A stretch of 64,000 bases of DNA. Origin: Poronia punctata (Eukaryota > Ascomycota > Sordariomycetes > Xylariales > Xylariaceae). The notes below the pieces were generated by a model, which worked only from the letters and a program-made list of their open reading frames with translations, was not told the origin of the DNA and made no database searches. Each line of letters opens with the position of its first letter. Positions within the stretch are counted from its first letter, which is position 1. This document shows, in pieces, positions 1 through 64,000 of this stretch. The stretch is taken from NCBI GenBank assembly GCA_022579005.1, contig MU401498.1:158642-222641 (forward strand), read 5' to 3'. A program made the position numbers and the translations under genes.

Positions 1-1944
1 ATTTAAAGTACCAGGTTGGGAAGAAGCAGGCTCAGGGGAGTGACAGAGTGGCTGGTTTGAGGGGGTGTGTGTGCAAGATGGGAAATTGGTATATGTACCC
101 ACTGTAACAAGAGATCGCTATTTTGCAAACGGGTTCACGGGTAGGTAAAAGATGGGTATTAGGTATTATTGCTTGGTGGGCGGCCCCCGGCGGTTATCAC
201 AAACTGGAAGTAACCCATCCAAGCAAGTCAGCCGTGTCAAGTCGTTCGGCATGGTAATTATTAGTATGTAATCTATACAGTATACTTACCTAGCACACAG
301 GGAGGCTGGTGGAACTTAGAGTCCGGACTAGGTAAGCGTGCTTGTCCTTCCTTTACCCCTTCCCTAAGCGAGTAAGAGAGGGCGTGGGGGGGACGTCCAA
401 GGAGGGGTGTTTCAGGAAAAGAATGTGTAATGGACCATTGATGAGATCTAAGGTAATTGCATATCGGTACTATGTACTACAATGCAAAGTAAATGGGGCT
501 GGGATGTTGCCCAGGGGAAGGGGGGAGGGGGGGGGAAGCGCCTAAACAGTAGGCAAAGGAGCTGTACATCAATGAATCCCGGCGCTCTCCTAAACAAGTC
601 ATGTTTTACAAAACGTAAGCTGCTGCATGTACCCCCCTTTCATTCCACCTATGCTAGATGGGGGTGCCGACAGCCAACGCTTGCTTGGTTTGTTATTAGG
701 CAGTGATTTAAGGGCGAAAAGCTACTACGAGAGGGGTGTTAGTTCAGTACCTAGGTAACTATCAATGTGGATACATCAGTGCTTTCCTGTCTCGCGGATT
801 AATTCCCTCTTGCAAGTGCCTATCTAAGATAACTAATGAATATATAGAGTCATTAATAGAGTAGTAATGTCGCCTAAGAAGCAGAAAAGGCCTTTTCTTT
901 CTAGAAGCAAGCAGAGAGGGTCTGGGCAAAAAGAAGCCGCGGGTTGTTTTAGGAAGGAAGAATAAGGAAGCTACTTTACTATGTGGCTTCCCTCCGCCCC
1001 CTTGCAAAAACGCGTGTGTATTACGTGATGCATACGGGAGGTACAAGTGTACTTTACTCATTTTACGCATCCTCCCGTGCAATGCCTACCCCAGGTTAGG
1101 TACCTCACCTACCTTTAACAATACCACGTCGACCCCACATTAAGCATTTTGGTGATGGATCTATTTTTTGTCCAACGAAATGGCGCGGGAACGATGCTAG
1201 TCGAGATGCCCCTAGCAAAATATCTAAATATGCAGGGAAGACTGACATAGGGTCAGGATTTGTATCGAATCATGTGGCTCGGTACCGCCATGCCCCCATA
1301 TTAAAAGGGCCACTGCGAGTTTCTCGAAAACGGGACCCCTAGCAGGGGTATCAGGGAAAAACCGGGGTTCCTATCCTATGTATCTTACATCCCTGCTTCA
1401 AATGACGACTCATAACTACGTTAGGGCCTATCCGTATGGCTATACTCTTTTGGATAGGTATCTCGCGTGTGTAGCTTAATTATAACTTTTCTATGTACGA
1501 GTATCAACTTTGTTTGGAAAGGCATGGATTTCGAGGGCACGGGGTTCAAGTTTCAGTGGCAATGAGCATGGCCAGATATATGCAGATCCTTCAAAGGTAA
1601 ACTATACATGCCGGTATGGTTCAAGGCATTTTAGGTATTGGTGACTGGTGAACATGCAGAGTTTCTGTGAGCCATGTGTCGTCTGCCTTTGCTCGGTCTA
1701 ATATGTCACGAAATCCAGAGCGTCAAGAGAACGGCCAACATGTAACGAGATAGCCTCAGTAGATAATTTTGAATTAGAATATTTTCCTGTTTTTTGTTCC
1801 GTATCGAAGACCGAGGAACACGCATGCCTAAGCACATCGTATCTTCGCTCTAGTACGGGCCATTCTAGATTTTACAGTTTTCTTGTATTGGATACCTGAC
1901 TTCTCCAAGTCAAGCATCCTGAGTCTTCATGGGCTGTCCGAAAG
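1..1944. other. Intergenic, no gene seen
   Basis: I see no convincing coding region on either strand. The short open frames here lack splice-linked partners and have no recognisable domain. A TACCTAGGTA-like word occurs near 747, as in most intergenic DNA of this window. Confidence 0.6.
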
Positions 1945-3075
1945 TTATTGCTGCGCCGGCGGTGACTCTGTAGTATCGTCTTCCTCCTCTTGATCGTCGC
2001 CGTTGGCGTCGTCATCCGAATCCCCACCCTCCACGTTCGTAGGCTCCCACGGCTCTTCCAGTTTCCACCCCTTTCCCGTGCGATATGTTGTGTTCAGTAG
2101 CTGTGAAGTTGTCGTCCGATAATGGTCCAACCCCGGGTCTGTATCTTCTTTGCTCGGCGTGTCGTAGAGCCCCAAGCCTACTAATATCTGGCCTTCCTCT
2201 TCCTCTTCGGGTCTCTCCAAGGGTTCATATCGTATGGACTCTTCTGATGGTACGGACCGTGGTTGTAAAGCTGGGAGTTTGTCTGGCGTTGGAGGAGATC
2301 CATATGTATTCCAGTTATTCTGCGATACCTGGTTGGGCGAAACCGAGGATTGCCCATGCACGCGACTAGGCTGGTTTGAATAATCCGCTGCTAGCTCCGG
2401 TGTACTAATCCATGAACTTCTCGCGCTCGAGTAACCCGGTGTGGTTGCCGGTGTGCCAACCCATGAACCTCCCGCGTTGGGGTAATCCGGTGTCAACTCG
2501 GGTACGGCGGTACAAGGCAGTGCTGCAGCGTAAGGGCTGTTGTACTGCGAGTAGCCGGCTATAGGCGACGGGTGATGCCCATGATAGGCTGCGGTTGTCC
2601 GTAATGGAGGTAGTGGTGTATGTGAAGGGATATACTGCTCATATTCGATCGGAGGCACCTGTGCCCATGTGTTCTGAGCGGGCGGAAGAGCATAGCTCGT
2701 ACCCCGACTAAAAGACGAGTCGTTTGTTTCTACCGGCTCTTGATACTGATGGGTTGCGTGATATGGCGAAGTAATATCTTGCCCCTGCTGCAACATGTTG
2801 AACAGATTCTGGTAGAGCGCTTCATGTCTGCCCTGAGCCGTATGACCTGTCCTCATAGCTTGTGGGCTGTTGTTGGGCCCCCTAGACTTCATCACCCGCA
2901 TAGGCGTCGGGTCTGTTACTCCATGATGTCTGCGCCCATGGTCTTTATGTCGGGGCAACGCCCGAGATGGGAGTGAGAAAGGCGGCTGTCTGGAATAATC
3001 GTTCGGTAACTGTTGGTATGTGTACGGGGTATGTACATTGTGTTGCCCAGTCACCCCGAAAGCTGGGTGTATCAT
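1945..3075 (-). CDS. Hypothetical Pro/Ser/Tyr-rich protein with acidic tail
   Basis: A single-exon frame of 376 codons starts at a true ATG (3075). I do not recognise a family. The protein is low in complexity: a basic His/Arg-rich N-terminal third is followed by a Pro/Ser/Thr/Tyr-rich middle. Around residues 190-235 there are imperfect repeats of a pattern like PELTPDY / GSWVGTP / SSWISTP. The last 30 residues are strongly acidic (Asp/Glu runs) and end in PPAQQ. No signal peptide or membrane segment is visible. The length of the open frame and its biased but protein-like composition argue for a real, probably disordered, nuclear or cytosolic protein. It stands alone, with no close neighbour on either side. 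It could also be a fortuitous long frame, so confidence is moderate. Confidence 0.6.
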   Translation of the reverse strand: MIHPAFGVTGQHNVHTPYTYQQLPNDYSRQPPFSLPSRALPRHKDHGRRHHGVTDPTPMRVMKSRGPNNSPQAMRTGHTAQGRHEALYQNLFNMLQQGQDITSPYHATHQYQEPVETNDSSFSRGTSYALPPAQNTWAQVPPIEYEQYIPSHTPLPPLRTTAAYHGHHPSPIAGYSQYNSPYAAALPCTAVPELTPDYPNAGGSWVGTPATTPGYSSARSSWISTPELAADYSNQPSRVHGQSSVSPNQVSQNNWNTYGSPPTPDKLPALQPRSVPSEESIRYEPLERPEEEEEGQILVGLGLYDTPSKEDTDPGLDHYRTTTSQLLNTTYRTGKGWKLEEPWEPTNVEGGDSDDDANGDDQEEEDDTTESPPAQQ

Positions 3076-6000
3076 GGTGTCTGAACTTGAGCTCTGAATA
3101 AGCCGTATGGCGTGTGTAGTCCCTGTTATATTCCTCTCTTTCGTCGGGAAGTGGTAGTGATCCGGAGAAGAATGTAGCTCAGGTAAGGATAATCTTCGTG
3201 ATGGGTTGAAGGAGCATGAGTAGGTATTATAAAGGCAGGATGAGATATAAGTAGGTCAGGTAGGTAGGTAGTAGACTTTAGACTAGATAGTTGGTCCAAG
3301 AATGTTGCATGTTGGATATCAAGAAAAGCATTCATAAAGAATAGACTGGATGGGTCCTGGCCAAAGGCCGGTTCCTGTTAAGTGGCATTGAGTAGGATAG
3401 TAACATGTCTATATTGGGTTGGTAGGCCCGAGAAGCAAATACGGTTGAGAGACATTGGCTACTTTGGCATGTACATTGATTGATGCGAGTGAGCGTGTGC
3501 TCATGTGTGCTTTAATCGGACTTGTATGACGGTTCATCGGGACATTCTTTTCTGCGTCATGGCCCCGGCAGGGATCCGAGAAGATTGCTGCCGCCCATCG
3601 CAAGCAGCGAGTAATACCAGTATTGAGTAGCTTAACTAGATGGGTACATGGCGTGTTAGTCGTTAGAGAAGGATCCTCCTTTACAGAAGAGTGGGAAAAG
3701 AGTACACTGCGCCGAGCCCACAGTCTTGGTCACGATCCACCGTCCACGGGCTACCTGTACCTACTATGGCCCACAGCCCACAGCCCACAGCCAACGGCCC
3801 ATAGCCGGAGACTAGGGGTATCAGCGATAATAGTGTTTGTGGACTTTGTATGAGTATCTTGTCCACTTGGAGTGCAGTGTTGGACTGCCTAAACGCGTAC
3901 AAGTACCTAGGTAGGGAGCAGACCAGGAGGCAGACCAGGGGTTTGTAGGAAGAAAGGTCTTTTTGCGCTAGATGGCTTGCATCCAAGGTTACTTGTAAGC
4001 AAAACAGGTAGGGCCACAGAGGCTCCACTATGTGGAGTCTCTAGTGAAAGGAACAAGTTTAGAACAATTGATAGGACAAAGCTATTTGCTGTTAGCATTC
4101 CCTTGAGGCTTGCCCTGCATGCTTTACTCCTCTGTTAAAGGTTTGTGATTGTACCACTCAACTCCATCCCGACTGCTAATTACATGTAGGTATGAAAGGA
4201 GCAGGCGGATTGGCAAGGATGCACTATATCTTTAAGAGTATAGAATAAGTTTGCAAAGGCACCTGCATACAGCCTGCTGAATACGCACAAAAGAATTTGC
4301 CTTGGTAATTTTGCTTGTTTTAAGAGCGGCAGATACCTCAGACATGCTGTAAGGTACGTATACTGTTTTGGAAGTCACAACCTAAAGGCATTAATGATCT
4401 ATAATCGTGGAGACAGGGTTTTGGGAGCTGGTGTTTAGGATTGGGTCAGACAGGTACCTCGAAGTTAGGGAAGGCGTGTGCCTAGTATGATCAAGAGCTT
4501 GAGCAGGGCCTCGTCAACTTATCCACTCCTTGCAGGTGACAGAAAAATGAAAGTTGAGCACCCTCCCCCCCCCCCCCCCCCACCGGGGGTACCTACCAAA
4601 ACACCTCACAGAACAGTAATTAGGTGGGTAGCATGGCTTGTTAAAGGTACCAAGGGGTGTCCAACTTCCGTTTTTTTGTCACCCGCGTGCCACTTTGCCC
4701 TCTGGTAAGCCAGTAAGAAAAAAAGGGTGTGTCGGAAGATTTTGAGGCGTGCGCTCCACAACGGCCAATACGGCCACCACTGCCGTTCATTGCACCTACT
4801 GGAAAGGGACAGAAACATACATGCCTAGTAGGGTACATACAAACCTATGGTAATGCAGATAGAGACTAGGTAATCCAGGTTACCACCCATTTATGCGCAG
4901 GGTGCCACTTCTCTACATATTTCGGTAACGCTAGGGAAGGCTAAAGCTAAGCATCTAAGGGCGGTTCCGTTATTCAGGTAGCCTTTGCTTTCAATTCAAG
5001 ATGGTGTCCATCAGACTGGTTCCAGAGCCTGAAAAGACTCCACATAAGAGATATACTCCTCAGTTTGACCGTGTACTATTCACATGTAGGTACTAGGTAG
5101 CTGCATCCCTGCTTCCCTCTACACGCCTGTATCTTAAATAGCTTTATCCTACCAATCGGCCGATCTTGTTTGTTTAAAGGGGCAGTCGTGGATGTTTGCG
5201 CTTTGAGGATTTTCTTTCAGGTTAGAGAGGCTAAGCAGAGCACAAAGCACTTAGCATTCCTGCTAAATCTCTATGTTTAAGTTCTACATATACATTATGG
5301 CAAACACTCCGAGCTTATAGATACCGTTTTCATACTCCGTAGCAAGATAAACAGGTGTGCAGCTTGAGCAAGTAGTTTACTAGGTGCAACTAGGGGTGCT
5401 TAGGTATACACCCGTAACAAAGTAGTACCTACTGCTAGGTGTTTAAGCTGTTTTAATAAGACAAGCAGAATTGTACAGTGTACCTAGGTAGTGTCTAGGC
5501 TTTATGCATAAAGCAGTAAGTATACAAGCTAGCAACTTGCAAATTCAACTTTCATGTGATTATAGTGTAGACTAGGATCTACCTACTTGTAGGAGCGAGG
5601 TGTAGATTGAAGCAAGGGGTAAAGAGCTGTGACAAGAGAAGATATTGATTGCTCACATCAGGTTCAAGGACAGGCAGATAAATCTGGCTTGGTACTGTTG
5701 TTGTGGGTTGGGTAGGTGTATTATGGTATGTTAAGGTGTTAGAGGGATACAGTGCCCTGACTGTAAAGGACCCTTATTATACCCCAATCCGTACCTTCCC
5801 CCTATACTGTACATGATTACGCTTGACTAGAAAATGGTCACATCCTACAAAGTACAAAGTACCAGCTACTATATGTGTGGCCTAGAGGAAACCAAGGCAG
5901 AAATAAGCAGCTAGGCCGTACACATACTTCTATTTGTTTCCAGTATGCTATTGCCTTGAAAATTTAGGTACCTAGCGCTAATACCTAAGGTATTGTTGTT

Positions 6001-9000
6001 AGGATAGTCTAGGTTTTGACTCTTAATCCCTAGTCCTGGCATTATGTGTGTTATTACAATCAACACAACCTTAGGCTGTTTTTAAAAGCAAGAAGCAAAG
6101 TAATAAGACAACATACTATATGTTGCCTTTGTGTTAAGCTCTGTTTAGCATGTAGTATGATTATAAAGTCTTGCAGCTTAGAAATATTGACCACATGTAC
6201 ATAATGTATACAAACAACCAGGTAATACCTTAGAAAATGTTTAACTTGATACCTAGTTAACGTATTGAGTGTACTTACAAAGAGGATCTATTGCCCAAAT
6301 AGGCCATCTTAAGTTTGTATACCTCCTGTGACTGGTCAGCTTAGCTGTTTAACAGCTTGATACTGTATACAAGTACACGTAGAGGCCAGGACCCCGTTAC
6401 GCAGTACTTCACCATGTGTAGTGAAGAGCCTTTATGCTGCAGCGTCCCGCTCTATGTACCTAGGTATCTGCATAAGGAGCCCTCAAGCTCTTGAAATGTC
6501 TAGATGCCTAATGCTACATGTATACAATAAAACATAATGCGTCCTAACAAGCTCGTCTATAATGCCTACATGTAGTAATGTATGTTTCTACCAGGTACAT
6601 TATTTTGTGCTGCATCAGGAGTAGTGGCGCCGACTACAAGGGGCCTCTCCTCATAGTATACCTAAAGTACATAGTAAATTCTAACCAGTCCTATATCGGT
6701 TGGCATCTAAATTGCTGTACAACAACCTTGAAGCTACCTTACTCGTAGTACCTAAGAAATGCTGCATCAGTTAAGGACGTCTTGTTGAGATGTGGCTGCC
6801 GAACAGACGACAGGCACTGCCCCTGCCGTCATATCCAACATTTTTATGATGACACGCCAATGAGGAAGGAAGCACATATAGGTTAACCTAGGTACCTACT
6901 GCTAGCTGCCACCTGCTGCTTCCATAGTATCCACTACATGTACACGACCGTGTAGATACAAGCCGAGGGGCAATACCTATTGATGTGGCTTCCTCTGAGC
7001 AGAACTCTACTATGGTAGGTTCCAAGCCTGCGATCACTTGGTTAAAATCTACTTGTACTACAAGGGTGCCAAAATTGGGTATGTGTAAGAGGCTCATCTC
7101 ATGATCCTTATTAGCCACACACATGACTTGCTTTTCTAACCAAGCCTTTACATAAACCTTTAGACAGCTTACCATGTACGAGTACATCCGGAAACATGTC
7201 CGACTACGGTCACATATGAAACGACTGCCACTTCCTATTACCTCTTAATGACTCCAGCGTTGGCGCTTGTGCGGGCGTGACAAGGTGGTAAGCAGATGCC
7301 TACTAGATATTTGATGGTCAAGCCGAAATGATCCTATATTTAAAAGTAGCAGGTAAGACGATCACCGAGACTATTAATTGGTACGTAGTTATCTGTTGGG
7401 TTAAGGATGATCTTGAAGTAAAAGATAGCTATCCACATACACGGTCTGCAAAGCTATGATAAGCGCTTCGACTACAGAGCACGGATAAAACCAAACTAGA
7501 AGCGATGCTCTACTCGTAAGGTTGGGCAAGACACAACAGTCCAACATACCTACAATGTGAGATCAGCCTTGGTAAGAGGGGCACTTTGAGGCACAAGGCT
7601 TTTTGAACAAGGGTTCCTACCTCTTGTTTGAAGTGTTGTCAACGCAACCAATAAGACATATCCGTTCCAAGTCACCGAACACGACGCCGGGCTGACGATG
7701 ACTATAAGTCATAGAATGAAATTACTCCCTGGAAACAATATTAGCATTGGACTTAATACTACGTGTAGGTATTAGGAGTGATGCATATATGGTGATCCTT
7801 CTCCCTCTCTATCGTAACCGCAATGCGCACGCTTCGCATTATCTACACGTATGTTGTCATCGTTTTAGCATGTCCCCTTCTCCCTAATCTAAACTCCAGA
7901 TCAGGCTATTCATAGAGTTGGTCCTACAAGGTCATGGATTGTACTCGTAGAACTGAAACGCCACCTAAAGCCACCTGGTAGGAGGAAGTTCCAATTATTA
8001 GGGGGCCTGTCTACTTGTCCTAGTGAAGTACTTAGTGGATACGGACAGCGGAATCCTGTTGATTCGCGCCCGTTCCGCCCTCTGAATGCTCTACAGAATG
8101 AATTTACCCGACCTGAAAATCCACAGAGTGCTTCTTGACTTGTGTACGTTACCTTGCCATCGTCCTCAGAATACTAGGTACCTTCTTACCTGTACGTGTA
8201 CATGTGTGGTTTTATCTCTCCACTAGCAGGTGGCTACACACTACATGTACCTAAGCGTACACTTGGAAATAACCTAACCTGGAGAAGAGGTAGGTACCTA
8301 CTTATGTACTCGTAGTCGATGGATTGTAATCCAATTACAAGCCTACGTGCCCAGCCTGCAGACGCAGGCCTTGGAAGGTATTAGGGGCTATAATTCCTTG
8401 TACTCGTAGATAGGCCACCCTAAGTATGGTAGCGACAAGACTAGGTACATACGTATTATCTTACCATCTGGTCATCTTACATAGTACTACCTATTTGCTT
8501 TCTTACCCATGTCGCAGGAATGATCCGCTTGCACATTTCCAGTTTACGCGCTATCGCCGTAACACATTTGGCTAGGTTTACGCGCATATTATTAGATGTC
8601 TGAAGCTGCGTGACCGCACCGCCTATCCAGCTCGCTTCAATCTGGACACCATACTGATACGACATACCACATCAGCAAGGTATGCACATACTGTAGAAAT
8701 GCCCACAAATAAGAGATGGACTGGCAGGTAGGTACGCTCTAACTTGAGCGAGCCTACCTACCCTAATAATATGTACCTGGCCACTTTTAGCTCCCCCACT
8801 TCAAACCAACAAGAGAAGGTGCACTCCTAGCAGGTGGTCACAGATCACATCAATGCAGGCCACAACTCTTCTCTTCTTCCTTGTCCACTCACTTGTATGT
8901 GTAAGAAAGTGTCTTGCGATTTGAATCATACTGGCCGACCAAGTAAATAAATGATTAAGGCGGTCAATAACACGACCAACGCCAAATGGTCAGATCCGGC

Positions 9001-11975
9001 GCAATCATAATTTGAGAAGCAAGTTTGTTGAAAACCGCCAAGGTGAATCCATGATACTCGGGATGGCTACTACTTGTACTCGTACGGTAGCACGCAGTCT
9101 CCGAAGATTATAGGTATCATCCTGTGGTCGTATCCTTTGCTGCCATATATTGGCGGCGAGCCCTTTGAAAAACATGCCGTCTAACCTACCTAGTATACTC
9201 GTAAGTTACCCTGTCCACTCATAGGTACAAGTACCTCGTAACACAGGCACAGGGTGACAGGGTGACAGGCAGAACAGCGCAGGCTTCATCAGGCTGTGAG
9301 GGTTGGCTCAGAGACTACGAACTGGATCTGTCAAGGTACCAACATGTACCCCCACACCGCACTAATCACAAGGCCCATTCCCGCCGTTACCTACCTCTCT
9401 CCTCCGGTTAAAGGTGCGAACCTACGTGTAGGTTTATTAGTGGGATTCTCAACAGGCCTACTCTGCCTCCAAGACTGCCCGCTTACCTGCTGTGGACAGG
9501 CTGCCCTGTCTTGACTCATCCTGGCTTTTCGACAGAAGAGAAACACGATCCTGGAAATACTGTATCCCAATGAACAGATTTGGCACCTATGCAAGGAATG
9601 AATACACATAGCCGTTCGATACTGACGACCCGAGCCGGGCTGTTCATGTTCCGGCACGGCTCGGCCAGTCGATTTGACCTTGGTGCCCGATCGGTACTAC
9701 GAGTATAGCCAACTCTTCTCTACCTTGGGCAGTTGGATGTGCCACCGCTTTTCCTAGAGGTAATATCGATTGTCGGTGCTTTTGCACATCTGCCGCATAC
9801 TAGCTACGTCTGCTATCTACCCATTGTGTATAATCCATCGTGACTCAACGTTGCTCCCCCCCGCTCCACGAATCCACGATGAACATGAGACGGACTCCTG
9901 ATGGGCCTTCCGGGGTTAGAGGGAATTGCCACCGCTTCTGCGACATCTCATGGCATTTGCAGAAATTGCCCCAATAACTAGTGCTAACCTAGAACATTTG
10001 CAAGTCTGAAGCAATGTCGGAAATGCACGATGCAGACTAGGGGGCTAGGTATCATCAATCCGTCACCCGCCCCCGAGCTTAACACATCGATCCTAACGAT
10101 CTACACTTCAAGTCCAGGCGTCCTAATCAAACTTTTATTGGGTTTCATGGCCGACCCAACCGAGCCACCGAGCTTCCTACTGCGGTAGATAGTACGGCTG
10201 ACGGAAGATGGAGCCCCAGTATTTCGGGGCAACGTCATGAACAGGGCGGCTCCGGCGCTCATATATCGACGACGACTTTCAGGTCAGACTCACGCTTTCT
10301 CCCCTGCCCCTGTTCGAGGTGGGATCAATTTCTCAGATGGTGGCTTGGCTTGTGAGAGCTTGTAGTGGATACATTGATCCAGCGAGTCTGACATCAATTC
10401 CAAGTACTCAGTACACGGTACATCCCTGACTGGCTCAGGCTGTCACGCTATCTGACGCAGATTACAAGCGTTCGTTTCTGCGTCCCATTGTACTTTGTAC
10501 ACATGGTTTCAAGTAAGCCATCCACTACCTAACTCTATCGTACACGTACGCTACTACCTCCTCGTCCGTGTATACTCCACTACCTACACATAGCACTACA
10601 GGATGCTACGGGCTATCAACGCCACACTTCGTGTACCTACACATACAAGTAGGTATATATGCCTGGGCGCACCATTATCGACCGTATCTAGGGCTGCAGG
10701 GGATATGCTCCAACTAAAAACCCAGCAGGGCAAAAATAATCACTTTAATAAGCAACCATGCAAGTACTTGTTCCTCTTTGCCAACCCAGTTCCGATTGCG
10801 ATCTAACTAAGGTTAGGTTTACTGACACGACTGAGTAGCAAGTCTCTAGAATCCCATACCAGACCCGTGCGTCCCAACACGCCCTCATGTCTCTTGTCTA
10901 GCGCAAGTGGAAGTATGTACTCTGGATCGGGTTGCTTTCGCTTTCACATAGTGAAGCCCCTGTTAAATATCTAGTAGTCTCGCTGGAGTGTCAAATAAGT
11001 TCATGTCTCGCATTGGTGAACGTCGGCGAATACATCCAGTACCCCCGCGCCGCCATACCTGGTGTAGGTACACGAGTAGATCCACACCTAGAAACCTCAC
11101 CGCCTGTTACCAAACACTAGTGTCACTCTCGACGAGTACATACCTAATGAGTGGGTATCAGTTAGTAGGCCTGATAAGTGCATACGAGTGCCTACCTCGA
11201 CCACCTACTAAACTAGGTCCTCACATCCGCATCGACAGAGAATGGCACAGGAGTGGCATCGGTCAGTTCTTGTCATCACATCGGCCCCATTGCATACAAC
11301 CCAAACCTAGCATTCTCCATCATTTAGTATACAAATACCTAACACGTACGCGCGTACACAACATATAGACAACCTAAACATGTACACGTACGTCGCATAA
11401 CCGATCTTCACGTCTAGACCAGTCCTTCTCCCGGGACTCCTTTCCATTGCAAACCACAAATTTGCCGGTTAGTATCAAGGGGGTTTTCGCTTTTAAGACC
11501 TTTCCCCGCCACGCCCTCCCTATTGTGTAAGTGGGCGCGTGTGATGGACTAATCCATGCAAGCAAGCTATGCCTCCGTCGAAACCGTATCTGGTGAATGG
11601 TCAGAGCCTGGCGTGCTACCTAACTACAGAGGGTGATGCGCGGCCTATCTGATTTAGATGGTAGCGAATTACATTGACCAGGCGACCCATACGACGCAAC
11701 AGTCATTACGTACCCATTCGCGCGCATTTGCCGTCAAGCCGTTCATCTTCGTTTGCAGGGGGCGTACTCGTAGGCCCGGCCAGTTACGTGGTGGTGAAAA
11801 TGGGATACATGTAAGGCTACGAACGGTAACCTAGTCTGTATTCTTTCGTTCTCTTGTCACCCCAAGGATGCAGATTGCTTTCTCCATTGCGGATGCAGAT
11901 TGCTTTCTCCATTGCGGACCCCGAGTCCGCCACGTCCTTTTGTCGCTTTTTCGCTCCAGACTTTGATCGTCAATA
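3076..11975. other. Gene-poor 8.9-kb region
   Basis: No gene could be built here on either strand. The frames that look most protein-like (6888-7187 minus and 8477-8665 minus) have no partner exons and no recognised motif. The region is rich in two short words, TACCTAGGTA-like palindromes and TACTCGTA/TACGAGTA (for example at 7177, 7511, 7942, 8307, 8401, 9077, 9196, 9698). A 20-base C-rich tract lies near 4563-4582. No terminal repeats or transposase remnants were recognised. Confidence 0.55.
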
Positions 11976-13460
11976 TTATTCTCGCGCTACCGTACGAGTA
12001 AGACGGCCGAGCGGTTCGAAGCCGAGATTGTCAAGTCCCTCTTGTTGAACCTTGCGGGTGGCCAACTGCACAGCGAAGCCAAGTTTGGCACGGAGGTCCC
12101 AGTCGCCGCCGTGGCATAGAAAACCAAACAAGATGCCAGCGATAAACGTATCACCCGCCCCAACGGAACTGCCACCGAGGACCGCGTTAGCCCACCTGGC
12201 TCGCTGCACGATATCTTAGCTGGGGTTTGATGGGTAGGCCTACTCGATCACATGGATTGTCTGTCCCGGTAGTGTCGCCGGAGAAGACTCGGTAGTTCCG
12301 TCAGGTAACAAGCACGCTGCGCCCTGCGAACCCCACGTACAGAAGAGATACGACCTGCCACCAACATTGCATCAGTACTAATTGCGGTCGGATGCGACTA
12401 ACCTTGGCATCGACAGACGGCTGTCGCTGAACTTGGATGCAACTTACCCTCCCCGGACATTCGCCGATTGGCCACCAAGGCATTCCTCTGCAGTCTTATA
12501 GCGCTTATTCTGTATCGTCAAAAGGTAGAAGGTCAACCCACCAGGTCCAAGGGGAAAATCGCCATCACTGCGTACACTCGACGCGACCCCCTCCCCCCCC
12601 AAATACGTGGCCCTAATATGGGAAAGATGCACAACCCACCTCAGCCCAGCTACGTGAGAAGAACACGACGTCTGCTACAGCGGCCAGTTCTTCGAGCCCC
12701 TCTCGGCCCGGTTTCTCGACTTCGACGCTCACTCTTGCCTTTGGCCTTGACCGCCTCAGCCACTGGACGCATTGCAACGTCGTGGCCGGGATGCGACCCT
12801 GTGCATGGTCCAAATTAGACTGATAAGAGCACCATACCTCTGCTACATTACTCATGTTTCACGCTCGAGTATGTTTACTCATCCTCGGTTGGCTTGCGTA
12901 CCTCGAAATGAAACCACGTAGCAGCCTCGCTATCCAAGTCGTCGACAGCTGCAACAAACTCTTGGAAAGTCATCTCGTCGAGATTATTGTAGTTGACCAA
13001 CGTTCGGCTCCCGGTAGCGGCGCTACGGATGATGTAGCTACTGGCTGGCTCTTGGTTCGCTTGCCGAAATATGCATCGCGAGAAGTCTACGAGCGTGTCT
13101 GGGCCGAACGACTCGATGATGGTTTTGGTGGTACGCCCGTCACGACGAGGTAGGCATGTCACTAGGTAGGGTCTAATGCTAATGTCGGCGCTTTCATTTG
13201 CGCCGTACTCGTCGCGCAAGAGCTGTTGAAGCACTTGGAGCGTGTTTGGACAATTGCCACCTCGCCGGATTTGGAGATTCGAAGCACGCAATTTCGAATC
13301 TTCCTCCGGATAATGTGGCACACTACAGAGGCATGAAGAGTATGAGCAAAAACTACCCACATGCGTATTCGAGCCCAGTTCGTCCCCGGAGTCCAGCTAA
13401 TACTTGCCTAAGTATGGTGTCGAGGTAGCAGGCCCCGACACACACCAGGTTGGTTGTCAT
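11976..13460 (-). CDS. PfkB-family sugar kinase (ketohexokinase-like), six exons
   Basis: Likely ATP-dependent cytosolic sugar kinase of the PfkB/ribokinase family, closest in feel to ketohexokinase. Exons on the minus strand are 13460-13408, 13322-12902, 12798-12640, 12509-12448, 12354-12244 and 12168-11976, giving 332 aa with frame kept at every junction. The start MTTNLVCVGACYLDTIL is a typical PfkB first strand. RRGGNCPNT (near residue 40) is the substrate-side GGN motif. CTWGSQGA and then DSVGAGDTF (about residues 269-277) form the C-terminal signature, with Asp275 as the expected catalytic base. Codons for the DS of that signature are created by splicing of intron 5. Intron 1 (13407-13323) uses a GC donor (GCAAGT). 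The gene is intact, although it lies in an otherwise empty region and its frames look like fragments when read unspliced. The substrate cannot be read from the sequence. Confidence 0.88.
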
Positions 13461-14666
13461 TTTTGTAGGGTGGTGGTGATGGGTGTGTTTCTACACGTAT
13501 TCGGTGAGGGAGGGTAAAGGGCGACGAGGATGAGCCTAATCCCAGCCCGTCCTGTGTGCACTCGACCTCGTCACACGCTATTTGAATCACACCCGGATCG
13601 GGGATTACAGAGGTCCCTTTATCTCGCTTGTTTGGTAAAGATTCTGGAATGGTCGGTCACTTGTTGGTCCCGACAGTTGCCGTAGCGAGCCTTTGCTTTT
13701 CGCAAGACTAACCAGTTCACATAAAGAGGTACGAGTAGACTAGAGTGTCAAATGTTCTACGTAAAACACCTCCACCGTAAGGTAGTCTAGGCAGTTTAGT
13801 GGGTGTTCAGTGGGCGCTTGTTAGCTGCTTGGAACGACATCCCTAGTGGACAGAGAGGGGTAACTCGTCTGTGTCATGCATTGTCCACTTACCTGACGTG
13901 TACTCGTACAGTTGAAGTGGATAGGGGAGGTACCATACTTACCTACGGGTACTCCAGATGAGCTCATGTACATACGCACGTATATAACAAGGTTCAGGTG
14001 GGCAAACTTCCATGATGACTACATACTTTATTCTGGAGGTCTATCTCCGCGCATCACATTGGTACGAGTAGGTAGGTAACTCATGAACTCCAGCGGAGGT
14101 GTGTGTAAATGGGAATAAGAAGGCAAACTTGAAAAATGATTTACAATAAACTCCACCACAATCGCTTTACCTGTTTTTGCTTACTGCTTACAAAAGCCAT
14201 TTACATTTATTTAATTTAATTTTAACCTAGGTGGGTGGGTAGGTCGAGTTGTTGTGACATGATACTCATTTCTGTAAATATTGTGCCATTGCAACATCCG
14301 AAGCCGCCTGCTTGCTTGCTTGCCCTATCTTACCTTTTACCGTAAGACGTTTTGCTGAACCATGATGTAGACACAATCCACATATGTAACCATTTAACCT
14401 ATGTAGGTGTGGGCAGATATGTGTTTGTCTAGCCGTGTCATATGTACCTATGTATGTGTAGGTACCTATCTTATGTATGTGTATACATCCCTTCCCTTGC
14501 GCACCTACCCCCTTTTTTTGCCTTGCCTGACAAAAATCATTTGTTGCGCCTGGCTCTTTTTTTCTCTAATGTAGAGATGGAATTTGGTGGTATCAAATTA
14601 AATAAATGACTAAGGTTAGGTTACATGACAAGATTAAAAAAAAAACCAGATCATCGTAACTGCAAA

Positions 14667-14688
14667 TAGGTAGGTAGGTAGGTAGGTA
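14667..14688. repeat. (TAGG)5 microsatellite
   Basis: Five tandem TAGG units are directly visible. The same unit recurs near 16853-16918 and within an intron at 52702-52740. Confidence 0.9.
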
Positions 14689-14930
14689 ATCCCTTACTTA
14701 CTTTCTTTCTTATGCTGCGGTAGCTGTGAAATACCGACTTTGGGTTGACGATATTGTCAAGTACAAGAAGCGTGTTGGGAACTCTTATCTAAGCAGATTG
14801 TATATATACATACCTATGTGAGCTATATACCTACATACTTAAGTAATTTAGGCATGGTAGGTATATGTATATGTACAAGAAAACAAAACGGAGAATCATT
14901 ATTTTAGGCTTTGTAAATGTGAGAGACGGC

Positions 14931-15113
14931 GGGGGGGGGGGGGGGGGGGGGGGGGGGAAAGGGGGGGGGGGGGGGGAGAAGGTGTTTGGTGGGGGGTGGT
15001 GGGGACACACCAAAATGGGAGGGGGGCCGGGNNNNNNNNNNCCCACATCCCCGCCCCGCCCCCGGCGCCCCCCCGGGGGCGGCGCCCCCCCCAAAAAGAG
15101 AGAGAGAGAGAGA
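14931..15113. repeat. Homopolymer/low-complexity block with 10-N gap
   Basis: A run of 27 G (14931-14957), AAA and 16 more G are followed by G-rich DNA, ten N (15032-15041), C-rich DNA (15042-15090) and a (GA)n tract (about 15097-15113). The switch from G-rich to C-rich across the gap suggests that assembly or base calling failed in a homopolymer. Apparent frames across this block are meaningless. Confidence 0.9.
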
Positions 15114-17496
15114 AGAGGTATTGTGTTCAGGGTTTTGGGCACAAGCAAAAATGGAAGAGGCCCGGGCGGCTCGGGCATCATGACAAAGGTAAAGTAAGTA
15201 CCTAGGTTAGGTATGTATGATTCATTCGACGTACGTAGAGTAAAAGAAAGAGAAACCCTTGATATCGCATGGTAATATCTAGCGATGGCCTCTTTTACAT
15301 TAGAAGGAAAGTCGAAGCACGGGAATTGATTGAATTCCGGTACGATGGTTTAACGCGTGTGTATGTACGTGACTGGCTCGAGGAGAATAAGAAACACGGG
15401 CATTTGATAGCCGATATTTAGTAATTTGGTTCTGGGTTAGAGCATTGCTTGGAAAAAAAGTTGATATATAGAGAAACTACCTAGGTAGGTAGGTTTCAAG
15501 TTTGAATGTCTTGAGAACACTGGATCTAACTAAACACGCGGCTTGTTTATATCATGCCTACCCTTCCTCCGCCCGAACATTAACACCCGGTTAATGTTCC
15601 ATCTTGCCAACTTTGATACCTAGTGAGCCCCAAGAGAAGAGAGAGAGAGTGAAGTAGGTACATATGTAACAACCCCTTGATGCGCCTTCGGGGGAAGTGT
15701 ATTATCTTCTTTTTCGCTCTTCGCCGCGATTATTGAGGTAAGATACTTACTTATATAGGTATTACCTATGCTGTAAAAGAACCGAGTGCATACACGGGAG
15801 TTATTTGTTTATTCAAGACAGCGCCGCTTGATGATGAATACTTGTGGCCGGTACCGTACCTACCTTATTCTAGTCAGGCATATCTATCTCACCTTGCGAA
15901 ATCAAATCAACGACAAGTGAAATGAGTGAGAGTGCAACAGCCATGAAACTGCCGACTAGATAGTGAAAAGTTACTTACTTTATAGAAAAGGAGGAAGCAG
16001 GTAACAGGTAAGTCTAGGTGAAGAGACATCTACCTACTTCAGTCCATCTACTCTGACCTGCCGTCTGAGTTCTAGATCTGAACCCGTTCGCTCTCATGTC
16101 ATCTACCCATCTCGGTGATGGTACTTGGGACGGAAAACGAAAATATTTGTCCATCATGATGAGAATCACGATGAGAACCATGAGACGACAGATTAGCTCC
16201 GGAATTCCGAATACTGGAATAGCTCTCTCCAAAACACATACGTTCATCGCTCAGGTCCTGTCCATCCTGCTCAGCTTACATCAATCTAGGTTTTTGGTTA
16301 GAAATGAAGTGTCTACGATGCTTTCGTACGATACCATTGCAGTTTCCTTCTAGGAAAAGCTCAGGACGACAATTACTCTGCCTTGAATTAGGCTGGGTCG
16401 GGTACCGTTTTCCCCCACGAAATCCTCTATGATACATTTTTCTTTTTTCCCTCGCTCTTATCGCTAGGCGTAGGTATGCGTTAGGTTGATTCCGTGATAG
16501 GTAGACGGGCCAATAGGTATGAAACGACGAGGAAGTAAACCGTGGCCCGGAATTATCACCAACAGGGTTATATATAAATAGGACCGTCCCCCATCACGTA
16601 GGTAATTTTATGAGGAAGCGCTTGCAGGGGCAGTTTTTGTATTGTTACTGGTGAAATAAACGATCAGATATCTCCCATGATCAAGGCAATAGGAAGGAAG
16701 TCATGTCGGAAAATGAATTGTTAAAAGGCAAGGACATTCAGTATATACAGCGATAGGATGTAATTATGTAGGTAGGTATCGTCCCAACGTCGCAACACTC
16801 AACCGAGTAGGAAAAGCCATGTAAAAAATGGTGCTTGCATACATACATACATACCTACCGGCCCGCGATCGAGGTACTGGGTTCCGATGCGCACGAGTTT
16901 CGACCTACCTACCTACCTGCTTTAGCAGCGGCCACGGCACCGGTGTGAGTTTTTAGGCGTGCTGCGTGCAATCTTGGAGCCGCACCCAAAACTACGATAA
17001 CGCGTCGGCATATCCAAAATACAAATCCTACGGAGAAAGGGGACAGATGGAGACGCCAACGTCGACGCGCTAGATACCTACCTAGCCACGAAGAATATGA
17101 ATCAGGATCTCCTCGGCCACCCACACGATATATATATATGACACATCAATCTACATTTTAGAGAGATGGCTGTTGATACAACGTTCTTCTTCAAATGGTA
17201 AACAGGCCGCTTGTAGTATGCTCGCGTCCTACTTTCTCTGTTCAGGTCTACTCGTAAGGGGAGCCTCAGAATGTCTGGAAGTGCGGGACGTAGCGCGGCT
17301 GGTCGCGTCATGTCAAAGAAGCACGGACCAGCTGTAGAAGCCGACAGTTCAAGTGCATGTAAGCTGAGACAAGCCAAAATTTTAGAAGAGAGAAACACTT
17401 CTTCCCCAAAAGAATAGATGGCGTAGACCAAAAATGATAAATTTGATAGAAAAGAATTGTAATGGCAAGAGAAGGGACATTAAAAAAAAAGTCGAA

Positions 17497-17596
17497 AAAA
17501 ATTGGTAGCTTCTCTTTGATTGAGCGTGTCATCCTTAGTGCAGGGGCCATGCTAATCTTCTCTGTATCGTTTCAAATTGACCAAATGCCCGAAGGC
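17497..17596 (-). ncRNA. U6: U6 spliceosomal snRNA
   Basis: Read on the minus strand, the segment contains the invariant U6 core ACGATACAGAGAAGATTAGC (with the ACAGAGA box) followed by ATGGCCCCTGCACTAAGGAT. The 5' end forms a short hairpin with a TTCG loop (stem GCC/GGC), as in other ascomycete U6 genes. Transcription by RNA polymerase III is supported by a T run just after the 3' end (minus strand, 17500-17495) and a TATA element about 24-30 bp upstream. The product is the catalytic core RNA of the spliceosome, fitting this intron-rich genome. The exact 5' and 3' ends are estimated to within a few bases. Confidence 0.95.
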
Positions 17597-17619
17597 GAAG
17601 TAAAGCTCTATTACTTTGG

Positions 17620-17626
17620 TATATAA
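17620..17626 (-). promoter_or_regulatory. TATA box of the U6 gene
   Basis: TTATATA on the minus strand lies 24-30 bp upstream of the inferred U6 start. This is the usual spacing of the external TATA element of polymerase III U6 promoters. Confidence 0.75.
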
Positions 17627-17700
17627 CCCACCTTACAGCCCGACATTTTGCCGGAAATGTGGGGCGTTAAGAAACTGGTGCCTGTGCAGCTCGTTAGCCG

Positions 17701-17748
17701 CATGCCCCGCCACATGCCCCGCCACATGCCCCGCCACATGCCCCGCCA
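17701..17748. repeat. 12-bp tandem repeat, four copies
   Basis: Four perfect copies of CATGCCCCGCCA lie between U6 and the downstream hydrolase gene. On the minus strand one frame would read MWRG repeatedly, but no gene model supports translation. Confidence 0.95.
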
Positions 17749-17986
17749 CATTATTACTGAAGTCTGAAGGGGCTGGTGCAGGCAGCAGTGGATAATACCT
17801 ACCAAATACTGTTGCGACCATTGGAGATAATTGCGATCATGGCTTCCTAATAATACGAGTAGGTACAGTCGACTAGATTCTACAAACTGGTTTGAGTTGG
17901 TTATTTCTCCTTTGAAAGATACAATGCCCAGGAAGGCGAGGATCTCTTCTAAGCTTTGCTTTGCATCCCACTGCAACAGTATCTGA

Positions 17987-19386
17987 TCAAATATTACACC
18001 AACCTAGAACTAGGTACGACTCTAAGAAATCCTTCAGTTGAGAGTCAAGCCACTTCACATCCTCTTTGCTATCGCCAGGTCCGCCAGCCCTAATTATGCT
18101 GTCAATTTGTCATATTTTCAGGAGGGACGTGTGTGCGTGGCTTACCAGTGGCCCCATATAGATGGAATGGCGATACATTTGCCCACACCTGGCTTCATGC
18201 ACTGAACCTCGTACTCGGAATCTTCTGGTGGGAAATAAAGATCCGTCTTGGGTGGTAAGACCAGTGTCTTTGCTCTGATGCTTCTCATCGCAAGTTCAAA
18301 GTCTATGATATATCTATGTTAGCCAGCTACGAGGTATGTATGTATGGTGGAGCGTAGACTGATTTCGGTAGGATAGGGGAGACCTTACCACCTCCGTATG
18401 CCTCTTGCTGGGAACAGTCGGCAGTTTGCCATGTATCCAACATCGTCATCATATTCTCAGGATCTTGTTTCGTGTTTGCTTCGTCAGCTGCATCACCGAA
18501 ACAATCGCAGTAGGTGCGATAGCCTGTTAAATCAAAAAAGAATAATAATAAAGCTTACCCTTTGAAAGAGCCCAAGCCTCCCAGAACCCAACCATGAAAT
18601 CCTCAAGACCGGTAAAACCAAGGGCCGTCTCGTAGACTTTCTCACGGTAAAACGTCTGGCTGAAACCCCAACCAGCATAAACGCGTCCGAGAGCCTTTAA
18701 GCCGACCTCTCGCTCCCTTGTAGTCCAGACACGGTATTCCTCCCCTACGACCGAGGCCTCACCATTTCCGATCCCGCCCGACGAGACACCCTTGGCTGCG
18801 AAAAGGGCACTCTTCACGCCTTCGAGGAAGACCTTGTTGTGTAAACTACATCGGGCTGCGCCGCAGAACGGGACGGCGAGGTCCATGAAGTCGGGATATT
18901 GCGTGATCCATTGATATGTCTGTGCAGCACCTGATTTCCCCCCCACCCCCCAACACCCTCACTCGTTAGACCAGGGAAGAAAAGGGAAATAGAAGGCCGA
19001 AAAAGAATCTCACCCATGCTCCAACCAGCAACAGCTCTAAGATGTCCAACGCCCAATCCCTCCGTCACGAGTCTATACTGCGCCGTAACATTATCGAACA
19101 TGGTAACGAGCGGAAAGGGACGTGGACCCCCAAAGTTCGACGGACTCGTCGATTGTCCGTTCCCAAAGAGCGCGGGGATGATGATGAAGTATCTCTCCGG
19201 ACTCAATGCCATGTCTTTCCCTATGAGCCATTCATTGTGCGATATCAACCCGCTATACCAAGTCGGATACACGATCGCTGGGTTCTTGGGGTTTCCAAAG
19301 GTCTTGTAGGCGATAAAGGCGTTTTCCAGTATTTTTCCTGATTGTAGGGCAAAGTCGCCTAGGTGGAATGTCTTGTATTCTGCCAT
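17987..19386 (-). CDS. Alpha/beta-hydrolase, homoserine O-acetyltransferase superfamily
   Basis: Five exons: 19386-19014, 18930-18559, 18463-18389, 18302-18146 and 18089-17987, giving 359 aa. The start is MAEYKTFHLGDF. The nucleophile elbow GWSMGAAQ (Ser about 123) is formed across intron 1. The acid and histidine are probably the Asp in LPPKTDLYFP and the His in IWGHWAGGPGD. This matches the MET2-like fold. The fungal clade to which it belongs is usually annotated only as a homoserine acetyltransferase family protein, and I would not claim that it is the biosynthetic enzyme. Intron 2 has three in-frame acceptors (after 18524, 18488 or 18464). I chose 18464 (95-nt intron), because GCTGAC gives a good branch point and the product then reads SKDPENMMTML, as in relatives. 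Intron 4 splits the Trp codon after the catalytic-type His. Confidence 0.85.
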
Positions 19387-20025
19387 TCTTGTTGTTGTAT
19401 ACCCAAGGTACGTACCTACCTTACCTACCTGCAATAATTGGGCCTGTACACGCTTATATATACCCGTTCTCGCCGTTTACTTGTCTTTGCCAGGGTCTGT
19501 CTACAAAGGGCAAGTCATTGCAAATGATTATACGGAGCCCGACGGATTGTTATTCAGTATGAGGGGCGTTGACTAATTATCCCGCATGGTTTCACGATGG
19601 CCAGGCGAAATGTAAACACGAGAGAACACTTGCGAGGTAGGCGATTGCTTATGTATGTCACATCTTAAAGCCGGGCGCTCATTAACCCTGAAGATGTGCT
19701 TGCTCACTCTACTTCTATACGTACCCTTGAAAATACGGGTCGATTAGGTAACTTGTATGTATTCTGACACATCTAGACCAGACCGCTTGAGTGAGGGGTT
19801 CCGTACCGGTAGGAGACTGGTCATAAGGTCATTACCTACTAGATTGTGATACTAATGGTGTAAAAAAGGAAGAAGAAGAAGAAGAAAATCGTCAAAGTCT
19901 ACATAGCAAAAGCATCCGGCGTGGTGTTGTAAACAAACAGATGTGTTGTATGTACTATGCATCCTTTTAGATAACAAGCAAAAAGTATCAGATGGTCCAA
20001 GTTATAATAAGAAACATCAGAGTCA
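19387..20025. other. Intergenic
   Basis: No gene, RNA or transposon signature is visible. A short purine repeat (GAA)n occurs near 19868-19886. Confidence 0.6.
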
Positions 20026-20111
20026 CGATTCCGGCCGGACTCGAACCGACAATCTCTAGAGAATCGAATAAGAACCGAAATCTAGCGCCCTAGCCATTAG
20101 GCCACGGAACC
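20026..20111 (-). tRNA. tRNA-Arg(TCG) with 13-nt intron
   Basis: Read on the minus strand, the acceptor stem GGTTCCG/CGGAATC, the D arm GCCT/GGGC, the anticodon stem CTAGA/TCTAG and the T arm GTCGG/CCGGC around the loop TTCGAGT all pair. The anticodon is TCG (plus-strand 20076-20078), decoding CGA. A 13-nt intron sits one base 3' of the anticodon, the canonical position for nuclear tRNA introns. The mature length is 73 nt including the discriminator base G. It lies about 320 bp from an LTR element, a common association in fungi. Confidence 0.92.
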
Positions 20112-20429
20112 TTGTTGACCAATCAGATGAAGATTTATGTAGTCTTTTTGTCTTATATTCACTCCCGCGAGATGAGTCTCTGTTTGTTTTATATGTACAG
20201 AGGTTGTGAGTTGACGGCAAGAATCCGCAATGCATGGGATGTAACACGAGTCAATAATGGTGCGAGTAAGATATATAGACAAGATTATACTTGCTCGTAC
20301 TGACAGCTATGGGACCAAGAATCGGCAGGGGTTACCGTAAGGATCGGATCCGGAAAACATCACCGGGGCCGTCTGTATTGACGTTGGTACGCTCGGATTT
20401 AATTATCCACATAAGAGTATAAAGGCCAT

Positions 20430-20535
20430 TGTGGGGGAAGGTGCGGATATGGCTATAATAAGGTCTTTCACAGTGAAGGGACTGTAACCAGACCATAACC
20501 TTTACATACCACAATCAACTATTCAACCCCTAACA
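20430..20535 (+). repeat. 5' LTR of the mini element
   Basis: A 106-bp LTR. It aligns with the 3' LTR except for a missing segment of about 22 bp, a one-base gap and a few substitutions. Confidence 0.82.
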
Positions 20536-20537
20536 AG

Positions 20538-20586
20538 TGGCGAGAGCTGCAGGATTCGAACCTGCGCGGTTTCCCATCGCGGTAGC
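20538..20586 (+). other. Extended tRNA-Ser-like primer-binding region
   Basis: The complement of this stretch reads as the 3' half of a tRNA: variable-arm stem CGCG/CGCG, T arm GCAGG/CCTGC around TTCGAAT, the acceptor 3' strand, discriminator G and an encoded CCA. The long variable arm and G73 point to tRNA-Ser. Encoded CCA is not expected in a eukaryotic tRNA gene, so this is best read as a retrotransposon primer-binding site carrying far more tRNA sequence than the usual 10-18 nt. Confidence 0.7.
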
Positions 20587-21135
20587 CTATACATTATAAT
20601 ACAAGGTTAAATAATCATATTATAATGTGATTCTAATTTATCCCGCTGGTTTAAGTGCCGTTGCCTTGCCGTGCCCTTTGCTTTCGCTGTTCTTTTGGCC
20701 ATGCAAAACATACCTACACATTCGGATTTAGAAGTACAAGCCAATGCCTATATTCCGACCAACCTACACTAAACCAGATCTCCTCGCCCCGGCTCAAGTA
20801 GAGAGAAAAGAAAAAAAAAACATATACATATACCTACTGCCTTTTTAATTTTCAAATTTATTATAAACAACGTTAAAAACGAGGGTTAAAGTCAATTATA
20901 TTCAAAAAATTCTAGCATAGGACTTTCCTTTAACCTTTGCCCGTCGACATATTTCCGGCTAGGGTAAAGGGAGACCTAGGGAGGTAAAGGAGACTTTGTA
21001 GAGTGGTTACATTTAAGACGGTTAAAAAGGATTTTAAGAAACGATGTTATTATAATAAATCTAGAGGTATTCTAGTGGTTTGTGTGTGTTGGTTTTGCCT
21101 TGTCGGTGACGTATGGCGAGGGAGGTTTGGCCGTG

Positions 21136-21263
21136 TGTGGGGGAAGGTGCGGATATGGCTATAATAAGGTTCTTTCACAGTGAAGGGACTGTAACCAGAC
21201 CATAACCTCTATACTAGAGGACCCACCTCTGGTATACCACAATCAACCATTCTACCCCCAACA
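21136..21263 (+). repeat. 3' LTR of the mini element
   Basis: A 128-bp LTR. It contains an inverted repeat, TATACTAGAGG (21210-21220) and CCTCTGGTATA (21226-21236), that is absent from the 5' copy. A CCAT duplication follows at 21264. Confidence 0.82.
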
Positions 21264-21385
21264 CCATCGTTGGAGAAACGATCGTCCCCAAGTGGCGTTA
21301 TTTACATTTCATCTATCTTTTATATATTCATCTTGATAAAACTTCATTCATCTTCTGGAATGTTTCATCACGACAAGTCGACAGG

Positions 21386-23188
21386 ATGATGATGAATTCG
21401 GAAAAGGGTACACTATTACCCCAGCAACGGCAACGCGCTGTTGTTACCACTACTACTCCACCACCATCACGATGGAAATCCATCGGACTCCTGTTCCTCA
21501 AGGCGACCATACTCGCCTTGCTCGCAAAGACGATATGTTCAAACCTCACATCTCACAAAAGTCATCATGATGAAGAAGAAGCCGAGAAAAAAGGATGCAT
21601 CCAAGTAGACCCTCTTATCCCAAGCAGGCAAGACCTATCCGACATGGACTCATATCTCACATCTGACAAATTTCGTAATGAGACAATCAAGCACATGACA
21701 GGAGCCATACAGATCCCGACAGAGAATTACGACGATCTAGGCGCCGTGGGCGAGGACCCCAGATGGGAAATCATGTATCAATTCGCCGATTATCTACGAG
21801 AGACTTTCCCCCTCGTACACAGCAACTCCTCCTCCTCTTCCCTAAAAGTCGAGAAAATAAACACCCACGCTCTGTTATATACCTGGCAGGGAAGTGACAT
21901 GACCTTACAACCAACGGTATTAACAGCCCACCAGGACGTCGTCCCCGTAGCCCGGGAAACAATCTCCCAATGGACACACCCGCCCTACAGCGGACACTAC
22001 GACGGGACGTACATCTGGGGCCGCGGCGCCTCCGACTGCAAGAACAATCTGATCGGGATTCTCGAAGCCGTCGAGACGCTCCTGCAAACCGGAAGCTTCG
22101 AACCCCGCCGTACCATCATCCTATCTTTCGGCTTCGACGAAGAAACCCTAGGCGGTCGGGGCGCGGGCCATCTCGCGAAGACGCTTATAGATAGATACGG
22201 CGGCCAAGCCGCGGCCGTGCTAGTAGACGAGGGAAGCGGCATGGCGGAGACGTGGGGGTCGACCTTTGCTTTCCCCGGCGTTGCCGAAAAGGGTGCGTTG
22301 GACGTCGAGATCGTCGTGCGCATGGCCGGGGGCCATTCGTCGATCCCGCCGCCTCATAGCGGGATAGGTGTTGCCGCGGAGCTGATTACGAAGATCGAGG
22401 CGGAGCCCTACGAGCCGCATTTCCATGACGAGAATCCGTTTTTGCGAATCCTCGATTGCGGGAACGCGTATAGTCCTGATTTTCCGCAGGATTTGAAAAA
22501 ACACTTACCCTGGAAGAAACCCTCCTCCTCGTCTTGTTCAGCAGCAGGGAGAGACAAACTAGCCCTCGAGGCAGCCAAGCAAGGCGACGAGGTAAAGTAT
22601 CTATTCACGACATCACAGGCCGTGGATATAATCCACGGCGGTGTGAAGAGTAATGCTCTTCCCGAACGGACCCGCGTGGTGGTGAATAATCGCGTCAATG
22701 TCGGTGATAAGGTCCAGGATGTCAAGGATAAACTGACGCTTCTGGCGCGACAAGTCGGTGCGAAACACAATCTCACCGTACAGGCTTTCGTTGACGACGA
22801 CGACGACGACGACGAGCCCGGGATCCCGCAATCTATCAGATTAACCAGCAAACATGAGTTGGAATCGGCGCCCGTGACACCAACTGCGCTGGAGATGGAG
22901 GACGGGAGTACGTCTCCCTATGCGGTTCTGTCGGGCACCACGCGTGCCTTGTACGGCGAGTCCGTCATCATGGCGCCTGCGATGTCGACGGGGAATACGG
23001 ATACGCTGTTCTATTGGGACTTGACCCGCCATATTTTCCGTTTCTCGCCCGGTTATGATCCCGGACAGGGGCTGGGTTTGGAGGGGATACATACCGTGAA
23101 TGAGAGGGTTAATGTAGTTGCGCACATGAGGGCTGTTCAATGGTATTCCATGTTTATTCGGAATATGGACGAGGCAGACTTGCCTTAG
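21386..23188 (+). CDS. cps1: M20 metallopeptidase, carboxypeptidase S-like
   Basis: Probable vacuolar Gly-Xaa carboxypeptidase (Cps1-type, M20A), which releases C-terminal residues from small peptides. Single exon of 600 aa from a true ATG. Residues about 31-50 form one hydrophobic N-terminal anchor after a short basic cytosolic tail, as in yeast Cps1. The lumenal catalytic domain shows the metal and catalytic set: THQD-like TAHQDVVP (His182, Asp184), WGRGASDCKNN (Asp217), GFDEETLGG (Glu252/Glu253), VDEGSG (Asp near 282) and the late GIHTVNE His. GGHSSIPPPH is the dimerisation-domain motif. An Asp run (near residue 475) is encoded by GAC repeats and lies in a likely loop. It is close to family length and looks intact. 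The start follows the LTR element by about 120 bp, so the element lies within its promoter. Confidence 0.93.
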   Translation: MMMNSEKGTLLPQQRQRAVVTTTTPPPSRWKSIGLLFLKATILALLAKTICSNLTSHKSHHDEEEAEKKGCIQVDPLIPSRQDLSDMDSYLTSDKFRNETIKHMTGAIQIPTENYDDLGAVGEDPRWEIMYQFADYLRETFPLVHSNSSSSSLKVEKINTHALLYTWQGSDMTLQPTVLTAHQDVVPVARETISQWTHPPYSGHYDGTYIWGRGASDCKNNLIGILEAVETLLQTGSFEPRRTIILSFGFDEETLGGRGAGHLAKTLIDRYGGQAAAVLVDEGSGMAETWGSTFAFPGVAEKGALDVEIVVRMAGGHSSIPPPHSGIGVAAELITKIEAEPYEPHFHDENPFLRILDCGNAYSPDFPQDLKKHLPWKKPSSSSCSAAGRDKLALEAAKQGDEVKYLFTTSQAVDIIHGGVKSNALPERTRVVVNNRVNVGDKVQDVKDKLTLLARQVGAKHNLTVQAFVDDDDDDDEPGIPQSIRLTSKHELESAPVTPTALEMEDGSTSPYAVLSGTTRALYGESVIMAPAMSTGNTDTLFYWDLTRHIFRFSPGYDPGQGLGLEGIHTVNERVNVVAHMRAVQWYSMFIRNMDEADLP

Positions 23189-23603
23189 GTCAATTATAGA
23201 CTTTGCCGTACTGGAAGGATGATTATCACGACTATAGACGATATTCAGATGGAATGATCCTGATGATTTCCCACCTAGAGCTACACATGATATTCAGATG
23301 TGCTCAAAATACCGACGAGTATGACATCCTCCCTTTTATATGGGCAATGCTAACTAACGTACGCAAGTTCATATGCTATGCTGTTACCCCTGACTACCCC
23401 TGACCACCCCTGACCACCCCTACGCAAGGGGCTTTTGTGTGCTCAACATTTATAGGACATGTGCTTAATACCCATGGCGATTATACAGCGATGCACATGT
23501 ACGCCAGCCAGAATCCATACCCAGAACCCAAAATACCATTTATTCCACCCCAAACACCATGCCAGCCATATGATAATGCAACACTTGTCCCAACTATATA
23601 TCA
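23189..23603. other. Convergent intergenic region with 10-bp repeat
   Basis: This lies between two convergent genes. It contains three near-perfect copies of TGACCACCCC at 23391-23420. Nothing coding is seen. Confidence 0.7.
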
Positions 23604-26600
23604 TTATTCTTCATCACTACTTTCTAGAACGAACCCGGCTCTGGCTCTGGGGCGTCGCCGTTGCGTTGGCTTCGGAACTGGTATATCCTCGTCGTCTGCG
23701 TCCCCCATGATTTCATCGACATCGCCGCTGACGGTGGGGCCCGGAGGACTCGGCTCCCTCGACACCCGTCTCCGTTTGGCGCTAGATGTCGAGCTAACGT
23801 GGGCATCCGATGAGAGGGGCGTGCTTGTGCCTTCCGCCCCCGAACTATCTCCGCTGTCGTCATCGTCCTCGTCTCTCCCAACGCCGCCTTTACCGATCAC
23901 TCTACTCGACCCCGAGGCTTGTGTAAAGTGTAGCAAGTCATCATCGTTGTCACTTTCATCTGAGTCGAGTCTTTCGGCCTTTCGCTTTTCGGATGCCTTG
24001 GACGGTTTATTCATATCCGAGAGTACCGGGACACTTTGGGCAACAACTTTCTGCTTCTGACGTATCCGCTCCTCGTTAGCGTAAAATTCGGCCCACCGTT
24101 CCTCGTCGCCTGACTCGTCGTCGCTCGCATGGACAAAGAGTTCACTTTTGAATCGTCGCGCCATTGCCTTTTCGCGTTCTCGCCGAGCCCGTTCCTTCTC
24201 TTCCAGTTGCTCCTCGGTCAGCGGCTCAGCATCGCTACGACGGCGCCGTCGTCTGGTCTTTTTGGGTCTGTCAAGGAAACCGTCGGCTGCCTTCCTCGCG
24301 GTTGGGCCGCCAGCCGGGAATAGGATATCATCGTCATCGTCAATACCGTCGTCGTCGTCGTCGTCGTCGAACACGGCCTTCTTCCGCGGTGCTGTTTTCC
24401 TCCTCAGTTGGTCTTGAGCTGATGCGCCATCTTCAAACGTAGGCGGGTCGAATTCAGCTCGGCTGATCAGGTCGAGCGTGTCTTGCAGGTTTTCAGATGA
24501 AAGCCGTGAGGGAATAATCCAGGATGATTCAGGGGTCTCGTCCAACGAAGGGGCGAGGCGCTCAAACCCGGCCAGTCTCATAAGCAGACGGAGGTGGGGA
24601 TTCTTGAACATGGCTTTGCGCCGAGCGTCGTCATCCGGCCGTACAGCTAGAAATAATTAGAATAATTAGCTTGGTCATATATCGTGGAGCACGGAACATC
24701 TACTAACAAACCGGTGGTGGTTCCTTTGTTGGCGCCGCCTCTTCGGCCGAAGACTCGGTGATCTCGGAGGGCTCGATGGACGCAATAGCTTGATCCGTCT
24801 TCTCCCACGCCGTCCTCTCGTCCATGGCATTCGATAGTTGGTCCTTGACCCATTTAATGTGATGTGCCAGGTTCTTGTCGAGTAACACTCCGACGGCGAT
24901 GGCGATCTGTTGGTCTCGCTCCACGATGTGACGGAACTCGAGCTCTGCTCCCGGCCTTGCCTGGGTAGTCGAGAGAGTCTGCTTCTCATGGCCAAACTCC
25001 AAGTAGTGAGCGGTGGCGTTGATCTTGGAGAAGAGCATCTCGATAATCAGCTGTGGTCTTTCCTCGATTTTGCGAATACACTTCCGCAGTATCTGCTTCA
25101 CCAACTCTTCCCATTCTTTAAACGTGCTGTTATGACTATCCAACGGTGCCTCGCCTTTGATCATGCTGTAGAACAACTGGACGATGTCGACCCGGAACAG
25201 CATCACGCTCATGTCTTGCTTGAATGCAACCCGGTAGAAATATCGGTGCGCCCGTTTCAGCTGGGACTCGTCGAGATCCTGGTAATACTTGGTGAAAGAG
25301 ACGAATGTATCGACAACCGTCTGGGGAATAAAGCGATTGGCAAACCGGCTGAAATCAAACTTGCGCTCTCGAGACGTTCGCTCTGCGTCTGCTTCGTCAT
25401 TTTCCGACTCGTCTGGCTCGTCTACTGGATTCTCCTCCTCCTCGCCCACGGCTTTGGCAGCCTTTTTCTTTTTCCGAACACGTCGGCGAGATCGAACCTG
25501 CATATCCACATTCTGCTTCGAGTAGGCTTCCAAGACACGAAGATATGTATGCGTCAACTCGGTGCAAGCGTCGAGATACTCAAACCCCTGCTCTTTGTAA
25601 TTTTTGGCGATATTGGCCACACGGTCGTGCGTCTCTTCTTCGTAAAAGATGCGACTCAACATGTTCTCGGCAATTTCCTGGTCCTCTTCGTTGCCGGATT
25701 CAAACATTTCTTGGACAGTCAACAGAATTTGGGTAAAGCATCTCATAGTTGAGCATAGCTCCTGCCAGCGCTTGTTGTCCATGGATTCGGCCATGGCCCG
25801 ATTCAAGGTGATGAACATTTCCTGGTTGAGTACGGCGGCGACTAGGTTAAAGTCTCCCACGTCGGCAGGGGTATGGGACTTTTTGTCTCTGGTCGCCTTT
25901 TTCCTAGCCCTCTCCGCTTCCAAGAACCATGTGACCAAGTAGAAGAACTGTCTCGAATGATATTCAAAGATGTAATCTTTCTGTTCGTCTAGCTTCTTGC
26001 GTATGTGGAGGAATAGAGGGTTGAAGCCCGAGTCGAGAAACTCCTCTACAAAGCCTTTGAGCTGTTCGCGAGCTCGAGCATTCAGTGTTACGGGTGGGCC
26101 GAGATCCTTCGGTTCCATCTCTGCCCTGGTGGGTCTTCGAGGGGGGCGGAAAACTTTGCTCTTGTCCATCTTCTGCTGCCTGGTTGCGGTATCCAGTAAC
26201 GCATCTTGACCAGTCACAGTAGACATTTTGCCATCACCGCGGTCCACCCAGATCATAGTGCCCCATCGGTTATGTCGAGAGGGAGCCTTGCGGTTATAAG
26301 GTCTATGCATAGCTGCTTCCTTGTTCATCATGGCCATGAGCTCGTTCCCTTTTGCTTTGCTCAACTGTTTTTCTTCCATGAATAACTTGGCTACATCTAC
26401 TCGTTTGACCAAGTGGAATATAATCTCCATCAGGATCACACCTTCCTGGTTAAAGTCCTCTCCCATGTTCGAAGCGATGGTAAGAATCGTGATGAGAATG
26501 TCTTGAAAGGAAAAGGCATCGATCAGGGCGGATCGGGAAATTTGTGATTCGTCGCCTTCGTATTCAACGCCGGGAGGTGGGGATATCATTGCCACGTTTC

Positions 26601-27233
26601 GCAGGAACAAGAGGACGAGTTTGATGATGCCCTCATCGCGGGCAGTTCGGTCTCCCCGGGAGAGGGCCATGGATGGCAAGGCAACCCGGACGGCGGTGTG
26701 CAAGATTTGGGCGGCATCGTAGTTGATTATGGCACGCTTGTAACCGAGCTGTGCCAGTTGGAGCACGGGGAGATGTCTGTGGTGGTTGGTAGTCATCTGT
26801 TCGATATCCCGTTCTAGTGGCCAGGTGAGAGGAACCAATATCTCGAAACAGGCTAGGGCAGCTCGAGCTTTGAATTTGTTGTCGGTGGCGTTGACGGGCC
26901 AGGCGGCGAGTATGTGTAGTAGGTCGCCCTCAACCAGGTTGGCTTCGGCTAGACACCGCGCAACGTCCATTCGGTTGGTTTTCTCGTCGTAGAAGCGAAT
27001 CCATTTCTTGATATCTCGTAGGACCTCGGTTGCCGAATCTCCAAGCACATATTTCCCGTCGTCATCGGCACTAAAACCACCCAACTGTACAAAGGTAAGC
27101 GCATTAGCAAGAGTCGTGCATGAAATCAAGAGATGTCGGGAATTTCCCAGAGACTTACCGCTGAAACGAGACTGTTAATGTGTGCCCGAACCTCCGGGTG
27201 GACAATGTCCACAGCCATGTCTGCTGCCTCCAT
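23604..27233 (-). CDS. tof1: Tof1/Swi1 (Timeless) fork-protection protein
   Basis: Subunit of the Tof1-Csm3 fork protection complex, which stabilises stalled replication forks and supports the replication checkpoint and cohesion in the nucleus. Three exons: 27233-27159, 27084-24708 and 24646-23604, giving 1164 aa, the usual size for filamentous fungi. Exon 1 encodes [20 protein letters not shown] and exon 2 continues [18 protein letters not shown], the conserved Timeless N-terminus. Exon 2 carries the helical repeats, a basic KKKKAAK segment near 610-620 and [13 protein letters not shown]. Exon 3 has [10 protein letters not shown] and [18 protein letters not shown], then a long acidic/Ser-rich disordered tail with basic patches. 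Intron 2 uses a GTTAGT donor at 24707; using the nearer GTTTGT would break the frame. It is transcribed divergently from the dehydrogenase gene, with 549 bp between the starts. Confidence 0.95.
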
Positions 27234-27782
27234 GTCGACGATTGACTAAAGAGGAACAGGCGCCTCTTCGCCGAACTTGGTTAAGAAAAGGTACGCAGAC
27301 TCATAAGTATCTCGCCAGTGGTTTTCGAATCAAGTATGGCAATATTTAGGGAAGATATGTATTGATAGTCATAGATGTCGTCGTAGTCAGTCTATACACG
27401 TAAATTTGGCCGGTTGAGGTCAGATGTCGGTGGTGTGGTTGGTATTGTTCTATCCGTATCAATTGGACTAATTCAAATCCATCTAAGCAATACGAGAGAC
27501 GCGTTTGACGCGCCGCCTTCTGTTGAACTTTTGGCGGGGCGCGACGCGAAATAAATTGATTTTGTGGTCTGTGCCCCTGTGCCCAGATGTACCTCTGTAC
27601 CTATCGTAATGAACCCCAGTCACCGCTCGACCGTACGAGGTTACGTACTTGATGTAATTGCCCCACATATATCCGGGCGCCGAGGCTATCCGCCTATCCC
27701 TCGTGTTACTTTGCATTCCATCAAGGCCATTCCTTTCCTTTGCGCCAAACAGAATCCTCAATCGCTTTACTGCTAAGGAATC
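27234..27782. promoter_or_regulatory. Divergent promoter region, tof1 / hydroxyacyl-CoA dehydrogenase
   Basis: A 549-bp region between two divergent start codons. It must hold both promoters, but no individual element could be assigned. Confidence 0.6.
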
Positions 27783-28816
27783 ATGGCGAGTGTTTTTGCA
27801 AGAAGGCGAGCTTTTCAGCTTGCGAGCCAATTCAGACAATTCAGCTCGAGTCCTGCCCGAAATGCGGCAGAGGTGAAGCGGCTGGGCGTTATCGGTGCTG
27901 GCCAGATGGTGAGTTTCGCTGACATGTGATCAGCCCCTCGTCCCCCATTGTTCGCCTGGAATGTTTTCTCACAACAAGATCACAGGGATTGGGCATCGCG
28001 CTGGTCGCTGCTCAGAGGGCTGGCGTGCCGGTAACACTGTTGGACAACTCACAAGCTTCGTTGGATAAGGGACTGGCATTTGCAGACAAGCTTCTAGCGA
28101 AAGATGTGTTGAAATCACGCATCACCCAGGCGCAGGCCGACGAAGCTCGATCCAAGCTATCGGGCACAACATCAATGGAGGATCTGTCCAACGTTGACTT
28201 TGTCATCGAGGCCGTTCCTGAGATCCCGAAGCTCAAGTTCGATATATTTGCCAGACTTGCCGAGATCTGCCCCAAGCACGCCATTCTAGCTACCAACACA
28301 TCTTCCATTTCCATCACCAAGATCGCCGCAGCGACGACGAAAGATCCGAAAGACACGTCGGCCAGCTCGCGCGTCGTTTCGACCCACTTCATGAACCCCG
28401 TGCCCGTCCAAAAAGGCGTCGAGATTATCAGCGGATTACAAACTAGTGCTGAGACCCTCGAGACTGCCGTGGCTTTTTGCAAGGCCATGGGTAAAATCAC
28501 ATCTGTATCCGCCGATTCGCCTGGTTTCCTAGCCAACCGGATTCTGATGCCCTACATTAATGAGGCTGTTATCTGCCTAGAGACCAACGTTGGCGATCGG
28601 GATTCGATCGATGCCATTATGAAGAACGGTACCAATGTCCCCATGGGACCTTTACAGCTGGCCGACTTTATCGGTCTAGATACCTGCCTGGCTATTATGC
28701 GGGTCTTGCACCAGGAGACAGGCGACTCAAAGTACCGCCCAAGCGTCTTGCTGACCAAGATGGTCGACGCTGGTTGGCTTGGAAAGAAGAGCGGGAAGGG
28801 ATTCTACGATTACTAG
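27783..28816 (+). CDS. Mitochondrial 3-hydroxyacyl-CoA (3-hydroxybutyryl-CoA) dehydrogenase
   Basis: NAD-dependent oxidation of L-3-hydroxyacyl-CoA in beta-oxidation or short-chain metabolism. Exons 27783-27908 and 27986-28816 give 318 aa. The N-terminus MASVFARRRAFQLASQFRQF is Arg-rich, lacks acids and looks like a mitochondrial presequence. The Rossmann motif GVIGAGQMGLGIA is assembled across the 77-nt intron. Further family signatures are DFVIEAVPE, NTSSISIT, the catalytic His in THFMNPVP and the C-terminal domain around SPGFLANRILMPYINEAV and GPLQLADFIGLD. It ends GKGFYDY with no peroxisomal SKL-type signal. Length and motifs are complete. A single-domain protein of this type belongs to the mitochondrial pathway that many filamentous fungi have besides the peroxisomal one; substrate chain length is inferred only. 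Confidence 0.95.
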
Positions 28817-31800
28817 AAGCCAAATATAGGTCACTCGAATGTGGCTAAGAACCAGTATTTTCCGACGGCGGTAGTAGCGCTAAAGATACAAATCCTCGTC
28901 CCTGGGATCTAAGCAGTGTCGAAGCTCGGTAACATATGACTTTACTCGTTATCTAACCCGAGATTTGGAGTCATAGATAATGCATGGTTACCTCCATAAA
29001 ATAAGTCGGCTATATACTGCGCCGCTTGTATAAGCAAGGTCGAATTAGATACAAAGATAAAAGGGGGGAATTTTTATAGCCAATTCATCAACATGAGAAC
29101 AATCCCCGGGACTCGAGCGAATGTGATGTCTATGAAAACAACCTTGAAAGAGAGGAAAATGAGCATGCCCGACTAACATCGCACCGCTGTGAACATGCTC
29201 CCAGTTCGCAGCGATCTATCTAGCCGGACCAAGGCATCCCAAAGGGAACGTAAGGTAGGAGACCCGAATGTTCACGTCAAAGTATTAGTCGGGCTAGCTC
29301 GATACCCATATGATGTTTGCCTAGCAAGGTGGACGATCGTGGTAAGGCAGCGAGGGTAGATATAGAGCCAATGAACTCGAGAAGGGATATGGTCTATTGT
29401 ATCATAGGTAGCTGTCGGTATCATGAAAAATGTCTTCTTTAGCCAAAGCACTAAACCCCATGTTTCCCCGCCTCCGCGATTCCTCTCAAACAGGGACTGA
29501 AGACGTTCCTGAACTTGTTTCCTCCACGATTCACTAAACTGATGATTTAGTGCGGATAATGGCGGAGTATGAAGCTTGACGCTTAAAAGATAGCAAGAAA
29601 TATTATGTGGGCTACTTCGGGGTCGCGAACTGCGCTTGCTGATCTTGATTAGGCATTTGATGCGATAGATCGAGATCATTCTCGTAGGTGTGAGGTACCT
29701 ATCTAAAAGTACCTTAACCTACCTACTCGTACCAACTCTGTACTACCTAGGTACCTACAGGGTGTGTGCCTTGCCAAGTGTTTCGGCTAGGCTCCGATAT
29801 TCGGGCTTTCGCGCTTTCGGAGCACATCCGATACTCCGGCTGCACGACACCTCCTGTCTATTACTTTTACTGAATTAAATACCTACTTAGAAAAAGATGC
29901 ACAAGTTGTGTTTCCCATACCGTTGATCATTTAAAGCAAGCCGACTTTACGATACGCCCGAGTCTTGGAAATCTGGGGCGTTTCAAAAACTTACTGCCAT
30001 TTAAATGAATCGTTCCGCAAGTCACCTCACTCGAGGTTGAAGATCGCAAAAGACGAAATACGTATCCTCGCTATATCGGGTATGTCGGCTTAAACCGAAG
30101 AGGCGCTTTACCTATTAACTTTTTAGCTGCACGCAACAAAACCGGACAGACATGGCCACCCAACAGCGTGACCATAGAAATCTGGTGTAATACCCCTACG
30201 GCATCATACTAAATAGTACGATGTAAGGTTAGTTAGCTCTATTGGCAGCCGCGTCAAATGCCGTCCACTCCCTTCCCATTTACCTTTCCACACTAGATTC
30301 ATGATGATCTCGACGGTCTCCTCGATACCAAACCGCTGGGCTCTCCAAGAGTATTTAAACACATCGGCTTTCGTCATTGCTCTGGTTCATCGTCGACAAG
30401 CTCTCCCAAAGAGGCAAAAGGTGAGTATCCAGCATCCAATCGTGGTTTCGGTGACGACTCAAACACACCAAAATGCCAGTCTTGGAAGTGCATGTGATTT
30501 TCTTCTCGAATACACGCTATATGGGACAGGGGTAAAAGGGGTGGGGGAGCGCCGGTTTCTACCCCACACAGCTGACTCGCTTTGGTGATGGGCTCTACCT
30601 TCCCCCATAGAAAAACCTTTTGTGCAAAACAGAAACAAGGAGAAATGCTCACTACCAACCTCATCTGATTGGCTCCTCCGCAAGTGCGAACCGGAGATCA
30701 TCTTGGCAGGTTGAGCAACGACGACGCAAAGAAGTCTGAACTTGGTCTGGCTTGCGTCTCGATCCTCCACGTTGAATTACTGGCATCGTCGGGTCTAGGT
30801 CTGGGGCCGCTTGGCGGTTCCACGATAATGACACGGAGAAGTGAAAAGGTGATAATAGTTATCTAAAATGTATAATGCCCCGGATTTATGTGGGAATAAT
30901 AACAATAGAATGTATTTCACCCACAATTGCTCAATCTGGAGAAATAAGATTTTAGAAAAAGGTATCGGCGTATCGGGACCCATCCAGGGGAAGAGCCTGT
31001 TTGTTCTTCGGGGTCAATCTATCAGCTGCTCAAAGATCCCATCGTGGCTTGGGTTGCGAGAGAGCTGTGAAAATCAGCTCGTCAGCATCATCACTTTAGA
31101 TGGTCACACGAGTTGTAAAAAATAAAATAAAAATTTATAAATAATCGACATCAAGCCTTACGAACATGTGACGTTTTCGATATACCCCGGTTGTCTGGGT
31201 ACGTACCTGCGCCTCGATCATTACTTAATACGATCCTTGTCAATGACTGGCCGAGCCGCCAAGATAATACGTGCATATTTACCTCGCGACTTTGTATGGA
31301 ACCGACCCTGTCTAGCAGTACATGATATTTTTGTATCTGGTTGCTATTACTATTGTGTACGTATACTTACGTACACAAAGGTCACAGGTGTCCTCAACGA
31401 CGCCGCACCGCCCGAAAACGAGTAAGTGTCGAGGTGACTCCACGACGGTATCGGTGGGGCCTTGGGGGTTGGCATTTTCAACAAGGACAAGAAACAGGCC
31501 TTGTCATTAGCTTGTGCGAGTTCTTGTACATAATTATTAGTATGGAGAACGGCCCAGTTGGAGGATCCAAAAAGATGTTGTGTCGAAATATATTACCTAC
31601 TTAGACCCCGAGCAAACCGTGTAGGATAATTCTCTTATCTACTTTAGCCATTTGCCAGTCCTGCCACTCACCCGGTGGCTTTTAAACATTTCTCACGTGC
31701 TGCAAGGTCTTACAAGTTCTTCAATACACAGATAGAACACCACATGTGTGTACCAATGAGAATACTTCCATCCATGCGCGCTTGTTGCCGCTGAAGCCAT

Positions 31801-32046
31801 ATAAGAAGACCGTCGGGACCTAGGACACGTTGCCACCTACACCAAACGAAGTGTATACTTACAGAAGCTGGAGACGACCAAAGAGAAAGAACGAGACAGG
31901 AACGATCCTGTCTGTCTGAGGAATCAGAAAATTTGTCACACAGGATAAGGTTCTTGCCTTAGCTATCAGCAGAGGATTGGTAGACTTCTTGGCTGCCTGG
32001 GGTTCACTGGACGTTTATAGATTCGCGCATACAGGCCGAGACCAAA
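28817..32046. other. Intergenic, 3.2 kb
   Basis: No gene could be assembled. The longest frame (29272-29679 minus) has no recognised motif and no splice partners. The last 300 bp before 32047 are probably promoter and 5' untranslated region of the regulator gene. Confidence 0.55.
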
Positions 32047-35000
32047 ATGAGTTCAGAAGAGTCAAATTCGATCCGGTCGTCCGGATCGGTCGATGGGGAT
32101 TCCACGACGCCAGAAACAACCCCTCCGTCGACGACTACGACGACGACAGCGACTACAACAACTGCGACGCCGCCCTCGGAAAAACCAACGACGGCAGATC
32201 AAGGGGCTATGTCGAAGAAACGAGCAGCGGCGGCAGAGCCCAATGGCTCGACTAAAGTAACTAAAAGACGAGCAGCCCGCGCCTGCGTTTCCTGCCGAGC
32301 TCGGAAAGTCAGATGCGATGTTGTCGAGAAAAACCCTTGTGGCAATTGCCGTTGGGACGGTGTTGAATGCGTCGTACAAGAAAGTCGTCGCCGCAGGTAC
32401 GTTTTTGGCACGTTCCTTCCCCATCCGCTACCTAGCTCCTAGCAAATCCTATTTTCAATTGCCCATGTAATTTTTTTATCCCTGTGCTTCCACCCCTCCT
32501 GTTTTGAGCGTCATACAATCTTCCCTTCACCCCTCACTCGTCCTTGTCTCGGATGAGGCTCATTATCGACTTGTCATTACCTACATGAATTTTTTTTTTT
32601 TTTTTCAAGATGCGAAATGCAAGTTGCCGATTCTGCATATTGCGTCACGCACAGAACTTCCCTTTTCGATCCAGTCTCCAAATTCTCCAATTCTTGCACA
32701 CCACCTGAGCCCGCTACACCCGCAGATGGGCAGGTGGGCAGCGTACCGTTAGCTCCTTCGTCCACTGCTCGTCTTAGCGCGGCCCGATTACTACAGAGGT
32801 TAGGACCGGGATTTACAGTACACTACTGACGCTCTTGGCCGCCCCGCCGTAATAGGAAAGGCCCTTTCGACCTCAACTCGTCGGGGCACGTAGGCAACAT
32901 GTGTGGTCCTCCACATGCCGAGGCACATTTGCGAGCGAAGAGCACGCCGAGTCCCATCGCCATTGCCCCCCTGCATCGTCCAGGCGACCTGTCTCGAGCG
33001 GCATCGATGAACCATGACGCCCATGGTTCAGGGGTAATAAATGGGCGCCGCACCGTCGACGGCCATCCGCAGCCGCATTTTCACTGTAAGTCTAGCAATC
33101 TCCCGTGTGGGGTTCGCAAACGAGCCTCATTCGAGCTTTTTCTGTCTTCACATGTCAGACTTCCCCCATCATCCATGTGTCGAATGCATCAGAGTGGGAG
33201 TACCTAGTTGAGAGGACCAAGGTTTTTTTTCTTCTCAAACTCGCAGGATTGCTCGTGGCATATGCTCATGCGTCCTACACAGGTCAACATTCCAATTTGG
33301 GACAGGATCCGGTATTGCTGCCCACTTTACAGCAGGCCGGCAACCAGGGATCGAGATACCCTAACATATGGCCACATCCAAATGGACGGAGTAATCCGAA
33401 CCTGAGCCCGCACGCTGGTCAAGGTGCCGGTGTTGGTGCGCTGCCCACAGCTCAATTCGTCAAACCAGTGGATGAAACCGATATCTCGGCTCAACAGCCT
33501 GGTTTCCTTCGACCGCTGCCGTCGAGGTTTGCACCCGAGGATATAGCCTATCTTCGTGCCAAAGGCGCATTGTCGGTTCCCAATTTCCAAGTCCAGAGCG
33601 CGCTATTACGCGCCTATGTGGAATATGTACATCCGTACATGCCCCTATTGGACTTGCACGAATTCCTGAGCATCGTCGATGCCCGCGATGGATCTCGGGG
33701 ACAGACAAGCCTGTTCTTGTACCAGGCCGTTATGTTCTGTGCCACCGCATTCGTGAGCAATAAGGTGTTGAAGGAAGCTGGATACACCTCTAGGAAGGCG
33801 GCGCGGAGAGCTTTTTTCACTAAAGCCAGGGTAAGGACAAGCATCATCTCTTTAGCTCACAGGTTTCCTACTTACACGTTAGCAGCTTTTGTACGATTTC
33901 GATTATGAAAACGACCGCCTGTTACTCGTTCAGGGGCTCCTCCTCATGACATATTGGTATGAAACACCAGATGACCAAAAGGATACATGGCACTGGATGG
34001 GCGTCGCCATTTCGCTAGGCCACACCATTGGCTTGCACCGGAATCCGGCCAACACCAACATGTCCCCCTCGAGACAGAAGCTGTGGAAGCGGATATGGTG
34101 GTCATGCTTCATGCGAGACCGTTTAATCGCGCTGGGCATGCGAAGACCCACGCGCATAAAGGACGAAGATTTCGACGTGCCAATGTTGGAAGAGGGAGAC
34201 TTTGACTTTGCCGTACTACCCGAGCACATTCAGGTCGTCGATCCCCAGTGCACCCTCTTACGCGACGTGTCCATGCAACGAGACCTGGCACAGATGTGCG
34301 TCGCGAAAGCGAAGCTCAGCCTCTGCATCAGTCATATGCTGAAGGCCCAATACTCGGTCTTGATCTGCACCAAGACCCACGAAAACACGACAAACAGCAC
34401 CATGATGCTGCTGCCGAACAAGCAGCTCGACAACATGGAGAGCATCGCTCGTTGCGACCTAGAGCTCAGTAGATGGGCCGAGTCGTTGCCCGAGTCGTGC
34501 CAATACCGGCCCTTGTCGCCCCTCGATGTCCAGAATGGCCGGGGCGTCATCGCCGTGCAGCGCAATCTACTGCATATGGTCTACTTCACCACCGTATCAG
34601 CCTTGCATCGCCCGCTCTTCCTCCCCTCGTCGCCCAACGAGCTCCAGCACGCACCGACTCAGCTTCAGCAAACATCACGGGTCCGCGTCTGCACTGCTGC
34701 TATCCAGATCACTCGGATGGTGGCCGAGCTATACACGATGCGGCTTGATAGGTTCCTGCCGACTACGGGCGTGACGGTCATCTTGCCGGCTCTCATCATC
34801 CACATGATTGAGATGAAAAACCCATCCTTGGTCGTCCGCTCTGCTGCTCACAAGGGCTTCCAGCAGTGCATGCGAGTCATGGAGCGTCTACGCGACATAT
34901 ACGCTGCTGCCGATTACGCCGTAGCATTCGTCAACGCCGCGATGCGTAAGGGAGCCCAGGTCTCACCAGTACAGCAGCCGCCAGCGTTCGACATGCCAGG

Positions 35001-35667
35001 CAACCACGGGCCCCTGAATATGGACGACTTCAAAGCCTCCATGATGGCGTCTTATATCACGCCGAACCTTGCCAGCATGCGAACCGTGACGACACCGCCA
35101 CCGGAACCCGTATTGTTCCCCACGACTGTGGAGGAGAAGCCGATCCTGTTGTCCGACCCTACCCTGAGCTCGGACATGATGAAGCCGTACACCACGAGCT
35201 CGGATATGCCGTCAACGTTTCCTACCGCGAGTATGACGACGAATTTGACGACGAACATGACGATTGACACATCGGTCCTGGCCTCGGACACTGCGATGGG
35301 CGCCCATTCACCACCGACGACAGATGTTATGACTCCCGAGTCGAGCGGATCGTCCAACGAGTCATCATGGACAGCGAATCGACTTTCTTTCAGCTCTAGT
35401 ACCATGGACCTGGACCTGGACCTGGATGGTCTTGCCGACAACCAGGCCGACGAGTTCGACTGGAGCTCCCACTCGCTAAGCGCGCCCAACATTGACTTTG
35501 ACCAATGGCTTCAGTTCCCACCTGGCGAGGGTGCCGCGGTAGGACCTGGTATGGGCCTTAACGTTGGCGATAATGGACTTGTCGCCTTGAGCCAGATTGA
35601 GGGGCCAAACTCTACCTTTAGCATCGGCCCTTCAGATGTTGCTGCCGAGAGCGTCGTGGCAGCCTAA
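32047..35667 (+). CDS. Zn2Cys6 transcription factor, FarA/FarB-CTF1 family
   Basis: Nuclear regulator of the family controlling fatty-acid utilisation and cutinase genes; which paralogue it is cannot be decided here. Exons 32047-32396, 32610-32798, 32856-33085, 33283-33830 and 33886-35667 give 1032 aa. The zinc cluster is C80-x2-C83-x6-C90-x7-C98-x2-C101-x6-C108, within RRAARACVSCRARKVRC and followed by VVQESRRRR, the CTF1/FarA hallmark. From about residue 310, LPSRFAPEDIAYLRAKGAL leads into the fungal-specific regulatory domain (YVEYVHPYMPLLDLHEFL, LLYDFDYE, MTYWYETPDDQKDTWHWMG, WKRIWWSCFMRDRLIALGMRR in adjacent segments). The C-terminal 250 residues are Ser/Thr/Asp-rich with a repeated LDLDLDLD acidic stretch, probably activating. 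Exons 2 and 3 are the least certain: a TGA at 32827 in their frame is removed by a proposed 57-nt intron with TACTGAC as branch point. Confidence 0.88.
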
Positions 35668-36802
35668 ATCGGTATATCAGACCGGGTTTACAGATATACG
35701 AAATCATCTGCTGTTCTCTGTCGGCCAACAACCGACTATCTGTTGACCTCTTCAACTTGAATGATATTTTTGCGCTTCTTCTCATTTGCCGAGTCTATAT
35801 GAGTCGGACTCGAGTAGTTGGGCGCTTTTATTTTATCACAAACTTTTGGGGAATGAAGATAAAAGGCGTTATGGTGATGGGATCTGGCAACGGATACTAT
35901 TAGTGGGCGTTTTGGAGGTCTTTGGGTATTTTCTCATCAGTGACGGCAAATACTGTGCCTATTCTTTATTGATGATGTTGGATTGCCACTTTACAGTGGT
36001 CAATGTCTGTTTCCTGCACTGCTTCATTTTGAATTATTTGGTCTTATATATTTATACCACCTTTTCATGAGGCAACGACCACGGGTTTCGGGCAGTTAAA
36101 AATAAGAGACAGAGGATCTTCAAAGGATATGGGTAAAGATATCATTTTCAACATGAAATAGAACTTAGCCATAGCAGGAGGGGGTATTACGTTAATACCT
36201 CTCAAAGAATAAGATACTGTTTCCCAGTTGGGTTCAACCTTGCATAGCACTGTGCCTTTCCAAGGGATTCTGATCGGAAAAGTACTGTACCAAGGAGGTT
36301 TGAATTGCTTGGTGTCCCGAAGGACGTTTGACCTGTTGCTTGTTACCCATCATACCCCCACAGTACGCTTTTTGCAAATAGTGTTACTAGCCATCATCAA
36401 CGATACTTCTTCTGCTATTATTATTATCCATCCATATCCCTGCCCCATGGTTGAGTTTGACGGGTGGGAATGAAGGTCCATGTTTATTCAAGGGGAACCT
36501 AGGCTCTAGCTATCCCGGAGGAGGAGGAGGTGACGTGTCCGACTACGGGGGGAATACGTTTATATTTTCTCTCAAGGATGTGACATGAATATATACATAC
36601 ATACACAGTCCCTTTTACAGTCCGTCGTCCGTCGTCCTTGTAATTGTAATTATAATTATAACCCCCCCTCCTTTAAAGATGGAAGAGAGCAGAGCACGTT
36701 TGTTTATCTATAGTCTGTGATAGATTACCCCTTGTCGAATTGTTTAATTTTTTTTGACTCAGTAGGTAGGTTAGGTGAGAAGATTGATATATATAAAAGA
36801 AA

Positions 36803-36836
<34 letters not shown>

Positions 36837-37484
36837 GGGTTCATAGATGCAAGTCATTGTTCGTATTCAATCAACACACAGTGTTTCTAGAAAGTTTGTT
36901 TTTACCTCTTTGTGAAAAGCTTTCTCTTTCTTATTATATAATTACCTATGTATATATACTTTTCCTAGGGGAAATAAACCAAACCATGTTCCCTGGTAAC
37001 GTATGCATACCGTACGTACGTACATACATACATTCTTGAGAAGGAGGAGGGGTTAGGTTAGGTTAGGTTTAAGGATCAAAGCTTTTCTAAGAACTATGGG
37101 GGAAAAAATTACATGTATGTATAAAAACAAAGAGAACCCCTCTTAGAAAGTGCGAGAAAAAAAGGGGGGGGGAGGGGGAAAGGGAATTTTATTCCTGTTT
37201 CTTGTTCTTGTTTCTCTCTTCCTTTTTTTCCCGTTTCCCTTTTCTCTTTTTCCCTTCTTCTGGTGTTTATAGTTTTTCATTCAAAGATTAACTCATTCAT
37301 CCTGTAGGTATCTACTACCTATTTACATACATACATACATATATATATACATACATACCTTTATTACACAGCCATAACCACATAAGATCACACATCATAT
37401 ATACCTCCCCCCCTCGCTCCCCCACCCCCCCAACTCAGAACATAGAGATAAAAAGAAGAAGAAGCGGCAAAAAAGAAAAAAAAA
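35668..37484. other. Intergenic, repeat-rich upstream region of the flavoprotein gene
   Basis: No coding frame is supported. It holds a (CA)n tract, four GGTTA units near 37052-37068, short (ACAT)n stretches and a long pyrimidine-rich tract at 37195-37262. The last is typical of fungal promoters or 5' leaders. Confidence 0.6.
36806..36833. repeat. (CA)14 microsatellite
   Basis: About 14 tandem CA units, directly visible. Confidence 0.95.
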
Positions 37485-38726
37485 ATGACGATAAAAACAA
37501 TCCTAATCCTCGGCGCAGGAATAGCCGGCCTGCCAATAGCGCACTACCTAGCGGCTCACAGCACGGACCTGAACCTCCCCTTACGAATCATCCTCGTCAC
37601 ACCCCACGACACATTCTACTGGAAACTCGCCTGCGTCCGCTTCGTCATGCCGGGCGGGGGAGGCATCGGGGAAGAGGAATACATGTATCCGCTGCGGGAG
37701 CAGTTCGCGCGCTACCCCAAGCAGAAATTCGAGCTCGTTATTGGTTTGGCGGAGAAGTTGGAGCCGGATCAAAGTACTGTTCGCGTTAGGATTAGGGATG
37801 ATGAACAACAAGGGGGGGGAGGAGGAGAAGAAGGAGAAGAAGAAGAAGAAGGAGAAGGAGAGGTCCGAGAGAGGATCATTGAATACCATACTCTGATCAT
37901 CGCTACGGGGTCGAGATATCCGGGGAATATGCCGTGGAAGGAAGGGTCTTCGACGGAAGTGACGAGGGAGAATATCCGGAAAATTAGGACGAGTATCGCG
38001 AATGCCGGGTCGATCGTCGTGGCGGGTGCGGGAGCGACGGGGGTAGAGCTCGCGGCCGAACTGGGACATGCGTACGGGGCCAAGGGCGACAAGCAGATCA
38101 CGCTTCTGGGAGCCGACGCCCTGCCGCTGTCGGGGAAGGGTATCAGGCCGGGCGTGCAGAAGACGGCGATGAAGGCGTTGAGGAGGCTGGGCGTGCGATA
38201 TATCGGGGACGTCAAGGTGACCGGATGGAACGGGAGCGACAGGCGCGTGACGTTGAGCGTGCCGGATGGTTCGACGCGGCTGTTGCCGGCCGACCTGTTG
38301 TTGCCGGCTTACGGCTCGAAGCCGAATATATCGTTTGCGCCCGAGCGGATGCGGAACGCGGTGAACGGGTATCTGAGACAGGACGTGGATCTGCGGGCGC
38401 CGGCCTACGACAACATCTTCATCGTCGGCGACGTCGGCGATTTGCAGCCCAATCAAGTCGTCTATGCCGAAGCCCAGGTGCGACATCTGATGACGCAGTT
38501 CGACGCTTATTTCGCCCGTCGTCCTATGAAGCCGTACGTCTTCGATCCCACCAAGGTCCAGATGGCTATTAGCCTCGGCCCCCAGGCAGGCACCGGCCAG
38601 GCTGGTTCTTGGCAGATATGGGGATTCCTTGTGCGCTATCTCAAGTCGCGATATCTCGGTACGAACCAGGCACCGGCATACGCCAGAGGCGAGGCTGGAG
38701 GGTTAGGGAAGGCGTGGCCCAAGTGA
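37485..38726 (+). CDS. AIF/FSP1-like FAD-dependent oxidoreductase
   Basis: NAD(P)H-dependent flavoprotein of the apoptosis-inducing-factor-like (AMID/FSP1) group; in fungi these are linked to stress and cell death or to quinone reduction. The substrate here is unknown. Single exon, 413 aa. The N-terminal FAD site is ILILGAGIAGLPIAHYL (residues 6-22), followed by WKLACVRFVMPG. LIIATGSRYPG is the conserved ATG motif. The NAD(P) site is IVVAGAGATGVELAAELG (about 177-194). IFIVGDVGDL near 310 binds the flavin ribityl chain. There is no mitochondrial presequence and no clear membrane anchor. Residues 108-128 form a Gly/Glu-only insertion encoded by a purine microsatellite (37809-37862), which relatives are not expected to share. 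The ATG follows an A-run (AAAAAAAATG), a favourable context. Confidence 0.92.
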   Translation: MTIKTILILGAGIAGLPIAHYLAAHSTDLNLPLRIILVTPHDTFYWKLACVRFVMPGGGGIGEEEYMYPLREQFARYPKQKFELVIGLAEKLEPDQSTVRVRIRDDEQQGGGGGEEGEEEEEGEGEVRERIIEYHTLIIATGSRYPGNMPWKEGSSTEVTRENIRKIRTSIANAGSIVVAGAGATGVELAAELGHAYGAKGDKQITLLGADALPLSGKGIRPGVQKTAMKALRRLGVRYIGDVKVTGWNGSDRRVTLSVPDGSTRLLPADLLLPAYGSKPNISFAPERMRNAVNGYLRQDVDLRAPAYDNIFIVGDVGDLQPNQVVYAEAQVRHLMTQFDAYFARRPMKPYVFDPTKVQMAISLGPQAGTGQAGSWQIWGFLVRYLKSRYLGTNQAPAYARGEAGGLGKAWPK

Positions 38727-39110
38727 GGCCACACAGTCTCGGGGAAAAGGGGCGTCTTTTTAGAACTTGGACTTGGACTTGGGGAGCTGGAGTTGTGAAT
38801 CATGAGGACCTTGCCCATCTTTCCTTCTTTCTCTTTTCTCTCTTTCTTTCTAGAACTGTTTCATTTCTTGGTTTTATGTAAGTCAACTTAAAACTTACAT
38901 GGGAATAAAATTCATAATCATGCGAGGTATTCGTGCCAGGATCGTGGCATGGGATAACACTGGATTCAGTATGGGATGGAGTCGTGATGCCTACTACTCA
39001 CATGTAGATTTTCAACGTGATTAACACAACAAAGCGCTCCAGATGGGATAGGGTGACGGTTTCAAACTAGAGTTTGGGGCTGAACAGTAAATTCGAGCCA
39101 AAATAGATTC
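38727..39110. other. Convergent intergenic region
   Basis: A short gap between the flavoprotein and Ctk1 stop codons, presumably both 3' untranslated regions. Nothing else is seen. Confidence 0.7.
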
Positions 39111-42100
39111 CTAATTTCTAGTTACTTTGTCCCCGGCAGCTTTTTCAACCGTGGTTGGCACTACTACTGCATCGGGTTCCCTATTAGCCCCAGCCGCTTC
39201 CCCTTCAATGTGTGGCCGTTTCGACTCTGGCTGGCTTTCCCGAGCCGACGGGGGCCGTTTCTTGTCTCGATCCTGGTTGTTTTCTTTGCTGACCCGGCGC
39301 GCATCCCTTTGTTGTTTCTCTTGCTTCTCCTTCTCGCGACGATGTGCCTTGGACTCGAACTCGTGCCAGTCACCCTTGATATGCTTCAGCCTGGAATTTA
39401 TTTGGTCAGTACGACGGCCCTTCCTAAATCATTCCAATAGGGGTCGGTCACTACTCACTCGACTGCTTGGCGAGGCGGGGGCTGTTCTACAGTAAAGTAA
39501 GCATGTTCAAGGACGTCTGCGGCCGACGGTCGTTTTACCGGGTCGTACTGGAACATCTGCGATAGGAGTTCATAGGCTGCGGCCGGTACACGCTCTTTAT
39601 ACTTCTCAGCAAACACATTCGGTTTCCGATAACTGGGCCTCAACAATTCGAACCAGGGCGTGTCAACGAGCCCAGGCCATTCCTTTCTATTAGGAGTACC
39701 GAGAATGTTGTAAATCTTGTCCAGTTGGCTGATCTCGCCACCATCGCCCGGAAATATGGCGTGACGTGTGAATATTTCCACCATGACACAAGCCGCACTC
39801 CATATGTCCACTGCTGCGCCATACCGTGTCTCGCCCAGCAAGAGCTCCGGGGATCTGTACCATATAGTAATGACCCGATTCGTGTAATCTAGCTGATGTC
39901 GTTTGGCGTAAAACCGAGCCAAGCCAAAGTCGGCCAGCTTGAGAATGCCCTCGTTGCTGACCAGAATATTAGCCGCTTTTATATCACGGTGCAACACCCC
40001 GCGTTTGTGCAAGTAGTCCAACCCTTCGAAGAGCTGCTTGCTCAGATGCTTCTTTTGGGCCGCGTCGAGTTTGTACGACGGGTGGTTGAGCAGACCCGTC
40101 AGATCATGCGAGAGGTACTCGAATACCATGTAGCATTCGTTCTTCTCAATCATGACTTCGTGCAAGTCCACAATGTTCTCATGTCTCAGCGATGACAGGA
40201 GCTTGATTTCGCGGAGCGCCGTGACGGGGAACCCATCCCTCTCCCCTTCCATACGAATCCGCTTCAACGCCACAAGTTTCTTCGTGTAGACATGTTGGGC
40301 CTTGAATACCTTACCGTATGTACCTGATCCGATGACGGATTCGTTGCCCGGTTTTCGAAAATAGACTGACGTGGACCGGGCAAGCTCGGGTTCTAATACT
40401 GGCTTCGGCTTCAATTTTCTTCGGACCTTGATCACTTTGCGTGTCCTCGGTTGCTCAGGTGGTGGTGCCAGCGGTGGTGGTGGTGGCGGCGGCGGCAGCG
40501 GCGGCCTTCCATGATGGTAATCCCCCCGAGCTCGTGCAGAAGCAGGTTCCCTGGGAGTGTCTTTGGGCAAGTCCCGCTGCCGATCATCAATTGTACGCGG
40601 TGGTTCCTTCTTGGGCGCCGCGCTAAACTTCTGCGATATTTCCGGCTTCGGAGCCGCGACTGGATTCTTGTTGGACGTCTTAAATGCAAAACTGAATTTC
40701 GAACTCGCAGGTCCGGTTGGCGCAGATGCCGGTGGACCAGGTGGTGACTTCTGAGCGGCCGAGGCGGTTTCATCTCTTCGTGTATCTAGACGATCGTCCC
40801 GTTGCTGGGATTCCGTTTCGCCCCGCCTATCTGCGTCTCGGATAACAGGTGTGCCAGAGCGAATTGGGATCACATCCCGCCCAGGAGGGCTCGAAGGATC
40901 CTTATTGGAATCCCTCGAGTCGACCCACTGACTAGACCTCGGAGGTCTTGAAGAATAGTTATCAAGCCCTTCGCGGTCTGACGTCTTTTCACCTCGAAAA
41001 CTAGCCCGAGAAAACCCACGGCTCCCAGACCCGCCTTGGGCCATGGGGCCAGTAGGAGCTCTGGGCGAAGTTGGAATAGACGGCTGATGTGCCGCCGGAC
41101 CCGTGGGAATGCGTACGCCTCGATCTCTAGGGTGTGGACTACGCAAAGTTAGACAAAATCGCCTTCCTGGAACCTATATGTGACCATACCTTGTAGGAGA
41201 ATACCGAGGGTGGCCAGCTACATCAGTGCGGGCCGCTGCGCTATGTCGAGGTGAACCTATCGAGCCTTGGTGAGGCGAGCTGTAGCTGGCTTGTGAGGGC
41301 AACCGTCCGGCCGGAAGATCATCTTCCGGATTCATGCCCATGTCCCTTGGCCGGTCGGGCGGGTCAGGCGGGTCGAAACTGTTCAGCCTGTCCGTTCTTC
41401 TGAACGCGTTTACTTCGATGCTGTTGGCCCCAGAAGCAAGGAGCCCTCGTGGATGAAATCGCTCTTCTCGGATCTTGGCCTTCTTACGAGAACGGCGGGA
41501 ACTGCGGTCCCTCGGCGACCGTGGAGGATATTCATGCCGCGGCGGCTGGTCGTAAGGGGACGTTCGAGAGTGCGTGCCCTTTTCCGAAGGACCTCGTGGG
41601 GGTGCCCTACCGACGGAGCGAGAGGGAGAATGGGCGTGCGAGAAAGATGAACGGCGGGAGCTCGGTCGGGGAGAGCGGCTTTGATCTCGCATCTTGGCAT
41701 CGATGCGCGGGCGGGTTGGGGGGGTTCCATAACGATCGTCAAGCATATCTTCTAATGGAGACCGGCTTCGTCGACGAGGGCCATCCATGGGTTCTTCGCG
41801 CCCACCATGGCGACGGTGAGGTCCATCGTACCGCGGAGAGATGGAACGTCTACGTGACGGTGAGTGTGGACGGCTAGTTCTTGATGACCCGTGACCTTTC
41901 TGCCGGCTTCGTTCTTCTCTTTCAGCGCGGCGTCGACGTTCTCGTTCGCGGTCGCGGTCGCGGTCGCGGTCACGTTTCGATCGCTTGGACCTAGAGGAAG
42001 GAAATGGTAATGGGCTTCGGCTTCTAGGACGCTTCCTAGAGCCGGGCGAAAACGAGCGGTCTCGAGTGCGTTCGGAATGATGACCGGCTTTAGAGTGATG

Positions 42101-42568
42101 CCTTGGTGGCGAGGACCCGCCATGCTGGTTCAAAGGATCGAGGTGAGCATCAGGGACAGGGGAGTTCTTGGAGCGACGCGATTCTTCAAAATAATGACCA
42201 CGGTGATCAGGAGACCGGCTACGACGCCTTTCGTCCATTCTACGTTCTCCCTCTTCGGCAAATGTGTCGCCGTCATAATACTTCCTGTCCCTGCTACGCC
42301 GACGTTGGGACGGACGTGACTTTGGTGGCGGGGATGGGGATCGTAATCGTGAATGTGCATTAGCAGTAGAGCCCCGATGGTGTTGTTGGGCCTGGCCTCG
42401 ACCTCGAGACCCATGAAGGCTGTCTCCGCTACGGTCGCGGCCCATTGCACCATCCCCGGAAAAGGCCATGGACCGTGAATGGTGAGTCGAATCAGCAAAG
42501 GCGGAAATGCCGTCAATGCCAGAAGCTGGGCTCCGATGCTTTCTTGCTTCCGCACCAGCATCGCTCAT
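39111..42568 (-). CDS. ctk1: CTD kinase subunit alpha, Ctk1/Lsk1 (CDK12-type)
   Basis: Cyclin-dependent kinase that phosphorylates Ser2 of the RNA polymerase II C-terminal repeats during elongation. Exons 42568-41190, 41138-39459 and 39390-39111 give 1112 aa. The first 450 residues are Arg/Ser-rich (SR/RD dipeptides), followed by a Pro-rich linker with a poly-Pro run. The kinase domain spans about 729-1015: GSGTYGKVF P-loop, VALKRI Lys752, a PVTALRE helix in the PSTAIRE position, HRDIKAAN with Asp845, DFG with Asp863, a YTNRVIT activation loop and IWYRSPELLLG. The last exon encodes ELKHIKGDWHEFESKA, the Ctk1-specific C-terminal extension, then a Lys/Arg/Gln-rich tail. The start MSDAGAEARKH was chosen over an upstream in-frame stretch because it has a good context (GCCAAAATG). 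Introns are 51 and 68 nt. Confidence 0.95.
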
Positions 42569-45525
42569 TTTGGCGATGGGGGAGTGGTAGAGCGGGCGAC
42601 ACGTCAAAAATAGGTCGCCGAGACATGGGTTGGGCCAGCTTTCCGAGTACGTGTAGATGGCGGCAGCCTCACGCAAATTGACTATCAATTCATCAAACGT
42701 GCCCCCCCAAGGAAAATTCAAGTCCCAGTGCTAACCCTTGTCTCTTCCCGAAGAGGTTTCCAACGCGATTAGACCCGAGTGAGAGTAAGACTCATTAAAG
42801 CTTAGAAGAAAGGGTCCAAGTAAGAGGGGGGCCTCATGCGTGGTTGTTGAAGATTTGTCTGTGGAACAAGGGCTGCAATCGCTCGAGTCCGGGGCCGGCA
42901 AAGGTTGGACGTCGTTGCAAGATACCTACTCGTATGGATGTGGCCACTGCTGTTGACTGGCCCATGCTGTTTACTTTATTCAGACGTTTCTAGCGGGTGC
43001 CGTCGAGAACCAGAACTCAGGCTTCCCCAGGGCTGCCAGATCAAGACTTTCAAGAGGCGGCCGCAAGCTAATTGGGGGCTTAGTTTGGTTTAGTTCGGAG
43101 GCCAAGTCCCCTCCAGAGTCCAGTTAACTCGCCTGTCGTTGCACTGTATTAACACTGTGTCAGTTTTGGTTAGATCAAGTTTGCCTGATGAATCTTTGGC
43201 TTCAATGACCCTTGGGGAGAAGGAGATCACTCGGCCCCGTCTTTAGCTTCAGGTCGCGAGTTCCTAATAATCTGAACAAGACCTGGTAGCCATGTTAACC
43301 TGGGAGTGTAAACTGCTCATCCAGTGCGGCGCAGGCACCTATGATGACAGGTAGCTACCTCCCAAGGCAAGCAACATGTGGCCGCCTCCAAAGTCCTTTT
43401 TAGGTACCGTAGGAGTGTAGGGAGGAATAGAAGCGGCCTCTTGGTCAAATGATAACCATGCAGAATAGGCTTGATTCCGCCATCGGAACCAATCCCGACA
43501 TTCTCTCTTCAGAGAAGGTCTCGCCGGTTACTGTTCATTTGCCGTTATGAGCGCTCCAAATCCAACTCCCCACAAATGATATGTTGAGGCTCTCTTGCCT
43601 TTCTCCCCCCCCCTTCCCTAAACCCGACCCCAAATGGCCGGCATGGCACATTTGGTACCTCATATCCTGGCCGGATACGAGCCAGGATACGGGCGGAAGC
43701 AGTGCAGAAAAATGCAACACCTGATCACTATATACGTGTACAAACCTGGCTTCAAATCAAGAGGGCCAGATTATTCTGAGCAAAGCCATCCATCCGTCTC
43801 CTCCTTCCATGCGACCAAGTCAGTATAGCTATTACGCGAGCCGGCTCTGGTAGTTCACATTCAATGTGATATATCCAGTCGTCCCAACCCGTACTTCTTC
43901 ATAGCTTCATAGCCTCCTGAAACCACTGTCTGGAACAGCCCGAACCGGTCGAGTATGATTAACTTAAACTATGACGACAGGCCCCTCGTCAGTAATCCCA
44001 AAGAGTGGCCAACTGTCTAATGGAGGTTTTTCTTTTTTGCATGTACAGTTTTAGCTACCCCGTGGCCAAGCTCCGTTTCTTATCAGCTGGTAATGGATTG
44101 GAAAGATCATAGACGATGCTTTGGCCCCAGCCCCGAAAGATGATGATAGTGAGGCCATCTGGAGCCAGTTGAGGGGTTGTCTTCACTCCGGAAAGGCTCT
44201 CTGCCACCAATGAGGCAATTGTTGATGTTTGGTGGATTGCACATTCCACAAGATGTGTTATGTGTTGTTCTTGGCCCAGCCGAGCCCAAATGCAGTTATG
44301 CATCTGCAATGGACATTCTTTTTCATACCTATTACCAATATCCAAAGATCAGGAAGGGGCTGCGGTGACCATTGAAGAAAAGCCACAAGCCGGAGAATCT
44401 GTAACCATCAGTGACAAGATGCCACCACTGCAATTGTGAATGACGAATTTTTTGGGGGATAGCCGGTCGTGACCTCTGAATTAGCATGCTTTGCTAGGGA
44501 ATGCGCAGATGACATACTGGGACACCTATCCTGTATGCCCCAGGGGTCGGAGCATGACCATTGTCCTGAACGATATAAACAAAACAAGGCCTTGTGGAGG
44601 TGTAACAGTCTTGGTATTGATGTCATTTCGGGGTCAAGTGGGGTCGTTTGACCAAAGTAACGTTAAATGTAGTAGGTATAAACATGACCAGGACGTACGG
44701 CCACTTTTGTGATAAGAAGGCCGTTGCATTCTATTTCAACAGCGGAAGGCGGGCATTATCTAGGCCGGTCAAGGTGACGAATGGCTACGAGTAGGCAGAG
44801 CTGAGGAGACAAACGTCCGGAAGCAAGCGGGCAGCTGACACGTCACTGCCTAATTGAAGCCCCGACAAGACAGACAAAGGGTAAAAGGGTAAAAGGCAGG
44901 AGATCCAGGCTTGGAGACTAGTTAAAGGGTAGGAATCAGCGATTGAAAAATATTGGTTGGTCAATAACTGGTAATATAGGCAAGAGGCATCGAAGCAGGA
45001 AGTCAGTCGTGTTGAGGATTAAGCAATGTTTTGTTCCAGTTGACATTGACCATGGAACGGAACGGACGCAAATATAGGTACGTGTAGGTTAGATGCTAGG
45101 CTAGGTTAGAGTGTGGAAACATCAGGAACCCAGATATAGCACAGTGCTCATCCAGAAGTGTGTTTAAACAAATAACACGCAAATTGTACGTGAAGGTTTG
45201 GGCCAAGACAGTGTATTCTTGTAGTGAAATTAAGGCCATAGCCAATAATCATGATCACATGATGAGACTAACTTGATAACATCCTGTTACGAGTAGAAAA
45301 GGGGAATAACAGACTACAAACTTCATGCCTTGGCCTTTATACTTGTAAAAAGTATATCAAAACAACTGCATAGGACTGGAATTGTATGGTGTATTGATTG
45401 TTTGCATCTTATCACTTTTCACCCAACAGGGGAAAAGCGTTCTGTCCTCTCTTATTTATCCACCCCTCATCAAATTTGCGACGTCAGGAACCACCAGCAC
45501 AGCGTCATGGCATTCAACATAAAAG
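42569..45525. other. Intergenic, 3.0 kb
   Basis: The first few hundred bases are presumably the ctk1 promoter and leader. No other gene, RNA or repeat was recognised, and short frames at 43535-43828 and 44055-44712 have no supporting features. Confidence 0.55.
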
Positions 45526-46407
45526 CTATCCTTGCTTCTTTTGCTCTTCCTCCCTCTTCTTCTGTTGGTAGTCGAGCCATGCTGTGCGCTGGCTCTGCCG
45601 AGCGTGTCGCTCGGCGCTCTGCTTCGTTTTGAAGCCTTTGGGGCAGCCTGGCCAGGGGCATTGCCAGTTCTTTTTGTTGGGGGCCGTTTCCTCCGCTCTA
45701 TCAAGGTGGGCCGTCTTAAAATGCTCGCAGAATTCTTCATCAGAACCCGCGGTAAAATCACAACGGCCACCGTCAGCGGTAGGCCAGAAGCAAATTCGGC
45801 CAATGTGGCGGTGACTGCGGTGTTCGGAAAGGCCCTTTAAGCCTAGGGCGCCATTTCCGGTCGTAAATGTACACCCTGGTTCGTCGCACCGGCCGCCTAA
45901 TATGTGCATTATTGGTTAGCTTAGTAGTACATCTAGATCAAAACACAGGAATTGACATGTTGAGGAGTGCAATCCGGGGATCTGTTAACAGAATCCTAAC
46001 TAGAATCCGAATTTGCCGTTATTCAGAAATATATCGTGACGTTATCTTGCAAAAGAACAAGACGACATCCCAATGTTATCCAGTACTCAAGCCAGAACGT
46101 CATCAAATAGGTAGTCGGTTATGCGGCAGTAACACGTAGTGTTATCCCAAGTAATATAACACCGATAGGTGTCCTTGGGAAGAAGCATCATACATTGTCA
46201 AGCGAAGGTAACATGATATGCAGGCAGAGATTTCAGTCCCTAAAGCATGGGCTGGTGACACGGGAATGAATGAAAACAACAAAGGAAAAATAGAAGCCTA
46301 CCTGGCAAATTGTTGTTCGTGGCCGCAGTTGTAGCCGTAGCAGTGGGACCCGCAGTGGCAGAAGCAGCAGCGGCAGCAGCGGCCCAAGAGGCTCTTGTTG
46401 TGGGCAT
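45526..46407 (-). CDS. Small C2H2-type zinc-finger protein
   Basis: Two exons, 46407-46302 and 45896-45526, separated by a 405-nt intron, give 158 aa. Exon 1 encodes MPTTRASW and an Ala/Thr-rich low-complexity leader. Exon 2 begins GGRCDEPGC after splicing and carries three finger-like units: CDEPGC...HRSHRH, a longer-spaced CFWPTADGGRC...HFKTAH and CPWPGCPKGFKTKQSAERH. The C-terminus is basic/acidic (KKREEEQKK). Nucleic-acid binding is the natural inference, but spacing in the second unit is unusual and no target is known. The intron is long for this window, so a missed small exon inside it is possible. The start codon follows an A/T-rich leader. I do not recognise a named orthologue. Confidence 0.78.
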
Positions 46408-49400
46408 GGTGATATAGAATAGGTATTTTGTTTCTTTGTTGTTGTTGCGTTTGGTTTTGTTGTGCCTGACCAGGGATTGTCTTTGGTTCTTGATATCACG
46501 ATGGCGCAAAGAAGGAAGAAAAGTTAAAGGAGGGACTAGGAAAAATATTTGCTTTAAATAAAAAAATTCAACGTCGACCTCCTCACATCTTATCTATATT
46601 TCATGTCCTATCATTCATGATAGGCTCTATATCACTGGGTAATCAGGCCGTATAGGCAAGAACCTCGACGCTGGCGATGTCATAGATAAGTGATGATTTG
46701 CCCATGTTGGTTAGGTAATTCCTTCAGCAGGGTTCCGCCCAACTCTTGTAGTTTATTCACCAGTGGTATAATTTCAGAAGAGTAACCCATCTGTAGCAGG
46801 ACTCCTAGAAGCCTGAAGCTGATATGCTCTGTTTGTTAAGTTTTAAACAAACGTTCTCAGCCAAAATCAGGATGGCTCTCCGTTATGCTCCGATCTAAGA
46901 GAAAGATGTGCTTAGTTTGACGAGATAATGTTCATGGCAAGGTCCTAGTCTGGGCGCATTAAATAGTTCAGTGATAACAGAGGACAAGAGCGCAAAGGTC
47001 GAAGAGAACCATCATGATTAAGGCACCCATCTCAACATCCGAGAGTCATTGCTAGGCTTCTGGGAATAACTAGTTCTTAGAGAGCCTTGACTAGCTCTAG
47101 ACTTATACATAGTGATATTGGTTTCCGGCCCTCTTGTACATTTGACAACTTGCTCCATTATTGTCCATGCGTTTTGGCTCCCAGACCCTACACGAAACAG
47201 GGGTTTGGTAACTTGGCAAAGGCGTGTCTAGTAAGTGTTTGACAGAGTGGACCATACGGTCACCATCCTTTTGAGTAATATGCAGGGAAAATATGGTAGT
47301 AGGATAACCTACTAGATTCCTAGACCAGCGACTGAAAAGCAAGTCTCGCTCAAGATGACACAGAAAGCCTCCAGCAATAAACAGGCATGGTTATTATGGG
47401 GAAAACAACGTGAATATCCCTCTTGTGTGCTCAAAGCCTTGCAAACACGATGCATATATGTCATCTACCCTTGTTAAACTTAACATGGTGTAGAGGCCCT
47501 GCAAGTTTGTGCACCATGTTTTCAAGACCTCCATTGACTAACGTGAAGGGTTTTTTGTTTTAACTTGGTTAATCACTTCTAGTTATCCGGTCTACAATAA
47601 AGGTGCAGTTCTACACGGCAGAGGTGCCCTGTCCAGTCTAGACTGCAGGGGAGCGTTGTGCCTCTTCCAAAAAACCCATGCTATTTGCGCATAGGAAAAT
47701 GCGGTAAAAAGGTGCACACAATATAGGCTAAACAAAGGCTGGCCAAATAGGTATTAAGAGCCTCTAAACCACCATACCAGGTGCATATGGGCAATAGGAA
47801 AAAACTGTTGACTGTTAAGGTGAATATACCATTGCTTTTACAATTCAATGGAAACAAAAGCACATAATCTATCTGGGGCCCCTGGCCAAAGGTACCTACC
47901 CTTGAGTAGTAGGTAGTCTAGATCGCTGTAACTGTCAAGTCCACAACTCCAAGGAATCTGCTACTTGTACACGTATGTAAGTTACTTAGACACTATGTCA
48001 GGGTGTTGCCAAAGACGAGGCCTTAACCAGTATACAGTTAATACCGAGTAGTCCTGATTAATCGGTGCCTTCAAGTGATTTGAAGGTCTAACAACTAGTA
48101 GGTATGAGAAAGGTGACACGGCAGCGTCAGTGAGCAGAAATGAATGCATAAAAACATGCACTAAAAGTTCTTGCTCATAATCAACTTGGTGGAACCGTTG
48201 CAGTCGGATGACGCGAGTTTCAAGTTGGCTGATAAAATTCAGAGTCCAATTAAGCCAACTGTTCATTACCTCCCAACTGCCCTTCAAATTATACTGGCGA
48301 GGAAAGGGAGGCCCATAAGCAGGGTGGCCAGTGGCCACTGACATGTCAACAGCAACCGGCGTGAAGGCAGGAGCGTCATGGCCAGGATACGGCAGGTGCT
48401 AATTTGCGGTGGCTGCCATGACTCATGAGTCTCGCTTGATATTCTTGGCTTGTGAGGTTGATGTCAGAAGCCTTGAATGGCCCTCGACATCCCTCAACAG
48501 CCCTGGAGAAGTTTACACGTCTCACCCATAGATGAATGTAGTGCACTTGGGAACGGACTTTTCCTCACGCCAGGGAGTTGGTTCCAGCCTTCTCCCAAGA
48601 TCCAATTGACACTTATACTACGGCAATAACCAATTCCCCAAAGGCGGCCACACATAGGGTAAATCCCCACGGGTGCGCCGTGTAAGGGCTTGACTTAACA
48701 TGATCTTACAAGCTGGTCATCTCCCTACTTATACTCATTATCAGACGCTGACATCCTAATGCAAGTACGCTACGTGTACGTACCGCCATAACTCGAAATG
48801 CAAAAGGCTTGAAGCACCACAGCAGCCGGCAATCAGTCCGAGCACTGCATCCTCAGTAGGGCTGATTGTGGCGCTGTGGGAACAGTGCATCCCAATCAGC
48901 TCCCGTCTTTAGCTCTCCACATTTCGAGTGCTAATGTTAACCAGGAGCCCAAGGTCGGCCGTTCCATGGTAGCTTTCGCTTGCAGCAAGCGGAAAACATG
49001 CAGATAAGTACCTACAGGAATGCAAAAGCCGAACCGAGGGAGCCGGGGTGCCAGGGCAGCCCGTGGACGGACAATTGGCTGAGCCACCCAGCTACATAGC
49101 CGCCTGACCGCCTGACCAATAAGTGGGAGCTGCCGATTTCTTTTCTTCAGAATCGGGAACTCACTTTGCTGGGTCGTCATCCACCCGCTAAACCCTTTAC
49201 CATCGTTGACGCGACTTGTCCCCTTAGATGCGAGGAGAGAAATAGATGTGTCAAACTAAGCGGGACAATGGGGCCCGAGGATACGCGGCTTGCCAGTCTT
49301 GCAGCTTATCTATGATCGGCCGACGACCTGTCGCACGGCAGGATCCAAAAACCAAAACAAAGAAAAGTTCATTTTGAATGTTTCTGTGTGTTGCTAGGGA

Positions 49401-49863
49401 TATCCTTTCCCGTTACTCTCCTCGATGGTCTAACGACTTGCTAACTCAATGCTCGCTTACAACTGCATCTCATGTCATCGAAGCCTCCCTGACTATGGCG
49501 ACAACGCCCTGGCTAGGGAGATGTGCAGAAACCTACTCCCTGCTGTCATGTTGGTGACCTTTGTGCTTAGGGAGACAATGAAGTTGTCGTCCCTCTCGAG
49601 CCGCATCCTAGCCTGTCTGTCATATCTCACATCTAGGAATTATGGGCGAGCCGTCCTGAATGGTCCGGAATTTCATCCCTTTGCCATAATGGAGTCTGAT
49701 GAATGCTTTCGAGGAGGATGAGTCGCGTACTTAAACCCTTTAAAAAGACTTACGGTCGACTGTCTCCCCAGATACTCGGAGTCATTGATTAGCAGCTTCG
49801 GCCGTTGTATCAACATATTCGCTTTTGCTTCACCTTCGAAACGACCTTCGTTGAGCACCAGCC
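46408..49863. other. Intergenic, 3.5 kb
   Basis: Nothing supportable was found on either strand. Frames at 47982-48344 and 48896-49180 lack motifs, splice partners and protein-like composition. Confidence 0.55.
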
Positions 49864-50901
49864 ATGCAGAAATATCGGAACTTGCTCGATGTGATCAACG
49901 ATTGTGACGAGTTCGTGTCTAGCCATCTGCTTCGACTAGCTACCTTCTGACATGTGTACTCATATAGTTTCCCGCGTCCCGAGGATAACATGGCCAGTTA
50001 CACAGCGGCTATTAATAGCTACTATCACTTCAAAGTCGCCTCGTTCCCGAATACACTCGGTTATGTGCTGCCCGCTGTAGCGCTCAAGTTTGCAAATTTC
50101 TCCGGCTCGTGGGAAATAAACGAGAACGCCATTCCCAAGACACTGACACTGATAGGCGGCCATGACGAAGAGTCTCGCACTGCCATTGTCTCCAAGACTA
50201 TCAACGAGATGCACGTCGTCAAAGCCTTCGAGATCCTGAAGAAGCTAAGGAATGAGCTTAAGCCCATATACGGCCCTGGTGGTGAATTGCTCTTCTCCAT
50301 CGAGCGAGCCGCTTTCCCTCTGCTAGGAATTGTGGCCTACGGTGTACACATGGTCGCATATACTCGCGATGATGATATAAATGTGGACTCGCTCTGGGTC
50401 TCCCAACGCGGGCGGGAGGCATCGGGGTATGCCAATTATCTCGACAATACCGTTGCTGGCGGCATCAAGTCTGGAGAAAGCCCGTTGGAGGCTTTGGTTC
50501 GGGAGGCGGGCGAGGAAGCCAGATTGCCGGCTGATGTGGTGCGCGAGCATGCCAAGTCATGCGGGACTCTGTCGTACTTCCACGTCCGTAAGTCGAGCCA
50601 AGGCGGCGAGCCTGGCTTACTTCATCCCGGTGTTCAGTTCTTGTATGAGATGGCTGTCCAGGAAGACTGGGTGCCAGAGCCGAATGACAAGGAGATAGCC
50701 CATTTCAAGCAGTTAAGGGTGGATGAAGTCACCAGGGCGATTCTTGATGATAAGGTCAAGCCGTTCACCGCACTCGTCCTGATTGATTTCCTCGTCCGAC
50801 ATGGTATTGTCAATGAGGCGAATACAGCCGAGTTTGTGGAGATCTCCATGCGCCTTCATCGGAGCCTGGAGTTTCCGACCTCGAAGGGTTTTTCCAAGTG
50901 A
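49864..50901 (+). CDS. Nudix hydrolase with DUF4743 N-domain
   Basis: Member of the fungal and plant family often labelled thiamine-pyrophosphokinase-related; the Nudix domain hydrolyses a nucleoside-diphosphate-type or thiamine-related pyrophosphate, substrate uncertain. Exons 49864-49910 and 49968-50901 give 326 aa. Exon 1 encodes MQKYRNLLDVINDCD, and splicing produces DDFPRPEDNMASYTAAINSYYHF, the conserved start of DUF4743. The donor is GTTCGT; the nearer GTGTCT would break the frame. The Nudix box lies at about residues 180-202: GGIKSGESPLEALVREAGEE followed by ARL, giving the GX5EX7REUXEE core, with Arg in place of the second conserved Gly as in many members of this family. No targeting signal is visible. 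The C-terminus is IVNEANTAEFVEISMRLHR plus a short tail. Confidence 0.92.
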
Positions 50902-51181
50902 AATTGGAACGAACAAGTAAACCGGGGTTGAAGCAACTTGAACCGTGTTAGCGATAAGGGCGGAAAAGGAGAATAAATAGTTCAGCATGTTTTGGACAGT
51001 TTCTGGTTAGTCTCACGCGGTCTTGGTACGTGAGATGTCTTGAAGATATGTGTGTCAAAGAGGTGTTTCTTTTAGGAAATCTAAGCCAACCATTCGAGTA
51101 ACCAACCTGGGGTAAATGCTACGTTATTGGCGGACTGGCCTGATTTCTTGACCTCGATATCCCCAGGTTCTTAGCACGCCT

Positions 51182-52904
51182 TCACAATGCAGTCTCAAAA
51201 GGCGGGATGAACTCCCAACCATCGCTCTCTCGTGCCGGCTCGAGCAAACCAGCATATAAAACCCTTTCAGTTTCAGCCCGCAAAACCTCGGGAACGGAGG
51301 ACTGATTCACACCTTCCGGGCACCAGGTTCCATACACCGGCACCTTCCGCGTCTGCCGCATATGTGTTGACGCGTACCTAAACCACTCGGCCCAAGTCCC
51401 AGGCTTAACATCGTCATCTTCATGGTCGGGAAGCACCCACGTAACCGCCAACGGCATCGGCCAACCACTACCGGGCCACCAATAACCACCACTAAACTTG
51501 ACAGCCACACAGCTCGAAGCAATATTCGTCAACCAGTCCCGAGCCAACTGTTGCAAGCGGGGTTCGTCGATTTCACTCTCAGGCGTATCAGCCAACTCAG
51601 CCGACCCCGGTATATAACCCTCCGGATCTTCTTCCATCGCACTCTCGCGCGTCAATTCCGGCTTGAAGGGTAGAGACATCAACTTGACTTGCAGTGAAGT
51701 CGGCATCAAAGCCGCGTATTTCCAATACTCGCGTCGCGCATCTAAAAAGCAGATATGTTTGCGATAATACGCCGGCCCGTCCCAGCCTTCGGTGACATCT
51801 ACTAATAAGCGCACGCGCTCGAAACACCAGTTCTGCGCGAGATAGTCGACGATGAGATGGCGGGCGGTATCACCACTTGAGGCGGTCATGCCGAGTTTGT
51901 TGCCGTTTGTTACGTCTATTAGACCTAGATGGCGGATTAAGGGATGATAGCCTAGGTACGTATTCGAAAATTAGAAATGAGATGAGAGGAAGGAGAGGGA
52001 AAAAGCAATACTCACGTAAACCATCACAATCGACACGATCTTTCCATATCTCATAAAACACTCTCATCCATCGCTCTATAAACGGATTTCCCTTGCGAGC
52101 CGCTATGAATCCGTTGAGGACCTGTCCCTCATGTGGTCGGTGGGGGAAATGGAAGAAGAAGGCTTCGTAAGGACATTTGGGGTCCTCGAGGAGATTCCAG
52201 AAGGAATCGTCGAAATTTTGAAGGAGTACCATTCCAGAATCCGCCCATACACCTATTCATGTGACGTAGTTAGAGGAAGTACCGAAAACTCCTTTTTTTT
52301 TTTTTTTTTTTTTTTGGAGACGTACCCCCGTGCTTTTTGTCAAAGTTAGCTGAATCACATACACACCCTTTTTTCTTTCTCAGTCCGCAGGTTTTTATAC
52401 GTATACTTACGAGATATACAAGCGGCAACCTAATCATATCACTAGCATGTACGGCCGCCGCTTTCCCAGTCATGCTTCCATTCACCAAACAATCGGGTAG
52501 ATATCTGGCGTCGACGAATCTCGACGCATTATTCGGCGACCCGTCTACCATGTCGAGACAGCGTACGTCCCAGGTAGGTCCTAGACGACGGATCCAGCTT
52601 ATGATGTTTCTTTTGCACCATCTTGGCATGTTTTCGAAGCTTTGCTCACACACAAAGTCAGTATAAATAGAAACTTTGGGGGGGGGGGGGGGGGAAGATA
52701 TTAGGTAGAGGTAGGTAGGTAGGTAGGTAGGTAGGTAGGTAATGTATTCATTCACCCAGAATGCCAAAATGTCCAACAATTCCTCTCATGTCGGACTGGT
52801 CGGTAGGTTTGAATTATTTGCTTTTCTATCTCGGCGTCGGTTTTCTCGTCGGAATCTACGTGTATATGCTCGAGGGCTGGGGTTAATGTGGGAAAAGACG
52901 ACAT
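51182..52904 (-). CDS. Caps_synth-family glycosyltransferase with 7-nt micro-exon
   Basis: Probable glycosyltransferase of the capsular-polysaccharide-synthesis-like family (GT32-like fold), common in filamentous fungi; acceptor and donor are unknown. Proposed exons: 52904-52756, 52639-52411, 52332-52326, 52252-52016 and 51951-51182, giving 463 aa. Exon 1 ends RNCWTFWHSG and exon 2 continues FENMPRWCKRN, ISWIRRLGPTW and RFVDARYLPD, all family motifs. The DxD-region motif reads YLHGGVWADSG only if the micro-exon CACGGGG is included; without it the frame is lost. HPLIRHLGLIDVTNGN and the catalytic-domain C-terminus follow. No N-terminal membrane anchor is seen, so the protein may be cytosolic. 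Intron 1 contains a 17-G run and a (TAGG)n array, and intron 3 contains a 23-T run. If the micro-exon is wrong, the gene would be frameshifted. Confidence 0.82.
52678..52740. repeat. Intronic G17 tract and (TAGG)n array
   Basis: A 17-G run (52678-52694) and about nine TAGG units (52702-52740) lie within intron 1 of the glycosyltransferase gene. Both are length-unstable sequence types. Confidence 0.9.
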
Positions 52905-54106
52905 CGTGGCACAATATCAAAAGGGAAGTAAGTAGCTATCCGGGTAGTGGTGTGGTGAAAGTGTCAGCCAAAAAAAATAAAAAATTGTGAGTTTTAAGTT
53001 TAAGTATATCCTCATATGAAAACGGAATACCTAGAATAACCAACCCCCCCTTTTTTGTCTATAGGGGTCCTGTTGACTGTGATGGTAGATGAAAATTGAA
53101 AATGTCATTCGTCAGCTTACGTACTCGTACTTTCACAGAGACAGCAGAGCAGATTGAAGTTTCTCCTACAAAACTAAACCCCTTCATATGTTACATACGA
53201 AAAGGGGAAAGGAAAGCGGGGACTTTTTCGTGTTCTTGTCAACTTCCACTTTCGTCCATAGCTGCATATATGGGCTCTTCCTGACTCTGAACGGAGAACT
53301 CTCTGTTAATAGGTATACGGACAGTTCTAGGACGGAAGTGCAAACACGTATGTAGATAGACGGCTTCATTGACCGTGCTTCTACCACCTATAGCTAGCCA
53401 TTTCTCCCAACAGGGAGGGAGCCATGAAAAGCCGATTGGGGTTTAAAAAATTCAAGGATTCACGCCCGTTCGACTGCCCAGGTCCGTCTCAACGCGGAAT
53501 TGATCAGACTTAAGGCCAGAGAGTTCTGAATAGATAGATATGTAGTTATAATTTCGACCGGCATTTTGCACAATGCAGTTCGCTAGGTTAGCACAATGTG
53601 GCCGAGAAGAAAGTGCAGTCGCAAGTTCAGCATGTCACCAAGACGTATGTCAATATCTTGACCGCGCATGTCAATACAGTTTGTAAGTGGTTCCTAACCT
53701 AGGTTAGAGCCTAGATGAGAGAGCAAATCTGCGAGCATTAGTATCATTACTTCGCTGCGCTTGTTCCAGCAGTACTGAATTAGCCAATCTTTGATCTTTA
53801 TTGTCCTGGGTGTAGTATCTCGAAGCCCCATCCTCGACAAGTTGCATCAAGCCCGAAATATTCAAATGTCGCTTAGACGCTCAGAAGACTATACGTGCAA
53901 CCTCAAGAGACGCCTTAGTAGTAATCTTGGGGCTCAAGGTTTAGCTAGGACCCCTAGCCCCTTTCTTAATTTTCATAATGCGACTGTTAGCTTGAGGCGA
54001 TATATTTGGAAATTGATATATGAAATTCTGGACCGTTCTGGGTTTCGCCTTGAGCTTAGAAGTTAAGACTGGTGTATATACAAGTGAGCGACACGATATC
54101 GTTATT
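52905..54106. other. Intergenic
   Basis: Upstream region of the glycosyltransferase gene and downstream of NDUFA12. No further gene is seen; the frame at 53791-54066 has no motif. Confidence 0.6.
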
Positions 54107-54893
54107 CTATTTCCTCTCCACCGTCGTAGGTTCCCACATGGTGATCTTTGATTTGACACTATTATTTAGTCAGCAAGCGATTGCTATTGTAGTCCGACCC
54201 CCAGACAGTCGCAAGATGACTCACGTGCTATACGGCTTATATGCTCCGCGTGAAAGTGTATAGTTGGGAATACTCTTTGGTTCGGCGTCCTCCCAGACAC
54301 GCTTCTTATATTGCAACAGAGGATCTTGAGTAGGTGGCTTATCGACGAGGTATGATATCCATGCGTGCCAGCCGGGTTCGATCTGTGCCCTATCCAGGGG
54401 TTAGTGGCTGAGTGGCTAATAAGGTGGTTAACTTCAACACCTACGCGTCGAAGTCTTTGTTCTTGTAGTCGACCCATCTTGTTCGAACTGATGCAAGTCA
54501 GCGGGATGTCCAGTGAGCTATTCGAAGCCGTCGTAATCACGTACGTGGGAGTTCTTCGGTGTTCTCAAAGTATTTGTTTCCGTATCTGTCTGTGCCGATG
54601 AGGGCACCCGCCTTCGTATCGCCTGACGTCCATCAGTATTGCCGCCCGCCGCATATATCAGACCGAGTTACCGCATACCGATGTACTATTCCAATCGCAT
54701 CATGGGTTAGCTGGCGTCCATGGGCACTTCGGTCGCGGAGTCAACGTACGTTCATTTGTTTCCAGGCATCCTGTATTGAGTTGTTTAAGTTAGCCATGCC
54801 ACGAACACTGTTTGCCTTTCTAGGAGTTGGAAGTCAACTAACCCGAACTCCAACCTTCCACAGGTTTCGCAGGGTTCTGCTGAGGGTAGACAT
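54107..54893 (-). CDS. NDUFA12: NADH dehydrogenase complex I subunit NDUFA12 (B17.2), seven exons
   Basis: Accessory subunit of mitochondrial complex I at the base of the matrix arm. The 138-aa product is split into seven exons: 54893-54843, 54770-54750, 54685-54679, 54622-54545, 54487-54445, 54389-54225 and 54158-54107. Splicing yields MSTLSRTLRNLWKVGVR, DAWKQMN, YIGDTKAGALIGTDRYG, NKYFENTEELPLRTRWVDY, KNKDFDAAQIEPGWHAWISY and LVDKPPTQDP, all matching the family, then VKSKITMWEP near the end. Exon 2 is 21 nt and exon 3 only 7 nt (TACATCG, coding YI and the first base of Gly). All six introns are 55-72 nt with GT...AG ends. Length agrees with the family (about 140 aa). The gene is invisible to plain frame inspection because most exons are tiny. 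It is divergent from pgs1. Confidence 0.92.
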
Positions 54894-55307
54894 GGCGGCC
54901 GAGTGTGAAAGTCGTGGCTCGGTCTGCCCGGTGATGTGATATGTCCGAGAGGTTCTTTAAGACGTTGGTTGATGGTTAAAGCATTAAAGGTAATGGCCAA
55001 GAGCTTCACAGGTACGTGCATATCCAGGGCCCACTGGTATCAATTGGCCACTGAGAGCTGCGCTACCTCAAGTCTGGCTAGGTCGGTTAAGCCTCGGGCA
55101 AGGCAATGATGTAACCAAGTACAAATGTACATATACTTGGATATCTTGGGATTTCACTGTAATTACGTAGCTGAAATAAGTATCAGGTACACAAAATTTG
55201 GACTGCTTGGCGCAACAACTTTGTTTTCAATAGCATTCAACCTGAAACTCATCACCAACATCAAGGGCGATAATGTGTAGTTGGCGCATTCCAAAGCTCT
55301 CGACGAG
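54894..55307. promoter_or_regulatory. Divergent promoter region, NDUFA12 / pgs1
   Basis: A 414-bp region between the start codons of two genes for inner-mitochondrial-membrane functions. It must contain both promoters; no specific motif could be assigned by eye. Confidence 0.65.
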
Positions 55308-57088
55308 ATGATTCTACGGGGTGCGACGAGATGTTGTCGGAGCGTGCGACCAACGATACCACGTCAACTAACACAAAATGTGCAGTACGCCCAACCTTGC
55401 CGTAGACGCTATTCAATACCAACCGGCGCAACGCCCAGCAGTCCTCCGAGCTCGACCGGAATGTTAGCCCCTTTTACAAACGAGCTGGACCGCCTAGCAC
55501 CGTCCTTCAGGATTAATGGGTCTCAAATCCAAATTATTAGATCTCCAGCCGATTTCTACGAGACGCTCAAAGTACGTACTCACTCGGGTGAAGCAAAATA
55601 CAGTAGACTGACTCCGATGTAATCAGTCCAAGATACGCCATGCGAAGAAGCAAATCTTCTTATCCACGTTATATATCGGCAAATCCGAGAAAGAGCTGGC
55701 AAGCCTCCCATCGACTCGGACTGTTGTAAGCTGAGGTTAACGGAAGTAAAAAGATCACGACGATACAAGAGGCGCTACGCAATAATGCCGAGCTGAAGCT
55801 CAGCATACTGACAGATGCTCTCCGCGGGACACGCGAAGCTCCGGACCCCTCGTGCGCATCGCTACTCGCCCCCCTTATCACCGAGTTTGGACCTGATCGG
55901 GTGGAGATCCGTATGTACCACACCCCGAATCTGACTGGCCTACGCAAGAAACATATACCGAAGCGCATCAACGAGGGATGGGGCTTGCAGCATATGAAGC
56001 TGTACGGGATAGACGACGAAATCATCATGTCTGGGTACATACTCAACCTTTTCATCCTCCTTCTCGCAGGAGCGCTAGCTAATGTTCCATGATCTAGCGC
56101 TAATTTGTCCAACGATTACTTTACGAACCGTCAGGACCGATATCACCTCTTTACCTCGAAAGATGTTACGCAGTACTTCTGGAATCTCTATAAAGGAGTT
56201 GCTTCGCTGAGTTTCGTGGTGGAGCCAACCCAAGAAGCTGCTGGATTCCGTCTCCACTGGCCATCGACGAACCCAGCCCCCTCTCCTCTCGAGCAACCGA
56301 CGCAATGCATATCGAAAGCAACTGAAATCATCAGTAAACTGATTTCTATAAACCGTGCCCAGGATAGCCCGCAAAAGATTGAGGGCGATGAGAAATCGTC
56401 GCCAAAAGACACGACTGTCTATATGCTCGGTCAACTCTCCCAGCTCATGCGACCGAATACGTCGACAGAACTACCGGTTGTTACCCACATCTTGAAAACA
56501 CTAGCAAAGCCTGAATATTCTAGCTCATCCTGGACATTCACCGCTGGCTATTTCAACCCCGACCCGTCACTCAGGAATCTTCTCCTTTCCACAGCATCTC
56601 ATGGTAATACAATTATCACAGCCCACCCCCATGCAAATGGGTTTTACGGATCAAAAGGAGTCTCGGGCCTATTACCTGGCGCATACACGTACCTAGCTAG
56701 ACGATTTCTGAGAGAAATACATCAACGGAAGCGTGATGATGCGATCGTGTTGAAGGAATGGCGAAGAGGGATGGTGAGCGAACCCGAAGGTTGGACTTAT
56801 CACGCGAAAGGGTTGTGGGTAACCCTGCCAAACGAAGAAGAACCGTCGATGAGCATAATTGGAAGCTCAAATTATACGAAGCGGAGCTACACGCATGATC
56901 TCGAAGCAGGTGCTTTAGTCGTAACGGAAAACGAAGACCTCAAGAAAAGGCTTGGGGCTGAACAGAGATGGCTCCAGGATTTCGCAAAACCTGTATCTCT
57001 GGACGATTTCGCTACGAACGAGAGAAGAGTGGGGCTGAACGTTCGCATCGCTATGTGGATTGTGAGCCTTGTCGGGGGCGCGCTTTAA
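55308..57088 (+). CDS. pgs1: Phosphatidylglycerophosphate synthase Pgs1
   Basis: CDP-diacylglycerol-glycerol-3-phosphate 3-phosphatidyltransferase, the committed step to phosphatidylglycerol and cardiolipin in mitochondria (phospholipase D superfamily). Exons 55308-55571, 55627-55698, 55754-56034 and 56098-57088 give 535 aa. The N-terminus MILRGATRCCRSVRPTIPRQ is Arg-rich and acid-free, a mitochondrial presequence. HKD motif 1 is HMKLYGIDDEIIMSGANLSN (about 192-211, completed by splicing). HKD motif 2 is HAKGLWVTLP with SIIGSSNYTKRS (from about 441), the variant second motif expected for Pgs1. Intron 2 (55699-55753) is best read as GC-AG, joining KSEKEL to ITTIQEALRNN; no GT donor of plausible length preserves the frame. 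Intron 3 restores SGANLSNDYF. The start at 55308 is the first ATG in frame. Confidence 0.94.
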
Positions 57089-57652
57089 CGGAAGAATTAG
57101 AGCAAGTGGAAGATCCAATCCCCTTTGGGCTGCGAAGTGGTTACTGAGGCTCCGAGGGATTGCATAGTCTCTGTCAAAGCGGTATATCCGGAGACCCCAC
57201 CGGACGGAGTCTCCAGCGCGGCTGCCAAACAAACGCCGACTGCGTCCCCACCCCATCCTGTATTTGTGAGCGGACTTGGTCGCTCCGTGTACAACGCCCC
57301 ACCAAAGATACCCCTTGATAGAATGTAGACTATTAACTCAAATCAGAAGCATCCGTATCTAGGCAAATTTCCAGGTACCCGCGCCGGGTCCCTGTGGCCC
57401 CTTGTCCCTGATCTACTTGAATATTGGAGCCCATTGGTCCTAGACCGCTTAAATCGGGAGAACCCATCGTGTTGCATTCATTCCTCCACGTGGTTATCCA
57501 GATCGATTTCGGATGAGACCATCCTCTCGCCACAAAGATGTCTTGGTGAAGTCTGGACATGTTATAAATAATGGGGTGACCGACTGTGACATTGTGCCTT
57601 TATCCTCGACCTTCAACGTAGCATCCATATCGTGCTCAAGATCCAAAGAAAA
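57089..57652. other. Upstream region of the endoglucanase gene
   Basis: A 564-bp region with no supported gene. A TATAAATA element lies at 57563-57570, 83 bp before the endoglucanase ATG, and is a plausible core promoter. A 75-codon minus-strand frame (57333-57560) overlaps this promoter and was not accepted. Confidence 0.6.
57563..57570 (+). promoter_or_regulatory. TATA box of the endoglucanase gene
   Basis: TATAAATA, 83 bp upstream of the ATG, is a likely core promoter of a regulated secreted-enzyme gene. Confidence 0.55.
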
Positions 57653-58888
57653 ATGAGGGCCACATTATCGCTACTGGCGTCACTTGTCACCGGCGCCTCG
57701 GCAACCATCTACTATGCCGGCGTAGCCGAATCCGGGGGTGAATTCGGCGCCTACGGCGATCCAGGAACCGGCATCCCGGGCACATTCGGCAAAGACTACC
57801 AATTCATCGACGAGGCCGGCGTGGACACGTACGTGGACGAGAACCACGTCAACCTCTTCCGCATCGCCTTCCTTCTCGAGCGCATGTGTCCGCCCGAGAC
57901 GGGTCTGGGCGCGACCTTTGACGAGGAGCACTACGGCCACTTCAAAGACGCAGTCGACTACGTGACCGTGACAAAAGGCGCGTACGCGATCCTAGACCCG
58001 CACAACTACATGCGGTACAACGACCCCAGCCAGCAGCCGTACAGCGGCAGCGTGATCGGCAACGCGTCGGACGACGAGGCGGCCACTACGGAGCAATTCG
58101 GCGAGTTCTGGGGCGAGCTGGCGTCGCGGTTCAAGGATAACGAACAGGTCATCTTCGGCCTGATGAACGAGCCGCATGACATGACGACCGAGCTCGTGCT
58201 CAAGAATAACCAGGCTGCCATCGACGCGATCCGCGAAGCCGGCGCCGAGAACCTGATCATCATGCCGGGAAATAGCTGGACGGGAGGCCACGCTTGGACG
58301 GAAGGGGATGATCCGAGTAGTGCGCTGCTGAACCAGTTCAACGACCCGGCGAACAATACGGCGATTGATATCCATGAGTATCTCGACGAGGACTTTAGTG
58401 GTGGTCATGCGGAATGCGTTAGTGATCCGGCTACGTATCTGAAGGATATGACGGAGTGGTTGAAGGTAAGTCCTAAATACAAAGTCACGAACGAAAAATC
58501 AAAGCCGTACAAGCCGAACTAACAAACTTTTTTAAAAAAAAAACCACAGACAAACCACCTCAAAGCCTTCATCACCGAGTTCGGCGGAGCCAATAATACC
58601 GGCTGCGCCGACATGCTCGAGGACATGCTGAACTACATGTCCGATAACGAGGAATACATCGGTTGGACGGCCTGGGCGGCCGGTCCTTTCTGGGGTCCAA
58701 ACAGTCCCTGCTGCACGGACTCGGTGCAGCTGGGTAGTCTGGAGCCCGGCAGTACCGCTGCTGACGGATCGCCTGGTCTGTATGATACCGTTTGGCTTCC
58801 TGTCTTCCAGCCGCTCATCCCCGAGAAGCTGCAGTGGAGTGGAAAGGCTAGTGTTGATGGTGGTGAGCTGAGCGCTTTTCCGGCTTAG
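57653..58888 (+). CDS. Secreted endo-beta-1,4-glucanase, GH5
   Basis: Extracellular cellulase of glycoside hydrolase family 5 (subfamily 5-type, like Trichoderma EG II core) that cleaves internal beta-1,4-glucosidic bonds. Exons 57653-58465 and 58550-58888 give 383 aa. The signal peptide MRATLSLLASLVTGASA is cleaved before TIYYAGVAESGGEFG. Catalytic-site motifs are FRIAFLLERM, LDPHNYMRY, GLMNEPHD with acid/base Glu173, DIHEYLDEDFSG and, just after the intron, FITEFGG with nucleophile Glu281. GWTAWAAGPFWG is the late Trp motif. There is no cellulose-binding module or linker, so this is a core-only enzyme. A frame-preserving 84-nt intron with GTAAGT and CACAG joins WLK to TNHLKAF. Cysteines near 79, 245 and CCTD suggest disulfides. 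Confidence 0.95.
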
Positions 58889-59111
58889 ATGGATTTGATG
58901 TGGCTAGGACAGCTTAGATCCAGCATGATGGCGGTGTTAGAATTTTACCATCTAGATAGAAATTGGAAAGGTCAAGCTACGTGAGAGAAAAAAAACAACA
59001 AGCTTCAGGATTCTGTACTGGTATAAAAACGGCAAATGAATCTTTTGTACTACCGTCATTGCAGGATAAGAATATAGGACTCTACTAGAGGGTCCTTTCC
59101 AACCAAAACTT

Positions 59112-59183
59112 GCTGTGGTAGTGTAGTGGTTATCATTCTAGCCTTCCAAGCTTGAGACCGGCGTTCGATTCGCCGTCACAGCA
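59112..59183 (+). tRNA. tRNA-Gly(TCC)
   Basis: A 72-nt cloverleaf: acceptor GCTGTGG/TCACAGC (one G-T pair), anticodon loop CTTCCAA with anticodon TCC (59145-59147), T arm CGGCG/CGCCG around TTCGATT, discriminator A. There is no intron. A T-rich terminator follows (TTCTTTTTG...). One mismatch (T-T) sits in the anticodon stem. Confidence 0.93.
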
Positions 59184-59611
59184 TTCTTTTTGATTTTTTT
59201 TGCCTCTTATTGCTTCCATCTTACTTAGGTATTCTTCTTTATGTCGGTTAATTATTCTTCTGCCTATATTTTTCTCAATCTGTTCAACTACGTTCGGGTC
59301 GGCCAAACGACTGTCTTCTACGCCGTATGATGCACGTATGCAATCTGAATATCTCTCCCTCTCCCTGCGATGCAGGGGCAGGATGTCTTTTTTCAGACTT
59401 GGTGGATGGCTGGAAAGATCAAATGGGAAAACGCGGAGAATGTCCTGGTGTGATTGGTCAATGCAGTTCCGCTTCCTATCAGGTACAGTGTAAGGTACCA
59501 ACTTCAACGGTTGCGCATCTCCACATCTCCAACTCCTTTTATATTTATATGCGATTACTTCGGTACTCCAGCTGTAACCTGGCTAAACGTCTTCAATGCG
59601 TATATGCGCAT
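59133..59611 (-). CDS. Doubtful small two-exon protein antisense to tRNA-Gly
   Basis: Read with exons 59611-59567 and 59501-59133, the minus strand gives a 137-aa protein starting MRIYALKTFSQVTAG. It has a charged, helix-like middle (HRRERERYSDCIRASYG, DPNVVEQIEKNIGRRI, NRHKEEYLSKMEAIRGKK). That segment looks protein-like and amphipathic, but I recognise no family. The last 17 codons overlap the tRNA-Gly gene in antisense, which is an unlikely place for a real C-terminus, and the branch point is weak. It may be a decayed gene, a gene with a different 3' exon, or chance. Confidence 0.25.
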
Positions 59612-60107
59612 TGTGTCTTGAGATATATCTAGGGACGCCGGCTATTATATGCTTAGGCAAGCGACCAACAACTCATCTTAGCATCGGCTTCAATGCATCA
59701 AATATCGAACATCGGGGGTTTAGCTGAGGTTGGACTCGGATATTCTCATCTTTTCTAAGAACTCCTAATCACACGAGAAGGAAATGTCAAACTGCTCCAT
59801 GTTCCGAAGAAAATAAAAGCAACAGTTATTGCGGCTCGCACCCTTACGCGTTACATATCGCGGTACTAGGTACTCTCAAACTCGAAATGATGACCAGCGT
59901 ATGACGTAGTGTTTTTCATACGTACTACGGTTGACACATCTTCTCGTTAAGGCCGCGGCATCAGTCATCAAAGAAGGTTGTTTAAAGTAGATTAAAACAA
60001 CATCCTCGCAACTAAACCTCTGCAGTATATTCTCCATTCAAGAAAACTAATCATTATCTACCTACTTTACAACCCGTGGCAGATACAGATAATACTCAGA
60101 CTAGAAG
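59612..60107. other. Intergenic
   Basis: No coding or RNA signal seen. The last 100 bp may be promoter or leader of the following small gene. Confidence 0.55.
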
Positions 60108-60601
60108 ATGTATCTCCCATCCGCACAACAGGTCATGACCGCAGGTCTAGCCCTTACAGGCAGCACACTGCACAAACGTCGGTCCAAATCCTCCAATATA
60201 TCCCACCTAGCTACCTACTTACCTACCTAATCTCAAATACACCATAGGGTAATTAATGCTAACCTAACTTATTCCCCCCAACAGCCTCGGAGATAACATC
60301 AGGCAAAGTTCTCGACTACGCCGTAGAGAAATGTCTAGACGACGACGGAAATACGCGGTGCACACGTCCCTTCCTGGTGGAGAAATCGACCTGCTACAAG
60401 TTTGAGTGGAAGACCGATGGTGCGCTCACGCACACGACGGCCGAGGTCCGCGATGCCGGATCCGGGGAGTTGGTGTATTACCGCGATACGAATGGTGATT
60501 GGACGCCCGAGAAGGGAGAGCTTGTTTACGTCGACTTTAAGCCAAAGGTCCCTGCTACGGGGAATTCGACGGTCGAGTACAAGGTCACTACTTGTGAATA
60601 A
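60108..60601 (+). CDS. Small cysteine-containing protein, possibly secreted
   Basis: Unrecognised. The second exon (60285-60601) is convincing: after a CAACAG acceptor it reads SEITSGKVLDYAVEKC, then DDDGNTRC, STCYKFEWKTDG, YYRDTNGDWTPEKGE, and ends EYKVTTCE. It has four cysteines, even spacing and beta-strand-like alternation. It contains no internal ATG, so an upstream exon is required. My tentative first exon is 60108-60177 (MYLPSAQQVMTAGLALTGST plus LHK), joined in frame through a weak GTCGGT donor to give 128 aa. Its moderately hydrophobic segment could act as a poor signal peptide. An alternative donor at 60145 also keeps the frame. TGCTAACC in the intron is a good branch point. It lies between a cellulase and an oxidoreductase, with no functional link evident. 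Confidence 0.55.
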
Positions 60602-61796
60602 ACGGGTTGATGACGATGTAATTGTAATTGGATGACTACTTAGGTAGCGTGGGCGGTGGAACTTGGGACGAGGGAGTGTCTGTCTCCCCCCCCCCTCCCC
60701 CCCCGAAGTTCTGACCTGGATCGTGTTGGGTATGGGTCATTGTCCGACGGAGGGAGGCTATGAAGGATTTTTGGTTGGGGAACAAAAGAACAAGAGCCAG
60801 GGAAGCCTTCATAAAAGGTGCCATGTTATTTGCTCGCACATTGATTTGGGTAGTAGCTACGGAATTTTGCTTCTACTTTGGAGATTTTATCAATCCTGCT
60901 TTGTTATGTACTAACCCATCAGCAGCAGAGAATCATGTGTTTGTAACTTGGGAGAACCTACTTTTAGACCGGCAAGAATCTTGGTGCATTGTCTGCGCAG
61001 TAAAATCCGCCATGTCACCGGTTATCTCGAACTTATGGACCATAGTTTCTGGGAATAGGTTAAGCGTTGGCAAATCATTAGTCTATGGATGAGAATGTAA
61101 TGTATTCTCATAGACCCTTTTGGCCCAGATACGAGTCGTGGTACGGGACCTTGAGCAAATGGTGACAGGACAGGAGACATGTTATGGTGGTGGTGCGATC
61201 AGCTCACTGTACATGTTCCCGAACCCAACCGGAGAAAGAAGCTACTGTAACTTTCCCGGGGAATAAGTACATGTTGAACCCTTGAAGCGTTACCCTCTCA
61301 ATCAAACGATGGCTATCTTTTAGACGTACTTTCTCTCAGGAGGACGTCCACGACGAGGGTCATGCAAGATGCAACAGTTTCTACCCCACATTGCTAAGTG
61401 GTTCCAGGACGGCAGCGCAACCGTAGCGTGAGATTGATTATAGCCAACGCTTCAAGTTCCACTCTTGACCATCTTCTTCTTACGGCGCAAAGTTAAAGCC
61501 GAGGAATCTTTAAATGAATCATCATAAAGAGCCGCTACCGACATCGATTAGTAATGCCGGCGGGGTAACTATTCTGGTCGTTGGGGACGTGTTACGTCAC
61601 AGACTACAGTTGGACTACCTACTCCAAGTCCCGAACAGCATATAAGACACAGCATATAAGAAACAGCATATTAGATACCCTTATTTTTAGATTTGGAAGC
61701 TGTTTATTTATTTGTTTTATTTTTACTAATTTCTTCGACAATTTGGACTACCGTTAGATTACTGAGTGATAGTTGGCAAAAAAAAAGAAGAAAAAA
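60602..61796. other. Intergenic, 1.2 kb
   Basis: A 110-codon plus-strand frame (60760-61092) with a hydrophobic middle exists, but it has no recognised motif and follows immediately after a C-rich tract; I did not accept it. The final 150 bp include short repeats of ACAGCATATAAGA near 61634-61670 and the A-rich leader of the next gene. Confidence 0.55.
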
Positions 61797-62843
61797 ATGA
61801 AGGCCTTCGTTTCAATCGAGAATGGGCAAGGCGCCGTAAGAGAAGTTGAGAAGCCAACGCCCTCCGAGGGTGAAATACTAGTCCGCGTCCATTACGTCGG
61901 CCAGAACCCGACAGACTGGAAGGGATTACCGCACAAGCCCCCCGGACGCATCATAGGCTGCGACTTTGCCGGAACAGTAGCGGATGCGAACGGGTCCAAG
62001 TGGCGGGAAGGCCAGCGCGTCGCCGGCTTCGTGCAAGGCGGCCAGGCAGAGCCGCTGTCCAGGGGCGCATTCGCCGAGTATCTCGTCACCGCCGCGTCGT
62101 TTGTATGGGCGGTACCTGACTCGGTCTCGCTCCAGTCCGCGGCCACCGTCAGCCTTGCCTTTGCTACTGCGATGCAGGCCATGTTTCAACGTCTGGGACT
62201 CCCCGAACCTAGCAAGCCTGCCACGTCGGCCTTTCCGGTCCTGATCAATGGCGGGACCAGTTCCGTCGGTCTCTACGCCGTGCAGTTGGCCAAGCTTGCC
62301 GGATTATTCGTCATCGCTACGGGGTCGAGGCAGAACCATGATCTGCTTACGTCTGTTGGCGCGGATGCGACGGTGGATTATAAAGATCCGGATTGGCCCG
62401 GGAAAGTCCGGGCTCTGTCTCACGATAACTTGCGACACGCGTTTGACTGCGTATCTGAGCCGGATACCGTCAAGAGCGTCGCGAAGGCCCTCTCGCCTAC
62501 TAAAGGAGGCCATATCCTCGTCATTCTTCCGCGCACGCAAGACGATGTTCCGGCAGGGCTGTCAAAGGTCAAGGTGGAATCTACAGTCGTGCACACCGTC
62601 TTCGGCCATCCGATCGATGCTTCCGGGACCGGGTTCCAGAATTGGGGCGGTCGTACCCCGGAAGATCAGAAGTTGTGGGAGAAGTATCTGAGTCTGCTGC
62701 CCGAGTACACCGAGTCGGGCAAGATCAAGCCTAATTCTTATAAGGAGCTGGGAGGGCTTGATGCTATACCGGAGGGATTTGAGCTGCATAAACAAAATAA
62801 AGTCCGGGCTCAGAAGATTGTGTATAAAGTATTGTCCGATTAA
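61797..62843 (+). CDS. MDR-family enoyl reductase / quinone oxidoreductase
   Basis: NADPH-dependent medium-chain reductase of the zinc-independent type, similar to fungal stand-alone trans-enoyl reductases and quinone reductases. Single exon, 348 aa, from the ATG after an A-run. The GroES-like N-domain shows VGQNPTDWKGL and GCDFAGTV. The nucleotide site is FPVLINGGTSSVGLYAVQLAKLAG in adjacent segments (the TSSVG turn replacing the classical GxGxxG), about residues 144-167. VDYKDPDW is typical after the second strand. Structural-zinc cysteines are absent, as expected for this subgroup. No polyketide synthase or other cluster gene is adjacent, so an isolated detoxification or general reductase role is as likely as a biosynthetic one. 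Length is normal. Confidence 0.9.
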   Translation: MKAFVSIENGQGAVREVEKPTPSEGEILVRVHYVGQNPTDWKGLPHKPPGRIIGCDFAGTVADANGSKWREGQRVAGFVQGGQAEPLSRGAFAEYLVTAASFVWAVPDSVSLQSAATVSLAFATAMQAMFQRLGLPEPSKPATSAFPVLINGGTSSVGLYAVQLAKLAGLFVIATGSRQNHDLLTSVGADATVDYKDPDWPGKVRALSHDNLRHAFDCVSEPDTVKSVAKALSPTKGGHILVILPRTQDDVPAGLSKVKVESTVVHTVFGHPIDASGTGFQNWGGRTPEDQKLWEKYLSLLPEYTESGKIKPNSYKELGGLDAIPEGFELHKQNKVRAQKIVYKVLSD

Positions 62844-62949
62844 GAAAATAATGTTTTTTTCCAATAGATGAAAGAAATAATTATATGTATGTATATATGC
62901 CTCCAAACCAAAATATCTTTTAACAAAGCTTGGTACGTTATGCGTGTCT

Positions 62950-63784
62950 CTAAAACCTCCATGGGGGCCTCGTCGGTCTCCGTGTTTCCCCTCCCCTACC
63001 CCTTCCGGATCCTGCCGTGTTTCGGGAACCGCCCTGCGATCCTGGGGGAGGACGAGGTCTATTCAGCTCGCCTACAGGGGCCTGGAAACCCGGAGTAGGA
63101 CGAGGTCTGTTCAGCTCGCCTACAGGGGGATTAAGTCTAGGCGGAATCGGAAGCGGTATAGGAGCAAGAGCACGAGCAAGGGCCGGCCGAGGCGTAGGCG
63201 GTTCCTGATTTTGATTTTGCGGAGCTGTTTTCAAATGTCAACAATCAGTTATTTTAAAACTCAATCGATAGAATACTGAAAAAGAGAGATGTAAACTCAC
63301 CAACTTCCAAATCCCGTCTATCCTGCAACCCGGGCAACTTCTTCCTTTTAATCTCCTCCTCCACTCCCCCCTTCCCCTGTTCCGCCGACGAAGAAGACAA
63401 AACAGGCACGGGTATAAGCGCGGGCCGATACACCTTTATCTGCGCATACGCCGCCGCCGGATCAAAAGACGATCTCTGCGGAGGCGGTTCATACAAGACT
63501 TTTTGTATCCATTCCGTAGCCGAGTTTCTTTCTCGTAAGCCGGCCGGGTATCGGTTCAGCACGTAATTCTCTAGGTCGGCCAGGTCCGGTCTGTCGGCTG
63601 GTGAATGCGCCTGGAGGCGGAAGATGACGGATATGAGGTCCGGGTCTACGTGCGAGTAGAGCGATTGCGAGAGGTGGGCGGCGTAGGTGAGGTATTCGGT
63701 TTTGGAACGCGGTGGGTTGCGGGTTGTTTTGGTGGGGTGGGGAGGTTGGGCTGGATAGCAGAGGGTTATGAGGGTTTCCATTAC
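62950..63784 (-). CDS. Unrecognised protein with Pro-rich repeated tail, 5' end outside window
   Basis: Two exons are visible, 63784-63301 and 63224-62950, joined in frame by a GTGAGT...ACAG intron. The first begins GTAATGGAAACC directly after a CACAG acceptor preceded by the perfect branch point TACTAAC. An earlier exon therefore probably lies beyond 64000, and the local ATG (63781) is internal. The visible part reads VMETLITLCYPAQP, then a helical segment (EYLTYAAHLSQSLYSHVDPD, LADLENYVLNRYPAGLRE). The tail is Pro/Arg-rich and contains a 16-residue unit, PVGELNRPRP plus six residues, twice, encoded by a 48-nt direct repeat (about 63045-63127). It ends GRGRGGETRRPTRPPWRF. I do not recognise the family. 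RNA binding or scaffolding would be guesses. Confidence 0.65.
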
Positions 63785-63874
63785 CTGTGAAGGGGGTTTG
63801 ATTTGTTTTAGTTAGTAGCGGGTTTCTTTTTTTTTTTCTTTTCTTTCTTCTTCTCTTTGGGTTGGATTTTTTTT

Positions 63875-63894
63875 GGGGGGGGGGGGGGGGGGGG
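63875..63894. repeat. G20 homopolymer
   Basis: A run of about 20 G, probably within an intron of the partial gene (C run on its coding strand). The exact length is unreliable in assemblies. Confidence 0.9.
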
Positions 63895-64000
63895 TGGCGG
63901 TGTATAAAAAATGGTGGTATAAAAAAAATCACAAAAAATGCTGCCCAAATTTTTTATTGTGGCCCGTATTTGCCAGATATGGGATGGTTGTAGGTCTTTT

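What the first reader, a model, noticed from the sequence alone, without database searches (positions are those of the whole stretch)
54679..54685. 7-nt micro-exon in the complex I subunit gene NDUFA12
Seen directly: exon 2 codes DAWKQMN and ends in phase 0, while the next large exon starts in phase 1 with GCGATACGAAG (coding DTKAG). The only way found to link them is TACATCG flanked by AATAG and GTATGC, which supplies YI and the first G of Gly. Family knowledge: NDUFA12 proteins carry YIGDTKAG exactly here. The 138-codon gene thus has seven exons, including one of 21 nt and one of 7 nt. Seven-nt exons are very rare and would be missed by gene predictors.
Basis: partly seen in the sequence, partly recalled or inferred. 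Interest (0 to 1): 0.8.

Follow-up and report, generated by a model that had tools for sequence, protein, structure and literature searches.

The report
Conserved seven-base exon in NDUFA12
A fungal gene for a part of respiratory complex I contains what is almost certainly a coding exon only seven bases long, and deposited protein models of a number of related fungi go wrong at exactly this spot, which suggests that the tiny exon is old, widespread and easily missed.

Summary
The finding holds. NDUFA12 lies on the minus strand (54893-54107): seven exons of 51, 21, 7, 78, 43, 165 and 52 nt, 138 aa. Exon 3 (54685-54679, TACATCG) supplies Tyr, Ile and the first base of Gly in YIGDTKAG. Both flanking introns (64 and 56 nt) are GT-AG with a CTRAY branch-like site. 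Enumeration of GT-AG paths gives one in-frame path with this exon and one without (exon 2 longer by 4 nt, weak donor GTTGAC, NVRDTKAG). A YIG micro-exon arises in 4 of 200,000 shuffles. Best homologue: Xylaria, 87% identical. New here: of 218 listed homologues, 191 read YIG-like at the right spacing, 26 are garbled at this junction, one is undecided. Two show exactly the 4-nt path; others read into a donor, over the exon 4 acceptor, or join exon 2 to exon 4 in a shifted frame. They include Sordariomycetes, Leotiomycetes, Eurotiomycetes and Dothideomycetes. Five of six same-species or sister pairs compared are identical after the junction yet disagree at it. Best reading: a constitutive micro-exon, probably ancestral to these classes and often mis-annotated. 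No RNA reads and no relative's genomic DNA could be consulted, so splicing and conservation are inferred.

The parts
54843..54893 (-). NDUFA12 exon 1 (51 nt, MSTLSRTLRNLWKVGVR), ends phase 0, donor GTTAGT
54750..54770 (-). NDUFA12 exon 2 (21 nt, DAWKQMN), ends phase 0, donor GTACGT
54686..54749 (-). intron 2 (64 nt), GTACGT...GAATAG, branch-like gCTAAC 21 nt before its end
54679..54685 (-). NDUFA12 exon 3, the 7-nt micro-exon TACATCG (Tyr, Ile, first base of Gly)
54623..54678 (-). intron 3 (56 nt), GTATGC...CGTCAG, branch-like aCTGAT 10 nt before its end
54545..54622 (-). NDUFA12 exon 4 (78 nt), starts in phase 1 (GC of Gly, then DTKAG...)
54445..54487 (-). NDUFA12 exon 5 (43 nt)
54225..54389 (-). 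NDUFA12 exon 6 (165 nt)
54107..54158 (-). NDUFA12 exon 7 (52 nt including TAG stop)

Best explanation
TACATCG is a real, constitutively spliced 7-nt internal coding exon of NDUFA12. Its two short flanking introns are each recognised by intron definition and removed in two steps, restoring the YIGDTKAG motif. The same arrangement (exon 2 ending in phase 0, 7 nt of coding sequence, exon 4 starting in phase 1) exists in other Pezizomycotina, where gene predictors sometimes miss it. Shown: sequence, frame, splice signals, homology, clustering of model errors. Inferred: splicing in vivo, constitutive inclusion, order of intron removal, ancestral state.
For: Frame and boundaries. Both introns have GT, AG and CTRAY, 21 and 10 nt from the end; the gene's other four introns have theirs at 10 to 19 nt. 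Retaining intron 2 or 3 gives a stop within three codons. Chance 4 of 200,000. Of 218 homologues, 193 have the right spacing and 191 of these YIG-like residues. Model errors cluster here: of 21 sequences with an internal insertion of 3 aa or more against the query, 19 have it between residues 7 and 27, 2 elsewhere. Hypoxylon sp. EC38 (NVRDTKAG) and Xylogone (QVCDTKAG) show the same 4-nt alternative as computed for the window. A. niger, A. clavatus and Blastomyces models look like exon 2 in another frame joined straight to exon 4: a DNA coding both readings exists in each case, against 0 of 20,000 random peptides for each of the three reference peptides tried.
Against: No RNA reads and no genomic DNA of relatives could be examined. 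The conservation argument rests on errors in deposited protein models and on codon logic. The donor GTATGC of intron 3 is weaker than GTACGT on a profile from only four donors (2.32 against 7.08; the alternative GTTGAC scores 0.0). The two odd models P0131 and P0147 do not fit the acceptor rule, and three odd models replace exon 2 as well.
Confidence: 0.94

Rival explanations
1. No micro-exon: one 123-nt intron from a donor 4 nt inside intron 2 (GTTGAC) to the exon 4 acceptor, giving NVRDTKAG.
For: In frame, GT-AG. The deposited Hypoxylon sp. EC38 protein has exactly this reading and Xylogone the same shift.
Against: Weak donor (0.0 against 7.08 for GTACGT). The Gly before DT, nearly invariant in the 41-row alignment, is lost. 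YIG-like residues are in 191 of 218 homologues, among them two Hypoxylon models, P0008 and P0011, that match EC38 at 101 and 98 of 111 positions after the junction. The solved-structure homologue 7zm7_h reads YIGDTK.
Confidence: 0.03
2. The gene is a pseudogene or the assembly is wrong here, and YIG is a coincidence.
For: None found beyond the unusual structure.
Against: 138 codons intact, 87% identical to Xylaria sp. FL1042 over the full length, six GT-AG introns. The family search of the genome gave three matches: two are exons of this gene, the third lies on another contig and looks by eye like the assembly-factor paralogue. Chance 4 of 200,000.
Confidence: 0.01
3. The micro-exon is real but was gained in this lineage only; model errors in other classes have other causes, such as the small exon 2 or single introns at different places.
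For: No relative's DNA was seen. Three of 25 odd models replace exon 2 as well (P0131, P0143, P0173), and P0197 is an exon 1/2 error. Paracoccidioides models fit an intron after YI-G but do not show one before it.
Against: Both boundaries are attested elsewhere: Val right after exon 2, as GT requires, in P0012, P0044, P0123, P0147, P0170 and P0189; and before Gly a residue with an NYA codon, as YAG|GC requires, in 19 of 21 odd models ending in G before DT, against a background share of 0.43.
Confidence: 0.1

Closest known systems
One-nucleotide micro-exon of CYP621A in Fusarium (PMC12940212; abstract and passages seen)
   Same: Fungal internal micro-exon inside a conserved motif, found because neighbouring exon phases do not fit; the alternative single intron is unusually long.
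   Different: 1 nt, a P450 gene, Fusarium species, confirmed there by SRA reads; here 7 nt, a complex I gene, apparently in four classes, no reads seen.
Conserved plant micro-exons of 15 nt or less (PMC8831610; start of abstract in a listing, and passages)
   Same: Tiny coding exons conserved over long times and widely mis-annotated.
   Different: Plants, RNA-seq based. In its main text the terms fungi, yeast, NADH and 7-nt occur 0 times.
Micro-exons (from 6 bp) of Phanerochaete chrysosporium P450 genes (PMC1184071; passages) and exons down to 2 nt in Phlebia radiata gene models (PMC6540522; passages)
   Same: Very small fungal exons between short introns.
   Different: Basidiomycetes; conservation over classes is not claimed in the passages seen.
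Xlr2 micro-exon of Trichoderma virens (PMC11121469; start of abstract in a listing, and passages)
   Same: Filamentous ascomycete micro-exon.
   Different: Its inclusion depends on glucose; the NDUFA12 exon is inferred to be constitutive.

Membership tests
NDUFA12 (complex I accessory subunit B17.2 / N7BM) | Pfam PF05071 match over the cut-off, full-length homologues | tested here: met
   E 8.2e-33, 113.6 bits against cut-off 23; 87% identity over 138 aa to Xylaria sp. FL1042; complex I chain 7zm7_h 1.3e-49
Internal coding micro-exon (15 nt or less) | Flanked by AG and GT, both introns of usual length with branch-like site | tested here: met
Internal coding micro-exon (15 nt or less) | Needed for frame and for conserved residues | tested here: met
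   skipping shifts the frame; YIG-like residues in 191 of 218 homologues
Internal coding micro-exon (15 nt or less) | Spliced transcript observed | not testable with these tools
   no RNA reads of this fungus available
Evolutionarily conserved micro-exon | Same exon boundaries in genomes of relatives | tested here: inconclusive
   indirect only: model errors place the boundaries in species of four classes; the one DNA scan made, of viral contigs, gave no relative
Regulated micro-exon switch (as Xlr2) | Condition-dependent inclusion | not testable with these tools
   no transcript data

The most novel reading that the evidence does not exclude
The 7-nt exon has been kept since the common ancestor of the main Pezizomycotina classes because its splicing is a control point for complex I: skipping shifts the frame, while skipping together with use of the GT at position +5 of the GTNNGT donor restores it (7 and 4 are equal modulo 3) and makes a second isoform without YIG (NVRDTKAG).
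Probability: 0.06. Interest if true: 0.85.

Novelty: new member of a known kind. Interest (0 to 1): 0.56.

Why it matters
If right, a housekeeping gene of filamentous ascomycetes carries a very small and, it seems, very old micro-exon. Part of the deposited NDUFA12 proteins (26 of the 218 looked at) are then wrong at a conserved motif. The gene would make a clean test case for micro-exon-aware annotation, for how an acceptor and a donor 7 nt apart are used under intron definition, and for why such an exon is not lost over very long times.

Tried and rejected
Single-intron alternative (NVRDTKAG): rejected as main product because of its weak donor and the conserved YIG. Genomic DNA of relatives: one scan of viral contigs with the family alignment; 3 stretches matched a pattern, none encodes a relative. 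Metagenome contigs were capped at 0. The prokaryote genome collection was not scanned. The paralogue on contig 29 (L001) was read by eye only: it looks like the assembly factor NDUFAF2 and said nothing on the micro-exon. A gap count by column mixed natural loops (residues 47-50 and 101-107) with model errors, so insertions of 3 aa or more were counted instead. P0217 (HNTG) was left out of the error count as undecided. The sample is not random: each search listed 120 of 581, 540 and 532 matches, and the second and third queries were odd models chosen on purpose; in the first list alone 5 of 120 are odd by spacing. Some models used as correct partners are shortened elsewhere (P0191, P0126) or carry extra residues at the start (P0128).

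Full report
WHAT IS THERE. The minus strand of 54893-54107 codes a complete NDUFA12 protein of 138 aa in seven exons of 51, 21, 7, 78, 43, 165 and 52 nt (the last including the stop), separated by introns of 72, 64, 56, 57, 55 and 66 nt, all six GT-AG. The spliced product matches Pfam NDUFA12 at E 8.2e-33. It is 87% identical over its whole length to a protein of Xylaria sp. FL1042, the best of 581 matches, so the window is from a Xylariaceae-like fungus (inference). Of the five PDB alignments shown, 7zm7_h reads YIGDTK at this place and 6gcs_h SIGDTK; the other three chains (9iho_q and two more) have the same spacing but other residues, so the motif is not family-wide. The PF05071 search of the window's genome gave three matches: two are exons of this gene, the third is on another contig and looks by eye like the assembly-factor paralogue (the name NDUFAF2 is recalled).

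THE MICRO-EXON. Exon 2 (DAWKQMN) ends in phase 0 and exon 4 starts in phase 1. TACATCG at 54685-54679, between AATAG and GTATGC, supplies Tyr, Ile and the first base of Gly. Both flanking introns have a CTRAY site 21 and 10 nt before their ends (intron 3 has a second one 35 nt before its end); the other four introns of the gene have theirs at 10-19 nt. Retaining intron 2 reads V-R-stop, retaining intron 3 reads M-R-stop after the Gly. Skipping exon 3 shifts the frame, which happens to stay open to the end of the coding exons.

ALTERNATIVES IN THE SAME DNA. Enumeration of GT-AG paths from exon 2 to exon 4 (introns of 30 nt or more, one or two introns) that keep the frame without stops gives one two-intron path (the micro-exon) and one single-intron path, in which exon 2 is longer by 4 nt (donor GTTGAC) and the product reads NVRDTKAG. 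On a profile from only four donors of this gene, GTACGT scores 7.08, GTATGC 2.32 and GTTGAC 0.0.

CHANCE. Keeping the outer hexamers and shuffling the middle of the 127-nt stretch with dinucleotides preserved, a YIG micro-exon with AG and GT at least 40 nt from both ends arises in 4 of 200,000 shuffles; with a wider range of residues, in 66 of 200,000. The strict 11-mer occurs once in the window, at 54687-54677.

RELATIVES. Three protein searches listed 120 each of 581, 540 and 532 matches, 218 distinct proteins in all. The second and third queries were odd models chosen on purpose, so the sample leans towards errors; in the first list alone 5 of 120 are odd by spacing. Of 218, 193 have the canonical spacing to Gly-Asp-Thr and 25 do not. 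In the 193 the two residues before Gly are YI 110, YM 23, NI 22, HI 18, YQ 6, YL 5, TI 2, HQ 2 and one each of HL, HS, FI, VP and NT. VP is Zymoseptoria tritici IPO323 (P0175), which disagrees with P0185 of the same species (YQ), so I count 26 odd models; NT (P0217) is undecided; 191 remain. Internal insertions of 3 aa or more relative to the query occur in 21 proteins: 19 have them between residues 7 and 27, two elsewhere (P0160 at 64, P0159 at 125). One of the 19 (P0197) is an exon 1/2 error.

HOW THE MODELS FAIL TELLS WHERE THE EXONS ARE (inference from protein letters; no DNA of these species was seen). (a) Hypoxylon sp. EC38 reads LNVRDTKAG and Xylogone MQVCDTKAG: the 4-nt lengthening computed for the window, because in a GTNNGT donor the second GT lies 4 nt on, and 4 and 7 are equal modulo 3. 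(b) Reading into a donor after exon 2: Q-V-R (P0147, P0170), Q-V-C (P0189), Q-V-G (P0123). (c) Exon 4 begun too far upstream: 21 of the 25 odd models end in Gly before Asp-Thr, and in 19 of these 21 the residue before Gly has a codon ending in YA, as a YAG acceptor in front of a phase-1 GC requires; the share of such residues in the canonical proteins is 0.43; the exceptions are P0131 and P0147. Part of the 21 reach this by route (d). (d) Exon 2 in another frame joined to exon 4: WPPNAG (A. niger P0209), WTPDAG (A. clavatus P0210), RSPDAG (Blastomyces P0215). For each, a DNA exists that codes the exon 2 peptide (taken from related models) in one frame and the odd peptide in the other; of 20,000 random peptides for each of three reference peptides, 0 allow this. 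(e) Exon 3 running into its own donor: QYIGMVSEC (Aspergillus tanneri P0138), and Paracoccidioides P0192 and P0198; the P0198 reading fits CAG-TATATTG-GT. It does not show an intron before TATATTG there.

PAIRS. Identity after the junction and residues at it: Z. tritici P0175/P0185, 109 of 109, VPG against YQG; A. niger P0209/P0128, 109 of 109; Drepanopeziza brunnea P0206/P0110, 110 of 110; Rhynchosporium (two species) P0122/P0126, 94 of 94; Bipolaris (two species) P0173/P0103, 110 of 110; Trichophyton (two species) P0047/P0191, 95 of 99. Each pair disagrees at the junction. That is what annotation errors look like, not protein evolution.

SPREAD. Odd models include Sordariomycetes (Hypoxylon), Leotiomycetes (Xylogone), Dothideomycetes (Zymoseptoria) and Eurotiomycetes (Aspergillus); the classes of the other genera are recalled. 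The simplest reading is that the 7-nt exon is older than the split of these classes. This is inference: no relative's DNA was seen, and lineages without errors may have lost the introns or have been annotated with RNA data.

MECHANISM. Fungal introns this short are recognised across the intron (recalled). With only 7 nt between acceptor and donor, two splicing complexes can hardly sit there together, so removal in two steps is likely (inference). I expect constitutive inclusion, because the failure products examined (two retentions, one skip, one 4-nt shift) all damage a conserved motif.

KNOWN OR NEW. Ten paper searches showed no report of this exon in their listings; 'microexon' with 'NDUFA12' gave 0 papers (the hyphenated spelling was not tried), and the 11 papers with NDUFA12, exon and fungi were not opened. 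Tiny exons are known in fungi: one nucleotide in Fusarium CYP621A, from 6 bp in Phanerochaete P450 genes, down to 2 nt in Phlebia gene models, and the regulated Xlr2 exon in Trichoderma. Very short exons are named as a weak point of long-read annotation in Ganoderma (PMC11590231, one passage). Conserved, mis-annotated micro-exons are known in plants. So this is a new member of a known kind, notable for its apparent age and for the housekeeping gene it sits in.

Noticed in passing
window 54679-54770, minus strand: Skipping the micro-exon gives a shifted frame that stays open through the rest of the coding exons, so skipped transcripts would not meet an early stop there.
   Followed up: partly
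L001 (own genome, contig 29): A second PF05071 gene, by eye the assembly factor NDUFAF2, with a different intron position and no sign of the micro-exon.
   Followed up: partly
window 56093-57088, plus strand: Neighbouring ORF with a PLD-like domain just under the Pfam cut-off (24.9 against 27), perhaps a phosphatidylglycerophosphate synthase (the name is a guess).
   Followed up: no
window 24706-27174 minus; 21218-23188 plus; 57590-58522 plus; 61773-62843 plus; 39458-41173 minus; 33883-35667 plus: Other ORFs with Pfam domains: Timeless, M20 peptidase, GH5 family, zinc alcohol dehydrogenase, protein kinase, fungal transcription factor domain.
   Followed up: no
window 54750-54770 and homologues: The 21-nt exon 2 is also a source of model errors: P0131, P0143 and P0173 replace it, and P0197 keeps extra residues at the exon 1/2 junction.
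   Followed up: partly
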